64,000 bases of DNA from Acidobacteriota bacterium (lineage in GTDB: Bacteria; Acidobacteriota; Terriglobia; Acidiferrales; UBA7541): assembly GCA_003223215.1 (NCBI GenBank), contig QHYH01000081.1, forward strand, positions 1 to 64,000. The letters run 5' to 3'. The position numbers were made by a program, and so were the translations under genes. The notes under the pieces are model-generated. The model worked only from the letters and a program-made list of their open reading frames with translations, made no database searches and was not told the origin of the DNA. The first letter of the stretch is position 1. Each line of letters starts with the position of its first letter. Positions 1-64,000 of this stretch are shown in pieces.

Positions 1-1
1 T

Positions 2-181
2 ACGCATGAGCGAGAACTCTTGCGCCTGTCACGTGAAATAGACGCCATCAGAGAACGACACAATTCTTCCTGGAGGGGTGGCTCGCCGCAGAGGGAACAC
101 TCTGTGGCACACAGCGACGTTCTGCGCCGTGGAAGGCTGTTGATCGGCTCAGGAATCAAAAATCATCGCGCAGAATGGTGA
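2..181 (+). CDS. possible 3' end of an unidentified gene entering from the left edge
   Basis: Reading frame 2 is open from the left edge for 59 codons and stops at TGA 179-181. The visible residues begin with an acidic, charged stretch (ERELLRLSREIDAIRER) that could be the end of a helix or coiled coil. The rest is Arg/Ser-rich and not recognisable. Because the start lies outside the window I cannot tell a real C-terminus from a chance open frame. Confidence 0.25.
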   Translation, partial: THERELLRLSREIDAIRERHNSSWRGGSPQREHSVAHSDVLRRGRLLIGSGIKNHRAEW

Positions 182-757
182 AGTAATGACTGGAACTCAC
201 CAAGGTTATAAATTTCTGTCGCGATCCGCCAGAACAAATTTACCGTGGCCGCAACGGTTTGTGGAGGTTCATGGCTTCGCCTTAAGTCCCGTGACGTGGT
301 CCTTAGGAGATGAAAGAACCACGGTTCTACCGCAATATTTGCTATGAGGTGATGGTTCTGTTCGCATTCATGCAGAGAGCCCTTCCGGTGAACCCGACGG
401 TTCTCCTTCTCTGCTGTCCTCGGGAGGTCTCATGCCGATTGAGGCGCCTGGTCCGGCGTTGACCGAAGTGTTTCTGAAGGAGGCGCGGAAGGCCGGCGCA
501 GCGGTTATGTTATTTTCTCAGTAGTTTCCGGCGATTTTCCCGGATTCTTCTTCCACTTTGATCGTGCGAGTTCTTAGCGCTGACCGTTGCGCCGCGATAG
601 GATACTCACGTGTGTAGACAAATGGAGTATCCCACTGTGATGGAGGCCCTCCACCCTACGAGCAGCCGCCTATCGTCAATCAGGTATAAACCCGAATCCC
701 TCGATTGAAGGCCTCGTTGGGCAACATCAAAGACTCAGTATCACAACAGGAGGGATC
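182..757. other. intergenic, no gene recognised
   Basis: No frame here shows a plausible start with a ribosome-binding site or a recognisable protein. No tRNA-like or terminator-like structure stood out. It looks like decayed or spacer DNA leading to two tiny ORFs. Confidence 0.5.
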
Positions 758-859
758 ATGAAAAAGCTGCACAGACACGGAGTGCTGTTCGAAGCCATGG
801 AGACTATTCCGGAGGGCGTTCACAAAAGTGAAGCCGAGGACGCAAAGAGGCACTGGTGA
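758..859 (+). CDS. 33-residue hypothetical ORF with a strong Shine-Dalgarno
   Basis: An ATG at 758 follows AGGAGG at about 749-754, a near-ideal ribosome-binding site. The product starts MKKLHRHGVLFEAMETIPEG and ends at TGA 857-859. It is hydrophilic, has no signal peptide and matches no family I recognise. The next ORF is in the same frame just beyond the stop, so the two may once have been one reading frame, or may be a short leader-like ORF and its follower. Coding status is unproven. Confidence 0.3.
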   Translation: MKKLHRHGVLFEAMETIPEGVHKSEAEDAKRHW

Positions 860-889
860 TGTTTTTCTGAGGGAGAAAAGAAGGGAGGA

Positions 890-1048
890 GTGAGAAACGT
901 ACTTAAAATCTGCAACTGGATTATCTTCCTCCTGGGTGTTTTGATGTTCCTGGCCTCGGCGGTCGTGGGCAAAATAATAATGAGCAGCTTGGTCCCCAGG
1001 TCTTCCTCTTGTACAGCCGCAAGGAAGCAAATGGCAGGTACGTCGTAA
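890..1048 (+). CDS. small single-pass membrane protein ORF (possibly truncated)
   Basis: A GTG-started frame encodes about 52 residues. Residues about 8-30 (CNWIIFLLGVLMFLASAVVG) are strongly hydrophobic and would span a membrane once. The GGGAGG motif lies almost against the GTG, so the true start is uncertain. The frame stops at TAA 1046-1048. The +1-shifted frame stays open and reads YSRKEANGRYVVKV, which looks more protein-like than the in-frame tail. A frameshift near 990-1000 is therefore possible and the ORF may be a remnant. Confidence 0.3.
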   Translation: MRNVLKICNWIIFLLGVLMFLASAVVGKIIMSSLVPRSSSCTAARKQMAGTS

Positions 1049-1379
1049 AGGTCAAAGCGCAGCCCAATCCTGGCGTTGCGTCCAGCAGACTCCGAAACCC
1101 CGGCTTAGTTAGCGCCAATGGAAGGCAACACCTTAATGCTTTGTCGACCCTACTCGGAAGGGACCCATTTGATGTTCCGATGCGGTGGAGCCAAATTTGT
1201 CGTGGCCTCCATGCACTTTCAGCCGGAAGAGTAAGGCTGCTGCGGAACACGTATTCAGGGCTACGAGAATCAAACTGGGTGATGGCGGTCGGCTCTTTTT
1301 GCGCATCGCCGGCAGTCTTCCAACCGGACAATGCACCTGCCAATCGACACGACGGCTCGGAAGTCGGAATTCGCAGGGT

Positions 1380-1590
1380 AGGAGAAGCTGGAATTCAGTT
1401 TACTTTAAAGTGCTATCGAAAGGCGTCTGAGGCTGGCAACGCCGGCAACGCCGATGCCCAAGCCGGACTTGGACAAAAATACGAAGACGGCGAAGGCGTA
1501 GAACAAAACTATGAGCTGGCCGCAGAATGCTACCGCAAGGCAGCAGAGCACGTTCCGGACCTGAACCGATGCATGAAGCAAAACAAATGA
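1380..1590 (+). pseudogene. Sel1-like repeat protein remnant
   Basis: One frame contains about one and a half Sel1/TPR-like repeats: LKCYRKASEAGNA, ADAQAGLGQKYEDGEGVEQN, then YELAAECYRKAAE. The family pattern is A-x2-W/C-YRKAAE-x-G-x-A-x-AQ-x2-LG-x2-Y-x2-G-x-GV. After AAEHVPDL the repeat register is lost and a stop follows. Upstream in the same frame the residues look non-coding. There is a small internal duplication (GGCAACGCC twice). No signal peptide or start belongs to it. This is best read as a decayed piece of a longer Sel1 protein, which normally mediates protein-protein contacts. Confidence 0.55.
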
Positions 1591-2044
1591 CGACGGGGCA
1601 ACCCGTTGGTGCAGCTTCACACACGACCGATGGATTTTCGACCGCCGTGCGAATCGGCAGCAAGTCAGTATCGAGTAGGTCTGCTTTTGTTTTGCATCAG
1701 ACCGCGTCCTCGTTTTTCATGGGGTCCGAGCGCTTTCTGACCAGTCGTCCATGACGAGCACCCTACGAGCCATGGCCGGAAGCAAATGACGGCGGCGTAA
1801 CTAGCATCACGGCGGCAAAGCTGCGCTGTTTGCAGTCTCAAAATCACTCGGATCACGGGATGGCGCCTTCACCACTGCGTTCCTCTCGTGAAGGGTGGCT
1901 CGAAAAGCGTCGAAAACCGCGTCCTACTTCATCCGGAGTGCCACGACAGGGTTCACCGTCAGCACCTTTCCGTCTCGAAGCCGCGTCTCCCTGAAAGAGG
2001 CGTTCGCAGTGCTTGAGCCGCGTGCCGGGAAACTTGCATGCACC
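1591..2044. other. intergenic, no gene recognised
   Basis: Between the Sel1 remnant and the hairpin pair I see no credible coding frame. The overlapping ORFs on both strands have atypical composition and no family resemblance. Confidence 0.45.
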
Positions 2045-2148
2045 GTTCTTAGAGGGCTGGGCCTCAGCAATGGGGTCCGGCTACTCGGTAAACCTTCAAG
2101 TCCGGTTCTTAGAGGGCTGGGCGCCAGCGATGGCGCCCGGCTACTCGA
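2045..2148. repeat. two tandem REP-like hairpins, 60-bp period
   Basis: Two copies of a roughly 43-bp element (2045-2088 and 2105-2148) match at 38 of 43 positions. Each folds into an 11-bp stem with a 4-base loop: stem 2056-2066/2071-2081 with loop GCAA, and stem 2116-2126/2131-2141 with loop GCGA. Both loops are GNRA-type on the plus strand. All five differences between the copies preserve pairing or loop class. On the minus strand each stem is preceded by GTAG, the tetranucleotide typical of bacterial REP elements. The pair lies just downstream of the stop of the minus-strand gene at 2175, so it may also act in that transcript's 3' end. Confidence 0.7.
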
Positions 2149-2174
2149 CGAAGGTGAAAAACCACGCTTTTTAC

Positions 2175-2723
2175 TCATTGACCGGCAGAGCAGACTTGAC
2201 CGCTGTAGCGGAAGACCGTGGTGCCGCCGGTTACGTTCGGAAAGTTTGGCAAATTCACCTCGCCGGTGCTGGTGAGATCGCCGGTCGCTCCCGCGAATTT
2301 TCCGGTCCCCCCGGTAAGGTGCACTGGGTAAGTAAGAATTGCAAATAGGCCGGACGCGATTGGCACCGTAGTCGCTGTTGCTGGGTCAAAGAACAAAGCA
2401 TCTCCGGTTTCGGTGACCCAGTGATGTTGGACACGGAAGATGACGGTGTTTCCCGAGCCGGGTTGGGGCACACCGAGAAGCGTTCCACTGACGGCACCGC
2501 GAAGGTCCCCAGTGGCCGTTCCCAGCGTAGTGTTAAGATCAGCACCGAATGCCCCGAAGTTCGTCATCAGCATTCCCCCAACGGGAACGCATTGACGGTC
2601 AGAATTGGACGGGCGGCTCGGGGCCGGAGCAGCTTTGGGATTTCCGCCGGTAGAAGCCAATGAAAGAAGCAGAAGTGTCAAGGATAGGAGTGTTGCTGTA
2701 TAAGCTATCTTTCGCAAAGTCAT
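2175..2723 (-). CDS. secreted beta-barrel-like hypothetical protein
   Basis: This 182-residue product starts at an ATG preceded by AGGGAG at good spacing. Residues 1-31 form a signal peptide (LRKIAYTATLLSLTLLLLSLA), so it is probably exported. The mature part is rich in Gly, Thr and short beta-type segments. It contains GGTGKFAGATGDLTSTGEV, which resembles the GTG-x-[FY]-x-GA-x-G strand motif of allene-oxide-cyclase/dirigent-like barrels. That likeness suggests a small barrel fold but not a known enzyme activity. It stands alone, with REP-like hairpins just beyond its stop. The function is unknown. Confidence 0.7.
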   Translation of the reverse strand: MTLRKIAYTATLLSLTLLLLSLASTGGNPKAAPAPSRPSNSDRQCVPVGGMLMTNFGAFGADLNTTLGTATGDLRGAVSGTLLGVPQPGSGNTVIFRVQHHWVTETGDALFFDPATATTVPIASGLFAILTYPVHLTGGTGKFAGATGDLTSTGEVNLPNFPNVTGGTTVFRYSGQVCSAGQ

Positions 2724-3174
2724 AGTAGTCTCCCTTTATCGAGTTGGGCCGGACGGGTCGCCCCCCATGAGGAAGAGGAAGCGTGGTGCTTCCCTCACTT
2801 TTTAATTGAAGAAATGAAAAGGGTCATCGTGCGCCGAACCGACCCGGTTCGGCGCACGATTGTAGCGCAGATGGTTGCATTGGGATAGCTTTGGCGAACG
2901 ACGAAAATCCGTTTGGCATTTCCCTCGAGCCTGGAACTGCCTCGTGCCGCAAATTGGATTGCGCATTCCTATTCCTCAGCAAGTCTTTATTTGTTCCAGG
3001 CCGACGGGATGGAGCCCGCTTTCACGGCTGCCGGGCAGGCGGATTCTCCTACCGAAGCCCTGGCAGTCGCCGTAGCTGGCGCCATGCGGTAGCGCAATAT
3101 CCTTGCGCAATTGTGCGAGGAACCGGCGCGGTCTTTTGCAAGCCACACAGTCTTTCGAATCCGCGCTTGATTAA
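2724..3174. other. intergenic, possibly decayed upstream part of the oxidase remnant
   Basis: No intact gene is visible. A plus-strand frame from about 2891 stays open but has no recognisable features. It could be the eroded upstream portion of the FAD-oxidase gene whose C-terminus survives at 3175-3477. Confidence 0.35.
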
Positions 3175-3477
3175 TCTGCGGCAAGGGAATTACTGCGGAT
3201 TACTCGAGGGAACTACAGTTTCGACAATGAAACTTGCCAAAGTAAAGGCGGCGGGAAAGCGCCGGTCGAAAAAGTCACTTTGGGCTGGCGGCCCATGCCC
3301 AAAGACGGCTTTCCGATCCTTGGCCCAGCCGGGAATTGTCCCAATCTCTCAATGGCCGCAACGCACCGCGGTGTGACGCTGGCTTCGATCCTCGGAGAGT
3401 TGGTCACCGAGGGGATTCTTGATCGGGTAACCGTAAGGATGCTCGAACCCTACCGCCCGTCTCGCTTTCACGAGTAG
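3175..3477 (+). pseudogene. C-terminal fragment of an FAD-dependent amino-acid/sarcosine oxidase (DAO family)
   Basis: The frame ending at TAG 3475-3477 encodes VEKVTLGWRPMPKDGFPILG, then a segment with ATHRGVTLASILGELV, then LEPYRPSRF. These match the C-terminal signature of DadA/ThiO/sarcosine-oxidase-like proteins: GxRPMPxDGxPxxG, the H-x-G-[VI]-TL-x-P loop, and the final LAPYRPxRF. A full protein has about 380-420 residues with an N-terminal Rossmann GxGxxG. Here only about 75-100 residues remain, with a stop at about 3172-3174 in the same frame upstream. The catalytic and FAD-binding N-terminus is missing, so it is a remnant. Confidence 0.7.
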
Positions 3478-3538
3478 TTCTAGCGGCGCTCCTTTGCTCT
3501 CTTGAGAAGAGTCAAAGGCGCTTTGCCCGCCGCGCCAT

Positions 3539-4241
3539 TTATTTTCTATCCGCCTGGGCAAGAATGTCGTACACATAGTGGACGTCGAGCGAACGATGCT
3601 TTCCTCCGCTGCTTTCGATGCGCAGGTTTTCGCAAAGCTGCCGACCGTCTGGAGAAAGCTCGAAGGTGCGGCTCATTTTCCCGCCGCGCGGGCTCTTTTC
3701 CTCCGTGACCAACCGGTTGCCGTCCCATTTCGCGGCGATCTCCTGGTAACGATCGTCTTTGGATTTTTGCAGCTTGCGCCCGTCGGTCATGAACGCGCGC
3801 TTGCGGTCGCGATCGTCCATCAAGTCCACTTCCGCGCCGGTCATCGAGAACGTCATGGTCGTCGGCGGGCTCAGAAGTTCGTGCATTTTCTGCCGTTTCC
3901 TGATCGCTCTCCTCTCCGCCCATGCCGCCGCGATGTCCTCCGTATCCTCCACCCCCTGGCCAGCCTCCTCCCCCGCGTCTGCCGCCGCCGGAACCTCGCG
4001 AGTCTTCGGCGCGCTTGCGCATGTCATCGCTCTCGTCGCGGTTGAGCTTCCATGCGCCGACGATGCTCTGGCGCGGAGCAGGCAGCGGGACCGCTTCTCG
4101 CGGCTTGGCCGCAGGCATCGTTCCCGGTGGCGGCGGGCTGAGCGGTCCCACCGGCGCCTGTGCCCGGGCGACGTCGCAAAGCCCCAGCAAGCCTGCAAAA
4201 CCCGTCATTGCCGTCAGCAAAATCGTTCGTCCGACTTTCAT
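3539..4241 (-). pseudogene. exported Gly-rich hypothetical protein with a frameshift
   Basis: The first reading frame starts at 4241 (MKVGRTILLTAMTGFAGLLG), behind GGGGGA. It carries a signal peptide ending near VARAQA, then QSIVGAWKLNRDES, a motif common in secreted acidobacterial proteins. A Gly/Arg-rich stretch follows. The frame then becomes meaningless, while the -1-phase frame continues with a sensible protein (ERRAIRKRQKMHELLSPP through DVHYVYDILAQADRK) to a stop at 3539. The shift falls near 3914-3924 in a GA-rich run (GGCGGAGAGGAGAGC). Joined, the product would have about 234 residues. It could be a sequencing error, a true pseudogene or, less likely, programmed slippage. Function unknown. 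Confidence 0.65.
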
Positions 4242-4319
4242 TGGTTCCCCCGAATGGCGACTCACTCGCAATTCTGATTCCCTCCCGAGCGACAAATAGT
4301 TCCCCTTGGATTGGCCGCT

Positions 4320-5027
4320 TCAAGACTTTCCGAGTACCTCCGCAAGCTCCGTTACTCGCGGAAGAAGCGCGAGCGCGCCCAATTCGCGGAACTGCCGAGC
4401 GCGTGCGCCGTCACGCTGCCCGTCTCGCCCGAGAATCGCCAGGAACGGCACGCCTGCCGCTCGCGCGGCCAGCGCATCGTCAATGTTGTCGCCGACATAC
4501 AACGCCGTCCTCGGATCGCGAGCCCCGAGAATGATCTGCAGGCCGTCCGGATGCGGTTTTTTTCGAGCGTCATCCATGGTGATGATGGTCCGGAAGTACT
4601 TCGTGGCCGGCCAGCGATCAAACGTGAAGGAAAATTCCTGCCGAGTGCGTCCGGTGAACAGGTTTAGCTCGAAACGGTCGGCCCATTTTTCGATCTGCCG
4701 CGGGCTCACCAGTATTTTTTCGTTGCGAACGTTTCCCGGCTTCCCGTCGCTCCCCCAATAAAATATTTCAAACGCAGAGCGCGCCTGTTCGTACGAGAGC
4801 GGTTTGCCGAGCGCCGTCACCCACGCCGCCACCATGCTCCAGTCGTCGTTGAATCCCGGCTGGCTCTTCCATTGCTGCAGTTCGGCGTAGGTTGCGCGCT
4901 TGCCGGTGATGTAGCGCACGGTATCGAGCGCCGAGCGCCAGTACGTGCCGCGCACGTCGACCAGCACGCCGTCCACGTCAAAAATGAGGATTTTCGGCGG
5001 CCTGGGAAGCGCCTTGCTCCTTCGCAT
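4320..5027 (-). CDS. HAD-superfamily hydrolase (phosphatase-like)
   Basis: About 235 residues. I chose the ATG at 5027 because GAAGGGGG lies just upstream; an in-frame GTG at 5063 is the alternative. HAD motif I is LIFDVDGVLVD, with nucleophile and acid/base Asp at about residues 17 and 19. Motif II is NLFTGRTRQE. The motif III Lys is in DDARKKPHPDGL, and motif IV is LYVGDNIDDALAARAAG. This is the subfamily IA layout, a Rossmann core with a helical cap inserted after motif I. The cap includes a W-x-FNDDW-like element reminiscent of a hypothetical HAD-IA group. It is predicted to be a cytoplasmic, Mg-dependent phosphatase of unknown substrate. Confidence 0.85.
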   Translation of the reverse strand: MRRSKALPRPPKILIFDVDGVLVDVRGTYWRSALDTVRYITGKRATYAELQQWKSQPGFNDDWSMVAAWVTALGKPLSYEQARSAFEIFYWGSDGKPGNVRNEKILVSPRQIEKWADRFELNLFTGRTRQEFSFTFDRWPATKYFRTIITMDDARKKPHPDGLQIILGARDPRTALYVGDNIDDALAARAAGVPFLAILGRDGQRDGARARQFRELGALALLPRVTELAEVLGKS

Positions 5028-5234
5028 TGCCCCCTTCCAACTCGGGGAAGATTTTCTCGGCACCTTTGCTTATTCCTTTGCACGGCACTAGACTAAACAA
5101 AAAGTTTCGCTGCTCCTGCGGCATCGCGTCAAGCTGGGCCGCTTCTGCAAGCAACGTTGCTGGCAAATCCGGCCGGTTGCTACACTGGACCGACGTCTGA
5201 CGGCTCGAAGGGCGGTCATCCCGAGCGCTCCTAG

Positions 5235-5256
5235 CCCGGGCCTTTAGGCCTGCGGG
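5235..5256. repeat. short GC-rich inverted repeat upstream of gcdH
   Basis: CCCG-GGCCT-TT-AGGCC-TG-CGGG can fold into a hairpin with a two-base bulge. A short T-run follows at about 5261-5268. It lies between the divergent HAD and glutaryl-CoA dehydrogenase genes, where a terminator is not expected. It may instead be a dispersed repeat. Confidence 0.35.
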
Positions 5257-5305
5257 ATCTGCTTTTTAACTTTGCACAAAGCCAAGCCATGACCAGGAGC
5301 AACGT

Positions 5306-6478
5306 ATGGTGAAATTCGGCGGAGTGGATTTCATAGATTTCGATTCGCAATTGAACGACGAGGAAAAACTTGTCCGCCAGACGGCCCGCGAATTCGTCGA
5401 AAACGAAGTCATTCCTGTCATCGAAAAACACAGCCGCGAAGCCACCTTCCCCATGCATCTGATTCCGCAGCTCGGCGAACTCGGATTTTTTGGCGCCAAT
5501 CTTCACGACTACGGTTGCGCGGGCATGTCCAACGTCGCATACGGTTTGCTGACCCAGGAACTCGAGCGCGGCGACTCGGGCCTGCGCAGTTTTGTTTCCG
5601 TGCAGGGCGCCCTGGTGATGTATCCGATCTATTCCTACGGCAGCGACGCACAAAAAAACAAATGGCTGCCGCTGCTCCAGCAGGGCAAAGCCATCGGCTG
5701 CTTCGGGCTGACCGAGCCGCAATTCGGCTCGAATCCCGGCGGGATGCTCACGCGCGCGGTGAAAAAAGGCTCGAGGTACGTCTTGAACGGCGAAAAAATG
5801 TGGATCACCAATGGCTCCCTCGCGGACATCGCCGTCGTGTGGGCCAAGGCCGAGGACGACAGAGTCCGCGGCTTCCTGGTCGAGAAAGGCACGCCGGGTT
5901 TGAAAGCCTGGGACGTCCACGGCAAATGGTCCCTGCGTGCCTCGGTCACCTCGGGGTTGTCGTTCACCGACTGCGAAATTCCGGAAGCAAATTTGCTCCC
6001 CGGCATCGTGGGATTGAAAGGCCCGTTGAGCTGCTTGAACCAGGCGCGCTACGGCATCGGCTGGGGCGCGCTCGGCGCGGCCATGGCCTGCTACGACACC
6101 GCCTTGCAATATGCGAAAACGCGCAAGCAATTTGCCAACAAGCCCATCGCATCGCATCAGCTCGTCCAGGAAAAACTCGCCTGGATGATCACGGAAATCG
6201 TGAAGGGCCAATTGCTGGCGCTGCACGTCGGCCGCCTCAAAGACAAAAACAAAGTCGATCCCTCGCACATTTCCATGCTGAAAATGAACAACGTGGCCAT
6301 CGCGCTCGAAACCGCGCGCAAAGCGCGCGACATTCTGGGCGCCAACGGCATCGTCGACGATTACTGCATCATGCGCCACATGAACAATCTCGAAAGCGTC
6401 TACACCTACGAAGGCACGAACGACATTCACAAGCTGGTGATCGGCGAGCGCGTCACCGGGATCTCCGCTTTCGTGTAA
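5306..6478 (+). CDS. gcdH: glutaryl-CoA dehydrogenase
   Basis: A 390-residue flavoprotein of the acyl-CoA dehydrogenase family. It oxidises and decarboxylates glutaryl-CoA to crotonyl-CoA in lysine, tryptophan and aromatic catabolism, passing electrons to ETF. Visible marks are the FAD-binding GCFGLTEPQFGSNPGGM and MWITNGS segments, LRASVTSGLSF, the helical KTRKQFANKPIASHQ region, and the C-terminal TYEGTNDIHKLVIGERVTG. The catalytic Glu at about residue 369 is followed by the GTxDIH typical of GCDH rather than of ordinary acyl-CoA dehydrogenases. The length matches the family. The ATG follows AGGAG with 6-base spacing. The gene stands alone, with no ETF gene nearby. Confidence 0.92.
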   Translation: MVKFGGVDFIDFDSQLNDEEKLVRQTAREFVENEVIPVIEKHSREATFPMHLIPQLGELGFFGANLHDYGCAGMSNVAYGLLTQELERGDSGLRSFVSVQGALVMYPIYSYGSDAQKNKWLPLLQQGKAIGCFGLTEPQFGSNPGGMLTRAVKKGSRYVLNGEKMWITNGSLADIAVVWAKAEDDRVRGFLVEKGTPGLKAWDVHGKWSLRASVTSGLSFTDCEIPEANLLPGIVGLKGPLSCLNQARYGIGWGALGAAMACYDTALQYAKTRKQFANKPIASHQLVQEKLAWMITEIVKGQLLALHVGRLKDKNKVDPSHISMLKMNNVAIALETARKARDILGANGIVDDYCIMRHMNNLESVYTYEGTNDIHKLVIGERVTGISAFV

Positions 6479-6755
6479 CCTCGCAAAAATCGCACAAGCA
6501 GCAAAGCCTTTGTCCGCGGCGTCCTATTCAATGAGTCCGGCAGCAAGAAGGTCTGCCCGGTCGACGGGCAAGAAGCAGGCGTCGACTGGACGAAGAAATG
6601 GAACTTCCCCCCGCCTATTTCCCCTTAAAGCGAAATAGGACGATAGGAGCCTCCCGTCCACCGCCGAACAGCCGGCATGGGCCTAACCAGAATTCGCAGC
6701 GGGAATCTTGTAAGGAGATTCCGCAGGATGTATCGTGCCTTCCGGGAGAATTGGC

Positions 6756-8063
6756 ATGCGACCTCGAGCGTCATCCCGGTTTCTTGCTTCTTTCGCACTT
6801 GGCGTTTTCGCGGTGGCGGTTTTCGCGCGCGCTCCGCAGGCAGCGCCAAAACGTCCGCCGGCGCAACTAAGAAACACGTCCGGCAATTCGTCAAACCCCA
6901 AGATCCGTGCGGTTACCGCGTTCGTTAATCTGGATTGGCGCAACTACCAGCGGCAGATCGCGGACACGCTGAACATGCTACATCGGGCGCAAACCATCTT
7001 TGAATCGCGCGGCTATCAAGTCCAGACCATCCGCATCGCCACGCAACCGTTCCCCGAATACATCCAGGGCCTGAACACGGAACAGTCGGTGGCTTTCTTC
7101 AAACTGTTGGACGCTCTCGCGGAGCAGCAGAAGTTCGCGATGTCCATCGGCCCGGCCATGCTGAACCCCACCGACCCGCCTTCCCAGGCCGACCTGCTCG
7201 CAGAAATCCTGGCCAATACGAAAAACCTGAACGGCAGCCTGGTGGTGGCCGGCGAAGACGGCGTGCGCTGGGGCGCCGTGGGCGCGGCCGCGCGGGTCAT
7301 GAAAAAACTCGAAGCCTCCACCGAGCATAGCCAGGGCAATTTCCGTTTTGCCGCCATCGCCAATGTGCCGCCCCTGGTGCCGTTTTTTCCCGCCGCATAT
7401 CACACCGGGTTTGGGCACCAGTTTGCCATTGCCATCGAGTCCGCTCCCGTCGTTGCCGCCGCGCTTAAAGACGCGCCGGACCTGGCCTCCGCCCGCCAGC
7501 GCATTACCGACGCGCTCGCCGCGGTGGCCTTCGACATCGAGCATCACGCCGGCCGCGTGGACTCCGAGACCGGCTGGAGCTATATGGGCATTGATCTTTC
7601 GCCGGCGCCCTCACCCGCGAAAGATGCTTCGATGGGCGCGGCCATCGAGGAATTGACCAAGCAGCCCTTCGGCCTGAGCGGCACGCTGACCGCCGCAGCC
7701 ACGCTTACCGCGGCCATCAGGGACGTGAAGGTCAAGCAAACCGGCTACAACGGGCTGATGCTCCCGGTCCTCGAAGATGCGCGCCTGGCCGAGCGCTGGA
7801 GCGAGGGCCGCGTTTCCGTGGACGCGCTGCTGGCCTACTCCGCGGTGTGTGGCACCGGTCTGGACACCATTCCCCTGCCGGGAGACACCACCGCCGAGCA
7901 ACTTTCCCTGACCATCAGTGACATGGCCAGCCTGTCGGTGAAGTGGCACAAGGCACTCTCGGCGCGGCTGATGCCCATCACCGGCAAGGGCTGGGGCGAA
8001 ACCACGGACTTTGCCAACCCCTTCCTCGTCAACGTCACCCTTCAGCAGTTCGGCCAGAAATAG
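6756..8063 (+). CDS. exported DUF711/UPF0210-family protein
   Basis: About 435 residues. The ATG at 6756 is favoured over the upstream GTG at 6735 because GGGAG precedes it at good spacing. It then starts MRPRASSRFLASFALGVFAVAVF, a signal peptide ending near PQAAPK. The rest follows the DUF711 (PFL-like) pattern: a VRAVTxF-like N-terminal strand, FAAIANVPPLVPFFPAAYH, FAIAIESAPVVAAAL, DSETGWSYMGIDLSPAPSP, and a C-terminal GWGETTDFANP. The family has a glycyl-radical-enzyme-like fold without a known activity and is usually cytoplasmic, so the signal peptide is notable. A DinB-like gene follows 117 bases later and may be cotranscribed. Confidence 0.82.
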   Translation: MRPRASSRFLASFALGVFAVAVFARAPQAAPKRPPAQLRNTSGNSSNPKIRAVTAFVNLDWRNYQRQIADTLNMLHRAQTIFESRGYQVQTIRIATQPFPEYIQGLNTEQSVAFFKLLDALAEQQKFAMSIGPAMLNPTDPPSQADLLAEILANTKNLNGSLVVAGEDGVRWGAVGAAARVMKKLEASTEHSQGNFRFAAIANVPPLVPFFPAAYHTGFGHQFAIAIESAPVVAAALKDAPDLASARQRITDALAAVAFDIEHHAGRVDSETGWSYMGIDLSPAPSPAKDASMGAAIEELTKQPFGLSGTLTAAATLTAAIRDVKVKQTGYNGLMLPVLEDARLAERWSEGRVSVDALLAYSAVCGTGLDTIPLPGDTTAEQLSLTISDMASLSVKWHKALSARLMPITGKGWGETTDFANPFLVNVTLQQFGQK

Positions 8064-8180
8064 TTGTTGGTAGCAGGTTTCAGGCGGTACCCAAAAAGAT
8101 CGAACTAGAGCGCCTAGCGCATGGGAGAGTTGGGGGATGGGCAATATTTTTCGAACAGGGCATGCCCCGGGGAGGGTCGA

Positions 8181-8639
8181 GTGAACACGCCGAAGCTGGT
8201 GCTGGCACTGCTGGACGAAGCGTATGAGAGAAAGACCTGGCATGGGCCGAATCTGAAGCAGTCGCTCAAGGGCGTGTCGATGGTCGAGGCGGCCTGGCGG
8301 CCCGGACCGGGCCGCCACAACATCTGGGAAGTAGCGCTGCACGCCGCGTACTGGAAATACACCGTGCGGCGCAGGATCGAGGGCAACAAGCGCGGGTCGT
8401 TCGCTCTGAAAGGCAGCAACTTCTTCCCGCGGCCGGAAAAAGGCAATGCGACACAAGCCGCGTGGAACGCTGACAAGAAGCTACTCGAGCGCGAGCATCG
8501 CGCCATGTGCGTCGCGATTGCCAAGGCTTTGCGCAAGCCGCGCGACGCCAAGTTTTTGAAACAGCTTTATGGCGTGGCCTTTCATGACGTCTACCATGCG
8601 GGGCAGATCCGTCTGTTACGGCGGCTGCAGGAACGCTAG
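8181..8639 (+). CDS. DinB-like helix-bundle protein
   Basis: About 152 residues from a GTG at 8181, preceded by GGGGAGGG; an ATG further upstream lacks such a site. It begins NTPKLVLALLDEAYERKTWHG. It has the DinB/YfiT four-helix-bundle layout with three putative metal-binding His: H in GPGRHNIWEVALHAAYWK and the C-terminal FHDVYHAGQIRLL. Family members include metal-dependent enzymes such as bacillithiol transferases, plus many of unknown role. The region upstream of 8181 is AT-neutral spacer. No operon beyond the DUF711 gene is evident. Confidence 0.75.
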   Translation: MNTPKLVLALLDEAYERKTWHGPNLKQSLKGVSMVEAAWRPGPGRHNIWEVALHAAYWKYTVRRRIEGNKRGSFALKGSNFFPRPEKGNATQAAWNADKKLLEREHRAMCVAIAKALRKPRDAKFLKQLYGVAFHDVYHAGQIRLLRRLQER

Positions 8640-8780
8640 GAGCCAGGGAGCGGAGACGGGCGCCGGAAACCGCGTGACCCGGTTCGCGGCGACCATTTTG
8701 GGGGAGACGCGGCACGGCACGGCTGAAAAAGGCCGTGGAAAGAGCCGGAGATAGAGGCTCGCGCGTAGGAGGAGCGCAGG

Positions 8781-9515
8781 TTAGCGCGAGATTTCTTTTA
8801 GCGCTTTGACCACGGCGGGGAGGTCTCGAGCGTCTTGGAAGAGGCGGATGGCGGCGATGCCGGATGCTCCGGCGGAAAGGCAAGCGCTGGCATTGTCCGG
8901 CGTGATGCCGCCAATGGCCACGACCGGCAGCGTGACGGCTTGGCAGACTTCGCGGAGCCGGTCGAGTCCTTGCGGCGCGCCATAAGCGGCCTTCGAGGGC
9001 GTGGCAAACACGGGACCAAAGAAGAGATAGTCCGCGCCGCCGCGTTCGGCCTGCTTGGCTGCTTTCGGCGAATGGCAAGAGACGCCGATCAAGAAATCTT
9101 CCTGCTCGAGCCCTTGGCGCAGGCGGAGCGCTGCTTCTGGCGGCAGGCTCTGCTCGCCGAGATGGACGCCGCCGGCGTGCGCGGCGAGCGCGACATCCAA
9201 GCGGTCGTTTACCAAGATTCGCGCGTGGGCCGCTTTGCCTGGCGAACAGGCTAAGGCGCGCGGCGATCCGGTGGACTCGCCGGCACCCGCGGCGTCGTCC
9301 GCATTTCGAGCAAGCTTCAGAGCTTCACGCGTCAGCGTGCTCGATTCCTTTCCCGAGAGATCCTTTTCGCGGATCTGGATCCAATCGACGCCTGCCGCCG
9401 CAGCCGCTGCGATTTTCTTCAGAAGAATTTTGCGCGCGGGCGCGGCCGCAAACAGGCTGCGGTCGCCCACGTAGCAGAGCAACAGCGCGCTTCCCGATTT
9501 AGGCTGGGGGAACAC
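8781..9515 (-). CDS. thiE: thiamine-phosphate synthase
   Basis: This 244-residue TIM-barrel enzyme joins HMP-PP and thiazole phosphate to form thiamine monophosphate. Motifs are WIQIREKDLSG (phosphate/HMP-binding IQ-x-REK), ILVNDRLDVALAAHAGGVHLGEQSLP, IGVSCHSPKAA, GADYLFFGPVFATPSKAAYG, and PVVAIGGITPDNASACLSAGASGIAAI (phosphate grip). All key segments are present. A Pro/Ser-rich insertion of about 20 residues near residue 80 is longer than in E. coli ThiE. It starts at a GTG and overlaps the 3' end of a small membrane-protein gene by 17 bases, so the two are probably cotranscribed. No other thi gene is nearby. Confidence 0.92.
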   Translation of the reverse strand: MFPQPKSGSALLLCYVGDRSLFAAAPARKILLKKIAAAAAAGVDWIQIREKDLSGKESSTLTREALKLARNADDAAGAGESTGSPRALACSPGKAAHARILVNDRLDVALAAHAGGVHLGEQSLPPEAALRLRQGLEQEDFLIGVSCHSPKAAKQAERGGADYLFFGPVFATPSKAAYGAPQGLDRLREVCQAVTLPVVAIGGITPDNASACLSAGASGIAAIRLFQDARDLPAVVKALKEISR

Positions 9516-9744
9516 GGCCGGGATCCGGGCGCGAGCCGATCCATCGGATGGCCAGAAGGATATCCAGAATGCCGATGCCGCTGACGGCCCCCCGAAAGGA
9601 AGGGTGAAGCAGGATGGAGCGAAGCAAAGGATAGTGATTCAAGAAAAAGTTCTGTTCCCAGTAGATGGACCATGGCAAATACAGCAGCAGCACGCCCATC
9701 TCGAACGCGAGGACAACCAGAAGTGCGTGATAAATCCGGTTCAT
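9499..9744 (-). CDS. small hypothetical membrane protein
   Basis: This 81-residue product has a hydrophobic N-terminal helix (MNRIYHALLVVLAFEMGVLLLYLPWSIYW). A second, weaker hydrophobic segment follows (AVSGIGILDILLAIRWIG). It is probably an inner-membrane protein with two spans. Its last codons overlap the thiE start by 17 bases, suggesting translational coupling. I recognise no family. Confidence 0.65.
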   Translation of the reverse strand: MNRIYHALLVVLAFEMGVLLLYLPWSIYWEQNFFLNHYPLLRSILLHPSFRGAVSGIGILDILLAIRWIGSRPDPGRVPPA

Positions 9745-9782
9745 CGATGTAGGGAAATCCGTCCGCGTGGCTGCATTCTGGA

Positions 9783-12713
9783 TTAGCGGATGGGCTTCTG
9801 AAGAGCTGCGATGCGCTCGGCTACGTCGCGGTAGTCGATGTTCATCGCGTAGACCTGAGAAAAACTCTTTAGCGCCGCTTCCGGCTCGCCCGCGGATTCC
9901 TGGGCGACCCCCAAATCATACCGCAAGGCGAGGGTACTTTCCGGGTCGATTCCGGGAGTGTGTAAAGCGCGCTCATACCAGATCGCGGCGATGGCGGGCT
10001 GGCCTTTTTCCATAAAGGCCAGGCCCAGCAGCGTACAGCACTGCATGGTATAGCGGAAGGCGCGGCCGTTATCGCTGGCTTTGGCGACTTTCTGGAATTC
10101 GCTGATGGCTTCTTCAAGAAGGCCCATCTCGCGGAAAGCAGTTCCGAGATTGTAATGGGTCTCGAGATCTTCCTCTTCCGCGCCCATTTCGCCAAGTTCT
10201 GCGCGAAACTCTTCGAAGACTTCCATGAGCGGGCCGGGCTCGGCAGCTTGCGAAGGCGCGCGCGGCACCTTTGGCTTTGCCGGCGGAGAGGCCGGAGCGC
10301 CGGGTTTCGAATCGGAGAAGGACGGAGCGAGAGAGTCCATGCCCAGTTGATCGATTTCCCGAGCAAGCTCAGCCAGGAATTGATCGGATTCGAAAGCGCT
10401 GCCGGCCGGGGGTGCCGCCGCCTTGTTTTGTGCGGGCGCGGGCGGCTCGGGAGGCTTCTGATCGTAGGCGGGAACCAGCTGTTCCTGCTCGAGCACGAGT
10501 TCGTACTCCTGTTCCCGTTCGAGTTCGGGCTCGGCCGGCTTGGCCGGCTTCGGCGGAGCTTTTTGGGCGGGCTTTTCCTTGGATTTGCCAGCAGTAGTTT
10601 TCGCCGCGGGTTTGTCTAATGGAATGGGCGGAGCCGCAGCAGGGGTATTCTCCGCGGCGGCAGGCGCTGGCTCTCCGCTGATCTGAAACTCCTCGACATG
10701 CGGAGGCTTTTCCGGACGCGGGGGAACAGGGGGAGCTTTCTCCGGCGTCGCGGCCGGGGTTTTCGCCTCTGGCGGCGTGGCCGGTGGGGCCTTGCTTGGC
10801 TCCGGCGCCTGAGTTTCTTCGAGCAGCGTGGCCCACTCGTCGGACAAATCCACTTCCTGAACTTCTGCTTCCTCCGGCGCGGCGTCAACATCGGCCGGCT
10901 CAGGTTCTGGCTCGGCAGCCCGGGGGGCGGATGACGAATTCGAGGCCGGAGCAGGCTCTGGTTCCGCGGGCACGGCGGTGATTTCCGGAATGGCCGTCTC
11001 GGCCGGTTCATCGGCGGCAGCCGGCTCGGCGGCTGAGCCCGGCTTCGCCGGGGCTGCGGCACTAGCCAGTTCCTCGTCCGAAAGTCCGGCGGCGCGCTGG
11101 AAGCGGCGGCGCAATTCCGCAAAGCGCTCGGCGCTGCGCTTGTCGCCGGTCTCGGTATGAATCTGTTCGAGCTGCGCAGCCAGTTCGGCGGTGCGGCGGT
11201 CGTCGCCGGCGCCGAGAACAAAATCGAGAAGTTTTTCGAGGGTGGGGGTATGACGCGGGGCGCGGCGCAGAATGGCCTCGAGCAATCCGATGGCCTTCTG
11301 CGTGAGACCGTAGCTGGCAAACAGGTCTACGTCGGTGAGCGACTGTGCGATGAATCTCTGCGTCTCCTCGTCCAGCTGAGGATCGAGTGGCGCGGCCGAA
11401 GCCGGCGCCCGGTCTGCGATTTCCGCACCGAACCCGCTTACATCGGAGCGCAGCTTGGGCGTGGGAGCCTTGGGTATTTCGGCTCGCAGATGATCCTCGG
11501 GAATCGCGGGGACTTCGTCCGGGACATCGGCTGCCGCAGGCAAGCCCAATTGGCGCAAAACGTTATTGAGTTTGCGTTTCACCGAATCGCTGTCGGGCTG
11601 GCGTTCGACTAGCTGCGCAAAGATGGTCTTGGCGCGGTCGTATTGCTGGTCCGCGACGAGGGCATCGCCCAACTTCGCCAGGGCATCGGGCATGTGGAAG
11701 GAATCACTGGTGCGGCCGTAATGCTCCACGAGCCATTCCAACGGCTCCAGCCGGCCGGGCATCCTTTCCGCCAGCGCCTGGAGCATTTTTCCGACCGCCT
11801 CGTGCTCGCCGGCATCGGTCAAAGGGATGCGAGACTGCTCCAGAATCCCCATGGCCTTTTGCGTCTGTCCGGCCTCCAGCAGAGCCTCGACGACCTTTTG
11901 CAGCGGGCCATAGTTCTTCGCGTCCGCTTCGAAGACCTGCACCGCCAGCGTGACGGCCTGATCCCAACTGGAATTCTTGAGATGGAAATCGAGCAACAGT
12001 TCGGTTTGCTCGCCGCCTTTTTCGAGGTCGGGCACCTGCTCGAGGAGGTGGGCGGCCTTGGCGGTGTCGCCCTGCAAAGAATAGGAACGTGCGCGGACGA
12101 TGAGCGCGGCGGCGTTGCTCGGCTCAAGCTTTAAGGCTTTGTCGGCAAGCTTTTCGCTTTCCGTCTGGTCGCCACGGGCGAGGGCTCGCTGCGCAGCCGA
12201 AACGTAGGCTTCAATGGCGTCGCGAGTCTGACCCATGGCCTGGTACAGATCAGCAAGGCGGATTTGGATGCGAAGATTGTCCGGCTCAGCCTGTAAAAGC
12301 TTCTTCAGCAGGCCGACCGCTTCGGCCTGGCGATTCTGCTTGAGATGAATTTCAGCCAGCTGCAGGAAAAGCGGCCGGGCCTCGCTCATTACGCCCTGCT
12401 GAACGTAGAGGTCGGCGAGTTTTTCGAGCGGCCGAATCTCTTCCGGAGCCAGTTTGGCGATGCGCTTGTAAACGGCGATCGCTTTGGTAAGGAAACCATC
12501 CCCGACGAAAATCTGGGCCAAGCGCTCAAAGTAATCGATGGCCTGGAAAGTCTCGCCCTGGCGGATATAGAGCTCGCCGACGGTCATCAGGGTGACCTGG
12601 TCGCGGGGCTCGTGTTTGAGAATATTCTGGTATTCGGCGATGGCTTGGGCGACCTTGCCCTGGTTCAGCAGCTTTTGTGCGGCTTCGACGTATTTGCTTT
12701 TGTTGTAAGCCAT
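9783..12713 (-). CDS. long tetratricopeptide-repeat protein with Pro/Ala-rich linker
   Basis: 976 residues without a signal peptide, so probably cytoplasmic. Residues about 1-530 form many TPR units, for example KVAQAIAEYQNILKHEPRD, GETFQAIDYFERLAQIF, and ILRRAPRHTPTLEKLLDFVLGAGDDRRTAEL. Residues about 555-830 are low-complexity, rich in Ala, Pro and Glu, and look disordered. The final 140 residues return to TPRs after an acidic stretch (EVFEEFRAELGEMGAEEEDLETHYNLG), a C-terminal arrangement I associate with long TPR proteins of acidobacteria and myxobacteria. It is likely a scaffold for protein assembly. The partner is unknown and no neighbouring gene identifies it. Confidence 0.85.
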   Translation of the reverse strand: MAYNKSKYVEAAQKLLNQGKVAQAIAEYQNILKHEPRDQVTLMTVGELYIRQGETFQAIDYFERLAQIFVGDGFLTKAIAVYKRIAKLAPEEIRPLEKLADLYVQQGVMSEARPLFLQLAEIHLKQNRQAEAVGLLKKLLQAEPDNLRIQIRLADLYQAMGQTRDAIEAYVSAAQRALARGDQTESEKLADKALKLEPSNAAALIVRARSYSLQGDTAKAAHLLEQVPDLEKGGEQTELLLDFHLKNSSWDQAVTLAVQVFEADAKNYGPLQKVVEALLEAGQTQKAMGILEQSRIPLTDAGEHEAVGKMLQALAERMPGRLEPLEWLVEHYGRTSDSFHMPDALAKLGDALVADQQYDRAKTIFAQLVERQPDSDSVKRKLNNVLRQLGLPAAADVPDEVPAIPEDHLRAEIPKAPTPKLRSDVSGFGAEIADRAPASAAPLDPQLDEETQRFIAQSLTDVDLFASYGLTQKAIGLLEAILRRAPRHTPTLEKLLDFVLGAGDDRRTAELAAQLEQIHTETGDKRSAERFAELRRRFQRAAGLSDEELASAAAPAKPGSAAEPAAADEPAETAIPEITAVPAEPEPAPASNSSSAPRAAEPEPEPADVDAAPEEAEVQEVDLSDEWATLLEETQAPEPSKAPPATPPEAKTPAATPEKAPPVPPRPEKPPHVEEFQISGEPAPAAAENTPAAAPPIPLDKPAAKTTAGKSKEKPAQKAPPKPAKPAEPELEREQEYELVLEQEQLVPAYDQKPPEPPAPAQNKAAAPPAGSAFESDQFLAELAREIDQLGMDSLAPSFSDSKPGAPASPPAKPKVPRAPSQAAEPGPLMEVFEEFRAELGEMGAEEEDLETHYNLGTAFREMGLLEEAISEFQKVAKASDNGRAFRYTMQCCTLLGLAFMEKGQPAIAAIWYERALHTPGIDPESTLALRYDLGVAQESAGEPEAALKSFSQVYAMNIDYRDVAERIAALQKPIR

Positions 12714-12976
12714 GCGCGAAAGAGACCAATTCTCCTAGGAAGTAGTCCCAAAGACACTACCCCGTTGGCCGGCGGGCAGAAAACGCCCTCGGCAACTGCT
12801 GTGGTTACGCTAGCAGGCGGGAAAAAGGCAAGTCAACGAACCCAAAGTTTGTTGTGAGCAGGCAGTTATCCCCGTCCTATTCAGGAAACTCTGGGGCATG
12901 GCGAAGGCTCCAGGCGGGCGGACCGTCCCCGGGGGGCCTCGCGCCGTAGCGGACTGCTTGCGGCCGGTGACCCGCT

Positions 12977-13722
12977 TTACTTAAGCTCCGCGCGGGAGAA
13001 CCCTTCGAGCATGGCCCGCTCTGAGGGAGGGTTGAGGACGCTGTTTCGAGCAAAATCCTCGGCTTGCGGGTCATTGGTGGCGCGAATGCGCTTGGCCGCT
13101 TCCCTCAGGTCGTACGGTGTGCTCTGAAGCGCAACGTCCGGCCCCAACAAAAGCCATTGGGCACGCGAACGGCCGAACGGCATTCCCACACTCCCAGCGT
13201 TCACGACTCGCATCCTGCCCACCTGCCGGTCGAACTGCATGTGGGTATGGCCGCAGACGACCAGGGTTACGCCCAGTCCCGCGAAAACCGGCAAAGCCGG
13301 CTCTCCGGCGTCAAACGAGTGAAACACTCATTCTCGTTTCGAGGTGTCGCGTGGCAGTAGAGCACTTCTCCCAGTCCAGGCAAGTTGCGACAGCGCGTTT
13401 TGGGCCACGCCGCGAGAAATCGCTGTTGTTCCGGACCGAGCTGCTCGGCCGTCCAGCGGATCGTGAGGCGATAGGGTTCGGGCACCGCGGCCGGGTCCCT
13501 GCCCGCCAATTGCTCGAGCACCGCGACCTCGCCATTGCCATAGATAAACTGGACGGGGACGTCGAGATCCTGCAAGCGTTCCAGTGTTTCAAGCGGCATC
13601 GGGCCGGGCAGCACATCGCCGCCAACCACAATGCCGTCGACTTGTTCATGACGAATTTTCCCGATTACGGCTTCGAGCGCCGGCAGGTTCGCGTGAATGT
13701 CATAGATTGCCGCGATGCGCAT
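12977..13722 (-). pseudogene. metallophosphoesterase with a single-base frameshift
   Basis: The N-terminal frame (13722 to about 13313) begins MRIAAIYDIHANLPALEAV and has the calcineurin-like motifs YDIHAN, VVGGDVLPG and YGNGE, the last in place of GNHE/D. It also contains YCHATPRNENECFTR. The protein then derails into PESRLCRF and stops. The next frame continues properly with FDAGEPALPVFAGLGVTLVVCGHTHMQFDRQ and VVNAGSVGMPFG, carrying the GHTH metal motif and the NAGSVG signature. Restoring one T in the TTT run at 13313-13315 would rejoin the frames into about 249 residues. Family members are Mn/Fe-dependent phosphodiesterases or phosphatases. It may be a sequencing error rather than a true pseudogene. 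Confidence 0.8.
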
Positions 13723-13807
13723 AGGAGAACTTTGCCGCGATCAAAAGAGAAACCGCCAAAAAAGGCGTTGCCTTGGTAGGCCGGAGAACTCTTCTCCGCG
13801 CACCACG

Positions 13808-14458
13808 CTAAAAAATCGGCAGGGCAGTTTGCGTGGCGCCCACGGCCCAGCAACTAGAATCGCGCACGGGCGCGAACGAGTGGCGATGCAGCGGCGTGGG
13901 CCCGTAGAGACGCAAGGCTTCGAGATGATCAGGCGTCGCGTAGCCCTTGTGGCGGGCGAGGCCATACTGCGGATAGACCGCGTCCCACTCTTCCATGCGG
14001 GCGTCGCGATGTGTTTTCGCTAGAATGGATGCGGCGGCAACGGAAACGCTGCGCGCGTCGCCTTTGATCAAGGACTTTTGCTCGACGAGCACGTCGAGCT
14101 GCATGGCGTCAATGAGGAGATAGTCGGGCGAAATGGCCAGGCGTTCGAGGGCGGCGGTCATCGCTTGGCGGGACGCCTGGTAGATATTCCAAGCGTCGAT
14201 GCGCTGCGCATCGACTTCCGCGACGGCCCAGGCCACAGCGTGCTCGCAGATGCGTTCACGGAGTTCCGCGCGCCGTTCCGAGGTCAGCTTCTTCGAATCG
14301 TCCAGGCCGACAATGCGGCGCTTGGGATTGAGAATCACTGCGGCGGCAACCACCGGGCCAAACAGCGCGCCCCTTCCGGCTTCATCGATGCCGGCGATGC
14401 GCGTCCAACCCAATTTGCGCGCCGCTCGCTCGAAACGGGAAGAGCAGAGCCGGCTCAT
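13808..14458 (-). CDS. rnhB: ribonuclease HII
   Basis: 216 residues. RNase HII cleaves RNA in RNA-DNA hybrids and removes misincorporated ribonucleotides. The hallmark IAGIDEAGRGALFGPVVAAAV supplies two catalytic acids (D, E) and the GRG specificity loop. DSKKLTSERR, LIDAM (third Asp), KGDARSVSVAAASILAKTHRD and GYATPDHLEALRLYGPTPLHRHSF complete the family pattern. The length is normal, with a short non-conserved tail. In many bacteria rnhB follows rplS; here an opposite-strand S9 peptidase gene and about 2.2 kb separate them. Confidence 0.95.
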   Translation of the reverse strand: MSRLCSSRFERAARKLGWTRIAGIDEAGRGALFGPVVAAAVILNPKRRIVGLDDSKKLTSERRAELRERICEHAVAWAVAEVDAQRIDAWNIYQASRQAMTAALERLAISPDYLLIDAMQLDVLVEQKSLIKGDARSVSVAAASILAKTHRDARMEEWDAVYPQYGLARHKGYATPDHLEALRLYGPTPLHRHSFAPVRDSSCWAVGATQTALPIF

Positions 14459-14586
14459 CGCGTGGGAATCTTAGCATGATGGCAATGGGTGATGCGGCGT
14501 TTTCTTGACGGAGCTACTTTTTGCATGACAGGATACGCGGCTCGGGTCGTCAAAAATGCCCGTTCGAGAAATCGAAGGAGAGCCCC

Positions 14587-16659
14587 ATGCTATGTCGCAC
14601 GAAAATCCTTTCTCTGGCTTTAAGACTCCTTTATCTTTCCGCCTGGTGTCTGGTCGCGACGCTCCCGTCTGCGAGGACGCAAGGAGTAGTCAGCAGTGAT
14701 CTTTCGAAGTTGCGTTCCGTCGGAGGTGTGGCGCTCTCTCCGGATGGGCGCCACCTCGCCTACTCCGTAGTCATGCGTGATGAGCCGGGACGACCTTACG
14801 GCCAGCTCTGGATGATGGAGCTAACCACGCAAAAATCGATTCGTTTCGGCGGCGACAAGGACCGCGGCGGCGGGGCGGTGTGGTCGCCGGACGGGGGGTG
14901 GATCGCCTTTTTCGGCCGGCTGGGAGACCAGCGCGGCCTTCTGATTGCGAAGCCCGACGGCTCGGGCGTTACCGTCATCGCGTCGCCCGAAGGCACGAAC
15001 AGCCCGCTGCCGGGAATCGGCAATGAACTCGCCTGGTCACCCGACGGGAAGCAGGTTGCGTACATTTCCTCCACACCAGACCGTCGGGCCGCGGAGGCGA
15101 GCGGCGACCCGATGGTGATTACCCGCTATCTTTACAAGCCCGACGCAGGCGAAGGGATGATGCGGTTCAACGACAACCAGCGGCTCCACATTTTCGTCGT
15201 CGACCTACAGACCAAGCAAATTCGCCAACTCACGAGCGGCGACACGGATGAGCATTCGATCGACTGGTCGCCGGACGGCAAAGAGATTTTGTATTTGACG
15301 AATCCCGAGCCGAACCAGGACGAATTCTTCAATTACGACGTGTTCGCGCTGAAAGTCGCGGACAAGAGCGTGCGCCGGATCACCGCCACCGAATTCAACG
15401 AGTACGATCCGCTGTGGTCGCCTGACGGCAGGCGCATTCTCTTTCGCGGGACGCGCCGCGGCCTGACCGACCGTGAGACCACCATGGAAGATACGCACGT
15501 GTGGATCATGAATGCGGACGGGAGCGACCGTCGCGAGATCGGCGGCGTGCTTGACGGCCGGCAGGGATCGCCGCGCTCGGCACCGGACGGCAATTCCGTG
15601 TACTTCACGGTGCAAGAGCGAGGAAGCAATTATTTGGTGCGCCTGCCCGTTGCGGGCGGAAAACCGGAGTACGTTGTGAAGGAGCCGGGCTCGGTTGGCT
15701 CTTTCTCGGTTGGAAAAGACGGCGTCGTGGCCTACAGCTACGCGTCGCCGCGCGATCTCAACGAGTTGTATCTGAAGAGCGGAACCGCCGCGCCGCGCAA
15801 GCTGACCGATCTGAACGCGCAAGTCCTCGCGGGGAAGCCGATCGCCGAGGTGGAATCGTTCACGTTCCTAAGCAACGACAATAAATACGAAGTCGAAGCG
15901 TTTCTGACCAAGCCGCTGGGGATGACCGCCAAATCCAAGCATCCGCTGATTGTGAACATTCACGGCGGCCCGCATGGGCAGAACGGCCCGGCGTTCAATT
16001 TCAAGAACCAGGTGTATGCGGCGCGCGGCTGGGCCACGCTGAACGTGAACTATCGCGGCTCGACCGGTTACGGGCAGAAGTTTGCGGACGCGGTCTTTGG
16101 CGATCAGAACGGCAATGAGGGTCAGGACGTTTTGTACGGCGTCAGCGCGGCAGTGCGGCGCAATCCGTGGATTGACCGCGAGCGCATGGGCATCGAGGGT
16201 GTCAGCTACGGCGGGCAATTGACGGACTGGCTGATCACGCAAACCAACGAATTCAAGGCCGCCGTGCCGACAGCGGGAATCGCCAACCTGGTGAGCTACA
16301 ACTACATGACCTATTACAACCAGTACGAGGAGATGGAGTTCGGGCAGTTCCTGCACCAGGGCAATTTGATGGACGTAGCGTGGGAGCGCTCCGCGCTGAA
16401 GCAGGTCGCCCGGGCGCACACGCCGACCATGCTCATGCATGGCGAAAACGACAACGACGTGCCCATCGCCGAGGCGGAACAGTTTTTCATCGCGCTGAAG
16501 GACGTGGGAACAGAAGCGATCTTTGTGCGCTATCCGCGCGAAGGGCACGGCCTTGCGGAAACCGGCCACAATATCGATGCGATCGACCGCTCGATCGCGT
16601 GGTACGAAAGGCACTTTCCGAAACCGGGCGAGGAAGGGGTCACGAACGTCCAGCCGTAG
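14587..16659 (+). CDS. secreted S9-family serine peptidase (acylaminoacyl-/dipeptidyl-peptidase type)
   Basis: About 690 residues. The ATG at 14587 follows AAGGAG and starts a signal peptide (LSLALRLLYLSAWCLVATL). Residues about 40-420 contain repeated PD40/WD40-like propeller blades such as LSPDGRHLAYS, WSPDGGWIAFF, WSPDGKQVAYIS, WSPDGKEILYL and WSPDGRRILFR. Residues about 440-680 form the alpha/beta-hydrolase domain, with nucleophile Ser in GVSYGGQ (about 540), Asp in ENDNDVP (about 620) and His in EGHGLAE (about 653). Such enzymes trim short peptides in the periplasm. The gene sits opposite to and between rplS and rnhB, so it is likely a later insertion into that block. Confidence 0.9.
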   Translation: MLCRTKILSLALRLLYLSAWCLVATLPSARTQGVVSSDLSKLRSVGGVALSPDGRHLAYSVVMRDEPGRPYGQLWMMELTTQKSIRFGGDKDRGGGAVWSPDGGWIAFFGRLGDQRGLLIAKPDGSGVTVIASPEGTNSPLPGIGNELAWSPDGKQVAYISSTPDRRAAEASGDPMVITRYLYKPDAGEGMMRFNDNQRLHIFVVDLQTKQIRQLTSGDTDEHSIDWSPDGKEILYLTNPEPNQDEFFNYDVFALKVADKSVRRITATEFNEYDPLWSPDGRRILFRGTRRGLTDRETTMEDTHVWIMNADGSDRREIGGVLDGRQGSPRSAPDGNSVYFTVQERGSNYLVRLPVAGGKPEYVVKEPGSVGSFSVGKDGVVAYSYASPRDLNELYLKSGTAAPRKLTDLNAQVLAGKPIAEVESFTFLSNDNKYEVEAFLTKPLGMTAKSKHPLIVNIHGGPHGQNGPAFNFKNQVYAARGWATLNVNYRGSTGYGQKFADAVFGDQNGNEGQDVLYGVSAAVRRNPWIDRERMGIEGVSYGGQLTDWLITQTNEFKAAVPTAGIANLVSYNYMTYYNQYEEMEFGQFLHQGNLMDVAWERSALKQVARAHTPTMLMHGENDNDVPIAEAEQFFIALKDVGTEAIFVRYPREGHGLAETGHNIDAIDRSIAWYERHFPKPGEEGVTNVQP

Positions 16660-16674
16660 CCCGCGACCCGGTGA

Positions 16675-16688
16675 CGCGCGAATCGCGC
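16675..16688. terminator. GC-rich inverted repeat between convergent genes
   Basis: CGCGCG-AAT-CGCGCG can form a short hairpin in the gap between the convergent S9 peptidase and rplS genes. There is no T-tract, so a terminator role is only a weak inference. Confidence 0.25.
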
Positions 16689-16738
16689 GCGCTAGCTAGG
16701 GGCTAGGTTTCAGAGCAAAGTGTTCTACAAAGCGGCGG

Positions 16739-17158
16739 TTAGACCTTGGCTTCCGTGCCGGCGGCGGCCGTGGCCGCAACCGGTGTAGCCTGTTCTTCTT
16801 GTCGGCCGGCGCGCTTGATGCGGGCGGCCTTGCCTCTCAGATCGCGGAGGAAGTAGAGACGAGCGCGGCGGACCTTGCCTTTGCCAACCACTTCGATGGA
16901 GCTGATCGTTGGGGAATGCAGGGGGAAGATGCGTTCGATGCCTACGCCGAAGCTGACGCGACGCACGGTGAAAGTGGCGCTGGAAGCGCGGCCCTTCTTC
17001 GAGATGACCACACCTTCAAAAGCCTGGAGACGTTCTTTTTCCTTCTCGCCTTCACCTTCCTTGAGGCGGACGTTCACGCGGACGGTGTCGCCCGGGCGGA
17101 ATTCGGGGAGGTCTTTGCGCAGTTGCGCTTCATGCAATTTACGAATTGCCGGGTTCAT
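16739..17158 (-). CDS. rplS: 50S ribosomal protein L19
   Basis: About 139 residues from the ATG at 17158 ([20 protein letters not shown]), behind AAGGAAG; an in-frame start 8 codons earlier is less typical. L19 lies at the 30S-50S interface. Conserved segments are [53 protein letters not shown], and [25 protein letters not shown]. An Ala/Thr-rich tail of about 25 residues extends beyond the usual end. The gene belongs to the rpsP-khpA-rimM-trmD-rplS set but is separated from trmD by two unrelated genes. Confidence 0.97.
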
Positions 17159-17381
17159 GTTCGTGCTTCCTTTTAGACCCACTGGAGGCGGGGCCAGCTT
17201 TTCTAAGGCGAACCAAAATTATAGCCAAGTTTTCGCGATTTACCTAGCGCATTTCCGGGAGCGCTAACTGCGTTTCTTTTGAGGCAGATACTCCCGGACA
17301 GGCAGGCTTTTGTCGTCCTTGCCCGTAGCACCCTGCTGCCAGGGGTGGCTTGGTCCGCCTGAGAAGGATCCAAGTCAGGTA

Positions 17382-18425
17382 CTAGGCGGAAGTGGTCACC
17401 GACGAATTTCTGCGAATGATCGTTTCCGCGAAGCGCTCCATTTCTTCGAGCTGCGGACTGAATTGCAATAGCACCAGGTCCACGCCGGCGGCCTGGAACT
17501 CGGCAAGCCGCTCGGCTACGTGTTCGGGGCTGCCCACCAGGCCTGAGCGCAAGCCACGATTCGAGACGGAATAATCTTCCAGGGAAACGCGCTGCTCGAG
17601 TTCGGTGCCCGCGAGCCATTGCTGGTAATTCGCGTATCCCGCAGCGGACTGCCGCACGTCGGTGATGCGCCGGAGTTCGTCCTGGGCCTCGCGCTCCGTT
17701 TCACGAACGATGGCGTACCCGGCAATGCCGAATTTCAGCGGCGGCAGGTTAACTCGCGCGCGTCGTTCCCGCAGGTCCGCGATTTTTTCACGCACGCGTT
17801 CCGGCGGGTCTCCGTGCATCAAGTAGGCATCGCACTTTCGGGCGATCAGGTCTTTGGCAGCGGGGGACTCGCCCCCGGCGTAGAGCGTGGGGCGCGGCTT
17901 GGCCACGGGCTTGGGCGCAAGAACGTTGTCCTCGACGCGATAATACTTTCCGGAAAACGAGAAGTGCTCCTGCCTCCACACGCCATCGAGAACGTCGAGC
18001 CATTCGCTGGTGCGGGCGTAGCGATCGTCGTGCTGTTCGAACGCCACGCCGTATTTGCGCGCTTCGTCGGACCACCACGAGGAGACCACGTTTAGCGTGA
18101 GCCGACCGTTGCTGATGTGATCGATGTTGGCTGCTTGCTTCGCCAAAAGAGCCGGCAAATGAAAAGTAGGCCGCACCGCCACCATGAGTTCGATGCGTTC
18201 GGTGACCGCCGCCAACGCCGCTGCGGTGGACCACGCGTCGAGTGAGTCCGCGGCCGCGCCCTTGATGTCGTTGAGATTGAGCTCGGCGATGAGCGTTATG
18301 TCGAAGCCGATTTGCTCGCTGCGCTTGGCGAGGCGCTTCACGTAAGCCCAAGTCGCTTTCATGTTTTCGTTTTCCACGTTGCGCAACCACCCGCCAAAAA
18401 CGGGCAGCCAGTATCCGTATCTCAT
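17382..18425 (-). CDS. LLM-class flavin-dependent monooxygenase (SsuD-like)
   Basis: 347 residues with the bacterial-luciferase-like TIM-barrel pattern. Present are MRYGYWLPVFGGWLRN, FDITLIAELNL, IELMVAVRPTFHLPALLAKQAANIDHISNGRLTLNVVSSWW split across the usual strands, and YAGGESPAAKDLIARKCDAYL. These resemble alkanesulfonate monooxygenase SsuD and related FMNH2-dependent oxygenases. The substrate is not evident, and no sulfonate transporter or flavin reductase is nearby. Its ATG overlaps the stop of the ATP-grasp gene (ATGA at 18422-18425), strong evidence of cotranslation. Together they may make or modify a small molecule. Confidence 0.88.
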   Translation of the reverse strand: MRYGYWLPVFGGWLRNVENENMKATWAYVKRLAKRSEQIGFDITLIAELNLNDIKGAAADSLDAWSTAAALAAVTERIELMVAVRPTFHLPALLAKQAANIDHISNGRLTLNVVSSWWSDEARKYGVAFEQHDDRYARTSEWLDVLDGVWRQEHFSFSGKYYRVEDNVLAPKPVAKPRPTLYAGGESPAAKDLIARKCDAYLMHGDPPERVREKIADLRERRARVNLPPLKFGIAGYAIVRETEREAQDELRRITDVRQSAAGYANYQQWLAGTELEQRVSLEDYSVSNRGLRSGLVGSPEHVAERLAEFQAAGVDLVLLQFSPQLEEMERFAETIIRRNSSVTTSA

Positions 18426-19450
18426 CGCGGGCCTCCCGTGACGACGACGCGCCCCGCTTGCTTTGACTCGTGGTGTTGCGCTTCCGCAATCAAAAAATCG
18501 GCCAGCCGCGCGTAGGGATTGAAGCCGATCACGCGCACCGGATCAGCGACGAAATTCGAAAGCGCGTTCACATCATAATAAAGCTGCCTGTCGGTGCGCT
18601 CGTCGACAACGTATTCGATGCCGCCCACCTCGACTCCAGCGAGCTCGACGATGCGTTCGACGTCTTCGATAACCTCGCGGGGCGGCTCGTAGCCTTCGAC
18701 TTTCATGCCGTTTTTCGGCGCGTCCACCGGGCAGGCAATGCGTGTCAGCTCCTCGCCCCGCGTGTTCTGGCAAATGTCCGCGGGACAGAGGTTAAAGCTC
18801 TCACCGGTCGTGTGAATCTGGATGGCGTAGAGATATTTACCACCCAGGACTTCGACGCGCGTGATCATTCCGCCGCGTGCGGCAAAGGCTTCCTGCACCA
18901 GGGCGGTGGAATCGATGCCAAAGTAGAGGCGATTGGCTTCGACGGCGGCGCGCAGTTGATCGGGAGAACTGAAACGCTCGATTCCCGCGCCGCTCCCGCC
19001 GATATTCGGCTTGAGCACCACCGGATAGCCGATGGCTTCGGCGGCCGCAAGCGCCTGCGAAGGATGATTGATGATGCGGGCCTTCGGATACGGCAAACCG
19101 AGTTTTTCGAGGTTGCTGAGCTGGAGCGCTTTGGAAGTCTCGTGAGCGAAGCAACGGTAGCCGTTCACTACCCGCACACCTTGGGCTTCAAGGTGCGCAA
19201 GATAATTCAGGGTGTAGAAGATTCCGTGAGCCAAGCCGCGCTGCCATGCCGACGGGCTCATGCGATTGAACAGCAGCGAATACTCGCGCTCCGGAGAGGC
19301 GGCGTCGTAGTAATGATGGCGCGCCTCGATCTTTAGCCAATTTGCGCCGCGCTCGTCGAGTTGCTGAAATAGCGGCCGGAACCAGTCCGGATGCTCGTAA
19401 TAAATGGCGATGGGTTTGGCGAGCCCACCGCCATGGTTATAGTCTCCCAT
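18422..19450 (-). CDS. ATP-grasp ligase (RimK-like)
   Basis: 342 residues. The central and C-terminal ATP-grasp fold is recognisable: LSNLEKLGLPYPKARII, GYPVVLKPNIGGSGAGIERF (ATP-binding Lys and Gly-rich loop), ALVQEAFAARGGMITRVEVLGGKYLYAI, VEVGGIEYVVDE, and LYYDVNALSNFV (the acidic/Asn Mg-binding motif). Such enzymes form amide or similar bonds through an acyl-phosphate, and the closest types are RimK/alpha-L-glutamate ligases. The N-terminal 100 residues are specific to this group. It overlaps the LLM oxygenase gene by four bases, and a terminator-like hairpin lies just upstream, so the pair is likely its own transcription unit. Confidence 0.85.
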   Translation of the reverse strand: MGDYNHGGGLAKPIAIYYEHPDWFRPLFQQLDERGANWLKIEARHHYYDAASPEREYSLLFNRMSPSAWQRGLAHGIFYTLNYLAHLEAQGVRVVNGYRCFAHETSKALQLSNLEKLGLPYPKARIINHPSQALAAAEAIGYPVVLKPNIGGSGAGIERFSSPDQLRAAVEANRLYFGIDSTALVQEAFAARGGMITRVEVLGGKYLYAIQIHTTGESFNLCPADICQNTRGEELTRIACPVDAPKNGMKVEGYEPPREVIEDVERIVELAGVEVGGIEYVVDERTDRQLYYDVNALSNFVADPVRVIGFNPYARLADFLIAEAQHHESKQAGRVVVTGGPR

Positions 19451-19468
19451 GGAGCCTCACACTTCTTA

Positions 19469-19483
19469 GCCGATGCTATCGGC
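19469..19483. promoter_or_regulatory. perfect inverted repeat upstream of the ATP-grasp gene
   Basis: GCCGAT-GCT-ATCGGC lies 18-33 bases upstream of the ATP-grasp start on the minus strand. It could be an operator for that two-gene unit or a leader hairpin. It adjoins the trmD-side terminator candidate. Confidence 0.35.
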
Positions 19484-19484
19484 C

Positions 19485-19511
19485 AAGAAAAAAGCCGCCC
19501 TGCCGAGCGGC
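19485..19511 (-). terminator. rho-independent-like terminator after trmD
   Basis: On the minus strand, GCCGC-loop-GCGGC (19494-19511) is followed by a run of T residues (19485-19493). It lies between trmD and the ATP-grasp gene. It would separate the rpsP-trmD transcript from the inserted pair. Confidence 0.6.
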
Positions 19512-19716
19512 CTCGAAGATTCTTGCGGTTTCTTTATTGGCGCTAGACCGAAGAACCTCCGCCGCCGCTAGAAGCGGCCGACCTACACCTCGCACGGCGG
19601 CGACAGGCCGACGCCTGCTGCGGCTTCGGGAAGCCCAGGTTGGCGTGACCGCTTTCTCTGATTCTTATTCGCATGCAAGCGATGAGCGCGAGACCATGCT
19701 AAATGGCGACCGTCGT

Positions 19717-19747
19717 TCCTAAACACTTTCTCATGAGATGTTTAGGA
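19717..19747. repeat. strong stem-loop in the trmD 3' region
   Basis: TCCTAAACA pairs perfectly with TGTTTAGGA (9 bp). The loop contains the palindrome TCTCATGAGA, which could form a second stem or a dimer site. It lies 29-59 bases beyond the trmD stop, with no T-tract. It may be an mRNA 3'-end stabiliser, a recognition site or a repeat element. Confidence 0.5.
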
Positions 19748-19775
19748 CCGCAACAGGTTCTATTTTATTCCTCCA

Positions 19776-20591
19776 TTACTCTCCGAGCAGGTCGGGGCGG
19801 TTGCGGCGCGTCTTTTCCTGGGCCTTCTGCTGGCGCCATTTGATGACTTCCCGGTGGTTCCCGCTAAGGAGAGTCTCCGGAACTCTCCATCCGCGGTAGT
19901 CCGCCGGGCGGGTGTAATGAGGGAAATCCAGCAGCGCGCGGACCTGCCCGCGCGCTGCGCTATTCGTCGTGTTCCCGGCCTTGCCCGTATCGGTTTGTGA
20001 AGGCGCCCGCACAAAAGGACCCTTTGGGGTGCCCGCCTCGAACTCGCTGAACGACTCGTTCTGCGAGGACGCTTCATTGCCAAGAGCTCCCGGAAGAAGC
20101 CTGGTTACGGCATCCACGACCAGCATGGCCGGCAACTCGCCGCCGCTCAAGACAAAGTCGCCTATCGAAACCTCCTCGGTCGCGAGGTGCTCGGCCACGC
20201 GTTCGTCCACTCCTTCATAGCGCCCGCAAATCAGGATGATCCGTTCGAGCCGCGAGTACCTTCGCGCCATCTCCTGATCGAAGAGTTTGCCTGCCGCGGA
20301 CATGAGCACAATCGCCGTGCCGGGATCCGGCCTATGCTGCTTTGCCGCATCGCCAGCGCTGCGGCCCAAAACCGACTCGACGGCTTCAAACAGCGGCTCC
20401 GGCTTCAGCACCATGCCCTCGCCGCCGCCGAAGGGCCGGTCGTCGACGCTGCGGTGGCGGTCTTTCGTGAACTCTCGCAGATCCTGAACCTGCACATCGA
20501 CGAGTCCAGCCTCCCTCGCTCTGCGGATGATTCCGTGATCGAGAGGCCCGCCGAAAAACTCCGGAAAGATGGTGATGAGATCGAATCGCAT
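19776..20591 (-). CDS. trmD: tRNA (guanine-N1)-methyltransferase
   Basis: 271 residues. TrmD uses SAM to methylate G37 of tRNAs and prevents frameshifting. Conserved features are MRFDLITIFPEFF, DLREFTKDRHRSVDDRPFGGGEGMVL, ILICGRYEGVDERV, EEVSIGDFVLSGGELPAM (the SAM-binding trefoil knot), and LDFPHYTRPADYRGWRVPETLLSGNH. Residues about 170-205 are longer and more variable than in E. coli TrmD, a common lineage insertion. It lies 21 bases after rimM, in the expected order. A stem-loop and a terminator follow, and rplS, its usual next neighbour, is displaced. Confidence 0.96.
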   Translation of the reverse strand: MRFDLITIFPEFFGGPLDHGIIRRAREAGLVDVQVQDLREFTKDRHRSVDDRPFGGGEGMVLKPEPLFEAVESVLGRSAGDAAKQHRPDPGTAIVLMSAAGKLFDQEMARRYSRLERIILICGRYEGVDERVAEHLATEEVSIGDFVLSGGELPAMLVVDAVTRLLPGALGNEASSQNESFSEFEAGTPKGPFVRAPSQTDTGKAGNTTNSAARGQVRALLDFPHYTRPADYRGWRVPETLLSGNHREVIKWRQQKAQEKTRRNRPDLLGE

Positions 20592-20612
20592 GACGACCGT
20601 TCAGCGCTAGGA

Positions 20613-21254
20613 TTATGCACGGTGACGCCCTGCAACGGAATTGCTGATTCTGGAATTCAGGTCGCGGAGCCCTTCCAGCAACACCACGTCGATGCGCCGA
20701 GCGTGTGGATCGATTTTCGTGCAGATATCCTCGGCGAAGGGAATCAGCAGTTCGCCTTGTGATGTGTCCACTTCGAGAAGCGGCGTCCCGGCCAACCCTT
20801 CGCCGGGAAACTGGACATCGCGCACCGTGCCGAGCAGGGCGGGAGCTTCTCCGAGCGAGCACGGGGAGGACGCGAGGACGGGAGGCGTTGTCGGAGTTTC
20901 AAATACGCTGCAGCCGATAAGGTCCGAAACGAAGTACTGCCCTGCTGGCAGAACCACGCGTTGTTCGAGCGGAAGGAGCACTTCCCGTCCGCGAAGCCTC
21001 TCCGCTGCCGAAATCGAATCCACTCCTTCCAAATGAAAAACCGCCTGGCCGCGATGATTCTGGCTGATCCAGCATGACTTTAACTTTACGCACTGCGGCT
21101 CGCCCTGGCCCTCGGGAAGGTCCAGAAAAATCTCCTGCAATTTCGTAAGCCGTTCCGGAAAATCGGTAAGGATTTCAGCCGCGACTTCGCCCTTATTGCC
21201 TCGCGCACGAAGGATGCGCGCCACCAGGACCCATCGTGGAGTTCCTATGCTCAA
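20613..21254 (-). CDS. rimM: 16S rRNA processing/ribosome maturation factor
   Basis: 213 residues. RimM assists 30S head assembly with S19. The N-terminal RimM domain shows LVARILRARGNKGEVAAEILTDFPERL and a GREVLLP turn. The C-terminal PRC-barrel part contains FVSDLIGCSVFE, GTVRDVQFPG, LLEVDTSQGELLIPFAEDICTKID and RRIDVVLLEGLRDLN, the family ending. A Pro/Ser-rich insertion (about residues 125-140) splits the barrel. The start appears to be TTG without a strong ribosome-binding site, so the exact N-terminus is uncertain. It lies between khpA and trmD, as expected. Confidence 0.93.
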   Translation of the reverse strand: MSIGTPRWVLVARILRARGNKGEVAAEILTDFPERLTKLQEIFLDLPEGQGEPQCVKLKSCWISQNHRGQAVFHLEGVDSISAAERLRGREVLLPLEQRVVLPAGQYFVSDLIGCSVFETPTTPPVLASSPCSLGEAPALLGTVRDVQFPGEGLAGTPLLEVDTSQGELLIPFAEDICTKIDPHARRIDVVLLEGLRDLNSRISNSVAGRHRA

Positions 21255-21300
21255 GGGAAACGGGGAGCCAAAAGCGGCCGTGAAAGCCGCCGCGAAAACA

Positions 21301-21534
21301 TCAATCTTCGAGAATCTCCAGCGTGAAGCGCTTCTTCAGCTTCATCCCCGCCGCGCCCAGCAGGGTGCGAACCGCCTTGGCCGTTCGGCCCTGGCGGCCA
21401 ATGACTTTTCCCAAGTCCTCGGGGTGCACGCGCAACTCCAATACCGTCACCTGCGATCCCTCGACGGTCTGCACTTGAACGTCCTCGGGATGGTCCACGA
21501 GGGCCCTGGCGATTGCTTCGACCAGCTCCTTCAT
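21301..21534 (-). CDS. khpA: KH-domain RNA-binding protein
   Basis: About 77 residues from the ATG at 21534 ([19 protein letters not shown]), behind GGAG. A longer frame to 21615 exists but lacks family resemblance. This small KH protein has the RNA-binding loop [19 protein letters not shown] (GxxG as GRQG). KhpA binds RNA, often together with KhpB, and affects cell division and growth in other bacteria. It sits between rpsP and rimM, the usual place. Confidence 0.93.
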
Positions 21535-21698
21535 TTGGGCAGCTCCGCTTGCGGTTATTTCCAGCGGCAACTTACCACGCCCTCCAGAAACGGTCCACGC
21601 CTCCACTTGCACCACGGGTAAGTCGAATCACGAACGCCGTGAAACGCCCTCCCGGTCGCACCGGCACGAGCAATTTTCAGGGAGCTGGGATGTTGCGT

Positions 21699-21938
21699 TT
21701 ACGCGATTTTCTGCTGACGTAGAAAACTGCGTACTGTATCGCTGGGCTGGGCGCCCAGGCCAATCCAATGCATGATGCGGTCTCGGTTGAGCTTGATTTC
21801 CGCGGGCTTCTTTAGCGGATCATAAGTTCCTACCGCCTCTTTGATGCGGCCATCGCGTGGCCGAGTTCTCTCGATAACCACGACGCGGTAATAGGGCTTC
21901 TTCTTTTTGCCAATCCGTGACAGGCGAATCGTGAGCAC
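21699..21938 (-). CDS. rpsP: 30S ribosomal protein S16
   Basis: 79 residues, full length for S16. It starts at a GTG preceded by AGGAGG. Conserved parts are LTIRLSRIGKKKKPYYRVVVIERTRPRDGR (spread over the first 30 residues), EAVGTYDPLKKPAEIKLNRDRIMHWIGLGAQPSDTVRSFL. It is the first gene of the rpsP-khpA-rimM-trmD run. The 220-base region upstream is the likely promoter zone. Confidence 0.97.
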   Translation of the reverse strand: MLTIRLSRIGKKKKPYYRVVVIERTRPRDGRIKEAVGTYDPLKKPAEIKLNRDRIMHWIGLGAQPSDTVRSFLRQQKIA

Positions 21939-22153
21939 TAACCGAGTCCTCCTAGACTTCTCTCACTGCTATTGTAGCCTGTCTCGGCACATTGCAGCAA
22001 TGCGGTCCCGCAATAAATTTCTGTTCGCAGGGAAGAGCGGAGCATCGGCAGAAAAAATCCTCAGCTGGGGTCATCACCCTATTGCCAAGAACCGGCAGAG
22101 AGGCGCGAACAACCCCGCCGCCGGACGCGTAGCCGTCAGGCCGCGAGTCAAAA

Positions 22154-22339
22154 ATGCGACGTTGTCTCGCGGGCGGGGAATCCATGCTTTCTCATGTTCC
22201 TGAAGGAAAGTATGTGCTTCGCGCCAGGACCGACACCGGCTGGGGCATGAACGAGGAGATTCTGAGCCGCATCTTCGAGCGGTTTTACACAACGAAGGAG
22301 CTGCCCCCAGACCGACGCACGCGTCGGGCGGCGGCGTGA
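22154..22339 (+). pseudogene. sensor histidine kinase ATPase-domain fragment
   Basis: Within a 61-codon frame, residues about 17-50 read PEGKYVLRARTDTGWGMNEE, then ILSRIFERFYTTKE. This matches the HATPase_c G1/F-box stretch of histidine kinases (DTGxGMxxExxxRIFEPFFTTKE). The usual G2 motif (GTGLGL) and everything upstream, including the dimerisation domain, are missing. It is a short decayed fragment, probably left by gene loss. Confidence 0.65.
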
Positions 22340-22659
22340 TGCTTCTCCTAAGGCCAGGCTTCCCCGGACGCTCCGCTCACCTTTGCCGGTCATGCTCTTT
22401 TTTGAGCTCATGAAATTTTTGGAAACCTATGGAGCCGTGGCCGTTCAGCTCCAACACCGGAAAAAAGGCGGGGCGAGGGTCGGCTAAAGCGAGCATCCGC
22501 ACCTGGGTGTGAACTCCTCCCGGCAATTCCTTTGCAAAGCCTTTCACGCGAGAGATCCTGGCGAAGTGCGGCCCTTGCCGTTGGCTTCGAGGACTATTAT
22601 CGTTCCGCGGTATAGAAACTCTATGGACTCTCGCCACGTATTCGAGGAAAATTCCACGC
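22340..22659. other. intergenic upstream of the GH3 gene
   Basis: A minus-strand frame (22377-22661) is open but has no family likeness or convincing start, so I treat it as non-coding. It presumably holds the promoter of the GH3 gene. Confidence 0.4.
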
Positions 22660-25374
22660 ATGCTTGCAAATAATGCGGATAAAGTGTTCCGTATCCTTAC
22701 CGCCTCGTTTTTGACTCTTCTTGGCGCGTCGCAGCTGGCGGCACAATCTGCTGCGAAGGTGTCCTCATCGCCCGACTTGCCGCGCCCGCCCTATTTGGAC
22801 CCCAGTCTTCCCGTCGACCAGCGCGTCGACGACCTGGTTTCCCGCATGACGCTCGACGAAAAAGCTTCTCAAATGCAGGACATTGCCCGCGCCATCCCTC
22901 GCCTCGGAATTCCTGCTTATAACTGGTGGAACGAAGGCTTGCACGGTGTCGCGCGCGCGGGACACGCTACGGTTTTCCCGCAAGCCATCGGCCTCGCTGC
23001 CACCTGGGACACCGACCTTGTTCATCGCATCGCCGATGTCGTTTCGACCGAAGCTCGCGCCAAGTACAACGACGCTATCCAGCACGGAAATACCGGCCGC
23101 TATTTCGGCCTGACCTTCTGGTCGCCGAACATCAACATCTTTCGCGATCCGCGCTGGGGACGCGGACAGGAGACTTACGGAGAAGATCCTTTTCTCACCA
23201 GTCGCATTGGCGTAGCTTTCGTCACCGGGCTGCAGGGCGACGATCCCAAGTATCTGAAAACGGTTTCCACCCCCAAGCATTTTGCCGTTCACAGCGGCCC
23301 GGAAACCCTGCGTCATCGCTTCGACGTGCCCGTTTCTTCGCACGATTTTGCCGACACGTATGCCCCCGCATTTCGCGCCACGGTCATGGAGGGCCACGCG
23401 GATTCCGTCATGTGCGCGTACAACGCCGTGCATGGTGAGCCGGCATGCGCGAATCATTTTCTGCTGGACACGTTGCGCAGCAAGTGGGGCTTCAAGGGCT
23501 ACGTCGTTTCCGATTGCTGGGCCATCAGCGATATTCATCAGGGCCACGGATACGTTCTTACCTTGGAACAGGCGGATGCCCTCGCGGTTAAAGCGGGAAC
23601 CGACTTGAGCTGCGGCCCGGAATACGCGGCGCTGCCCTTCGCCGTGGAGAATCGCCTGCTTTCCCCGGGCGATGTCGATCGCGCGGTAAAGCATCTGTTT
23701 GAAGCGCGATTCCGCTTGGGCATGTTCGACCCACCGGAATCGGTGCCCTGGTCGAAGCTTACTCTCGCCGACAATGACACGCCCGCTCATCGCCAGCTCG
23801 CTCTCGAAGCTGCGCGCCAATCCATCGTGCTGCTGAAAAACGAGGGCAACCTCCTGCCACTGAGATCTTCGGTCAAGTCCATCGCCGTCGTCGGCCCCAA
23901 CGCCGATTCCCTGCCCGTCCTGCTTGGCAACTACAATGGCACGCCCTCGGCCTACACCACCATTCTCGACGGCATTCGCAAGCGCTTCCGCGGCGCGAGA
24001 ATCACGACCGCCATCGGCTCGCCCCTCACCGAAACCAGCGCCATCCCGATACCGGCGTCAGCTTTTCTGCCCAATCTTCAGGGCAGCCTACAATATGGCA
24101 ATATCGTCCCCTGTAAGGGGGCAGCCATCCCCGGCCTCTCCGCTGAATTCTTCTCGAATACCACTCTTTCTGGCCCACCCGCCGCCACCCGCATCGATAC
24201 CTCCGTGAACTTCGAGTGGAATAATGTCTCCCCCGCCCCCGGTGTGCCCAGGGAAAGCTATTCCGTCCGGTGGTGCGGCAATCTTGTCCCTCCCGTCGAC
24301 GGCGACTATCGGCTGGGTGTCCACACGGACGGCGGCTCGCGCCTCTTTCTCGACGGCAAGAAAATCGTTGACGACTGGAATCCTCACGGCGCCCGCACCA
24401 TGACCACGCTCGTTCATCTCGAGGCCGGTCATCCTTATCCCATTCGCCTGGAGTATTTTCATCATTCTTGGGAGTCCACCGCGCGTCTTCTCTGGCTGCC
24501 GCCTAACCTCACGCAGGAAGCCGTGGACGCCGCCCGCAAGGCGGACGTCGTCATTGCCGTTGTGGGGCTAACCGCCCAGCTCGAAGGCGAAGAATCCGAC
24601 AGCAGCGATCCTGGGTTCTTCGGCGGCGATCGCCTCAGCCTCGGCCTGCCTCGTCTTCAAGAAGAGCTTCTCGGGTCTCTCTCCGCCACCAAAAAGCCGC
24701 TCATCGTGGTTCTCACGAGCGGCAGCGCGATCGCTGTCAACTGGTCGCAGGAGCACGCCGCCGCCATCCTCGAAGCCTGGTATCCCGGCGAAGAAGGCGG
24801 CACGGCCGTCGCCGACGTTCTTTCCGGCGAGTACAATCCCGCCGGCCGCTTGCCGGTCACTTTCTACAAATCCGTTGCGCAACTGCCGCCCTTCACGAGC
24901 TACAGCATGAATGGCCGCACTTATCGCTACCTCACCGAGCAGCCGCTCTACCCTTTCGGCTACGGCTTGAGCTTCTCTTCCTTCCATTACTCCGACGGAA
25001 AAATCACTCCGGACCAGGTCGCGTCCGGCACAGCCGTTACGGCTTCCGCGCTGGTTAGAAATGCCGGCTCGCTTGGCGGGGACGAAGTTGTCGAGCTCTA
25101 TCTCTCGCATCCTGGTGTGGACGGCGCGCCGATTCGCGCGCTCGCTGGCTTCCGGCGAATCCATCTCGCCGCATCCGCTTCGCAGACCGTTTCTTTCACT
25201 TTGCGCGACCGCGACTTGAGCCTGGTTGACGACAACGGCGTTCGCCGTGTCGTCCCTGGCCCGGTGGAGGTGTGGATCGGCGGCGGCCAGCCGGTCTCCG
25301 GCCCCGGCCAGCCTCCCACCGAGGGCGTTTCCGCAAAATTCACCATCTCCTCCGCCGCCACCCTCGACGAATAA
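22660..25374 (+). CDS. secreted glycoside hydrolase family 3 enzyme with inserted PA14 domain
   Basis: 904 residues with an N-terminal signal peptide (VFRILTASFLTLLGASQLAAQ). The GH3 barrel (about 45-370) shows YNWWNEGLHGVARAG, NINIFRDPRWGRGQETYGEDP, TPKHFAVHSGPE and nucleophile Asp in VVSDCWAI (about 284). The second GH3 domain has SIVLLKNEGNLLPL and continues after an insertion. Residues about 490-640 are PA14-like (SAEFFSNTTLSG, FEWNNVSP, HTDGGSRLFLDGKKIVDDW), often sugar-binding. A fibronectin-III-like domain ends the protein. The sequence resembles beta-xylosidase/beta-glucosidase types; substrate specificity is not certain. It probably acts on plant polysaccharide fragments in the periplasm. 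Confidence 0.92.
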   Translation: MLANNADKVFRILTASFLTLLGASQLAAQSAAKVSSSPDLPRPPYLDPSLPVDQRVDDLVSRMTLDEKASQMQDIARAIPRLGIPAYNWWNEGLHGVARAGHATVFPQAIGLAATWDTDLVHRIADVVSTEARAKYNDAIQHGNTGRYFGLTFWSPNINIFRDPRWGRGQETYGEDPFLTSRIGVAFVTGLQGDDPKYLKTVSTPKHFAVHSGPETLRHRFDVPVSSHDFADTYAPAFRATVMEGHADSVMCAYNAVHGEPACANHFLLDTLRSKWGFKGYVVSDCWAISDIHQGHGYVLTLEQADALAVKAGTDLSCGPEYAALPFAVENRLLSPGDVDRAVKHLFEARFRLGMFDPPESVPWSKLTLADNDTPAHRQLALEAARQSIVLLKNEGNLLPLRSSVKSIAVVGPNADSLPVLLGNYNGTPSAYTTILDGIRKRFRGARITTAIGSPLTETSAIPIPASAFLPNLQGSLQYGNIVPCKGAAIPGLSAEFFSNTTLSGPPAATRIDTSVNFEWNNVSPAPGVPRESYSVRWCGNLVPPVDGDYRLGVHTDGGSRLFLDGKKIVDDWNPHGARTMTTLVHLEAGHPYPIRLEYFHHSWESTARLLWLPPNLTQEAVDAARKADVVIAVVGLTAQLEGEESDSSDPGFFGGDRLSLGLPRLQEELLGSLSATKKPLIVVLTSGSAIAVNWSQEHAAAILEAWYPGEEGGTAVADVLSGEYNPAGRLPVTFYKSVAQLPPFTSYSMNGRTYRYLTEQPLYPFGYGLSFSSFHYSDGKITPDQVASGTAVTASALVRNAGSLGGDEVVELYLSHPGVDGAPIRALAGFRRIHLAASASQTVSFTLRDRDLSLVDDNGVRRVVPGPVEVWIGGGQPVSGPGQPPTEGVSAKFTISSAATLDE

Positions 25375-25478
25375 TTCGCTTTGATGGTTTTGCCTTAGGC
25401 GGCACCGACGCTTGTTTTGCATACCTGCGCGTTCCGCGCTATTTTTTCCTTTGGCCCCGGTCCGCAGGAGCAAACAAC

Positions 25479-25934
25479 TTGTTGCCGCAACCCGATCCGC
25501 CGTCCAAATCCCTCTTCAAGACTTCTTCTTTTTACTCCTGGAGCCTTGTCGCCGTTGTTGCGCTCGTCGTCGGCTGGATTTTCTTTTCCCGCTGGTGGCA
25601 AAACCGCGCCTTCGAACATCGTTTCAGGCAAGAGCGCACCGAAAAGCAGCGCGAGGACGACCTCTCGACGCTTGAACAAATGGGCGGCAAGCAGCTCGCC
25701 ATCCAAACCTTCTACGCCACTCCCGGCGAGATGCGCCGCGGTCAGTCGGTCCAGGTTTGCTACGGCGTCGCCAACGCCAAGACGGTCAAGCTCGAACCGC
25801 AATCCAATCCCGTCTGGCCCTCCTATGCCCGCTGTGTCGAGGTCACTCCCGCCAAGACCACCACCTACACGCTCACCATCACCGGCGCCGCTGGCGACAC
25901 CAAATCGCAGTCCTTGGTCGTCACCGTTCGCTGA
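25479..25934 (+). CDS. membrane-anchored Ig-like domain protein
   Basis: About 151 residues. I chose the TTG at 25479 because AGGAG lies 8 bases upstream and no ATG precedes the membrane helix. Residues about 15-35 (WSLVAVVALVVGWIFFSRWW) form one transmembrane helix. A charged segment and an 80-residue beta-rich domain follow (IQTFYATPGEMRRGQSVQVCYGVANAKTV ... TYTLTITGAAGDTKSQSLVVTV) that resembles bacterial Ig-like folds. The domain probably faces the periplasm. The gene follows the GH3 gene by about 100 bases in the same direction. Role unknown. Confidence 0.7.
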   Translation: MLPQPDPPSKSLFKTSSFYSWSLVAVVALVVGWIFFSRWWQNRAFEHRFRQERTEKQREDDLSTLEQMGGKQLAIQTFYATPGEMRRGQSVQVCYGVANAKTVKLEPQSNPVWPSYARCVEVTPAKTTTYTLTITGAAGDTKSQSLVVTVR

Positions 25935-26066
25935 CGGTCCCATCCGAGGAAGCGCCGGCGAGGGGCGTCCTCTTCTCGCCGACTTGGCACGAGCCATCTT
26001 CCTCTCCCGGTTGCTCGCCGCTTCTTTTCCTGCCCTGACTTCGTCGCATCTTCGCCCCCGCGAACT

Positions 26067-26085
26067 TATATCGTATTGCGATATA
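26067..26085. promoter_or_regulatory. AT-rich perfect inverted repeat, candidate operator
   Basis: TATATCG-TATTG-CGATATA is a 7-bp perfect inverted repeat with a 5-base spacer, set in GC-rich DNA about 130 bases upstream of the Cys-repeat gene. Its form suits a dimeric regulator. No regulator gene adjoins it. Confidence 0.35.
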
Positions 26086-26215
26086 TTTGCCCGGCGCGGA
26101 TAACCCTAGCGCACGATTCGGCGTCTATTCCTATTGGATAGCCCACCGCATTGGATAACCGACGGCGAGAGACGGCGCAGGTGTGCAAAGGGAACTCACG
26201 TTTGGAGGGTAGCGC

Positions 26216-26898
26216 ATGAACATACGCCCATGGGTCTTCTCCATCGTGCTGGGCGCAGGTTGCACCGCTTTACGGGCCGCGCCGCAAAAGATTGCCTCAG
26301 GCCATGCGGAGAATCTCGAGAACTGCCTGGAAGGTTTTGCGTCCTGCGATTATGCCCAGCTCAATCCGCAGGAAAAGCAGGCGGTCCGGGGCGCCGCGCG
26401 GGCAAACAATTTTTTGGACTGTTTCCACGGATTTGCCGATTGCGACAAAAAACAGCTGACTGCCGAGCAGCGACAGGAGGTCGCCCGCGCCCGTCGCATT
26501 CAGAACCTCGAGAGTTGCGTGGACGGCATCGGAGGGTGCGATACCACCCTCTTGACCGAGAAGCAGCGCAAGTGGCGCAAATCGCCCGCGTCCGCAACTT
26601 CCAGTCCTGCCTGGACGGAACCGGGATTTGCGACCAGTCACAACTCACCGAAGACCAGAAACAACAAGCAGAAGAAGCCAATCACTACAACAACCTCGAG
26701 AATTGCCTGGAAGGTATGGGCGACTGCAACCGCGCTCTGCTCGGCAGCGAAGGACAGCAAGAGGTTGCCCAGGAAACGCACAACCGGGAGCTTCGCCAGT
26801 GCCTCGATGGTTCCGATGCCTGCGATCCCTCTCAGCTTAGCGGCGCCGAACAGCGCGACGTCGCCGTGATTTCCCACGGCAAGAAGCCCACGAACTGA
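26216..26898 (+). pseudogene. secreted protein of six Cys-x6-Cys repeats, frameshifted
   Basis: The first frame starts at an ATG at 26216, with a hydrophobic leader (VFSIVLGAGCTALRAAP). Two frames joined near 26564-26572 by one missing base give about 227 residues, almost wholly six tandem units of 32-33 residues. Examples are NLENCLEGFASCDYAQL, NFLDCFHGFADCDKKQL, NLESCVDGIGGCDTTLL, NFQSCLDGTGICDQSQL, NLENCLEGMGDCNRALL and ELRQCLDGSDACDPSQL. Each has C-x6-C-[DN]-x3-L followed by a polar helix-like stretch. The length 683 is one short of a multiple of three, as expected for a single deletion. The cysteines may form disulfides outside the cytoplasm. I do not recognise a named family. It could be a sequencing error. 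Confidence 0.75.
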
Positions 26899-26955
26899 AC
26901 CCGCTCGCTCGAGTGGATCTGGTCGCGCAACTCTGAACCAAGAAAGGTCATGCCG

Positions 26956-29900
26956 CTAAATCGCAGAAGCCTCCCTCACCACCGCCATTTCCCGGTAACG
27001 GCACAGCGCATTGGCGAGCTGCATCTGCCGCGGGCTCCGGCACTGTGGTTCAAACAGCCGCGGATTCCCCACTACAATCACCGCCGTCTTTGCTCGCGAC
27101 GTGGCCACATTCAGCCGGTTCAGGCTATACAAAAACTCCATTCCGCGGGGCGCGTCTTCCGGCGACGACGTGGTCAGCGAATAAATCACCACCGCTTCTT
27201 CCTGGCCCTGAAATTTGTCCACCGTCCCGATCTTCATATCCGGCAGCCGCGCCGACAAATCAGCTACCTGCGCGTTGTACGGCGCAACAATCAGAATGTC
27301 TTCCTCTTTCAGCCGCCGTTGCCTGCCCGCACTCGAAAACCACTTCACTTCCGGTCGCAACAATCCCTTCACAATGCGCGCCACCAGTTCGACTTCATCG
27401 GCCGAGGAGTTCCTGTTCCCCTCATGCTCCGCCGGCACAAACCACAACCCCGCACCCTCGAGCCACGGATGGCCTTCGAGCACGCGGCTGTGCGTCAATG
27501 CCTCGGATTGCAATCGCCCCTCATAAAAAAGCTCCGATGTGAAATCGCAGATCTTCGGATGCAGCCTCCAAGTTCTCGGCAATAGAAATCCCATGTCCGG
27601 CGGAATGGTTTTGTGGTCTCCCAGCAGGTGCTCGAGCGCGGACTTTTCCGCTCCATCGGGATGGCTGCCCTTGAGCGGCCGCTCCAGCTGCTGTGGATCA
27701 CCGATCAGCACCAGACTGTTCGCCGCCTGCGATACGGCGAGCACGTCCGCCAGTCCCATTTGTCCCGCTTCGTCGATGAACAGCACATCGACGGCCTCGA
27801 ACGCCGCCTCCGGCGACCACAGCCACGACGTCCCGCCCACAACTTTAGCCTTCCCGTAGGCTAGCGCGTCCCATGCCTCTTCGTTTTTCCTGGCGATCGC
27901 AATGTCCTCGGTCCCTTCTTGGTCGTCGGACCGCTGCATGGGGTTCACCCCTAGCTGGTCGACTTCTTCGGCCGCATCCACGACTTCCTCGAGCAGCTTC
28001 CGAATCACTTTGTGGCTGAGCGCCGTCACGCCAATCTTCTTGCCCTGTTTCACGAGTTCGCAGATCATCCGCGCGCCGGTGAACGTCTTGCCCGCACCGG
28101 GTGGCCCTTGTATGGCAAACACCGAATCATGCAGGGCGGATACGATCCGGCAAGCCGTGCCTTTCGGGCTCTCCCCCGCACGCGGTTCAAGCGTTTCGCC
28201 TTCGCCCAGCCGCGGCCGCTTCCGCAACAGCAAGTCCCGCCCTGCGCGGTATCTCCCGGCCGCCTCGATGCCATTCGCCGCCACCCACTCGCCGATCCGG
28301 AAAAGAGCTTCAGCATGCTCTTTCACGCTAAGCGGTCGCTCCCACACGTACACCGCGGTGGGATGCATCTCCGCCGTTTTCTTGGTTTTCTTGATGTCGA
28401 CCGTGCGTCGGACCGGATCGATTTCGACCACCGCCCCGAACTTCTCGCCCTTCGAATACAATTCCTTCTCGACGCGCGCTTCGGTCTCCTGCTTTGCGAA
28501 GCTGTAGCGATCCACGGGAATTTTTCGCGCCACCCGCAAGCGCTTCAAAAACTTCAGTCCCGCCAATCCCGCTCTGTCTTCCAAGAGATCGCCATCGTCC
28601 AGGTCGGCCAGCCGGTAGCCTTCCCAATACGTGGCCTTGTCCTCTCGCCGGTGCCAGTCCTCGAGTTGCGCCAGCAGCCAGCGTGCCTGCTGCTCATTCG
28701 TGCGCGCCTCGAGGTCCGCGGGAATCCCGTCTGTCAGTCTTTCCACTAGCGCCGCAACGCGCCTCTGCCTTTCGTCCAGTTCTTCCGACGGCGCTTCTTC
28801 GCGGTCCACAAATCGCGGCACTTCCGTTCCGCTCTGTACCAGCGCCTTCCGCTCGACCTCCAGCCACTCGCGCAGCCTCGAGGTCGAAACGCAATCCTCA
28901 CGGTTGTATCCCTCCATCACTGCGCGAAGCTCCTCCGGCATCTCGTCGTCGCCCCGGCCCAACTCCAGGCGGTGCTCGATGTAGCGCATCGCGCTCCGCG
29001 ACTTCTCCAGTGGCGTCTCGCGTTGGAATCCGTAAAACGCTTCAATTTTCTTGAGCGAGTACTCTTCCACGCTGGCCCGGACGCCTTGCTTGAATGCTTG
29101 ATGCAAATCCACCAGCATGCCGGCGCGCAGCATGCGGTCGATTTCGTCTTCGCGCGTCGCATGCATGCCCATCAAGCGCTTCATCGTGCCTGGCTCGTAC
29201 GCGCCGAAGTGATACACGTGCATCTTCGGATCGGCCGCACGCAATCGCATGATTTCATCCACAAGCCACTCGAATGCTTTCTTTTCCTCGTCGCGACCGA
29301 GCGCCCAGCGGCAGTGGTAAAGCCATTCGCCGCCCGAATCCCGCGCCGCGAACCCAAACAAATATTGCAATCCCTGATCGCCCACGAAGGGATCGCCCTC
29401 GAAGTCCATAAACACATCGCCCCGCGACGGCTCGGGCAACCGGCAAAATCCCATCCCCTCCGTAACCGGCCGAAGCAACTCGTGCACCAGCGTGTTCTTT
29501 GTGCGCCCCGCGACCTGCACGCGCGCCTGCTCGCGCATGCGCACGTAGGCGTCCTTTGATCCGTGCCTCGGCTTCTCCTCGAGTGGAATCGGGAGTGCCG
29601 CCAGCTTCGCCACGGTTCCTGCGTTCCAGGCCTCAAATTGATCGCGCTGCTGGCGGCGCATGTCCGCCACCAGCGACAAATGATCGTCCGCGCGCCTTTG
29701 CGCATCGCATTCGCGAAACCACCTGCAGATGTTGCAGTGCTCCACCGGCTCCGGATAGCTCGCCGCGACCGTATCCCTTCCCCTCGCAAACTCGAGCCAA
29801 TACTGGCCCGCCCTGGTAGGGACCGCCTGCGGAAGTGAACCAACCGCCTCGCTCAGTCTCGCCTTCACGTAGCGGTAATACGCCGCATACTCGGACACGC

Positions 29901-30456
29901 GATATTTTTCGCCCGCAAACCCTTCCCCCGGCGGTATCACCCACAGAAACTCCGGCGTCGTCCCCTGTATTTTCCCGAGCAGCTCCGAATACAGCGAGAG
30001 TTGCAGAATCGTGGTTGCCTTCGTTTCCTTTGCCAGCTTGGTGTCCGCCACCTCATAGGACCACGCCCAGCGCTTGCTCCGCGCCGCCACGCGCCGCAAG
30101 ATGTCGGGCCGCCCAAACCATTCGCCGTCGCCGAGCGCGCCTTGCGCAATGACCTCCGCGCCGCGCTCCATCAGCGCCAGGGTTTCCCGAAGCAGTCGTT
30201 TCTCTTCCTGGTGCGGGATGTGGCTCAGGGTATCGACCGTTAGTCCCTTCGCCCCCAGATGCGCCAGATATTCCCGCTCGTGCCGCTCGCCGCGTTCCCG
30301 AATCACCGCCAGATCCGGCGCGGCCCAATCGGGTTCCGCCCGCTTCCCTTGAGCGACTTCGAGATCGAGCGTCGTCAAGTGGCGGCATGCCAGGTGATTG
30401 CCCAGGTCGGTCGCCGCCAACCGAATTTGCCCTGCCGCCAGCTTCATCTTCTTCAT
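26956..30456 (-). CDS. TM0106-type RecB-like nuclease fused to SF1 helicase
   Basis: 1166 residues in three parts. The N-terminal RecB/Cas4-like nuclease region (about 1-250) includes NHLACRH and the cluster HCNICRWFREC near residue 239; these Cys could hold an Fe-S cluster. The middle (about 330-570) resembles an RNase-H-like exonuclease, with VFMDFEGDPFVGDQ, VYHFGAYEPGTMKRL and EDCVSTSRL supplying acidic residues. The C-terminal part is a Dna2/UPF1-like SF1 helicase: Walker A GPPGAGKTFTGA (about 782), Walker B LFIDEAGQM (about 894), GDPQQLERP, then VDKFQGQEEAVVIYSL and LNRLNVATSRAKTAVIVVG. It is a presumed DNA repair or defence enzyme. A GAGGAA tandem run precedes its ATG. Confidence 0.9.
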   Translation of the reverse strand: MKKMKLAAGQIRLAATDLGNHLACRHLTTLDLEVAQGKRAEPDWAAPDLAVIRERGERHEREYLAHLGAKGLTVDTLSHIPHQEEKRLLRETLALMERGAEVIAQGALGDGEWFGRPDILRRVAARSKRWAWSYEVADTKLAKETKATTILQLSLYSELLGKIQGTTPEFLWVIPPGEGFAGEKYRVSEYAAYYRYVKARLSEAVGSLPQAVPTRAGQYWLEFARGRDTVAASYPEPVEHCNICRWFRECDAQRRADDHLSLVADMRRQQRDQFEAWNAGTVAKLAALPIPLEEKPRHGSKDAYVRMREQARVQVAGRTKNTLVHELLRPVTEGMGFCRLPEPSRGDVFMDFEGDPFVGDQGLQYLFGFAARDSGGEWLYHCRWALGRDEEKKAFEWLVDEIMRLRAADPKMHVYHFGAYEPGTMKRLMGMHATREDEIDRMLRAGMLVDLHQAFKQGVRASVEEYSLKKIEAFYGFQRETPLEKSRSAMRYIEHRLELGRGDDEMPEELRAVMEGYNREDCVSTSRLREWLEVERKALVQSGTEVPRFVDREEAPSEELDERQRRVAALVERLTDGIPADLEARTNEQQARWLLAQLEDWHRREDKATYWEGYRLADLDDGDLLEDRAGLAGLKFLKRLRVARKIPVDRYSFAKQETEARVEKELYSKGEKFGAVVEIDPVRRTVDIKKTKKTAEMHPTAVYVWERPLSVKEHAEALFRIGEWVAANGIEAAGRYRAGRDLLLRKRPRLGEGETLEPRAGESPKGTACRIVSALHDSVFAIQGPPGAGKTFTGARMICELVKQGKKIGVTALSHKVIRKLLEEVVDAAEEVDQLGVNPMQRSDDQEGTEDIAIARKNEEAWDALAYGKAKVVGGTSWLWSPEAAFEAVDVLFIDEAGQMGLADVLAVSQAANSLVLIGDPQQLERPLKGSHPDGAEKSALEHLLGDHKTIPPDMGFLLPRTWRLHPKICDFTSELFYEGRLQSEALTHSRVLEGHPWLEGAGLWFVPAEHEGNRNSSADEVELVARIVKGLLRPEVKWFSSAGRQRRLKEEDILIVAPYNAQVADLSARLPDMKIGTVDKFQGQEEAVVIYSLTTSSPEDAPRGMEFLYSLNRLNVATSRAKTAVIVVGNPRLFEPQCRSPRQMQLANALCRYREMAVVREASAI

Positions 30457-30482
30457 CTTCCTCTTCCTCTTCCTCTTCCAGA
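30457..30482 (-). promoter_or_regulatory. tandem GAGGAA tract at the helicase translation start
   Basis: On the minus strand the sequence just before the ATG is a run of GAGGAA hexamers. It offers several overlapping Shine-Dalgarno sites and a slippage-prone repeat. Changes in repeat number could tune translation. Confidence 0.5.
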
Positions 30483-30926
30483 CGGCGCTCGCCGCGTCGC
30501 GCCGCTCCCTTTCACTTCACGAAAAGGCTACCGCGGCAATACCGTCTCTACCAAGCCTCAGCTTTGCTTTGATCGACAGAAGGTGCAGCCCTTCGTTATC
30601 ATCGGCCTGTTCCTCTTCCGCGGTTACCCGTGGATGTTGCCGATCTTTGTGGTCATGGTGCGCACGCGGGGGGCACCTGGCTCGAAGCATTTTCGGCGAA
30701 CCATATCGCCAACACAAAGCCGGCACTTGGTTTTGATTTGATCAGACGCCTTTGTGAGAGGACCCTGCCGTTCTGATTGCGGTGGATTCCGGGTACCGAC
30801 CAAGGCGTTCCCTCCTTGGGCATCGACGAAAGGAACGTCAAACCTTGAGATCGGCATCGAAGCAAGAACTTGCCGCCCGTTCTCCTACGTATCTTCTGCT
30901 GAGGGGTTGCCATCCTGCGCCCGCAC
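30483..30926. other. intergenic between divergent genes
   Basis: About 440 bases between the divergent helicase and alpha/beta-hydrolase genes. No credible ORF, RNA or repeat beyond the hexamer run was seen. It should contain both promoters. Confidence 0.45.
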
Positions 30927-31934
30927 ATGCGTAGACGAATCCTTCGCGTGATGCTGATTCTGCTGCTCCTGCCGCCGGTGCTGGCAGCGGTGGCGGGGTG
31001 GCTGGTGGCGCCCGCGTATCTGCATCCCATCCGGCGCGAACTTACGCCCGACCTGATTCGCGGAGCCGATGCGTCTTTCGCGCTCACCCACGCGGACCGC
31101 GAGCCGTTCGAGGTGCGGGCGCCGGACGGTGTGCTGCTCTCCGGCTGGAAGGTCACGCCCCGGAATCCCAACGGCTCCTGGGTGCTGCTGTTTCACGGCG
31201 TGGCGGACAACCGCGTCGGCGTCACCGGCCAAGCGGAAGTCCTGCTGCGCGCCGGGTACGGAGTGGTGATGATGGACGCGCGGGCCCACGGCGCGAGCGA
31301 AGGCTCTACGGCCACCTACGGCTGGCTCGAACGCAAAGACACGCGCGCGGTCATTGACAGACTGTTTCAGGACGCCCGGCAGGGTTGTCTCGCAAGCCAG
31401 TACCACGGCACCGGCAGTCCCTGCCCGCTGCCTCGGCATGTTTTCGCTCTGGGTGAATCGATGGGCGCGGCCATTGCGCTCGAATCCGCCGGGAGCGATC
31501 CGCGCATCGCAGCGGTGGTGGCGGAAGCTTCCTTTGCCAATCTTCGCGAGGCAGCTTACGACTATGCGGGGTTGCGCAAATATCCGTGGCTCGGGAAGAC
31601 GCTGCTGTCGCCGTTCGCGTGGACACTGTTGTATCGCGGAGCGAGGCTCACCGGCATTCCGCTAGAGGAAGTTTCGCCGGTGAAAGCGGTGGCCGCGCGG
31701 GCGTTTCCGGTGCTTCTCGTTTGCGATGAAAAGGACGTGGCGCTGCCTTGCCGGCACACGCAGATGATTTACGATGCCGCGCGCGGGCCCAAACAGCTAT
31801 GGGTGGTGCCCCATGCCTACCATACCGCCGCGCTGGGGTTTTACCCGGAAGAATTTAAGCGACGCGTGCTCGAGTTTTTCGGGACTTACAGGAGCGGTTC
31901 CTTCGCGCGCCCAAGCAAACAAGAAAACAGATAA
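30927..31934 (+). CDS. membrane-anchored alpha/beta-hydrolase
   Basis: 335 residues. An N-terminal hydrophobic helix (VMLILLLLPPVLAAVAGWLV) anchors or exports it. The hydrolase core has the oxyanion-type LFHGVADNRVG and MMDARAHGASEG. The nucleophile Ser is in LGESMGAAIAL, an Asp candidate in CDEKDVALP, and the His in VPHAYHTAALG. These resemble BEM46/YhfR-like serine hydrolases of unknown substrate. The start lies after a divergent promoter region. No operon partner follows. Confidence 0.85.
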   Translation: MRRRILRVMLILLLLPPVLAAVAGWLVAPAYLHPIRRELTPDLIRGADASFALTHADREPFEVRAPDGVLLSGWKVTPRNPNGSWVLLFHGVADNRVGVTGQAEVLLRAGYGVVMMDARAHGASEGSTATYGWLERKDTRAVIDRLFQDARQGCLASQYHGTGSPCPLPRHVFALGESMGAAIALESAGSDPRIAAVVAEASFANLREAAYDYAGLRKYPWLGKTLLSPFAWTLLYRGARLTGIPLEEVSPVKAVAARAFPVLLVCDEKDVALPCRHTQMIYDAARGPKQLWVVPHAYHTAALGFYPEEFKRRVLEFFGTYRSGSFARPSKQENR

Positions 31935-32061
31935 GGCAGACACGAGGAACCCGAGCGGAGCGGCTCGTTTGCGCACCGTCTCGCGCAGGCGGGAGCGCCA
32001 GCATCGAGATGGTCTCGACTCCTAACTATCCCTCCCTACGCCGCGGGAAGCAGGAAGAAAG

Positions 32062-32093
32062 ACGGGCAACAGGAACCTTCTGAAGGAGCCCGT
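32062..32093 (+). terminator. nested hairpin, possible terminator
   Basis: ACGGGC pairs with GCCCGT around an inner CCTTC-T-GAAGG hairpin, followed by TTTCTAACCTTTTG. It lies about 130 bases beyond the hydrolase stop and just before the end of the convergent OmpA gene. It is a weak terminator candidate. Confidence 0.4.
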
Positions 32094-32141
32094 TTCTAAC
32101 CTTTTGCGTAGGCAAAGAAGCGGCAGATGCCTGTCGACTCT

Positions 32142-34109
32142 TTAGGGTTTGGCTGGCTTGTTGGGCGCTGCGGTCTTTGCTTTTGGAGCCGGCTTCCTGG
32201 CCGCAGGTGCCTTCGCTTTTGCTCGACCACCGCCGCCTCTGCTGAGCAGTGTCAAAGCGTCCTGGGCGTTGAAGGGGAAGCGGCGGACCGACTGCTCGCC
32301 GGTCGTGCCGAGGGTCACGTCTACCCGGCGATTGTTGGCCATGCGGACGGTCTCCATATTCTTGATGAGCTTCTGCTTTTCCGCCACAGACAGGTCGGGG
32401 TTCTCATCGAGCAGCTTCTTGACTTCGTCCGAGGTCATATTTTTCTCAAAGCCGAAGGCTTTGACCTCGAGATGGTCTGCAGGCACGCCTTTCTCGACAA
32501 GGTAACTCCTGGCGCGTTCGACGCGGCGTTCGGAGAGTTTCATGTTGTACTCTTTTGCCCCGCGAGAGTCGGCGTGACCTTCGAGAATCAGATGGGCCGC
32601 CGGGCGGAATTTCAAATACTCGAGGTAATCGCTCGCGAGAGCGTCGAGGGTGGCGGCCTGGCTGGCCAGCAATCCGCCGGTGGGCTTGGCCTCGGTGGGC
32701 TGCGCCGTCGGGAAGTAGATACTGTGCAAGGCCAGCTTGGTCTCGAGTTCATGCACTTGCGGGGGTTCCTTGACCTCGACGTTGCCGGAAGCATCGGCGG
32801 TGCCGCCGCGGCCGTCATTGGCCGTGCACTTGACGGTGTAAGTGCCGGGTTGCAGGCCGGTCGCATCAAATTGCACGTTCGAGCCGCTGCCAGTGATTTG
32901 CCCGCCGGAGGCCGTGTAGCTATAAGTCAGCGGATCGTTGTCCGGGTCGCTGCCATTGCAGGTGATTCCAGTGTGTTCACCAGGGAGAATCGGGCTGCGC
33001 TCGACCGAGAGGCTGGCCGATGGCGGATGGTTGGGCTTCTCTTCCACCTTGATGTCGGCGCTGCAGGAAGCCGTGCCGCCCCTTCCGTCATCCACTCTTA
33101 CGTTCACGGTGTAGGAGCCAACGCTCACGCCCGTAGAGTTCCAGCGCGCATCCGCGCCGTTACCTTCGACTCTGCCGCCGGTAGCCGAGTAACTGTAAGT
33201 TAGGGGATCGTTGTCAGGATCGCTGGCGTTGACCTGCACGGCAACGGAATCGCCCGAGCCCGCGTAAAGGGAAGTTGGATTCACGGAGCAGGCGGCCACG
33301 GGCGGATGATTCGGCGGAGGCGGCGGATTGGGAATTCCGAAACGAAATACCACGCCGGTGCCCGCCCGGAAATTGTCTTGGCGCGCGTTGCCCCCGACGG
33401 CGGGACCCGAGAAATTGGTCATGAAGTAATCCAACTGGGCAACTCGCCAAGCTAGATATTTCGTCAGCACCATGTCCACGCCGCCGCCGGCGGCAATGGC
33501 GAAGGAACTCTGACGGCCCGCCCCGGTCATCTCAGTGCCGCTGTGTGCGCCGCCCAGCAGGAAGTGGGCGAACGGTACGAAGTAGTCAAATTTGCGCAAG
33601 TTGAGGCGCGGGCCAAAAAGGTAGCTGACCATGGTTCCGTTCACCGAAGCGTTGCTTCCCGTGAGAGGAAAGAGGTTGCGGTTGAAGTTGTATCCGCCCA
33701 GTTCGGCGGTCAAACCGAGCCATCGCGAGGCGTTGTAAGCGAAAGAGGCGCCGCCGCCGTGATTGCCGAAATTGGCGAAAGGACTGCCGGGCGCCGCGTT
33801 CACGTAAAAATACATGCCGCTGATCTCATAGCGAGGCGCGAGCTGGCCCGGCGCTCGCGTGTCCTTCGCAGTCGCCGCTTGGGGTTTGGGAAAAGCCTTC
33901 GGATGGGGGATGGCGGGAAGGGCGAAGACCTCTTTGGAGAAGGATGGCTGACCGGTCGCGACCGCGTCGTTTGTTCCGGAGGAAGGTTTCGCTGCGGCAG
34001 CTTCGCCGCGGGTAGCGGTGTCATCGGGGAAGCCGGCAGCTTTCTGTTGCGCGCAGAGAGGCGACGCCAGTAGAACACTCAAGGCTGATCGAAGGCACCA
34101 GTTGCGCAT
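32142..34109 (-). CDS. OmpA-family outer-membrane protein with PKD-like repeats
   Basis: 655 residues; the start ATG has an excellent AGGAGG. A signal peptide (CLRSALSVLLASPLCAQ) is followed by a beta-barrel-like region (about 85-270), rich in alternating aromatic strands such as YEISGMYFYVNA and ASRWLGLTAELGGYNF. Two PKD/Ig-like repeats follow (about 275-450), each with SDPDNDPLTYSYSATGG-type sequence. The OmpA peptidoglycan-binding domain (about 460-610) has LILEGHADSRGAKEYNMKLSERRVERARSYL and the MANNRRVDVTL end. A Lys/Ala/Pro-rich tail closes it. It likely tethers the outer membrane to the cell wall and presents the PKD repeats in the periplasm or outside. Confidence 0.9.
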   Translation of the reverse strand: MRNWCLRSALSVLLASPLCAQQKAAGFPDDTATRGEAAAAKPSSGTNDAVATGQPSFSKEVFALPAIPHPKAFPKPQAATAKDTRAPGQLAPRYEISGMYFYVNAAPGSPFANFGNHGGGASFAYNASRWLGLTAELGGYNFNRNLFPLTGSNASVNGTMVSYLFGPRLNLRKFDYFVPFAHFLLGGAHSGTEMTGAGRQSSFAIAAGGGVDMVLTKYLAWRVAQLDYFMTNFSGPAVGGNARQDNFRAGTGVVFRFGIPNPPPPPNHPPVAACSVNPTSLYAGSGDSVAVQVNASDPDNDPLTYSYSATGGRVEGNGADARWNSTGVSVGSYTVNVRVDDGRGGTASCSADIKVEEKPNHPPSASLSVERSPILPGEHTGITCNGSDPDNDPLTYSYTASGGQITGSGSNVQFDATGLQPGTYTVKCTANDGRGGTADASGNVEVKEPPQVHELETKLALHSIYFPTAQPTEAKPTGGLLASQAATLDALASDYLEYLKFRPAAHLILEGHADSRGAKEYNMKLSERRVERARSYLVEKGVPADHLEVKAFGFEKNMTSDEVKKLLDENPDLSVAEKQKLIKNMETVRMANNRRVDVTLGTTGEQSVRRFPFNAQDALTLLSRGGGGRAKAKAPAARKPAPKAKTAAPNKPAKP

Positions 34110-34404
34110 CTGTTCCTCCTAAGACCATTCTGGGATCCCGATTGATTCGCATATCCGCCGTGAACCGGTGCTGCACGAGGCGGAAGTTCGGATGTATCGC
34201 AGCTCATCCCGCCCGGTCAACTCGCGCCCCATCGCACACGAATCCCCCTCGTTGTCGGGGAAAAACAGGAATTAACAGGACGCACCGGGCAACAGGGTAT
34301 TCCACAAGAACCATTTTGTGCAAACGATTTTGTATGAGCCCTATGAGCGGAAAGCCGGCCACCCAGGAACTCCCCATGAGCTGGCCCGAGGAGAGTGTCT
34401 GGCC

Positions 34405-35709
34405 TCAGAGCGGTTTGCTTGGCGGGGCGGTTCGCCGTTTCGCTTTGATCAGGACATCCGCGGAATCCGGGCGGCCATTCCAAAAGTCCAGGCGAATGCG
34501 ACCATCGGGCAGTTGCGAGACAGTGGCAGGGATCGCGCTGGCCGTCAGATACCATCCGGCGGGGAGCACGACCGCGTTGCGAGAGCGGCCCAGGCTGCGA
34601 TCGAAGACCAATTCATCCCCGTCGAGCCGGTAGCTGGCCGGCGCGGTGTAGGTCTCGGAAATCCGCAGGCGCAGGGACTGGCCCTTCTTCACCGGTGGAA
34701 AGGGAATCAGGACGATTTGCGTTTCCGGCTTGACCGGCTCACCCGCGTCGATTTTCGCGGCCGAAAGTTGCGCGCCGGTCATCAGCCGCGTGGGCAATTT
34801 TTCCCCGGTATCGAGGACGTAGGCCGAAGGATCGGAAACCGTGCTGCCTTCGCGAACCACGTTCAGGTATTGATCCACGCCCGGGCGCGACTCGGTGTAG
34901 TCATGATAGAGGCTAAAGGCGTGCGTTTCGGGCTGATCGAGGAAGTACACGATGTCACGATTTTGATGGGCGCGTTCGGCGAGGCGCTGCCGCTCGGTCT
35001 CTCCGGGGAACGGCGCTTCCCAGCTGCGCGATTCGGTCAGGGGACGCGGCGCCGCTGCGGGGCCGGTCTCGGCCCCGGGCTTTGCGCGGATCATCAAAGG
35101 CGCTTCCCCGGCGCCAGGATTCATGAAGCTGATGGCGATGCGGCCATCAGGTTCGGGCAAAACCTGCGATGGAACGTTCAAGCTCACGAGTTCGTATCCC
35201 GCAGGCAGGATGACGCGGTTGCGCTTGATGCCGAGGCCGCGATTGAAAACGATGCCGCCGCCTTCACGGTAATAGCTCTGCGGGTCCTTGTAGGTTTTCA
35301 CGATCAGCAGGCGGCCGCGTCCCTCGGGCGGGACGGCGCGGGCAAGATGAATTTTGATGAAGCTTTCCGAGACATCGGCCTCCGGCATGAGCGGATCCTT
35401 GCGGGCTTCTGAACCGGAGACCACTTCGAAGGGGAGCGCTTCGCCGGTCATGGCGTCGTAAACCGCTTCGTCGCTCGCGAGGCTGCCCTTGCGGATCGCA
35501 TTGAAAAAAACCTTTGCGCCGGAGGTGGCGGCGGAAACCTCGTAGGAGATCTTGAAACTTGCCGTATCCGGAGCGAGCAATTCGTAGCGCGTGTACTCGT
35601 CGGCTTCCGCTTGGCGCGCAACGGCTGCGCCCTGCCCTTCCCAGCACGGAGCCCCGGCACAGAAAGCCGTAAGGAGAACCGTGATCGCAAACGTAGCGTG
35701 CTTAGACAT
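34405..35709 (-). CDS. secreted protein with an internal duplication
   Basis: About 434 residues from the ATG at 35709, behind AGGAG, with a signal peptide (FAITVLLTAFCAGAPCW). The protein consists of two homologous halves. The first has GSLASDEAVYDAMTGEALPF, then GGIVFNRGLGIKRNRVILPAGYEL. The second has GSTVSDPSAYVLDTGEKLPT, then DELVFDRSLGRSRNAVVLPAGWYL. Each half ends with a PDGRIxxxFxNxxxxxAxxLIKAK strand. The pattern suggests repeated beta-sandwich modules, perhaps carbohydrate or protein binding. I do not recognise a family. It is divergent from the MBL-fold gene at 35852. Confidence 0.72.
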   Translation of the reverse strand: MSKHATFAITVLLTAFCAGAPCWEGQGAAVARQAEADEYTRYELLAPDTASFKISYEVSAATSGAKVFFNAIRKGSLASDEAVYDAMTGEALPFEVVSGSEARKDPLMPEADVSESFIKIHLARAVPPEGRGRLLIVKTYKDPQSYYREGGGIVFNRGLGIKRNRVILPAGYELVSLNVPSQVLPEPDGRIAISFMNPGAGEAPLMIRAKPGAETGPAAAPRPLTESRSWEAPFPGETERQRLAERAHQNRDIVYFLDQPETHAFSLYHDYTESRPGVDQYLNVVREGSTVSDPSAYVLDTGEKLPTRLMTGAQLSAAKIDAGEPVKPETQIVLIPFPPVKKGQSLRLRISETYTAPASYRLDGDELVFDRSLGRSRNAVVLPAGWYLTASAIPATVSQLPDGRIRLDFWNGRPDSADVLIKAKRRTAPPSKPL

Positions 35710-35851
35710 GTGATTCTCCTGCTTGAGTCCTGCTCTTTGGCCGGGCCCGGGAAGCATGATCCACGATTCGAACGCGACAGTAAATCCGCCCTGCCCGCGC
35801 ACCGACGATCGATTGGGGGCGTCCTGCGTTACACTACTTCCGCGGGCGGCG

Positions 35852-36784
35852 ATGCACAAGATCACCACACTCGATGACCATTGGATGGCCAGGCCGCGCT
35901 CGATCGGCACGGCCTTGCTGGAATCGGACGGCCATCACGCGATCGTGGATCCGGGCCCGGGATCCACGCTAAACACGCTGCGCCACGAGCTGCGCGCGCA
36001 CGGCGTTTCGGTGAGCGACCTGGACGCGATTTTGCTGACCCACATTCACCTGGACCACGCCGGCGCTAGCGGCGCGCTCGTAAGGGAAAATCCGCGAGTG
36101 ATTGTGTACGTCCACAAACTCGGCGCGCCGCACATGGTGGATCCGTCGAAGCTGCTGGCAAGCGCGGCGCGGCTTTGGCCGGACAATCTCGGCGAGTTGT
36201 TCGGAGAAGCGGTGCCCGTGCCCGAATCGAATCTGCAAATCCTCGAAGGTCGAGAGACCATTACGCTCGGCTCGCGCAAAATCGAGGTGGCCTACACGCC
36301 AGGCCACGCCGCGCACCACGTCAGCTATTTCGAGGACGTCGAGGGCGTCGCCTTCGTGGGTGACACGACAGGGATAGGCATCGAAGGGCAATCTTACGTG
36401 ATGCCGGCCACGCCTCCGCCGGACATCGACTTGCCGCTCTGGGATTCCTCCTTCGCAAGGATTCTGGAGCGCAAACCAAACCGTCTGTTTTTGACGCATT
36501 TTGGATTTTCCGAAAACCCCGCCGCACACATCGCGCAATTCCGCGAGCGGCTGCACGGCTGGATGGAAACGACCGAGAAAATCCTGCAGACCGCCAAAAA
36601 CGATGAGCAGGCAATGGATTGCTTCCTGGCCACGATGCGCGCGGAAATCGGCGAACACCTGCCGGCGGAGGAAGTGGAACAGTATGTGGCGACCGCGGGT
36701 CTGAACCTGTCGTTTCTCGGGCTGGCGCGTCATGCGCGCAAGCGCGCGCAGGCGGCTTCCTCCAGTTCTAAGGCCACTTCCTAG
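35852..36784 (+). CDS. metallo-beta-lactamase-fold hydrolase
   Basis: About 310 residues from the ATG at 35852; the longer upstream frame runs through the divergent promoter. MBL motifs are LLTHIHLDHAG (HxHxDH, zinc site), TPGHAAHHVSYFE (third His), FVGDTTGIG (bridging Asp) and FLTHFGFSENP (last His). This is a glyoxalase-II-like or RNase-Z-like domain with a helical C-terminal extension. Substrate unknown, cytoplasmic. The C-terminal 100 residues are helical and rich in charge (MRAEIGEHLPAEEVEQYV), resembling a DUF seen after MBL domains. Confidence 0.85.
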   Translation: MHKITTLDDHWMARPRSIGTALLESDGHHAIVDPGPGSTLNTLRHELRAHGVSVSDLDAILLTHIHLDHAGASGALVRENPRVIVYVHKLGAPHMVDPSKLLASAARLWPDNLGELFGEAVPVPESNLQILEGRETITLGSRKIEVAYTPGHAAHHVSYFEDVEGVAFVGDTTGIGIEGQSYVMPATPPPDIDLPLWDSSFARILERKPNRLFLTHFGFSENPAAHIAQFRERLHGWMETTEKILQTAKNDEQAMDCFLATMRAEIGEHLPAEEVEQYVATAGLNLSFLGLARHARKRAQAASSSSKATS

Positions 36785-36837
36785 CGCCACCTTGAAGTGC
36801 GCATTCGCAATGGCCGCATTTCTCTTTGCAAGAAAAT

Positions 36838-37821
36838 CTAAGCGGATGATCCGGAAGAGGAGACCTCGGTGGCGCCGGAAGGTTCTGTCGCCGGCGTTTC
36901 CGCGGCTTGCAAGCGCGCCGCGAGAATCTCGGCCAAGAGGTCGACGAGCTTTTTTGCGCCGCCGCCGTCGGGATCTTTGTCGGGATTGTACTGGGCGATG
37001 TCAAGCCCCACCAGGTTTTTGTGCTTCGTGAATTCAAGGAGCGCCAGCTGCACCTCTTCGAAACGCAATCCGCCCCGGCCGGGAACATTGACCGGCGGAA
37101 AATCTTCCTGCGCGATGACGTCCACGTCCACATGAAGCACAAAGTCGTGCGCCTCGGCGTGCATGTGGGCTAAGGCTTCCTGCGCGGCGCGCGTGCCGCC
37201 TTGGAATTGAATGTCTCCCGCATAGCTGTGGCGCATGGGAGATTTGGCCAAATATTCCTGTTCCAGAGGATCAAGTCTTTCGAGTCCGAAAAGGGTCACG
37301 TCCGGTTCGCGCACGAGCGGCTGCTCTCCCCAAAAGCGAACCAGTTCAGGCGCGCCTTTCCCGAGAATGTGCGCGACCACCATGCCGTCAATGCGTCCGG
37401 AGGGCGTCGAAGCGGGAGTGTTCAGGTCGGCATCGCGGTCGACCCACAGAAGATTCAGGTGGTGGTAGTAGCGGCGAGCGGCGGCCAGCAGGCCGATGGC
37501 CTGCGCGCAATCGCCGCCGAGGACCAGCACCAAGGCGCCGCTTTTCACCGCCAATTCCGCGCGCAGCTTCAGGTCGTTGAGGCCGGCGACGATTTGGGAG
37601 AGATTGCGGGCCCGGCGATGCTCTTCGTCGTCGGCAAAAAGGCGCGGCGCACAATCGCCGTGATCGATGACCTCGTAACCCGCGGTCTGGAGCCGATCAA
37701 CAATCCCGGCGGCACGCAAAGCCGCGGGGGCTTTCTCGCTGCCGAGCGAAAAGGCTGCGGCGCTCGAAGGCGCGCCGATCAAGGCAATCTTCTTCGGTTG
37801 ACGGACGATCTTAACCGACAA
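36838..37821 (-). CDS. arginase-family protein with altered metal ligands
   Basis: About 327 residues from the TTG at 37821, behind AGGGAG; no ATG precedes the family start (KKIALIGAPSSAAAFSLGSE). The ureohydrolase fold is clear: a Rossmann-like N-terminus, GALVLVLGGDCAQAIG, LLWVDRDADLNTP, IDGMVVAHILG, VLHVDVDVIAQEDFPPVN, and LVGLDIAQYNPDKDP. Normal arginases bind two Mn through GGDHS, DAHxD and DVD. Here the first His is Cys (about 105) and the His of DAHAD is Asp (about 130); the DVD pair (232, 234) is intact. It may be inactive or have a changed metal site. It lies downstream of ispH on the same strand. Confidence 0.82.
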   Translation of the reverse strand: MSVKIVRQPKKIALIGAPSSAAAFSLGSEKAPAALRAAGIVDRLQTAGYEVIDHGDCAPRLFADDEEHRRARNLSQIVAGLNDLKLRAELAVKSGALVLVLGGDCAQAIGLLAAARRYYHHLNLLWVDRDADLNTPASTPSGRIDGMVVAHILGKGAPELVRFWGEQPLVREPDVTLFGLERLDPLEQEYLAKSPMRHSYAGDIQFQGGTRAAQEALAHMHAEAHDFVLHVDVDVIAQEDFPPVNVPGRGGLRFEEVQLALLEFTKHKNLVGLDIAQYNPDKDPDGGGAKKLVDLLAEILAARLQAAETPATEPSGATEVSSSGSSA

Positions 37822-37943
37822 GTTAGGCTCCCTGTCCTGAGCTATCCAGCCGCCGCGCCGGTACTGCCAAGACCGGAACGGAAGCATGCGGTTCTTCCGG
37901 TCCTGCGCGGCGTTTCCCCCGGGAACGGTCGACAACCAAACTC

Positions 37944-38915
37944 TCAGCGGCGCGGCGCCGGCGCGATGGTCGCCAATTCCGGAGGCAAGATGAACCGCAC
38001 GTCTTCGCGTATGAGATCCAAGTCGCGCTGATCGGTAAAGCCGAGCTCCGCCAAACGCTGACTGACCTGCTCGACAAGGACTTCCGGCGCGGAAGCGCCC
38101 GCCGTCAGGCCCACGCGTGAAACGCCTTGGAGCCAACCTACATCGATGTCACACGCCGAGTCGATCAGTTTTGCCTGGACGCCGCGGCGTTGCGCCACTT
38201 CCACGAGGCGGTTGGAGTTCGAGCTGTTCGGAGAACCGACGACCAGGATGAGATCCACGTCCTTGGCCACCTGTTCGACAGCCTCCTGGCGGTTTTGCGT
38301 GGCATAACAGATGTCATCGCTGGCCGGCCCCTGGATGGCGGGAAATCTATGGCGAAGACGCGCTACGATTTCCTGAGTGTCGTAAAGGCTCAAGGTCGTC
38401 TGCGTGAGGAAGGAGAGCTTCTGCGGGTCCTCGACTTCCAGCGCGTCCACGGCCGCGACCGAGTCCACCACGAGAGTGCTGTCGGGAGCTTCACCGGAGG
38501 TCCCGATGATTTCCTGATGGTCTTTGTGGCCGATCAGGATGATGGTGCGCTTCTCGCGCGCAAATTTCAGCGCTTCCAAGTGAACCTTGGTTACTAGCGG
38601 GCAGGTGGCATCGATGACTTTCAGCGCCCGCGCTTTGGCTTCGTCGCGCACGGTCGGGGGCACGCCGTGGGCGCTGAAAACCAGCACCGCGCCGTGCGGG
38701 ACTTCCTCGATCGCTTCGACAAAAATGGCGCCGCGGCGGCGTAACTGCTCGACGACGTACGTGTTATGAACAATTTCGTGGTGGACGTAGACCGGAGAGC
38801 CGTAGGCTTCTAGCGCCAATTCCACAATGTCCACGGCGCGCACGACACCGGCGCAAAAGCCGCGCGGCCTCACCCGGAGCAGGATTTTCCCATTTTTTGT
38901 GGTCTGCATGGTCAC
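37944..38915 (-). CDS. ispH: 4-hydroxy-3-methylbut-2-enyl diphosphate reductase
   Basis: 323 residues. IspH (LytB) is the last MEP-pathway enzyme, making IPP and DMAPP with a 4Fe-4S cluster. The three cluster Cys are in PRGFCAGVVRAV, DATCPLVTKVH and SACDIDV. The active-site His/Glu/Thr are in YVHHEIVHN, IGHKDHQEIIGTSGE and SFLTQTTLS. Length and motif order are standard. An arginase-like gene follows 120 bases downstream. Confidence 0.96.
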   Translation of the reverse strand: MTMQTTKNGKILLRVRPRGFCAGVVRAVDIVELALEAYGSPVYVHHEIVHNTYVVEQLRRRGAIFVEAIEEVPHGAVLVFSAHGVPPTVRDEAKARALKVIDATCPLVTKVHLEALKFAREKRTIILIGHKDHQEIIGTSGEAPDSTLVVDSVAAVDALEVEDPQKLSFLTQTTLSLYDTQEIVARLRHRFPAIQGPASDDICYATQNRQEAVEQVAKDVDLILVVGSPNSSNSNRLVEVAQRRGVQAKLIDSACDIDVGWLQGVSRVGLTAGASAPEVLVEQVSQRLAELGFTDQRDLDLIREDVRFILPPELATIAPAPRR

Positions 38916-39358
38916 CGTAGTTTATCGCACCGCTAAGGACTCTATCATACCTCAGCAGTTCGCCCGAGCGCACCCGACTCGCGGTACGTCGATGGGCCCG
39001 AACCGCAAGGACTAACGATTACCACTATTTCGCTGAGCATTCCGGCAGCGCGGCGAATACTTGTCGAAAAAGCGCGAAAGCCTTCCTGGTTGCGGGTAAA
39101 CTTTACAGGTTCCGCGCAATTTACTCCGCCTTTCCCCCGCACGCATTTCTGCGGTTTCGTGCGCAAGGTGCGAATTCTAGGGCACTTAGGAGGCCCGCTC
39201 TTTTGGCCTCTCAGAAGCACAACCTAAACCAAGCCGAGCACCTCAAATCTCCACGTCCCCAATCATTCGGAGGTTAAAAGCCCGTCGATACAGGGCCTGG
39301 GATTTCCCTGCGAATCGGACCTCCGGCAAGACTGAAGAAAGGGTAGAGGTACGGGCTC
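38916..39358. other. intergenic between divergent ispH and the HD-GYP gene
   Basis: No gene or structured element recognised in this 443-base gap. It must carry both promoters. The ORFs here are short and lack family features. Confidence 0.45.
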
Positions 39359-40348
39359 ATGAACCCGACGATCTTGCTTGTGGACCTGGCCTCGGCGGAA
39401 CGAGAAAATTGGAAAGCGTTCCTGGAAGACCAAAAGTACGACGTTTTGACGGCCGATAACGCGGAATCAGCGCGGCGACTTTGCCTCGAGCTGCAACCTG
39501 ACCTGGTCTTGCTGCACGATCATCTTCCGCAGGTCCGCGGTTTCGAGCTCTGCCGACGTCTGAAAGAGGATCCAGTGAATCACCTAACCCCGGTTGTTCT
39601 GGTTTCCGCGGCACCGACTCCGAGAGAACTCGAGCAAGGACGTGAAGCGGGTGCGGCCGACTTCTGGGGCACGCCTTCATCGTTGGGCGACTGGCTCGGC
39701 CGCATCGAATCACTCATGAAACTCAAGAATCTTATCGACGAAAAGGCTAAGGGCGTGATTCTTTCTCTTGCGCGGAGCATCGAAGCGAAACATTCCTTAA
39801 CGGACGGGCATTCCGACCGCCTTGCGGACTGCGCCGTGCAGCTGGGAAAGAGCCTGAGTATGACCGAGGAAGATTTGGAGCAATTGCGGCTGGGCTGCCT
39901 GCTCCATGACATTGGGAAGATGGCTGTTCCGCACCGCATTCTACGCAAGCCGGGACGCCTGAATCCGCAGGAAATGCAAATCATGCGGCAACACCCCGTC
40001 ATGGGAGAGCAAATCTGCGCACCGCTTAAATTGTTCCGGCCCATCCTTCCGATCATCCGGCACCATCACGAGCGGATGGACGGCACAGGATATCCGGACG
40101 GCCTCTTGGCCGAGGAAATCCCGCTGAAGGCGCGCATTGTGCAGGTTGCCGACGTTTACGATGCGCTGATCAACGACCGCCCCTACCGGGAAGCCTTCAC
40201 CCCGGAGGAAGCGCTCGAAATCCTCCGCCAGGAAGCAGCGCACGGGCGGATGGATGTTTCGCTCGTCTGGAAGTTTGCGCGAATCTCGAGATCGGGCGAT
40301 TCCTTCCCCATACGAGGCCGCTCCATGCTGGCTTCTTACTACGCGTAA
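39359..40348 (+). CDS. HD-GYP phosphodiesterase with degenerate receiver domain
   Basis: 329 residues. The C-terminal HD-GYP domain (about 140-310) has LLHDIGKMAVP (HD), RHHHERMDGTGYPDG (HHE and GYP) and ADVYDALINDRPY, as in enzymes that degrade cyclic di-GMP. The N-terminal receiver-like domain (1-120) lacks the hallmarks of a phosphorylatable receiver. The Asp position is H53 (LLHDHLP), the acidic pocket is VDL instead of a DD pair, and the Lys position is T104 (FWGTPSS). It should therefore sense something other than a kinase signal, or act as a dimer module. The start follows an AG-rich tract. No kinase adjoins it. Confidence 0.9.
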   Translation: MNPTILLVDLASAERENWKAFLEDQKYDVLTADNAESARRLCLELQPDLVLLHDHLPQVRGFELCRRLKEDPVNHLTPVVLVSAAPTPRELEQGREAGAADFWGTPSSLGDWLGRIESLMKLKNLIDEKAKGVILSLARSIEAKHSLTDGHSDRLADCAVQLGKSLSMTEEDLEQLRLGCLLHDIGKMAVPHRILRKPGRLNPQEMQIMRQHPVMGEQICAPLKLFRPILPIIRHHHERMDGTGYPDGLLAEEIPLKARIVQVADVYDALINDRPYREAFTPEEALEILRQEAAHGRMDVSLVWKFARISRSGDSFPIRGRSMLASYYA

Positions 40349-40455
40349 CGAAGCATCTCGGAAAGGTTCCGCACATCCCAAGCGGAAAACGAAGATTCAA
40401 CCAAATTGGCGCTCGCTACTGTTCGCGAGAATTTCGTGCTCATGTTCACGGAAAG

Positions 40456-40530
40456 GTGGTTGCGCCCGTCGTCCTCGAAGGCCGGCGCGTGCGGCTGGAG
40501 CCGCTCGAGGAATGTCAGCTTCGCGGATTG
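40456..40530 (+). pseudogene. GNAT acetyltransferase N-terminal fragment
   Basis: The frame from GTG 40456 reads VVAPVVLEGRRVRLEPLEEC. This matches the first strand of GNAT proteins of the RimJ/RimL type (LxGRxVRLEPLxxxH). Beyond about 25 residues similarity ends and the frame stops at 40620. The acetyl-CoA-binding region is missing. A short remnant between the HD-GYP and PilZ-like genes. Confidence 0.5.
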
Positions 40531-40684
40531 CTGAAGGGTTGCGCGATGCCGCCGGGCGCTAACGTTAGCCGCGGGACAAGCAGGCTTGCACCTTTCCTTC
40601 TTAGGCAACTGGCTTTTTAGGCTGCCGGTCGAAGGCAACCTCTCAAGGTAGAATCGGCGCGAACCCCAGATCGCTCCTTTTCCG

Positions 40685-41038
40685 GTGATGGCAAGCTCCT
40701 GCAATCCGAGAGATCGCCGCCGCAGCGAACGCGTCGTGCTGCGCATGCGCATTACGGTCATCGCGGAAGACCATGCGCGCGAACGCCGGCAGTTTGACGC
40801 CATGACGCAGGTCGTCAACGCTCACGGCGGGCTCATGAGAATCGAGACGGAGCTGCACGTGGGGCAGCCGATGTTGCTCAAGAACCCTCAAAACAACGCC
40901 GACGAGGCCTGCCGAGTAGTGCGCGTGGAGGACACGGCGGATGGCGATTTCGCCGTGGCTTTCGAGTTCGCCAACCCGCATCCCAAGTTTTGGCCGATCG
41001 TTTTCCCGCCCAAAGATTGGATTCGACTGCCGGACTGA
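40685..41038 (+). CDS. PilZ-like domain protein
   Basis: 117 residues starting at GTG 40685 or ATG 40688. The N-terminal RDRRRSERVVLRMRITV fits the RxxxR cyclic-di-GMP-binding motif of PilZ domains. Further on there is a D/N-x-S-like VNAHGGLMRIETELHVGQPMLL stretch and a beta-barrel pattern ending FEFANPHPKFW. It would sense cyclic di-GMP in the cytoplasm. Its position next to the HD-GYP gene, separated only by a remnant, supports a second-messenger role. The partner is unknown. Confidence 0.72.
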   Translation: MMASSCNPRDRRRSERVVLRMRITVIAEDHARERRQFDAMTQVVNAHGGLMRIETELHVGQPMLLKNPQNNADEACRVVRVEDTADGDFAVAFEFANPHPKFWPIVFPPKDWIRLPD

Positions 41039-41135
41039 GCCAGCGCGTAAAACCCGGCTTAATGCGCAACTCCTTTCCATCGGCGGTGTTTGATAGAGTG
41101 ACAGTGATAATGGTGTCTGTTCGGAGGACGCTCTC

Positions 41136-41798
41136 ATGACGCATTGGACGATGGGCCTCAGGAAATCCTCCCTGATCGCGGTTTCGGCCCTGCTCAGCGG
41201 GCTCTTGCTCGCAGGCTGCGACGAATACGTTCAAATCACCCGCGATCCAGACGTCCCCATTCATAAACTGGCCACCTGGGCGTGGCGCCCGGTTGCGGAG
41301 CAATCCAAAGCTCATGACTCGCGCGCCGTCGTCTCACGCGACGTGATTTCTCGCGACGAAACCGTGGTGCGCGACAGCAATGCCGATAACGAAATGGTCC
41401 GCCAGCGCGTGAAGACCGCCATCGAGCAAACGCTGGCCTCCAAGGGGCTCACTCAGATCAGCGATCCCAAGGCCGCCGAGTTTGTAGTGGACTATCATTT
41501 CGCGGTGGAACGCCGTGACGCCGCCGTCCCCGCCGTTTATGGAGGCTATCCGGGTGTGGTTTGCGGACCCTTCGGCTGCTGGCAATCGTGGGGCTGGGGG
41601 CCGACGGCGGCTGGCTACGAACACATTCGCTTCCGGCAAGGAACCATTGTCTTTGATCTCGTCCAACAGTCGACAAAGCACCTGGTCTACCGCGCCGTCG
41701 GCGAGAAGCCCGTGCACTCCAACACCTTCACGCTGACGCAGGGCGATATCAATGGTCTGGTTCATCAGCTCCTGAAAGATCTGAGGACCCACAAATAG
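41136..41798 (+). CDS. DUF4136-like lipoprotein
   Basis: 220 residues with a lipoprotein signal (SALLSGLLLAGC) preceded by a good GGAGG site. It is likely lipidated at Cys and anchored in the outer or inner membrane. The mature part has the DUF4136 layout: a short YVQITRDPDVPIHKLATWAW start, a helical VRQRVKTAIEQTLASKGLTQ, VDYHFAVERRDA, and a C-terminal FDLVQQSTKHLVYRAVGE. Function unknown. It is separate from the PilZ-like gene by about 100 bases. Confidence 0.85.
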   Translation: MTHWTMGLRKSSLIAVSALLSGLLLAGCDEYVQITRDPDVPIHKLATWAWRPVAEQSKAHDSRAVVSRDVISRDETVVRDSNADNEMVRQRVKTAIEQTLASKGLTQISDPKAAEFVVDYHFAVERRDAAVPAVYGGYPGVVCGPFGCWQSWGWGPTAAGYEHIRFRQGTIVFDLVQQSTKHLVYRAVGEKPVHSNTFTLTQGDINGLVHQLLKDLRTHK

Positions 41799-42029
41799 GT
41801 TTGCGCGGGCTTGTTGACGCGAGCCCCCCGTTGACGTTCCGATCGCTTCTCGGTTTCCTCTTACGCCATGCCCTTCGCACGGAATTCGCTCGCAGGAAGT
41901 GGCGATGCGGGAAAATTCCGTGCCGACAATCGTCTGCGGCGGGATGCCGGCGCGATCGCTAGCGCTGATGGCGGGCTGGCTCGGGAAGACGCGGGGATAA
42001 CTGCTCTCGATTCGACCGGCACAGCGATG

Positions 42030-43643
42030 TCACAGCAAGCCAAACACGGCGACGCTGGTCCTGGTGCCGACATAGACCCTGCCGTTTGCGACCATCGGCG
42101 TAATGAAATGCCCGCCGACCGCTGAGAAATGATCTCGGTTGGAAGCCGCCTGGTTCGAATCGTAAAGTTCCTTGGTAAGGTCGCGGGCGTCGTAGGCGAA
42201 TAAGATTCCCGCTTCCCAGTCCAGGGCCCAAACGATTCCCTGCGAGGCGCCATTTGCCGAAATGCTGGCAACGGCTCCATTACTACCGAATAGATGGGCG
42301 CTCTGCGAGGATGGCGAGGTCCCGAGCAATGCTTGTGAAACGGGGAAAGCCTTCAATGCATTGTTTGTCGGGCAGAGGTAAACGGTGTTCTGGAAGAACA
42401 CCGGTGAGGAATGATTCTCGCCGGTGGCCAGCTGGATTGCCGGCTGGTAAATGTTGTTTTTCGTGGAGTTGAACTGGCCCAGGTTGTCCCGGTTCAAAAC
42501 GTAAAGGTTGCCATCCTTTCCGGCGCCCACGGCCAGATGCCGCACCGTGCCGCTGGCGTCGGTCAGATCTGGCAGCAGCAACGGGCCTGCAGAACCGAAA
42601 TCCTGGTCCGCGGCATCCTCGGAACTGGTGTTGTTCGGCGTGAAGTAGTCGCCGACGGTCAGGCCAGCGGAAGTGGAAAGGCGCACGAACGAATTCCCAT
42701 AACTGCTGTTCGCCCCGGGGGTGTCAGCAAACCCGTTTCCGCTGATAACATATACGTTCCCGGCTGCGTCTGCGGCGGGTCCGCCTCCGCCCATCCACAT
42801 GCCACCCCCGGAATTGTTGGGCACGAGATCGATCGCGCTGGTTTGTTTGAGCGTACCGGCATCATAAGCAATCACCCAGGCCGAGTATGCGCCGCAATCG
42901 CCAAACAGGCCTGCCCATGCGGTATAGATGGTGTTTCCGGCTTCGAGCAGCGCGGCGCGCTCATGGTGAAACTGGGGAAGGAAACTGACTACGCCGCCGC
43001 TGCTGTTGCCTCCCGTGCCGGGATAGGTCGCCGTTATCGTCGTCGGGCCGCCGAATAGTTCCCCGCCGTTTGTCAGGTCGAGTGCATGCAGGCGATGGAA
43101 GATGTTTCCCGCGGAATTCTGGGACATGGCCTCGACATAGATGGCGTTGCGGGCGCGGTCGATAACCGGCGTAGCGGTGATTCCGTTTGGACGGATATTC
43201 CCGCACGGCAGGCTCGTGGCGGGAGATTCTCCATTCGGGAGGACGCTGGTTTTCCAGAGGATCGTGGCGGAACTACCGCTAATGCTTTGCGCGTCCACTG
43301 CGTAGACGGTGTCATTTTCCGTGGCTACGTACAAAACGTCCTTGTTTCCCTGTCCCGGAATCGCCAGCTGGCTGAGAAAGAGCGTCTGGCCGTCGATCTG
43401 GCCGTCGACCGCAAACTCGCCCACTTTTCCAAACATTGCCGAATTCACATTGCTCGTATCGAGCGCGGTCTCTTTCAGGTTCTCGCCGGTGCGCTGGTTG
43501 TCGTAGTGATAGGTCGCGACGTCGGTACTGGACGGCGGCCCAGAAGGCGTCCCGTTAAGAATCGGGCCCGAGGAACTCGAGGAACAACCGGTGAGGAGAA
43601 TTGCCACAAATGGAAACCATGGAACTACGCGAAATCGCGACAT
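42030..43643 (-). CDS. PQQ-like beta-propeller lipoprotein
   Basis: 537 residues with a lipobox (AILLTGC) after an N-terminal hydrophobic stretch. The mature protein has repeated blades such as DVLYVATENDTVYAVDAQS, NIFHRLHALDLTNG, YSAWVIAYDAGTLK and GNLYVLNRDNLGQFN, typical of outer-membrane PQQ-like/pyrrolo-quinoline-type propellers. There is no evidence of a quinone-binding triad, so it is more likely a binding or assembly scaffold than a dehydrogenase. It stands alone on the minus strand, between the DUF4136 lipoprotein and the IS200-type element. Confidence 0.85.
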   Translation of the reverse strand: MSRFRVVPWFPFVAILLTGCSSSSSGPILNGTPSGPPSSTDVATYHYDNQRTGENLKETALDTSNVNSAMFGKVGEFAVDGQIDGQTLFLSQLAIPGQGNKDVLYVATENDTVYAVDAQSISGSSATILWKTSVLPNGESPATSLPCGNIRPNGITATPVIDRARNAIYVEAMSQNSAGNIFHRLHALDLTNGGELFGGPTTITATYPGTGGNSSGGVVSFLPQFHHERAALLEAGNTIYTAWAGLFGDCGAYSAWVIAYDAGTLKQTSAIDLVPNNSGGGMWMGGGGPAADAAGNVYVISGNGFADTPGANSSYGNSFVRLSTSAGLTVGDYFTPNNTSSEDAADQDFGSAGPLLLPDLTDASGTVRHLAVGAGKDGNLYVLNRDNLGQFNSTKNNIYQPAIQLATGENHSSPVFFQNTVYLCPTNNALKAFPVSQALLGTSPSSQSAHLFGSNGAVASISANGASQGIVWALDWEAGILFAYDARDLTKELYDSNQAASNRDHFSAVGGHFITPMVANGRVYVGTRTSVAVFGLL

Positions 43644-43762
43644 GGTGCCTCACGCTTTGCGTCGATTTTAGCGGCTGGGGATAAACACGCGGCAGCAAAC
43701 ACGAATAGATTGTTGCGTTACAGCCATGGTTGCTGGAAGCTGGTTTTACGATTGTTGTGCGA

Positions 43763-44319
43763 GGTAGGTAGGGGACACAATCGGGGGAACACCCGAGTAC
43801 TCCTGCCTACCGCATTGGATGGCAGCCGTAGAGCCCCTGCCTTCAGCCAGCGGGATATAAAGATCATAGAAGACTATTTACAAACAAAAAGCGAAGGTAC
43901 ATACTTTCCCAATGATGCTGGGATACAAGTCGAATAAGAATGTCGTTTACAGCAGCAAATATCACATCGTTTGGTGCCCCAAGTACCGCCGCAAAGTTCT
44001 CGCTGGCGGCGTGGAGAAACGATTGCTCGGGTTGATACATAAGGCTGCTGCTAGGTATCGGGCCGAGGTCATCGCCTTGGAGATTCTGCCCGACCAGGTC
44101 CATCTGTTGGTCGAGGTGGACCCGCAATTTGGCATACACCGTTTGGTCAAGTACATCAAAGGTGTCACGTCACACGAACTTAGAAAAGAGTTCGCCTCTT
44201 TGCGAAGTAGGTTGCCTAGCCTCTGGACCAATAGTTACTTCTGTTCGACTGTCGGTGGTCCGCCGCTAGAAGTCATCAAACAATATGTGGAGAGCCAGAA
44301 GAATGTCTGACCCGCAGAC
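43763..44319 (+). mobile_element. solitary IS200/IS605-type element with tnpA only
   Basis: The unit spans a hairpin-rich left end and a tnpA reading frame, with no tnpB nearby. At the left end 43763-43811 folds through GGTAGG/CCTACC with an inner TCGGG-loop-CCCGA hairpin (43781-43796). Just beyond tnpA, GTCTG-loop-CAGAC (44305-44319) precedes a T-run. IS200/IS605 elements have subterminal hairpins and no terminal inverted repeats. The exact ends and target site cannot be set from one copy. Confidence 0.6.
43912..44310 (+). CDS. tnpA: IS200/IS605-family Y1 transposase TnpA, HUH motif altered
   Basis: 132 residues, the full family length. It has YKSNKNVVYSSKYHIVWCPKYRRKV, LEILPDQVHLLVEVDPQFG, LVKYIKGVTSHELRKEF and LWTNSYFCSTVGGPPLEVIKQYVESQKNV. 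The catalytic Tyr is about residue 125. Metal-binding HxH is normally PDHVHLL; here it is PDQVHLL, so residue 62 is Gln (CAG in place of CAC/CAT) and only H64 remains. A single base change would account for it. The enzyme cuts and joins single-stranded DNA. With one His lost, activity is doubtful. Confidence 0.88.
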   Translation: MMLGYKSNKNVVYSSKYHIVWCPKYRRKVLAGGVEKRLLGLIHKAAARYRAEVIALEILPDQVHLLVEVDPQFGIHRLVKYIKGVTSHELRKEFASLRSRLPSLWTNSYFCSTVGGPPLEVIKQYVESQKNV

Positions 44320-44406
44320 GATTTTTGAATGCCTGCCGCAGCTGTCCGAGCTGTCCGAGGCTGCTCCTTGCTTCGACGGAATTTCCCTTCTATCCTCGTT
44401 GTCCCG

Positions 44407-45189
44407 ATGCTGCTCAAAAATCAAATTGCCTTGATCACCGGCTCGGGCCGCGGAATAGGCCGGGCCATCGCGCAGTTGTTCGCCAAGCAGGGCGCGGCGG
44501 TGTTTCTCGCGGCGCGCACAGAAAAAGAACTTGCCGCGGTTGCCAAAGAAATATCGGGGAGTGGCGGCACGGCCGAGTATGCCGACGCGGATTTGGCGCA
44601 AGAGGCTGCGTGTGTGCATGTGGTGGCCGCCGCACGCGAAAAGTTCGGCCGGATCGACATCCTGGTGAACAATGCGGGACAGTACGGCCCGCTGGTCCCA
44701 ATCGAAGAATATCCTCTGGCAGAATTCGACAAAGTCATTGCCGTGCACTTGCGCGCGGCATTCTTGCTGTCGAAGCTGGTGCTGGAGGAAATGTACACAC
44801 GCGGCTCCGGGGTGATCCTGAATATTTCCAGCATCTCCGCGAAAGCGGCCTACTCTTGGGGCTCCGGGTACGCCGCGGCCAAAGCGGGAATGCTCGGTTT
44901 GACGCGGGTTACGGCGGCGGAGGCGGCTCGCAAAGGTGTGCGGGTGAATGCGATTTGCCCTGGACCCGTCTCGGAAACGCGGATGTCGAAAGAGTTGGGT
45001 GCGGATTTGGCGAAGCGGCTTGGCATCAGCCCCGAAGAGCAACTGGCAGGCTTTCTGAACGGCTTGCTGCAAGGCCGCGCGCAAACGGCGGACGAAATTG
45101 CCCGCGCCGCGCTTTTCCTTTGTTCAGACCAGGCGAGCGCCATCGTCGGGCAATCCATCAACGTCGACGGCGGCGTGGCCTTCTACTGA
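44407..45189 (+). CDS. short-chain dehydrogenase/reductase (FabG-like)
   Basis: About 261 residues from the ATG at 44407 (MLLKNQIALITGSGRGIGRAI); the longer frame upstream is not needed. The Rossmann TGxxxGIG is TGSGRGIG. NNAG is VNNAGQYGP, the catalytic Ser is in NISSISA, and YxxxK is in SGYAAAKAG. The C-terminus LCSDQASAIVGQSINVDGG fits FabG-like 3-oxoacyl reductases or related dehydrogenases. NAD(P)H-dependent; substrate unknown. Its start lies just beyond the IS200-type element. Confidence 0.88.
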   Translation: MLLKNQIALITGSGRGIGRAIAQLFAKQGAAVFLAARTEKELAAVAKEISGSGGTAEYADADLAQEAACVHVVAAAREKFGRIDILVNNAGQYGPLVPIEEYPLAEFDKVIAVHLRAAFLLSKLVLEEMYTRGSGVILNISSISAKAAYSWGSGYAAAKAGMLGLTRVTAAEAARKGVRVNAICPGPVSETRMSKELGADLAKRLGISPEEQLAGFLNGLLQGRAQTADEIARAALFLCSDQASAIVGQSINVDGGVAFY

Positions 45190-45219
45190 GCCGATCGAGT
45201 TCGCGGCATGGGCAATTGG

Positions 45220-46503
45220 CTAGTGCAGTTCGTTCTTGTAGACGGCTCCGCCTTTCATCACAAACTTCACTTTCTGCAATTCCGTGATGTCCTTCAGCGG
45301 GTCGCCGGAGACGGCGACGAGGTCCGCCCATTTTCCCGCCTCGATGGTTCCCGTTTTGTCGCTCCAGCCGAGCAACTCCGCGGCGGTAGACGTGCCGGTA
45401 TGAATCGCTTCGATCGGCGTCATCCCGTATTGCACGTAATATTCAAACTCTTTTGCTTGATTCACTTTTTTCCAGTCAAAGCCGCCGGCATCGGTCCCCA
45501 GCGCTATTTTCACGCCTTTCTTCAGGGCCTTGCCAAAGTTCTCGCGCTGCAGATCCGCCATCTTCTGCCAGTTCCCGCCGCGGCCCGGTGCCACGTACAA
45601 GCCCACCGTCAGCGTCGGCACCCAATAAACGCCCTTGCGCACCATCTCGTCCATCAGCGCGTCCGTCAGGCCGTCGGCATGCTCAATCGTGTCCACGCCC
45701 GCGCGCAACGCCGCGGCGATTCCGTCGCTGCCAATGGCGTGGGCCGCCACTTTCTTGCCCAGGCGGTGCGCCTCATCCACAATCGCCTTGGCCTCTTCGT
45801 CGGTGAAGTTCACCATGCTGTGTAAAACGCCATCTCCCGCAAAGTGGTAACGCCGGTCGGAGTAATACTTGATCCAATCCGCGCCGTACATCACCTGCTC
45901 GCGGACCGCCTTGCGCGCGCCGTCCACGCCGTCGACATATTGCACGCCCGCGGGCAACTTCAGTTCCCACGAATAGCCGAGCAGCGGATACATCCCCGTC
46001 GGCGTCATCGCCCGCGTGGCCACCTGCATGCGCGGGCCCGGCACTTCTTCTTTGGCGATGGCCGTCTTCACATCTACGTCGGCGTACATCGCACCTTCGG
46101 TTTCCAGGTCGCGCATCGCCGTGAATCCGTGCGACAACGCAATTTGCGCATTGCGCGCCGCGAGAATCGCGCGGTAGGGGATGGACTCCTTCAATAATTG
46201 GTCGTCGTATTCCGCCGCGGTCACGTCGCCCTGCAGAAGAACGTGCGTGTGCACGTCGATGAAACCGGGGAGCACGGTTGTTTTGGAAAGGTCGATCACT
46301 TCCGCGCCCGCGGGAGCGCCCCCGCCCGGCGTCGCCGACGCGATTTTGTCGCCCTCGATCAAGATGAGCGCGTTCTCGATGGGCTTGTCGCTTTTTCCAT
46401 CGATCAACCTGCCGGCGCGGATGGCGGTGCGGTGCGGCGCTTGTCCCCCGGCAAAGACGGGAACCAGCGGGCTTGCCAAAACAAAAGCAAGAAAACGGCG
46501 CAT
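45220..46503 (-). CDS. exported amidohydrolase
   Basis: 427 residues. A signal peptide (FLAFVLASPLVPVFAGG) precedes an amidohydrolase barrel. The metal site is built from FIDVHTHV (HxH), IKYY (possible carboxylated Lys), VAAHAIGSDG, TIEHADGL and ALGTDAGGF (the Asp). The type matches imidazolonepropionase-like or Xaa-Pro-dipeptidase-like amidohydrolases secreted by acidobacteria. Its start ATG follows GGAGG. It likely hydrolyses peptide or cyclic amide substrates in the periplasm. Confidence 0.88.
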   Translation of the reverse strand: MRRFLAFVLASPLVPVFAGGQAPHRTAIRAGRLIDGKSDKPIENALILIEGDKIASATPGGGAPAGAEVIDLSKTTVLPGFIDVHTHVLLQGDVTAAEYDDQLLKESIPYRAILAARNAQIALSHGFTAMRDLETEGAMYADVDVKTAIAKEEVPGPRMQVATRAMTPTGMYPLLGYSWELKLPAGVQYVDGVDGARKAVREQVMYGADWIKYYSDRRYHFAGDGVLHSMVNFTDEEAKAIVDEAHRLGKKVAAHAIGSDGIAAALRAGVDTIEHADGLTDALMDEMVRKGVYWVPTLTVGLYVAPGRGGNWQKMADLQRENFGKALKKGVKIALGTDAGGFDWKKVNQAKEFEYYVQYGMTPIEAIHTGTSTAAELLGWSDKTGTIEAGKWADLVAVSGDPLKDITELQKVKFVMKGGAVYKNELH

Positions 46504-46688
46504 GGAGAGGTCCTCCTTCCGGACCGCAAGCCTATCAGAGACTCCTCCTTTCGTCGCCTCTCAAAGCGCCACGGTTCGCGGTGCCATCCGGCAGCTTCCC
46601 GCAAACGCGGGAATAATTCGACAATAAAGCACGGTTCGGCTAGCATTAGCGGCGTAGGATCCGGGAGCGGCGGAACTTCCCCGGTGAA

Positions 46689-48287
46689 ATGAGCCGCTCC
46701 GAACACCATGGGAAATTCAGAATGCATTTCCAGGGAGAAGACGTGAGCCAATCCTCTCTTGCGAGAACCCCTGATAATCTTGTTAAGGAAGAATCGCGCC
46801 GCAGCACGCGCCTCGACCGCTGCGTCCCGCTGATCGTCTTCGGCGAAGGTCGCGTGGGCGAGCCGTTTGTCGAGAGAACCGTTTCCACCAGCGTGAATCT
46901 GCACGGCTGCCGCTATCCTTCCCGCCACGACTATGTCGTCGGAACCTGGGTCACGCTGCAAGTCGTGGGCTTGAACGTAGAGCCCAAGCCTCCGGCGGTT
47001 CGGGCTAAGGTATGCTCGATTCATGCGTCGCCAAACAGCCGCGAACTGCAGCAAATCGGCGTCGAACTCGAGCATCCTGCGAACGTCTGGGGCATCGTTG
47101 CAGCGCCGCCGGACTGGTTAAGTTCTGGGGAAACCCCGGCGACATACACGGCAGCAGCCGCCGTGCCGGCAACCCAGAAAATCGACAAAGAGACCGGCGA
47201 AGCGGAAGAGCCACCCTCCATGCCCGGGCCCAAGTTGGCCGAGGTCGCCACCTTTCCTTCGCCTTCGCCGGTTGCGCCGAAGCCGCAGGCTCCCGTGCTC
47301 GCCGAAGCTGCCAAACCACAGCGCATGGTGGTCACACCGGATGGCCTCGTCAGCGCGCTTCAGGGCAGGCTGCAACAGGCGGTCGAGAAAGCCGTGCGAA
47401 CCGCGGTGGCAAACCAATTGGACGAGGCCGTGCGCAATGCCGTCGCGGCGATCGACGAAGTCCGCCAGTCCAGCATTCGTGAAGTTCAGCAGCTCGCTCC
47501 CGCGCGCACGGAGCCAACCGCCGGCGAGTTTGCCGCCAAAGACGAAATCGCCGCGGCGATCTCCGCTCGCTGGCAGGAAGAAATGGAGAAACACCGCGTC
47601 CACGCCGAAGAGTTGACGCAACGCCTTGCCAGCCAGGCCGCCGAACTCAAGCGCGAGCTCGATCGCTGTGAGGAGTTCCTCGAAGCGATGAACAGCGAAC
47701 TCGAGCCCCGGGCTGAGGCGCGCCTCAATGAAGCGGTGGCGCGTGCAGCTTCGGAGTTTGACGGCGCCGCCGCCCGAGCCATCGAGCGGCGTTACGAGCG
47801 GTTTCTGGAAAACACGCAATCCGCCCTTCAGGAGGCGCTGCTCAAACTCGATGCGCGCTCGGCGGAAGCGCAAGCTCTCGTGCAGGGCTCGCTGAACTCC
47901 ACGCTTGCTGCCCTCCAGCGGCAGGCGGACTCGCAGATGAACGTGATTCTGTCGGAAACCAAAGACCGCGCCGCCTCCGCCCTTGCCTCACTCGACGCAG
48001 AGAACCGCGCGGCTTGCGAGGTCCGCCGCCAGGCTCTCGAAGCGGACGTCTCCCGGGCTGCCGAACGCTCGACCGACCAGTTTCGCAAAAGCATGAAGGC
48101 GTTTCTCTACTCCTGTCTTGTCGCGGCGGTTAGCGCGGTCGACGAACACTCCAAGGCGACCCTGGCTAACCTCACCAAGGACAACGGAAAATCCTTGCGC
48201 GAAGGTCATGAGCCGGGCAGCGCCTCCGCGATTCCCGAAGGTCCGGAGATTCTCCAGCCGCCGGATAATGATCCCGTTACGCATTAG
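46689..48287 (+). CDS. PilZ-like protein with long coiled-coil C-terminus
   Basis: 532 residues. Residues about 30-140 resemble a PilZ domain: RRSTRLDRCVPLIVFGEGRVG, then VSTSVNLHGCRYPSRHDYVVGTWVTLQV. A Pro-rich linker (about 150-220) follows. Residues about 230-500 are highly helical and Ala/Glu/Arg-rich, with coiled-coil heptads as in EEMEKHRVHAEELTQRLASQAAELKRELD and similar. A hydrophobic stretch near residue 475 (FLYSCLVAAVSAV) may be membrane-associated. It could link cyclic-di-GMP sensing to a long rod. A strong terminator follows. Confidence 0.72.
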   Translation: MSRSEHHGKFRMHFQGEDVSQSSLARTPDNLVKEESRRSTRLDRCVPLIVFGEGRVGEPFVERTVSTSVNLHGCRYPSRHDYVVGTWVTLQVVGLNVEPKPPAVRAKVCSIHASPNSRELQQIGVELEHPANVWGIVAAPPDWLSSGETPATYTAAAAVPATQKIDKETGEAEEPPSMPGPKLAEVATFPSPSPVAPKPQAPVLAEAAKPQRMVVTPDGLVSALQGRLQQAVEKAVRTAVANQLDEAVRNAVAAIDEVRQSSIREVQQLAPARTEPTAGEFAAKDEIAAAISARWQEEMEKHRVHAEELTQRLASQAAELKRELDRCEEFLEAMNSELEPRAEARLNEAVARAASEFDGAAARAIERRYERFLENTQSALQEALLKLDARSAEAQALVQGSLNSTLAALQRQADSQMNVILSETKDRAASALASLDAENRAACEVRRQALEADVSRAAERSTDQFRKSMKAFLYSCLVAAVSAVDEHSKATLANLTKDNGKSLREGHEPGSASAIPEGPEILQPPDNDPVTH

Positions 48288-48310
48288 CGAGAATTGGGCT
48301 CTTCGAAGGG

Positions 48311-48352
48311 AAAGGGCCAGCCGCTTGCTCAGTGCGGCTGGCCCTTTTCTTT
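48311..48352 (+). terminator. strong rho-independent terminator
   Basis: GGGCCAGCCGC-loop-GCGGCTGGCCC is an 11-bp perfect stem followed by TTTTCTTT, just after the PilZ/coiled-coil gene. The A-rich left flank suggests it could also work for the opposing gene at 48439. Confidence 0.9.
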
Positions 48353-48438
48353 CCCTGATTGCACCTGCGTCACTCCTGAAGGAGGCAGGAGTGATGGTTC
48401 TGCGTGTGCTCTGGCTGAGACTGCAAACCCGGGTTCTC

Positions 48439-48771
48439 TCAGTTGGCGGGCTGCTCCGAACCAGGACGCCGGAACGGACGGCGCGCCAGGTCTTCGACGC
48501 TCGAGATCCCGTGCCGAACCGCAAGCACGGCAGGATGCTGGCTGTCCGCAACCCGGTCCACGGTCAGTGCCCAGCCCCGCTGCAGCATATACAAACTGAC
48601 CATGGCTCCGGCAATGGCCAAAAACGCCATGACAAACAGCGCAAACGCCGCCAGCAGTTCCTGCACAAAATAAAGCTGCAGCGCAGCGATCGTGCCAAGC
48701 AGCCGCCACATCCACTTGCGGTCCTTGTCTTGGTCTTTCTTGGTCTTGCTGTGGCTCCCACCCATGCTCAT
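48439..48771 (-). CDS. small two-span membrane protein
   Basis: 110 residues: a charged N-terminus (KTKKDQDKDRKWMW) and two hydrophobic segments close together (GTIAALQLYFVQELLAAF and FVMAFLAIAGAMVSLYML), then a charged tail. It is an inner-membrane protein of unknown family. It lies convergent to the PilZ/coiled-coil gene across the terminator. Confidence 0.65.
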   Translation of the reverse strand: MSMGGSHSKTKKDQDKDRKWMWRLLGTIAALQLYFVQELLAAFALFVMAFLAIAGAMVSLYMLQRGWALTVDRVADSQHPAVLAVRHGISSVEDLARRPFRRPGSEQPAN

Positions 48772-48780
48772 GGACTGTTC

Positions 48781-49896
48781 CTACCCCCGGCTTGCAAAAA
48801 CGACTTGAATCGACACCCCTTTGATGCCCGGGCCTGCCCTATTGGGCATGTTCGCTTTACCTGTACGATTAGACACCTCGTAAAGACCGAAAATCGATGG
48901 TACGAAAGTTACATTTTGGGCTCTAAACGGTTCTGCTAGTACCGCTTCTACTAACCTTAATATACCGTATGCCGCTGATAACAAATCAGTTGGCTCACCA
49001 TCACTTTCGCCATAGTTTTCGCCCGGTTTTCCCTGTACCTCCTGTGGAAAACCTGACCGATCGTACAGGGGGCCTGGCCGCCTTTGTGGTGATTCCGGCA
49101 CGTCCTCCGTATCGGACCGTGGCAGGAGACGCTCGGATCGCGACGCCGGGCGCAAGCGTTCGGGTCAGAATGCTTTCTCATCATCGGGGCGGGAAGCGGC
49201 GGGTTTTGTGGCGCTAGCGACAGATTGCTATAGCAACCTGGTCATCGAGTCAGTCTCCTGCGATTCGCGAAGGTCGCTGCGGGCCTTCCCTCTGGTCGAA
49301 CGCCGTCAAAGCGCTTCGCGAGCTCGGCTTGGAAGCCAGCGTGATGGCTCGAGCGCCGGTTGTTCGAGCGGAATCTGACCCGAACGCCCGCACGGTCGCT
49401 CATTGCTCAGCAGGAATTCAGTGCGATCAGCGGCATTGCCACTGTATCTCGATGCATCGAGCAGCCCTGCAAAAGATCCCGCTCGAAGCGCCTGGCAAAT
49501 CGGAAAAGTCCGCGAACGCGATTCGCCCGCCTTGGAATGGTTCGGTAACCGGTTCATGGGAACTTGGCTCCCTGCGCGTCCGGGAATGCACAGATTCGAA
49601 GGCCTTCTGGCACACCAGCTTCCCGGGCTTCGGTCGCCTTCATTGAGGAATTCGACAGCTGGTTCGCTTCGCGCTGGCCACGGTCTGCCACAGCGTGGCG
49701 CTTCCGAGTAAGGGTAGGGAGCGCGCCGCTGGCTTTGGCAACGCGCAGGCAATCCGCCTCATTTCAGGCGTTTCGTTCGCAAACGCCCGGTGCGACATGC
49801 GGCCGATGAGATGCGATGAGATGCGCCGCCACGCGAGCTCGCAACGTTCCCTCCTTCCCGTGGGTGGTTGCGAGGCGCTCCCGGAAAGAGGCTGGC
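48781..49896. other. 1.1-kb gene-free stretch
   Basis: ORFs are present on both strands but none shows a recognisable domain, a good start or normal composition. It may be decayed DNA or contain an RNA I cannot see. I found no tRNA-like cloverleaf, CRISPR-like repeats or obvious mobile element here. Confidence 0.5.
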
Positions 49897-50379
49897 CTAA
49901 TTCGCTTTCAAGGGGTAACCGAGGTCGAAGGGCAACTTACCGTCGACGCGGAGAACTTTCACCGAACTATTGATGGAGTAGACGTCGACAATGCCCACTG
50001 CGCCGGGTATCGCTTCGACGGTACGCAGCAAATCCTCATCATTCTCCACAATCTTCACGGTAAGCCGGGCTTCGTTCAGCCTGCCGATGAGAGCCTTGAC
50101 GTCGCCGGGCGCGGCGCCAAACAGTTTTTGCGCGGCCAGGCGCATCTCCGGAGATTCCGGATCCCTCATCACCAAAGTGAAATTCTTTCCGTCGGGCCAC
50201 GTTTTCTGAACGCCCTTGCACAGTTTCGCCAGGTCTGCAAGCGAAACGTCGCTCAGCCGGCTTCCCGCAGAGACCACTACCGCCATGTTCTTGATTCCGG
50301 CAAACGTCCCCGCGGTCACGAGCAAAGCGGCCAGAATCGCACTCGCCCGCAACCGCTTTGCCCATCCCTGTAGATTCAT
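49897..50379 (-). CDS. PBP-like (phosphate-binding-type) exported protein
   Basis: About 160 residues from the ATG at 50379, with a signal peptide (LRASAILAALLVTAGTFAGI). The mature part reads MAVVVSAGSRLSDVSLADLAKLCKGVQKTWPDGKNF and PGAVGIVDVYSINSSVKVLRVDGKLPF. It resembles one lobe of PstS/ModA-like periplasmic binding proteins (the family of short acidobacterial proteins with the S-D-[VL]-S-x-x-L-A-x-x-F/L-x-G motif). It is half the usual size and may bind phosphate-like anions or act in another assembly. The start is uncertain because the ribosome-binding site is weak. Confidence 0.72.
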   Translation of the reverse strand: MNLQGWAKRLRASAILAALLVTAGTFAGIKNMAVVVSAGSRLSDVSLADLAKLCKGVQKTWPDGKNFTLVMRDPESPEMRLAAQKLFGAAPGDVKALIGRLNEARLTVKIVENDEDLLRTVEAIPGAVGIVDVYSINSSVKVLRVDGKLPFDLGYPLKAN

Positions 50380-50616
50380 TGCAACACGCTCGCGAGCGAG
50401 TATGTTCACTTCTGTCGTTTGTTGGCAAGTGTCGGTTTCAACGCATGTGTCCAAACTTACGATTCGCCGGCGTCGAGCGATCCTCCCTACCGTCCGCCCT
50501 TTATCCTTCCGTACCACCTGCCCCATCGGTCAGTACCAAGCTCATTCCGTGCTGCGCTACGTTCAGGGACTAGGGCTTAATCCTGAGTTCAATTTCCGAA
50601 CAGGGAGTGATTGGCC

Positions 50617-52140
50617 ATGGTTCGTTTCGCCGCGCGTTGGTTCCTACTGATTTTTCCCGGCGTCTTTGCCGCCAGCGCGTTCGCGCAGACGGCCGCGCCG
50701 CATGTGGAACCGGCATCCCACCGTGCCGCTCACGCCTCGCCCTTCGCTCCGCTCCCGCAACAGCTTTTTGGCGCCATTCCTCTTTCCACCAGGTCCGAGG
50801 AAGCGCGCAAAACCCTCGAGCTGGCCTGGGATAAGTACGAGAACGCCATGTATCAGCCTTCCGCCCAGCTGGCTCGCCAGGCCGCCAAGAAAGACCCGCA
50901 CTCGGCGCTCAGCTACGCCTTGGTCTCTTTTGCTGCTCGGCGCGGCATGCCGGATGCTGCCGCGCTCGCCAAGGCCAAGGCCCTGCTCTCCCGCGCGACT
51001 CCCGACGAACGGCTCTTGGTTCGTTGGATGACCGACATCCAGGACGACAACCTGCTTCCCGCCATCGCCAGCATGAACGATCTGTTGAAGCGCTATCCCC
51101 GCGACAAGCACGTCCTGTACATAACCGGCGAGTGGCTTTTCCTCCAGCAGGACGATGATCGCGCGAAAACCTTGCTGGAAACCGCTTTGCAGGTCGATCC
51201 CGATTTCCCCGCTGCCCTCAACCGTCTCGGTTACCTGTATCTCGATTCCAGCCATCCCGATCCTGCCAAAGCGGTCGCTTCTTTGAAGCGCTATGCCGAA
51301 GTGGAACCGGCCTCGCCCAATCCGCAGGATTCGCTTGGCGAAGTCCTCCGGGAAGCGGCCGACGACCAGGACTCCCTTGAGCGCTATCGTGCCGCTTTGC
51401 AAATTGATCCCGCCTACATCAGTTCGCAGTATGGCTTGGGCAATACCCGCACGCTGATGGGCGATTTCGCGGGGGCGCGTCGCGAGTACGATCGCGCCAT
51501 CCCCATGGCGCAGAATCTGCTGGACGAACTTTATGTCAAGTATCTGAAAACTCTGGTCTACTTTTGGGAGGGCCAGGCGGAGGAAGGCCGCAAAGCGCTT
51601 GCCGCCCTTGCCGAGGAAGCCGCGGGAAAGAAAGAGCCGAACTCGCAATTTCAGGTCGGGATGGCCCAGGCCATGCTCGCCGCCGATCCGCAATCCGAAC
51701 TCGACGGGCTCAAGTCCCTTTCCTCGTTCTTGGATAAGCCCCTCGCGGGCATGAACGACTCCGACCGCGGGATCGCACGTGCCGCGGTCCTGCGCGAGCG
51801 CGTCCGAGTCGAGGCGCAGCGCGGAGCCTCGCGCGAGGCCGATCAGGCCATTGCCGAGCTAAGGGCGCTGGCCGCCGCTTCGCGCAATCAAGCGATCCGA
51901 GGCTACTTCGAATCCGCTTGCGGCTACGTGCTTTTCTCGCGGCGCGATTTTGCCAATGCCGCCGACGAGCTGGCCGCCGATCCGCATTCGCCGCTGGCCC
52001 TCCGGCAATTGGCGGTCGTTCAGGAAAAGCTCGGAAATGCTGCGGCGGCTGAAGCTGCCCGCACGGCCCTGAAATACCATCGCAGCTCGGAAGCCGAATG
52101 GTTTCTTGCGACACACACGAACGCCGGCGGCACAAACTAA
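50617..52140 (+). CDS. secreted TPR protein
   Basis: About 507 residues from the ATG at 50617, behind AGGGAG. A signal peptide (FLLIFPGVFAASAFAQ) exports it. TPR units follow, for example RAKTLLETALQVDPDFPAALNRLGYLYL and RYRAALQIDPAYISSQYGLGNTRTLMGDFAGARREYDRA, with more degenerate repeats to the end. It is a likely periplasmic scaffold. No neighbour identifies its partner. Confidence 0.8.
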   Translation: MVRFAARWFLLIFPGVFAASAFAQTAAPHVEPASHRAAHASPFAPLPQQLFGAIPLSTRSEEARKTLELAWDKYENAMYQPSAQLARQAAKKDPHSALSYALVSFAARRGMPDAAALAKAKALLSRATPDERLLVRWMTDIQDDNLLPAIASMNDLLKRYPRDKHVLYITGEWLFLQQDDDRAKTLLETALQVDPDFPAALNRLGYLYLDSSHPDPAKAVASLKRYAEVEPASPNPQDSLGEVLREAADDQDSLERYRAALQIDPAYISSQYGLGNTRTLMGDFAGARREYDRAIPMAQNLLDELYVKYLKTLVYFWEGQAEEGRKALAALAEEAAGKKEPNSQFQVGMAQAMLAADPQSELDGLKSLSSFLDKPLAGMNDSDRGIARAAVLRERVRVEAQRGASREADQAIAELRALAAASRNQAIRGYFESACGYVLFSRRDFANAADELAADPHSPLALRQLAVVQEKLGNAAAAEAARTALKYHRSSEAEWFLATHTNAGGTN

Positions 52141-52204
52141 CTTTGCGTCCCTGCCACCAGTTAAAGCGGTGCTAGCCCGGTGCTAGCCCTGGTGAACGGG
52201 CCTG

Positions 52205-52222
52205 GCCTGCCGCTCGGCAGGC
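52205..52222. terminator. perfect GC-rich hairpin between convergent genes
   Basis: GCCTGCC-GCTC-GGCAGGC forms a 7-bp stem in the gap between the convergent TPR and glsB-like genes. There is no T-tract. It may act as a bidirectional stop or be a dispersed repeat. Confidence 0.45.
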
Positions 52223-52293
52223 ATGAAAGCGATGGCTGCGACTTCCCTTGGGCGGAAGCGCACCTCGCTCAACCGCTCTGTCGCATTTCTCGG

Positions 52294-52536
52294 TTATTTC
52301 TTCTTCAGCAGCCGCGTGATCCACACCAAAATCACCGCTCCAACAAAGGAAACGATAATCGATCCGATCAATCCGCCGGCGTGGAGCCCCAGCATGCCGA
52401 ACACCCAGCCACCTACGACGCCCCCGAGGATCCCGAGAATGATGTCCGCGACAATTCCATAGCCGCCGCCCTTCATCACTTGGCCGGCAAGCCACCCGGC
52501 AACGAGCCCCACAACAATCCACGTAAGGAATCCCAT
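52294..52536 (-). CDS. GlsB/YeaQ/YmgE-family membrane protein
   Basis: 80 residues: three Gly-rich hydrophobic segments (LTWIVVGLVAGWLAGQVM, IVADIILGILGGVVGGWVFG and LIGSIIVSFVGAVILVWI). This matches the GlsB/YeaQ/YmgE small stress-associated membrane-protein family. It likely sits in the inner membrane. Its exact function is unknown. Convergent with the TPR gene. Confidence 0.9.
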   Translation of the reverse strand: MGFLTWIVVGLVAGWLAGQVMKGGGYGIVADIILGILGGVVGGWVFGMLGLHAGGLIGSIIVSFVGAVILVWITRLLKKK

Positions 52537-52671
52537 TTTGGATCCTCCTGTTCGATCGTCTGGGAAGCCCCCAACGCGAGTCCCATTTAGAACGCCAACT
52601 TGCCCAATGTCAACTGGACGGAATACACTGGCTCAAGAAAAAGATTCATCGCCCGTCCCCGGAGAGAGAGG

Positions 52672-53607
52672 ATGATTCCCAGGGTTGCTTTGTCTTTGCT
52701 CGCATTCGTTTTTCTGGCGGGCGCCTGCTCGAAGTTTCTAACCGACAAAAGCGCCGAGCCCGTTCCGGGGCAAGCCATCCCGCATCCGACCATCGTCTTC
52801 ATAAGCGACTTCGGAGTCGCCAACGACGCGGTGGCCATCTGCAAAGCGGTGATTGTCGGCATCGCCCCCGATGCCCGCATCATGGACATCACGCATCAAG
52901 TCACTCCCTATTCGATCGAGGAAGGCGCGCGTTTTCTGCTGGGCGTGACGCCTTACTACCCTTCGGGCACGGTTTTTCTCGCGGTGGTTGACCCCGGGGT
53001 GGGCACGACGCGCAAAGCCGTCGTCGTCAAAACCAAGAAAGGCCAGTACTTCGTTCTTCCTGACAATGGCCTCATTACCCCGGTCGTCGACCGCGACGGC
53101 CTCGATTCGGCCCGCGAAATCACCAACACCGACTGGATGATCCAGTCCCCCATTTCCTCTACTTTTCATGGCCGCGACATCTTCTCTCCGGTCGCCGCGC
53201 ATCTGGCCGCCAGTGGAGATTTTTCTCTGGTTGGCCCGGAGATTTCACAGCTCGTCCGCCTGAATCCAAAAACCGCCGTCATTGCCGACAATGGCATCTC
53301 CGGCGACCTGATCGGCGTCGATGATCCGTTTGGCTCGCTCATCACCGATATTCCCGGAGACGAATTCAAGAAACTGGCGTACCGTCTCGGCGACAAGGTC
53401 CCCTTGCTCATCGACAAGAAGCCTGTCACTTTACCTTACGTCAAGACCTTCATGGACGTCGCGGTCGGCGATCCTCTGCTTTACGTGGACTCTCGCGGGC
53501 GCGTCGGCATCGCCGTCAACCAAGGCAGCTATTCCAAGCAGTTCGAGGTCGCCCCGCCCGGCACCATCTTTATACCCCGCAAAGGCGTCGCCCTCAAAAG
53601 CAAGTGA
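52672..53607 (+). CDS. exported SAM hydrolase/SAM-dependent halogenase family protein
   Basis: About 311 residues from ATG 52672. A hydrophobic leader ends in LAGACSK, an imperfect lipobox, so the protein may be a lipoprotein. The catalytic fold matches SAM hydroxide adenosyltransferases (DUF62): TIVFISDFGVANDAV (Asp motif), VVDPGVGTTRKAVVV, FVLPDNGLITPV, FHGRDIFSPVAAHLA and GVDDPFGSLITDIP. Those enzymes split SAM to adenosine and methionine, or use halide. Finding one exported is odd because SAM is cytoplasmic. Its location just upstream of the thiolase does not suggest a pathway. Confidence 0.88.
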   Translation: MIPRVALSLLAFVFLAGACSKFLTDKSAEPVPGQAIPHPTIVFISDFGVANDAVAICKAVIVGIAPDARIMDITHQVTPYSIEEGARFLLGVTPYYPSGTVFLAVVDPGVGTTRKAVVVKTKKGQYFVLPDNGLITPVVDRDGLDSAREITNTDWMIQSPISSTFHGRDIFSPVAAHLAASGDFSLVGPEISQLVRLNPKTAVIADNGISGDLIGVDDPFGSLITDIPGDEFKKLAYRLGDKVPLLIDKKPVTLPYVKTFMDVAVGDPLLYVDSRGRVGIAVNQGSYSKQFEVAPPGTIFIPRKGVALKSK

Positions 53608-53776
53608 AGATCGGCCCAAAGGTGGCATTCTCCGAACGCATCGGAAGTGGCGGTTGCATTTTTTCTGCGCGCGCCCAACAATGAAGTCGTATCGGGAGGG
53701 CCGCGGTTGTTCGCAGCGCATCTAGGAAATACCAAAGTCACGGATGACCGGTCGCCGATGGCGGTCAGAGGTTGCC

Positions 53777-54985
53777 ATGCCTGAAGCCGTAATTGTTTCT
53801 TCCGTCCGCACTCCCGTAGGCCGCGCCTACAAAGGCGCGCTGCGAGCCACGCGTCCCGACGACCTTGCCGCGCTGGCCATCAAGGAAGCGCTTGCGCGCG
53901 TGCCCGGGCTTGAGCCGAAAGAAATCGACGACGTGATTCTCGGCTGCGCCATGCCCGAAGGCGAGCAAGGCATGAACGTGGCGCGCATCGCCTCGCTTCG
54001 CGCCGGTTTGCCGGTCGACACTTCGGCGATGACCATCAACCGCTTCTGCTCTTCCGGTTTGCAGGCGATTGCGCTTGCCGCGGAGCGCATTCGAGGCGGG
54101 TCCGCGCAAGTCATCCTGGCAGGCGGCACTGAATCCATGTCCCTGGTGCCGATGGGCGGCAACAAGATTTCCCCCAATCCCTGGCTCGTCGATCATTACC
54201 CCGACGCGTACATCAGCATGGGGCTGGGCACGGAAAACATTGCGCGCAAGTTCGGCATCGCGCGCGAGCAAGCCGATGAGTTTTCGCTCGCTTCGCACAA
54301 GAAAGCGCTCGCGGCCATTGCCGCGGGAAGTTTCAAGGACGAAACCTTTCCTGTGGACGTGAAAATCACTTCCCTGCCCAGCGGCAACGGCGCATCGTCC
54401 AAGCCGAAATCCGCTCCGCAACCGGTTACGCAAACGCTCACGTTTTCGGTGGATGAAGGCCCTCGCGCCGATACTTCCATCGAAGCTTTGGCCAAGCTGA
54501 AGCCCGCTTTTCAAGTGAAGGGCACGGTGACGGCGGGAAACAGTTCGCAGATGAGCGACGGGGCCGCCGCCGCCGTGGTGATGAGCGACGCGCGCGCCAA
54601 ATCGCTGGGCGTGAAGCCGCTGGCGCGCTTTGTCGCTTATGCGACGGCCGGCGTTTTGCCGGAGGAGTTCGGAATTGGCCCCGTCGCGGCCATCCCCAAA
54701 GCGTTGAAACTCGCGGGACTCCCGCTCAACGACATCGCGGTCATCGAGCTCAACGAAGCGTTCGCGGCACAGTCGCTCGCGGTCATCCGGCAAGCCGGGC
54801 TCGATCCCGCGCGCGTCAATCCCAACGGCGGCGCGATCGCCCTCGGGCATCCGCTGGGCTGCACTGGCGCGAAGCTCACGGCGTCCATCATTCGTGAGTT
54901 GCAGCGGCGCAATGCGCGCTATGGCATGGTGACCATGTGCATTGGCGGCGGTATGGGCGCGGCGGGCATCCTCGAGCGGATGTAA
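53777..54985 (+). CDS. acetyl-CoA C-acyltransferase (thiolase)
   Basis: About 402 residues from ATG 53777. Catalytic Cys in [13 protein letters not shown], the [13 protein letters not shown] loop, [30 protein letters not shown] (His) and a second Cys in [11 protein letters not shown] are all present. It carries out the last step of beta-oxidation, cleaving 3-ketoacyl-CoA, or the reverse. It fits with the acyl-CoA dehydrogenase at 60328 but is not in an operon with it. A REP-like hairpin and a short CTTG/CAAG hairpin follow its stop. Confidence 0.94.
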
Positions 54986-55018
54986 AGGTGGGCTGGCTTG
55001 TTCAGACAAGCGTTTCCT

Positions 55019-55040
55019 GCCGGCTGGGAGCCGGCGCTAC
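55019..55040 (-). repeat. REP-like hairpin after the thiolase gene
   Basis: GCCGGCT-GGG-AGCCGGC (55019-55035) is a perfect 7-bp stem. On the minus strand it is preceded directly by GTAGC, as in the tandem pair at 2045-2148. That shared foot suggests one family of REP-type elements. Confidence 0.55.
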
Positions 55041-55086
55041 GAATAAATTTTTAGCGTGCACGAACCGGAGTCTGTGCAGCGGCGGG

Positions 55087-56454
55087 ATGTTGATGCGGAT
55101 TGTTTTGTCCCTCCTGGGTTTAACTTTCTGTTGCGAGCAGGCTTTGGCGCAAGAAAGCTCGGTGGCCGAACGCATTGACGCGTATCTCCAGCCGTACGTG
55201 CAGAGTGGAAATTTTAGCGGCGCGGTTCTTGCCAAAGAGAACGGGAAAATTGTTTTTGAAAAGGCGTATGGCTTCGCGGACCGGGAGCGCAAAGTTCCCA
55301 ATACCCTAGAAACGCGTTTCCACGTCGCGTCCGTTTCCATGCAGTTCACCGCGGCTGCGGTCTTACGGCTCGTCGATGAAGGCAAACTCAGCCTGGACGC
55401 TCATGTGGGAGAATTCGTGCCGGGAATCCCAGGCGCTGAGAAAATCACCCTGCGCGACCTGCTCACGGAACGCTCCGGGCTGCCGGATATCAATAGCCTG
55501 CCCGAATACAACGACATTCTTCAGCGGCATCAAACTCCCGGCAGCCTGGTGACCAAGATTGAGGGGCAGGCACTTCTGTTTGAGCCGGGAACAAAATTCC
55601 TGCACGAGGAACATTCCGCTTACAATCTCCTCGCGCTCATCGCGGAGAAAAAGACAGGTTTACCTTTTGCAGCGGCTGTGAAACATCTCGTTTTCGGTCC
55701 CGCGCGCCTCGAAGCCTCAGGCATCGATGATGATTCAAACGCGAGAGGGGCGAAGATGGCGATCGGTTACCAGCCGGAGGCGATCTACGGGCTAAATCGC
55801 GCCACGGCAATTCACTGGTCGGGAAAGACGGGCAACGCGTCGATGTTTACGACCGTCGGTGACGAAACAAAATGGGTGGAAACGCTTTTTGACGGACAAC
55901 TATTGCGTTCGTCTTCGCGCGACGTGATGCTCGACACTTCGCTGGCGGTTGGCTACGGCTGGTTTAAGCGAGAGAACAAACGATTTGCGGAAACCGCTTA
56001 TTCCATGAACGGCAGGGCGCCGGGATTCGCGTCCTTTGTTCTTTATCTGCCGCGCGAAAAGACCAGCGTCGCGGTGTTCAGCAACATCTATTCGTCTGCG
56101 ACCACGACCATCGGCTACGACATCGCGGCGATCGTTCGCGGGCTGCCGTACGAAACGTTTGATCCCAGCGAGCCTCCGCCGAGCGCCGCGGAACTCAAGA
56201 CCTGCACAGGCACGTTTCAATTCGGTCCCGATTTCTATCAACCCAACGCGCAGTTGGCGGTCGTCGCGGAAGGACAGGGGCTCTCGCTCCGCTGGCCCGG
56301 GGGCAGCGTCTCACCGCTGATTCCGGTCGGCCGGGACAAATTTGTGGATCGCTCCTACTGGGAGCAAGTCAAGGTTGCACGAGACGCAGATGGCCAGCCG
56401 ACGGGTTTGGCCTACGGGGATTTCCAAGGAACTGCCTTTCACAAGAAACAGTAA
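55087..56454 (+). CDS. beta-lactamase-like serine hydrolase lacking the catalytic Lys
   Basis: About 455 residues from ATG 55087 or 55093, with a signal peptide (IVLSLLGLTFCCEQALAQ). The class C/beta-lactamase-related fold is clear: GAVLAKENGKIVFEKAYGFADRE, VASVSMQFTAAAVLRLVDEG, LRDLLTERSGLPD, HSAYNLLALIAEK and SMNGRAPGFASFVLY. In family members the first motif is SxxK (SVSKQFT). Here the Lys at residue 85 is Met (ATG for AAG) and the nucleophile Ser82 remains. The second YxN motif is present. It may be inactive or a binding protein. A C-terminal DUF-like domain follows about residue 360. Confidence 0.88.
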   Translation: MLMRIVLSLLGLTFCCEQALAQESSVAERIDAYLQPYVQSGNFSGAVLAKENGKIVFEKAYGFADRERKVPNTLETRFHVASVSMQFTAAAVLRLVDEGKLSLDAHVGEFVPGIPGAEKITLRDLLTERSGLPDINSLPEYNDILQRHQTPGSLVTKIEGQALLFEPGTKFLHEEHSAYNLLALIAEKKTGLPFAAAVKHLVFGPARLEASGIDDDSNARGAKMAIGYQPEAIYGLNRATAIHWSGKTGNASMFTTVGDETKWVETLFDGQLLRSSSRDVMLDTSLAVGYGWFKRENKRFAETAYSMNGRAPGFASFVLYLPREKTSVAVFSNIYSSATTTIGYDIAAIVRGLPYETFDPSEPPPSAAELKTCTGTFQFGPDFYQPNAQLAVVAEGQGLSLRWPGGSVSPLIPVGRDKFVDRSYWEQVKVARDADGQPTGLAYGDFQGTAFHKKQ

Positions 56455-56536
56455 AGAGCGTACACCGGTTCGCCGACGCGGGGTTCGCACCTTTTTGCCT
56501 TGACCGGCCTCTAAGGATCAGGCAATATGGCGGTAG

Positions 56537-56548
56537 ACGACATGTCGT
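56537..56548. promoter_or_regulatory. palindromic candidate PadR operator
   Basis: ACGACATGTCGT is a perfect 12-bp palindrome that ends 10 bases upstream of the padR start. A second GGACAT follows it directly. Its position suggests that PadR represses its own promoter. Confidence 0.55.
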
Positions 56549-56558
56549 TAGAGGACAT

Positions 56559-56873
56559 ATGGACATTACCGAGCCGGTCCTGCTGATCCTTCTCAGCCTG
56601 GCGGAACAACCGCGCCACGGCTACGCGATCCTCCAGGACGCCGAGAGGATGAGCCAAGGGCGCGTTCGGTTGAGCACCGGCACCTTGTACGGCGCGCTGC
56701 GCCGCTTGCTCGAAGATCAATGGATCGAACGTTTTGAAGAAAAGGACAGCTCGCGCGGCCGGCAAGCTTACCGGCTCACGGCGACGGGGCGGCGGAACCT
56801 GCGAATGGAAGTGGCGCGGATGAAGCACCTTACGCGCCTGGCCACGCTGCGGGTGGCGGGGAAGGAGACCTAG
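56559..56873 (+). CDS. PadR-family transcriptional regulator
   Basis: 104 residues, a typical short PadR protein. The winged helix has LLILLSLAEQPRHGYAILQD, LSTGTLYGALRRLLEDQWIERF, then GRQAYRLTATGRRNL. A short C-terminal helix completes a dimer interface. It likely represses its own unit, with the palindrome just upstream as operator. It is separated by 3 bases from the following membrane-protein gene, so they form one operon. Confidence 0.92.
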   Translation: MDITEPVLLILLSLAEQPRHGYAILQDAERMSQGRVRLSTGTLYGALRRLLEDQWIERFEEKDSSRGRQAYRLTATGRRNLRMEVARMKHLTRLATLRVAGKET

Positions 56874-56876
56874 CCC

Positions 56877-57431
56877 ATGCTCGCGCTCTACCGGTCACTC
56901 CTCTATCTCTATCCCAGCGCCTACCGTTGGGAATTTGGCCACGAAATGATGGACGTTCTCGCGGAAGTGCAAGCGGAGATTCGCAAGAGGGGCGCGCGGG
57001 AGAGAGTCTTATGCGTAGCACGCGAGATTGGCGGCTTACTCTACGGCGCCCTCCAGGAGCATTTGTGGAGCATTACCGGTTCCCAAGGGGGCAGAAGGTT
57101 TTCATCCTTGTTCTCATCAGGGAGGTTCGCGATGCGATCTGAATTCCGTTTTCCGAAAGTTACGGTGGGGCTCATGATGGTCATCCTGGCAGCGGTGATG
57201 TTCACGATTGAGAAGGCTAGAGCGATATCGGTGTCAATACCCCATGCAAATCCGGCGGTGGGTCCAATTCACCCCACGCAAGCTATGATCGTGCAGGTGC
57301 TGCTGGCAACTCTGATCTGGGCTATTGGGGCAGGAGCGATCGGCTGGGCTATTTTGTTCGCGCTGCACCGCTCCGGCCTCCAGCAACTTTCCGAAATGAA
57401 TCCTTCGGCGGAGCAGCGCTCAAGCAAGTGA
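56877..57431 (+). CDS. membrane protein in operon with padR
   Basis: 184 residues beginning MLALYRSLLYLYPSAYRWEFGHEM, a start often seen in permease-like proteins linked to padR in acidobacteria. Two transmembrane helices follow (VTVGLMMVILAAVMFTI and VQVLLATLIWAIGAGAIGWAILFAL). It has no other domain. It may be the target or partner of PadR control. A full ABC-type permease, common next to such genes, is absent here. Confidence 0.75.
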   Translation: MLALYRSLLYLYPSAYRWEFGHEMMDVLAEVQAEIRKRGARERVLCVAREIGGLLYGALQEHLWSITGSQGGRRFSSLFSSGRFAMRSEFRFPKVTVGLMMVILAAVMFTIEKARAISVSIPHANPAVGPIHPTQAMIVQVLLATLIWAIGAGAIGWAILFALHRSGLQQLSEMNPSAEQRSSK

Positions 57432-57594
57432 GCGGATTGGCTCCAGCTGCGCAGCCGGTCTAATTCTCTCGATCCACTAGTAGCGTGCCGAACCGCAGAT
57501 TCCCTGCATGATCTGGGAGTTCTTAAGGGGTTGAAAACCCCGAGTTCACGGCACGTTCATGTCGGAGCTCCGACCTCCAAAAGCCTTTAGGACA

Positions 57595-58080
57595 CTAAGA
57601 CTTGGCCTTCCAAAGACCGACCGTGTTGCCTTCGGGATCTTGCATCCACGCGAATGTGCCGGTGGGAATGTCGATGGGAGGAACCAACGTCTTTGCGCCA
57701 AGGCTCTTTGCCTTTTCGAGGTACGCGGCGACGTCATCGACGCCCACGTAGAAAATGGTGTAGCGCTGCGGCTCGTGTCCCAGCGCGGTAATGTGGCCGT
57801 CGATGCCGCCCATTTCGGCCGCAATCATCGCCGCGGGACCCATCTCAGAGATTTTCCAATCAAACAGTTTTTTGTAAAAGTCCTGCGTCTTGGCGATGTC
57901 TCGGCAACCGATTTCGAAATGCACGACGGGGTGGGTCATTGGTTCGGCTCCTGTTCGATGGTCTGGTGGCTTCGGGCTAACGGAGTTCTCGCGTTCCGGC
58001 AGCTCCCCTGGCGACAGCGGCTCGAAAGCCAACGCCGCGGCGGCGCCAGCCGTCACATGCACAAAGGTTCGCCTCCGCAT
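57595..58080 (-). CDS. VOC-family protein with an exported-type N-terminal extension
   Basis: About 161 residues from the ATG at 58080 (MRRRTFVHVTAGAAAALAF), a Tat-like signal behind AGGAGGG. The VOC/glyoxalase fold begins at MTHPVVHFEIGCRDIAKTQDFYKKLF and includes ITALGHEPQRYTIFYVGVDDV and TGTFAWMQDPEGNTVGLW. An internal ATG at 57939 has its own AGGAG, so a cytoplasmic form of about 114 residues is also plausible. The family binds metal and acts on small substrates or as a resistance protein. The substrate is unknown. Confidence 0.82.
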   Translation of the reverse strand: MRRRTFVHVTAGAAAALAFEPLSPGELPERENSVSPKPPDHRTGAEPMTHPVVHFEIGCRDIAKTQDFYKKLFDWKISEMGPAAMIAAEMGGIDGHITALGHEPQRYTIFYVGVDDVAAYLEKAKSLGAKTLVPPIDIPTGTFAWMQDPEGNTVGLWKAKS

Positions 58081-58172
58081 CGCTCCCTCCTGCGCGAGAA
58101 ACGGCCGGGGCACTGTACCACATGCGCCGCGAAGCTGTATTTAAGAGACTCTTAAACAATGAAAAGCTGTTC

Positions 58173-59777
58173 CTAGTCGGCAGCGTAGCGGCGGAAGAAA
58201 GAATCCGCCTTCCACTGCGGACGGGCGCTGGTATTGGCCGCTTCAAGAAGCAGGCGGCGCGTAAACTCCTCGTAGCCGGCAGCAGTCTCGAGATCAACGG
58301 GCTGGTTCACGTCGTCCGAAGGCGCGTGGTAGCGGTTGGTGAGCCAGTCCTTGAAGATTTTCTGCTCGGGTGTGCCGAGTTCGAAGCCCACATCGACTTT
58401 GGCCGAGGGAACGCCCTTCTTGATGAAGCTGTACTGATCGCTGCGGATGAAGCGGTTGCGCAGCGGCTCGGGATCGGCGATGGGCCTGATGCCCATGGAT
58501 TGCGCGATGGCCGCGGCGCGTGCGCCGAGGTCGGACTCGTCGATGCCTTGGATGGTCAGGATTTTCAGCGGAACGATGGGAAGAAACATGTCCACGTTGA
58601 CGTCGGCGACGATGGATTTCAGCGGAATGGTGGGGTGCGCAGCAAAGTATTTGGAGCCGAGCAGGCCTTTTTCTTCCGCAGTAACGAGCAGAAACAAAAT
58701 CGAGCGCTTCACCGATTCCGGGTGGGCCTTCAAGTTGGCGGCCATATCGAGAACGAGCGCGCTGCCGGAGCCGTTGTCCATGGCCCCGTTGTAGATGCGG
58801 TCGCCGTGGATGGGCGCGCCGATGCCCAGGTGATCGATGTGCGCGGAGAGCACGACGAATTCATCTTTCAACGCAGGATCGGAGCCGGGGAGCTTGGCAA
58901 CGAGGTTAGAGGATTCGACGGGTGCAGTTTGGATAAAGGCCCGGGCATTGAGCGAAACGGCCAACGGAAAATGTGGAAGCGTCTTGCGGTCTTTGCCGAG
59001 TTCGGCGATTTCCGCGAAGGTGTGGCCGGAATTGGCAAACAGTTTCTCCGCCGAGGCAGGGTTAAAAGCTACGCCGAGTTGCTGCCCGGGAGTTTCATTG
59101 AACTCGGAACCCGCAAGGTCCATGGACGGCTCATTGCGATTGGCGGAAATGCGCGACCAGGGAATGTCCATCGAGGCGGGGTTGAAAATGGTGATTACGC
59201 CGGCGACGCCCGCTGCGTCGAGAGATTTCCAGCGCTCGCCTGCGGTTTGATAGTTCGAGGCCAACGCGCTGGGGATATCGGCGGGCGAACCGGCGAGATA
59301 GACAACGACTTTGCCAATCAGGTCGAGGCCGGCAAGCTCGTCGAGATTTTTTTCTGGGATTTTCAGGCCGTAGCCGACAAACACTAGGGGCGCTTCGAGT
59401 GAGACGGTGGCCCGAGTCGAGCGGGAGCTGATGAAAGCGTCGTCAGCGAAAGAGAGGGGTTCGGCCTTGCCTTTAGAGACCAGAGCGAGGGAAGATTTCG
59501 ATTCATCCACCTGGAACTGGGTGAAGTGCACGGGCTGGTAGAAACCATTGACGCCGGCGGGTTCCAGGCCGGCTTTTTCGAGCTGTTCGACGGCATACGC
59601 CTCCGCTTTGCGAAGACCTTCGCTGCCGGTGTTGCGGCCCGCGAGTGCGTCGTCGGCGAGAAATTTAACGTGCGCCCACCAGGACTTGCCGTCGAAGTGG
59701 GAGGCGGGCGGGGTTTGCGGCGCCAGTCGACTGACGGCGAAGGCAAGCAAAAGGCCAAGCAAGAAACATCTGCGCAT
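58173..59777 (-). CDS. secreted M28-family zinc peptidase with PA domain
   Basis: 534 residues. Signal peptide FLLGLLLAFAVSRLAPQ. The PA-like insert (about 105-245) contains FVGYGLKIPEKNLDELAGLDLIGKVVVYLAG. The M28 peptidase core has the zinc ligands in LSAHIDHLG (H and D), AMDNGSGSALVL (D), TAEEKGLLG (E), VNVDMFLP (D) and RYHAPSDD (H). It acts as a periplasmic or outer-membrane aminopeptidase. The start ATG is behind GAGG. Convergent with nothing notable. Confidence 0.92.
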   Translation of the reverse strand: MRRCFLLGLLLAFAVSRLAPQTPPASHFDGKSWWAHVKFLADDALAGRNTGSEGLRKAEAYAVEQLEKAGLEPAGVNGFYQPVHFTQFQVDESKSSLALVSKGKAEPLSFADDAFISSRSTRATVSLEAPLVFVGYGLKIPEKNLDELAGLDLIGKVVVYLAGSPADIPSALASNYQTAGERWKSLDAAGVAGVITIFNPASMDIPWSRISANRNEPSMDLAGSEFNETPGQQLGVAFNPASAEKLFANSGHTFAEIAELGKDRKTLPHFPLAVSLNARAFIQTAPVESSNLVAKLPGSDPALKDEFVVLSAHIDHLGIGAPIHGDRIYNGAMDNGSGSALVLDMAANLKAHPESVKRSILFLLVTAEEKGLLGSKYFAAHPTIPLKSIVADVNVDMFLPIVPLKILTIQGIDESDLGARAAAIAQSMGIRPIADPEPLRNRFIRSDQYSFIKKGVPSAKVDVGFELGTPEQKIFKDWLTNRYHAPSDDVNQPVDLETAAGYEEFTRRLLLEAANTSARPQWKADSFFRRYAAD

Positions 59778-60327
59778 TTCAATTCACCTCAGATCGCATT
59801 GGGGGTATGAGGATAGCAGGGACGGCGGCACGGAGTCACGGGAAGGCCAATCAATCATCGGGCGCGCGACCTTGGAAGGGCCATCTAGCGGGTTTTCGTT
59901 TTTTGCGGCATAGGTCTGAACGGAGACCACCCTAGGTCTGACGATCTCACCGCTTTGGAGACGCAAAGATCCCAGCTCCTTGCAGAAATTCCCCCCTCTG
60001 GGTGATCTGCGACCGGTTCCCTCACCGCCGTGACCCGACGCTGCGGCAAGCCTTCGGTGCCACTGCGGCAAACGCCACGACCATGCGGAGGTGGCGCGAG
60101 AAGTAAATCGTTTCCCGGGTCGCGTCTTTGCCGAACGCCGTAAGGACGGCCGAAGCGATCTCCCCGGGAGCCGGGAACGGATGCGACACGGGTAAGTTAA
60201 CGGTGTTTACTGAACGTTTTTGCCGGGGTAAGATGGGGATAGTGAAATGACATTGTTGCGTTGTGCGCTCCCAATCGCCTTCGAGTAAAAACGCAATCGC
60301 AAGAACTTCCCGCTAGGAGAAACCACT
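59778..60327. other. intergenic upstream of fadE-type gene
   Basis: About 550 bases between the divergent M28 peptidase and the acyl-CoA dehydrogenase. An AT-richer patch (about 60192-60260) likely holds the promoter. No repeat or structured RNA was found. Confidence 0.45.
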
Positions 60328-62127
60328 ATGTCCACCGCGACCCTGACCAAGCCGGCAGCAAAGGGAGGCAGCTTCCTGCTGGAATCGCCGCAGCCGGGCG
60401 ACGTGTTTACGCCCGCTGATTTGGCCGACGATCAGAAGCTGATGGGGCAGACGGCTGAAGAATTTGTGGTGAAGGAAGTTTTGCCGCTGGTGAAGGACCT
60501 GGAAAACAAAAAGCCCGGATTGATGCCCGCGCTCGTGAAAAAAGCCGGAGAAGTGGGCCTCATGGGCGGCGGAGTTCCGGAAGAATACGGCGGCGCGGGG
60601 CTCGATAAGATCGCGACGACGGTGCTGACGGAAAAGCTCTCGATTTACGGCGGGTTCGCGGTGACGCACGGCGCGCACGCCGGCATCGGGACGCTGCCGA
60701 TCGTGTACTTCGGCACGGAAGCGCAGAAGAAAAAATATTTGCCAAAGCTGGCGACCGGCGAATGGATCGGCGCATATTGCCTCTCCGAGCCGCAAGCCGG
60801 TTCCGATGCCCAGAATTCGCTGACGCGCGCGGAACTGAACAAGGAAGGCACGCATTACATCCTGAACGGGCAGAAAATGTGGATCACCAACGGCGGGTTC
60901 GCCGACGTGTACATCGTGTTCGCGAAGGTCAACGGCGAGAAGTTCACGGCGTTCATCGTGGAACGCACCTTCCCCGGGTTCAAGGCGGGCAACGAAGAGC
61001 ACAAGATGGGCATCCACGGCAGCTCGACCACGCCGATTTTCCTCGAAAACTGCAAAGTGCCGAAGGAAAACGTGCTGCACGAGATCGGCCGCGGCCACAT
61101 CGTGGCGTTCAACATCTTGAATGCCGGGCGCTTCACGCTGGGCGCTTCGTGCGTGGGCGGCGCGAAACACGTGCTGGCGACAGCGTCGAAATACACCAAG
61201 GAACGCAAGGCATTTGGCAAACAGATCGGCGATTTCGGAATGATGAAGGAAAAGCTGGCGAAGATGGCCATCCAGATTCTGGCGGTGGAGTCGATGGTGT
61301 ACCGCTCGGCAGGAAATATCGAAGGAGCCATGCACGCGGCAGCCGGATCGGGCGACAAAATTCAAAACACGATGAAGGTGCTGGAAGAGTATGCGATTGA
61401 AAGCTCGATCGCCAAGGTCTACGGCAGCGAGATGCTGGACTTTGTGGTCGACGAAGCGGTGCAGATTTTTGGAGGCTACGGGTTCCACGAAGACTATCCG
61501 GTGTGCCGCGCGTACCGCGATTCGCGGATCAACCGCATTTTCGAGGGCACCAACGAAATCAATCGCATGCTGATTATCCAGATGCTGATGAAGCGCGCGA
61601 TGGGCGGGCAACTTCCGCTCGTCCCCGCGGCGATGAAGCTGGCGGATGAGATTTTGGCTGGGCCGTCGTTTGAGGAAGCGCCGGAAGGCGTGCTTGCCGA
61701 TGAGGCGCGCGTCGCAGCCAATGCGAAGAAAATGTTTTTGCAAGCGGCGGGCGGCGCGGTGCAAAAATTCCGCGAAAAACTGGCCGACGAGCAGGAACTG
61801 ATCGGCGCGCTTTCGAACATGGTGATGGAAATTTATGCGATGGAGTCCTGCCTGCTGCGCGCGCAAAAAGCCGCCGCAAGCAAGGGCGAAGCCGCCTCCG
61901 GGACGATGCTAGATGCCGCGAGAGTGTTCATCGATGAGGCGGTGGAACGCGTCGAGCACGAAGCGCGGCGGGCTCTTGCCGCGGTGCACGAAGGGGACAT
62001 GTTGACGACGCAAATGGCGGTGCTCAGGCGCTTTGCCAAGCGCGCTCCGGTGGACACGATCGCGCTCGGGCGCCGCGTTGCGGCGGCCGTCCAAGCGCAG
62101 GACCGCTACCCGTTTGAGGGGCGCTAG
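60328..62127 (+). CDS. long acyl-CoA dehydrogenase (FadE-type with C-terminal extension)
   Basis: 599 residues, longer than the ~390 of ordinary acyl-CoA dehydrogenases. The core (about 30-420) has GVPEEYGGAGLDKI, YCLSEPQAGSDAQNS, KMWITNGGFADV, GIHGSSTTPIFLENC, KERKAFGKQIGDFGMM and FEGTNEINRMLI, with catalytic Glu at about 406. The extra C-terminal domain (about 440-600) is helical, as in Bacillus FadE and mitochondrial VLCAD-like proteins. It performs the first step of fatty-acid beta-oxidation with FAD. The start follows a GGAG site. Together with the thiolase it shows fatty-acid use. Confidence 0.94.
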   Translation: MSTATLTKPAAKGGSFLLESPQPGDVFTPADLADDQKLMGQTAEEFVVKEVLPLVKDLENKKPGLMPALVKKAGEVGLMGGGVPEEYGGAGLDKIATTVLTEKLSIYGGFAVTHGAHAGIGTLPIVYFGTEAQKKKYLPKLATGEWIGAYCLSEPQAGSDAQNSLTRAELNKEGTHYILNGQKMWITNGGFADVYIVFAKVNGEKFTAFIVERTFPGFKAGNEEHKMGIHGSSTTPIFLENCKVPKENVLHEIGRGHIVAFNILNAGRFTLGASCVGGAKHVLATASKYTKERKAFGKQIGDFGMMKEKLAKMAIQILAVESMVYRSAGNIEGAMHAAAGSGDKIQNTMKVLEEYAIESSIAKVYGSEMLDFVVDEAVQIFGGYGFHEDYPVCRAYRDSRINRIFEGTNEINRMLIIQMLMKRAMGGQLPLVPAAMKLADEILAGPSFEEAPEGVLADEARVAANAKKMFLQAAGGAVQKFREKLADEQELIGALSNMVMEIYAMESCLLRAQKAAASKGEAASGTMLDAARVFIDEAVERVEHEARRALAAVHEGDMLTTQMAVLRRFAKRAPVDTIALGRRVAAAVQAQDRYPFEGR

Positions 62128-62309
62128 TCGCGTGCGCGCCCAGGTGCGCGCCGCGCTGCCTCTCCGCTAGCTAGTAGACCGAAGTAGACCGATTGCAAAC
62201 CCCGTGTCGGGCAAGGCACATCCGTCGAACGGCTGTGCAAAGGCTCCCCGACTCCCCTAAAATAGGTCAAGCAAGAGATCCAACCGGAAAGGCGAAAGTA
62301 CCACCAGGA

Positions 62310-64000
62310 ATGCCGCGGAAGCCCCTGATCCTTGCCGCCATCATTGTGTCGCTGCATCTTTTCGAAGCCGCGACGCTCGCGACTTCCACGACGGGATCTC
62401 TCCTTGCCAACCTGCTGGAAATCCTTGCCTGTGGTTTTGCCGCGGTCATGGCCTTCGGAGCTTCCCGGCGGGGACGCGGCCTGAGCCGGCCCTTCTGGCT
62501 GCTTGTCGGAATGAGCATTGCGATGTGGGGGATAGCGAACCTCGGCTGGATGTATTACGAGGTGGTGCTCGGTAGCGAACCTCCCCAGACCTCCGCGGTG
62601 CGATTCCTGTTTGGACTCGAGGATGTGCTGATAGCGATGGCCTTGTTCCTGGACCAGGACAAGGATTCTCCGCGGATCGACGTGGAAGCGCTTCTCGACT
62701 TCATTCAGATCGGCATCGTGTTCTTCTTCATTTTCGTAGAGTTCTACTTCTTGCCTGCGCAACGGCTCGACGAACACACCGCCTTTCTTCGCGAGCTGCG
62801 CGTAGAAAACCTGGAAGACGTGATGGTCGCCGCACTGGCGGCCTTCCGGGCACTGACCGCGCGGAAGCAGCACCTGCGGACACTATACACAGGCTTGGCG
62901 GTTTTCGTTACGTTTGTGATGGTGTCCGCGGCGATCGCCCAATATCTGCAAATTGTTCGCCCGGCGCCCACCGGGACGCTGCGGGACCTGCTGTGGACCT
63001 TGCCCTTCCTCGCCGGAGCGTTGTGGGCCTCAGAGTGGAAGCCCAGTCGTGACGAAGGAAGCGGTCTGAAAGTGCGGCGGAAAGGCTCCGGGGAACTGCT
63101 GGTAACCAACGGCACGCTGGCGTTGGCGCCTTTGATCATCCTGTTCCAAGTAGCCCAGCTAGAACAGGAGTGGCGACTGCTCCGTTTTACGCTTCTCGGG
63201 GTCTCCATTCTGTGTTATGCCGCCCGGCTGACCATCAGCCAGCATCGCGAGGCCAAGAGCGCGAATGAAGCGATGACCCACGCGCTGGCCATGGATTCCG
63301 CGGCAGACGGAATATCCATCTTGGAGAAAGAAGGGCAGCTTGTGTACGCGAATTCCGCGTTCGCCAAGATGATGCGATTTGAGCAGGCATCAGCGATGAT
63401 CGGGAAGAACTGGCGCGAAATCTACGATGAGAGAGACGTTGCGCTGCTCGAAGACCACATTCGCGATTCGCTGAAAGGGACGGGCAAATGGTCGGAGCAG
63501 GTCTCCCTAAACCGCCGGGACGGCTCGCGGATTCCCGTAGAAATGACCATCACGGTGACGCCGCAGGGTGGCGTTGTGTCCGTGGCCCGGGACATCAGCG
63601 AGCGCCTAAAAGCCGAACGGACGCACTTAGAGACGGAAGCCAAGTACAAGATGTTCGTCGAGCAGGTGGCCGCGGTCAGTTATATCGCCGAAGTAGGGTT
63701 GCACGGGAAATGGCATTACGTGAGCCCGCAAGTGGAAGCGATGTTGGGTTACACCCAAGAGGAGTGGCTGGCCGGCGCCGAGGATTGGATCCTGCACGTC
63801 TTCGAGGAGGACCATCCGGTCATCGAGACCGCAGAACAGAATTTTATGAAGGCCAGGCGCTTTCAGGCAGAGTATCGCATTAAGCGCAAGGATGGCCGGA
63901 TCATTTGGGTCAGCGACAATGCGGTTTTCGTGCCGGGAAGCGAAAGCCATCCACTGATGGAAGGGATCATCGTCGACATCACGGAAAGGCGATTGCTCGA
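62310..64000 (+). CDS. membrane-bound PAS-domain sensor, 5' part only (runs off right edge)
   Basis: An open frame from ATG 62310 to the window end, without a stop (over 560 residues). The start is uncertain because AGG lies too close to it. The N-terminal part has about seven hydrophobic segments, for example LANLLEILACGFAAVMAFGA, FWLLVGMSIAMWGIANLGWM, VFVTFVMVSAAIAQYL and ILFQVAQ, resembling a MASE-type sensor. Two PAS domains follow: ALAMDSAADGISILEKEGQLVYANSAF with VSVARDISERLKAERTHLE, then SYIAEVGLHGKWHYVSPQVEAMLGYTQEEW with RIIWVSDNAVFV. The output domain (kinase, GGDEF or other) lies beyond 64000. Confidence 0.85.
   Translation, partial: MPRKPLILAAIIVSLHLFEAATLATSTTGSLLANLLEILACGFAAVMAFGASRRGRGLSRPFWLLVGMSIAMWGIANLGWMYYEVVLGSEPPQTSAVRFLFGLEDVLIAMALFLDQDKDSPRIDVEALLDFIQIGIVFFFIFVEFYFLPAQRLDEHTAFLRELRVENLEDVMVAALAAFRALTARKQHLRTLYTGLAVFVTFVMVSAAIAQYLQIVRPAPTGTLRDLLWTLPFLAGALWASEWKPSRDEGSGLKVRRKGSGELLVTNGTLALAPLIILFQVAQLEQEWRLLRFTLLGVSILCYAARLTISQHREAKSANEAMTHALAMDSAADGISILEKEGQLVYANSAFAKMMRFEQASAMIGKNWREIYDERDVALLEDHIRDSLKGTGKWSEQVSLNRRDGSRIPVEMTITVTPQGGVVSVARDISERLKAERTHLETEAKYKMFVEQVAAVSYIAEVGLHGKWHYVSPQVEAMLGYTQEEWLAGAEDWILHVFEEDHPVIETAEQNFMKARRFQAEYRIKRKDGRIIWVSDNAVFVPGSESHPLMEGIIVDITERRLL

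What the first reader, a model, noticed from the sequence alone, without database searches (positions are those of the whole stretch)
2045..2148. Tandem hairpins whose differences all preserve base-pairing
The two copies differ at five positions. Two form a compensatory pair (C2063-G2074 versus G2123-C2134). Two turn G-U pairs into G-C. One changes GCAA to GCGA, both GNRA loops. None breaks the 11-bp stem. Such a pattern points to selection on structure. GNRA loops are on the plus strand, while GTAG, a REP hallmark, flanks the stem on the minus strand. It could be a REP family or a structured RNA not tied to a gene.
Basis: seen in the sequence. Interest (0 to 1): 0.66.

Follow-up and report, generated by a model that had tools for sequence, protein, structure and literature searches.

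The report
Leftover ends of nested mobile introns
The two look-alike hairpins are the tail ends of two related mobile, self-splicing group II introns, one of which probably jumped into the other in a soil bacterium before both decayed; this is a known kind of element and mostly ordinary.

Summary
In detail: two hairpins 60 bases apart differ at five sites and no difference breaks a pair. They are not a REP family. Each is domain VI (D6) at the 3' end of a group II intron: the unpaired A in CUACUC is at the branch-point position, and copy 1 is preceded by a complete domain V (Rfam RF00029 at 2013-2089, 41.3 bits, gathering 40). The copies come from two lineages of one family. Copy 1 ends "Y", an intron that elsewhere encodes a reverse transcriptase/maturase with an HNH domain; only the HNH tail is left here. 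Copy 2 ends "X", an ORF-less relative. X sequence lies on both sides of Y (1563-1724 and 2090-2149), and Y stops at its 3' terminus inside the GAAA loop of X's domain V. Most likely Y inserted into X (a twintron) and both decayed. The 5' junction is lost. A complete Y inside an X exists in relative G005. D5-D6 stems covary across 12 copies. Same kind as Thermosynechococcus ORF-less introns and twintrons; a new example in soil Acidobacteria, low to moderate interest.

The parts
1563..1724 (+). Outer intron X, domain IV fragment (ORF-less lineage); X is cut off on its 5' side at about 1563
   Evidence: 93.0% over 157 bases to X of G023 (L061), 89.5% over 162 to X of G005 (L051), 81.6% over 158 to X of contig C20; part of it (1612-1700) matched 6 of 27 loci, all X carriers
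1725..1748 (+). Scrambled junction: the 5' strand of X domain V and the 5' end of Y should be here and are not recognisable
   Evidence: alignment to L061 breaks up here; X_G023 bases from 506 to about 540 have no counterpart
1749..1790 (+). Short domain I-like piece, possibly left from the 5' part of inner intron Y
   Evidence: 81% over 42 bases to domain I of the C20 intron, E 2.7e-4; weak
1813..2013 (+). C-terminal HNH endonuclease tail of the Y reverse transcriptase/maturase
   Evidence: 81% to residues 525-591 of the intact Y protein; Pfam HNH E 1.1e-9
2015..2048 (+). Domain V of Y, three of its pairs non-standard
   Evidence: Rfam RF00029 over 2013-2089, 41.3 bits against gathering 40; family model R1 86.5 bits, this copy being one of the 12 the model was built from
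2052..2086 (+).
2089..2089 (+). 3' terminus of Y (CUACUCGGU), to within a base or two
   Evidence: the point where similarity among 23 X/Y ends stops, consistent with in-frame joints of Y in L055 and X in C20
2090..2108 (+). 3' half of domain V of outer intron X, resuming in the GAAA loop (G^AAA)
   Evidence: 60 bases from 2090 match X_G023 543-602 at 96.7%
2112..2146 (+).
   Evidence: R1 48.4 bits at 2096-2152 with 24 model positions of domain V skipped; no Rfam match to copy 2 even at E 1

Best explanation
The hairpins are the domain VI elements of two group II introns of one family. Y is a retroelement encoding a reverse transcriptase/maturase with an HNH domain; X is an ORF-less derivative that Y's protein probably splices and moves in trans. 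At this locus Y reverse-spliced into the GNRA loop of X's domain V, making an intron within an intron. X lost its 5' part, and Y lost its 5' end and most of its reverse transcriptase. What remains is a Y tail (HNH, D5, D6) framed by X domain IV upstream and X half-D5 plus D6 downstream, which looks like a tandem hairpin. Shown by sequence: the D5-D6 identity, the two lineages, X on both sides of Y, and the 3' junction at Y's terminus. Inferred: the insertion mechanism, trans mobilisation, the order of losses, and that the locus is now inactive.
For: Rfam RF00029 above threshold at 2013-2089. In-frame HNH tail directly upstream. X sequence at 1563-1719 and 2090-2149, 93% and 96.7% identical to an uninterrupted X in G023. 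An uninterrupted Y (2,409 nt, G017) and X (860 nt, own genome C20) have termini that give one open reading frame across the joined flanks. Intact Y protein in G005: RVT_1, RVT_N, GIIM and HNH domains, TIGR04416 366 bits, nearest solved chain 6me0_C at 6.7e-186. A two-sided nest elsewhere: complete Y inside X in G005 contig 341. A one-sided one: X ending inside the Y reading frame in own contig C197. The own genome also holds a large Y-type RT piece, 80% identical over residues 2-507, cut by a contig end (C147). Covariation.
Against: The 5' junction of Y in X is scrambled, so the insertion reading rests on the 3' junction and on X flanking both sides; Y's domain I piece is weak (42 bases, E 2.7e-4). 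Copy 2 alone gives no Rfam match, even at E 1. The joined-frame test fixes the ends only to within a base or so, since a one-base shift also stays in frame, and the interrupted genes, which I recall as transposases, found no Pfam family (G017) or a below-threshold integrase core match, E 0.045 (C20). No Y sequence was found upstream of X in C197 within the 10 kb read. The locus is 2 kb from a contig end, and no reads were available to exclude misassembly. In the best orthologous neighbourhood (G024) similarity ends at 2186, so no exact empty site was found.
Confidence: 0.88

Rival explanations
1. Tandem D5-D6 repeats of one intron that give alternative 3' splice sites, as in C. tetani C.te.I1.
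For: Two D5-D6-like modules in tandem; C.te.I1 has four nearly identical D5/6 motifs in 5.1 kb, each followed by an ORF (PMC3919590 section 11).
Against: The second D5 lacks its 5' strand, so it cannot form alone. The two copies belong to different lineages, and copy 2 is X sequence that continues the X fragment upstream of Y. Copy 2 is followed about 25 bases later by the 3' end of a convergent gene (2175-2723, minus), not by an exon ORF.
Confidence: 0.04
2. Fusion by recombination or deletion between two separate intron copies, or an assembly join, and not insertion of Y into X.
For: Both copies are truncated and the 5' junction is scrambled; intron fragments are seen elsewhere (L106, L108, C137); contig C197 shows an X end followed by a Y tail with no Y upstream.
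Against: Y stops at its 3' terminus to within a base or two, and X lies on both sides of Y in the right order; a random break would rarely do this.
Confidence: 0.07
3. A REP/BIME-type palindrome family or a stand-alone small RNA.
For: GTAG on the minus strand beside the stem; stable hairpins in an intergenic stretch.
Against: Seven DNA matches on four contigs in 8.8 Mb, three of the four contigs with a domain V beside the hairpin and the fourth a D6 remnant.
Confidence: 0.01

Closest known systems
Thermosynechococcus elongatus TeI4 / TeI3 group II introns and their twintrons (PMC2882425, passages seen)
   Same: RT-encoding introns with ORF-less derivatives made by deletion inside domain IV that keep traces of both protein ends; ORF-less introns nested in RT-encoding ones; nearest solved chain to the Y protein is 6me0_C (that this entry is a T. 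elongatus protein is recalled).
   Different: There the ORF-less intron sits in the ORF of the RT-encoding one, or in an ORF-less remnant. Here the ORF-bearing Y sits in the ORF-less X (this locus, in domain V; also G005). Different host phylum.
Methanosarcina acetivorans nested introns (as described in PMC4424553, passages; Dai and Zimmerly 2003 itself not held)
   Same: Related introns repeatedly inserting into one another.
   Different: Up to five introns in a nest there; two here, and degraded.
Trichodesmium twintron Tr.e.I7/I8 (PMC4649490, passages seen)
   Same: Group II intron within a group II intron in a bacterium.
   Different: The inner intron is in domain I of the host intron and both splice; here it is in domain V and both are broken.
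Clostridium tetani C.te.I1 (PMC3919590, abstract and section 11)
   Same: More than one D5-D6 module in tandem.
   Different: Nearly identical complete modules, each with a 3' exon ORF; here two different lineages and one half D5.

Membership tests
Group II intron | Domain V hairpin (about 34 nt) with conserved fold | tested here: met
   RF00029 41.3 bits at 2013-2089, just over its gathering score of 40; three pairs non-standard in this copy; copy 2 has only the 3' half
Group II intron | Domain VI with one unpaired A near the 3' end | tested here: met
   both copies; this A invariant in 12 of 12 aligned rows
Group II intron | Domains I-IV with a defined 5' end | tested here: not met
   no D1-D4 match in the window, nor at E 1 in 1-3000; only a 42-base piece. 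So the locus is a fragment, not a whole intron; relatives have D1D4-7 (RF02012) in L026, L051, L053, L054, L055 and L061
Group II intron | RT/maturase protein in domain IV (retroelement forms) | tested here: not met
   only the HNH tail remains here; complete in L051
Group II intron | Splicing | not testable with these tools
   joined flanks of two relatives give an open frame; none tested in the laboratory
Twintron | One intron inserted in another, host intron on both sides | tested here: met
   X at 1563-1724 and 2090-2149 around Y
Twintron | Exact 5' and 3' ends of the inner intron | tested here: inconclusive
   3' end at 2089 to within a base or two; 5' end lost
REP elements | Many dispersed intergenic palindromes | tested here: not met
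   7 matches on 4 contigs in 8.8 Mb, window included; 3 contigs with domain V, one D6 remnant
REP elements | GTAG at the foot of the hairpin with a RAYT transposase in the genome (features recalled) | not tested
   the GTAG is the complement of the D6 branch-point strand; RAYT not searched

The most novel reading that the evidence does not exclude
In this acidobacterial genus the ORF-bearing Y and ORF-less X introns invade each other, and the GNRA loop of the catalytic domain V is itself a usable homing target, so that an invader placed at the host's active site must be spliced first. The locus would be a fossil of such an event.
Probability: 0.12. Interest if true: 0.5.

Novelty: new member of a known kind. 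Interest (0 to 1): 0.25.

Why it matters
It shows that a pattern that looks like a free-standing structured repeat can be the fossil end of a ribozyme, and it adds soil Acidobacteria to the bacteria in which ORF-less and nested group II introns are seen. The review seen here calls ORF-less introns rare in bacteria (PMC4424553, passages), and one large survey says that its pipeline could not detect the outer intron of nests (PMC8919778, passages). An insertion in domain V, if confirmed with an intact example, would bear on how twintrons arise.

Tried and rejected
REP family, stand-alone RNA and conserved 3' UTR element: rejected by the own-genome searches, Rfam and by the absence of any R1 match at E 1 around the relatives of the neighbouring gene in 7 of the 11 other genomes that have one (up to 1.5 kb each side, less at contig ends, plus one 7-kb stretch). 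C.te.I1-like alternative 3' ends: considered and given low weight. An exact empty site was sought in G024, whose stretch is 88% identical from 2186 on, but the similarity ends there. The weak sR35 match at 1583-1632 (16.7 bits, gathering 60) was dropped as chance. A literature search for 'inserted into/in domain V', 'within domain V' and 'into DV of' with group II introns or twintrons gave 67 papers, of which 15 were listed and none of these 15 held any of the four phrases; the other 52 were not shown, so this says little. A Pfam check of the two interrupted host genes did not confirm that they are transposases.

Full report
The two copies at 2045-2088 and 2105-2148 differ at five hairpin positions, and each difference keeps the stem or the GNRA loop. 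The hairpin is 12 bp, one unpaired A, and 3 bp more. The core occurs twice in the window against 0.16 expected.

What it is. Rfam's group II intron model (RF00029, domains V and VI) matches 2013-2089 at 41.3 bits against a gathering score of 40. The hairpin is domain VI. Just upstream lies domain V (2015-2048), with three non-standard pairs, and before it an HNH endonuclease tail (1813-2013; Pfam HNH E 1.1e-9; 81% to residues 525-591 of an intact intron protein). Copy 2 gives no Rfam match even at E 1.

Copies in genomes. The own genome (8.8 Mb, 279 contigs) has 11 RF00029 matches at E 0.001 or better, 10 over the cut-off; 150 of 639 first-look candidates were scored. Of 41 genomes (own included) 17 had matches, 15 over the cut-off. 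A model built from 12 D5-D6 copies of this family (R1) matched in 19 of 36 genomes of the genus with 50 listed matches. Sixteen score above 80 bits, in 9 genomes; 12 of these 16 are the copies the model was built from, so 4 are new (G043, G023 C85, G050, G047). Copy 2 scores 48.4 bits with 24 model positions of domain V skipped. With the intact protein, 40 loci were found in named genomes: 12 are acidobacterial MAGs (75-100% identity, several labelled gp2 or gp1) and 28 lie in other groups such as Chloroflexi and Proteobacteria (47-65%). Contig lengths tie G005 to isolate gp2 AA85 and G017 to gp2 AA104 (inference).

Two lineages. Y is a retroelement: 2,409 nt in G017 (L055) and 2,413 nt in G005. 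The G005 protein has 591 aa with RVT_N, RVT_1, GIIM and HNH domains, TIGR04416 at 366 bits, and 6me0_C as nearest solved chain (E 6.7e-186). X is an ORF-less relative: 860 nt in own contig C20 and a shorter, 602-nt form in G023. Joining the flanks of Y in G017 and of X in C20 gives one open frame across each joint. A one-base shift would also stay in frame, so the ends are known to within a base or so. I recall the interrupted genes as transposases; Pfam gave nothing for the first and a below-threshold integrase core match (E 0.045) for the second. X's domain IV resembles both ends of Y's reading frame around a linker of its own. The linker matched 6 of 27 loci given, all X carriers, and no locus with Y alone, which suggests one origin for X; two loci with X-like ends, L059 and L105, did not match it (L105 is cut by its contig end; L059 keeps X only from about its base 560). 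Two further internally deleted Y copies occur (L108, the same locus as L053: Y 1-724 joined to 2298-2406; L106: 53-108 joined to 2210-2406).

The nest. Window 1563-1719 matches X_G023 350-505 at 93%, and 2090-2149 matches X_G023 543-602 at 96.7%. Between them lies the Y tail, which stops at 2089, where similarity among X/Y ends stops in general. X resumes inside the GAAA loop of its domain V. The upstream junction is scrambled: the X bases that hold the 5' strand of domain V, and Y's 5' end, are not recognisable, and a 42-base domain I-like piece lies there. Another nest is clear on both sides: in G005 a complete Y interrupts X at the place that corresponds to Y bases 353-356. A third is one-sided: in own contig C197 an X fragment ends and the Y reading frame begins at Y base about 2058, before the HNH tail, but no Y sequence was found on the other side of X in the 10-kb stretch read, which has a run of N about 280 bases beyond. 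Of 23 X/Y-type 3' ends examined, 3 have a 3' flank that is another X/Y intron, one of them in domain V. Left out of the 23: L065, L053, L069 and L071, which repeat others; L067, cut by its contig end; copy 2 itself; the D6 remnant C137; and L052, of another class.

Structure under selection. On the 12-row alignment 97.9% of 336 cells pair, 13 of 28 pairs show changes on both sides, and the covariation score is 0.400 against 0.152 shuffled, with 0 of 500 shuffles reaching it; slid structures pair at 31-47%. The structure was taken from Rfam's model and from the fold of the window copies, and the rows are related, so the shuffle count is not a probability. For domain VI 99.4% of cells pair. This shows selection in the family, not at this decayed locus.

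Neighbourhood. The convergent gene at 2175-2723 (minus) has relatives in 12 of 36 genomes including its own. The seven relatives' loci that were made (L116-L122) and a longer stretch around L116 (L123) have no R1 match at E 1. The element is not part of that gene.

Comparison with what is known. ORF-less derivatives moved by a relative's protein, and introns nested in introns, are described for Thermosynechococcus (PMC2882425, passages) and reviewed in PMC4424553 (passages). The Trichodesmium inner intron lies in domain I (PMC4649490, passages). In the passages seen there was no bacterial case with the inner intron in domain V; the phrase search (15 of 67 papers listed) says little about absence.

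Verdict: a real feature, correctly seen, guessed as REP or free RNA. It is most likely a decayed twintron of a known kind in soil Acidobacteria.

Noticed in passing
L051 (G005 contig 341) 5898-9151: A nearly complete nested pair: an ORF-less intron X carrying a full Y intron (6255-8667) with an uninterrupted 591-aa RT/maturase-HNH reading frame.
   Followed up: yes
L018 (G000 contig C197) 8470-9000, minus strand: In the window's own genome a 5'-truncated X ends directly against the Y reading frame, before the HNH tail; Y sequence on the other side of X was not found.
   Followed up: yes
L070 1-2681: A piece matching Y bases about 243-436, then a run of N, then a full-length Y: possibly another nest or tandem, cut by the contig end.
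   Followed up: partly
L052 (G011 contig 59) 1944-2548: Two other group II introns head to tail: one D5-D6 ends at 2019 and a D1D4-3 match begins at 2064, followed by a second D5-D6 at 2472-2548.
   Followed up: no
L106 (G050 contig 156) about 1016-1267: Another Y copy with nearly all of its middle deleted (domain I piece joined to HNH tail), at a different breakpoint from the window copy.
   Followed up: partly
window 1009-1590: An ORF with a Sel1 repeat (Pfam E 1e-9) whose last codons, from 1563, are intron X sequence, so its 3' end is probably replaced by the intron fragment.
   Followed up: partly
G002: 15 group II intron 3' ends in one genome, 6 of them starting within 65 bases of a contig's first base, suggesting that introns break this assembly.
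   Followed up: no
L051 1805-1969, minus strand: A molybdenum/tungsten cofactor riboswitch match (48.8 bits, gathering 36).
   Followed up: no
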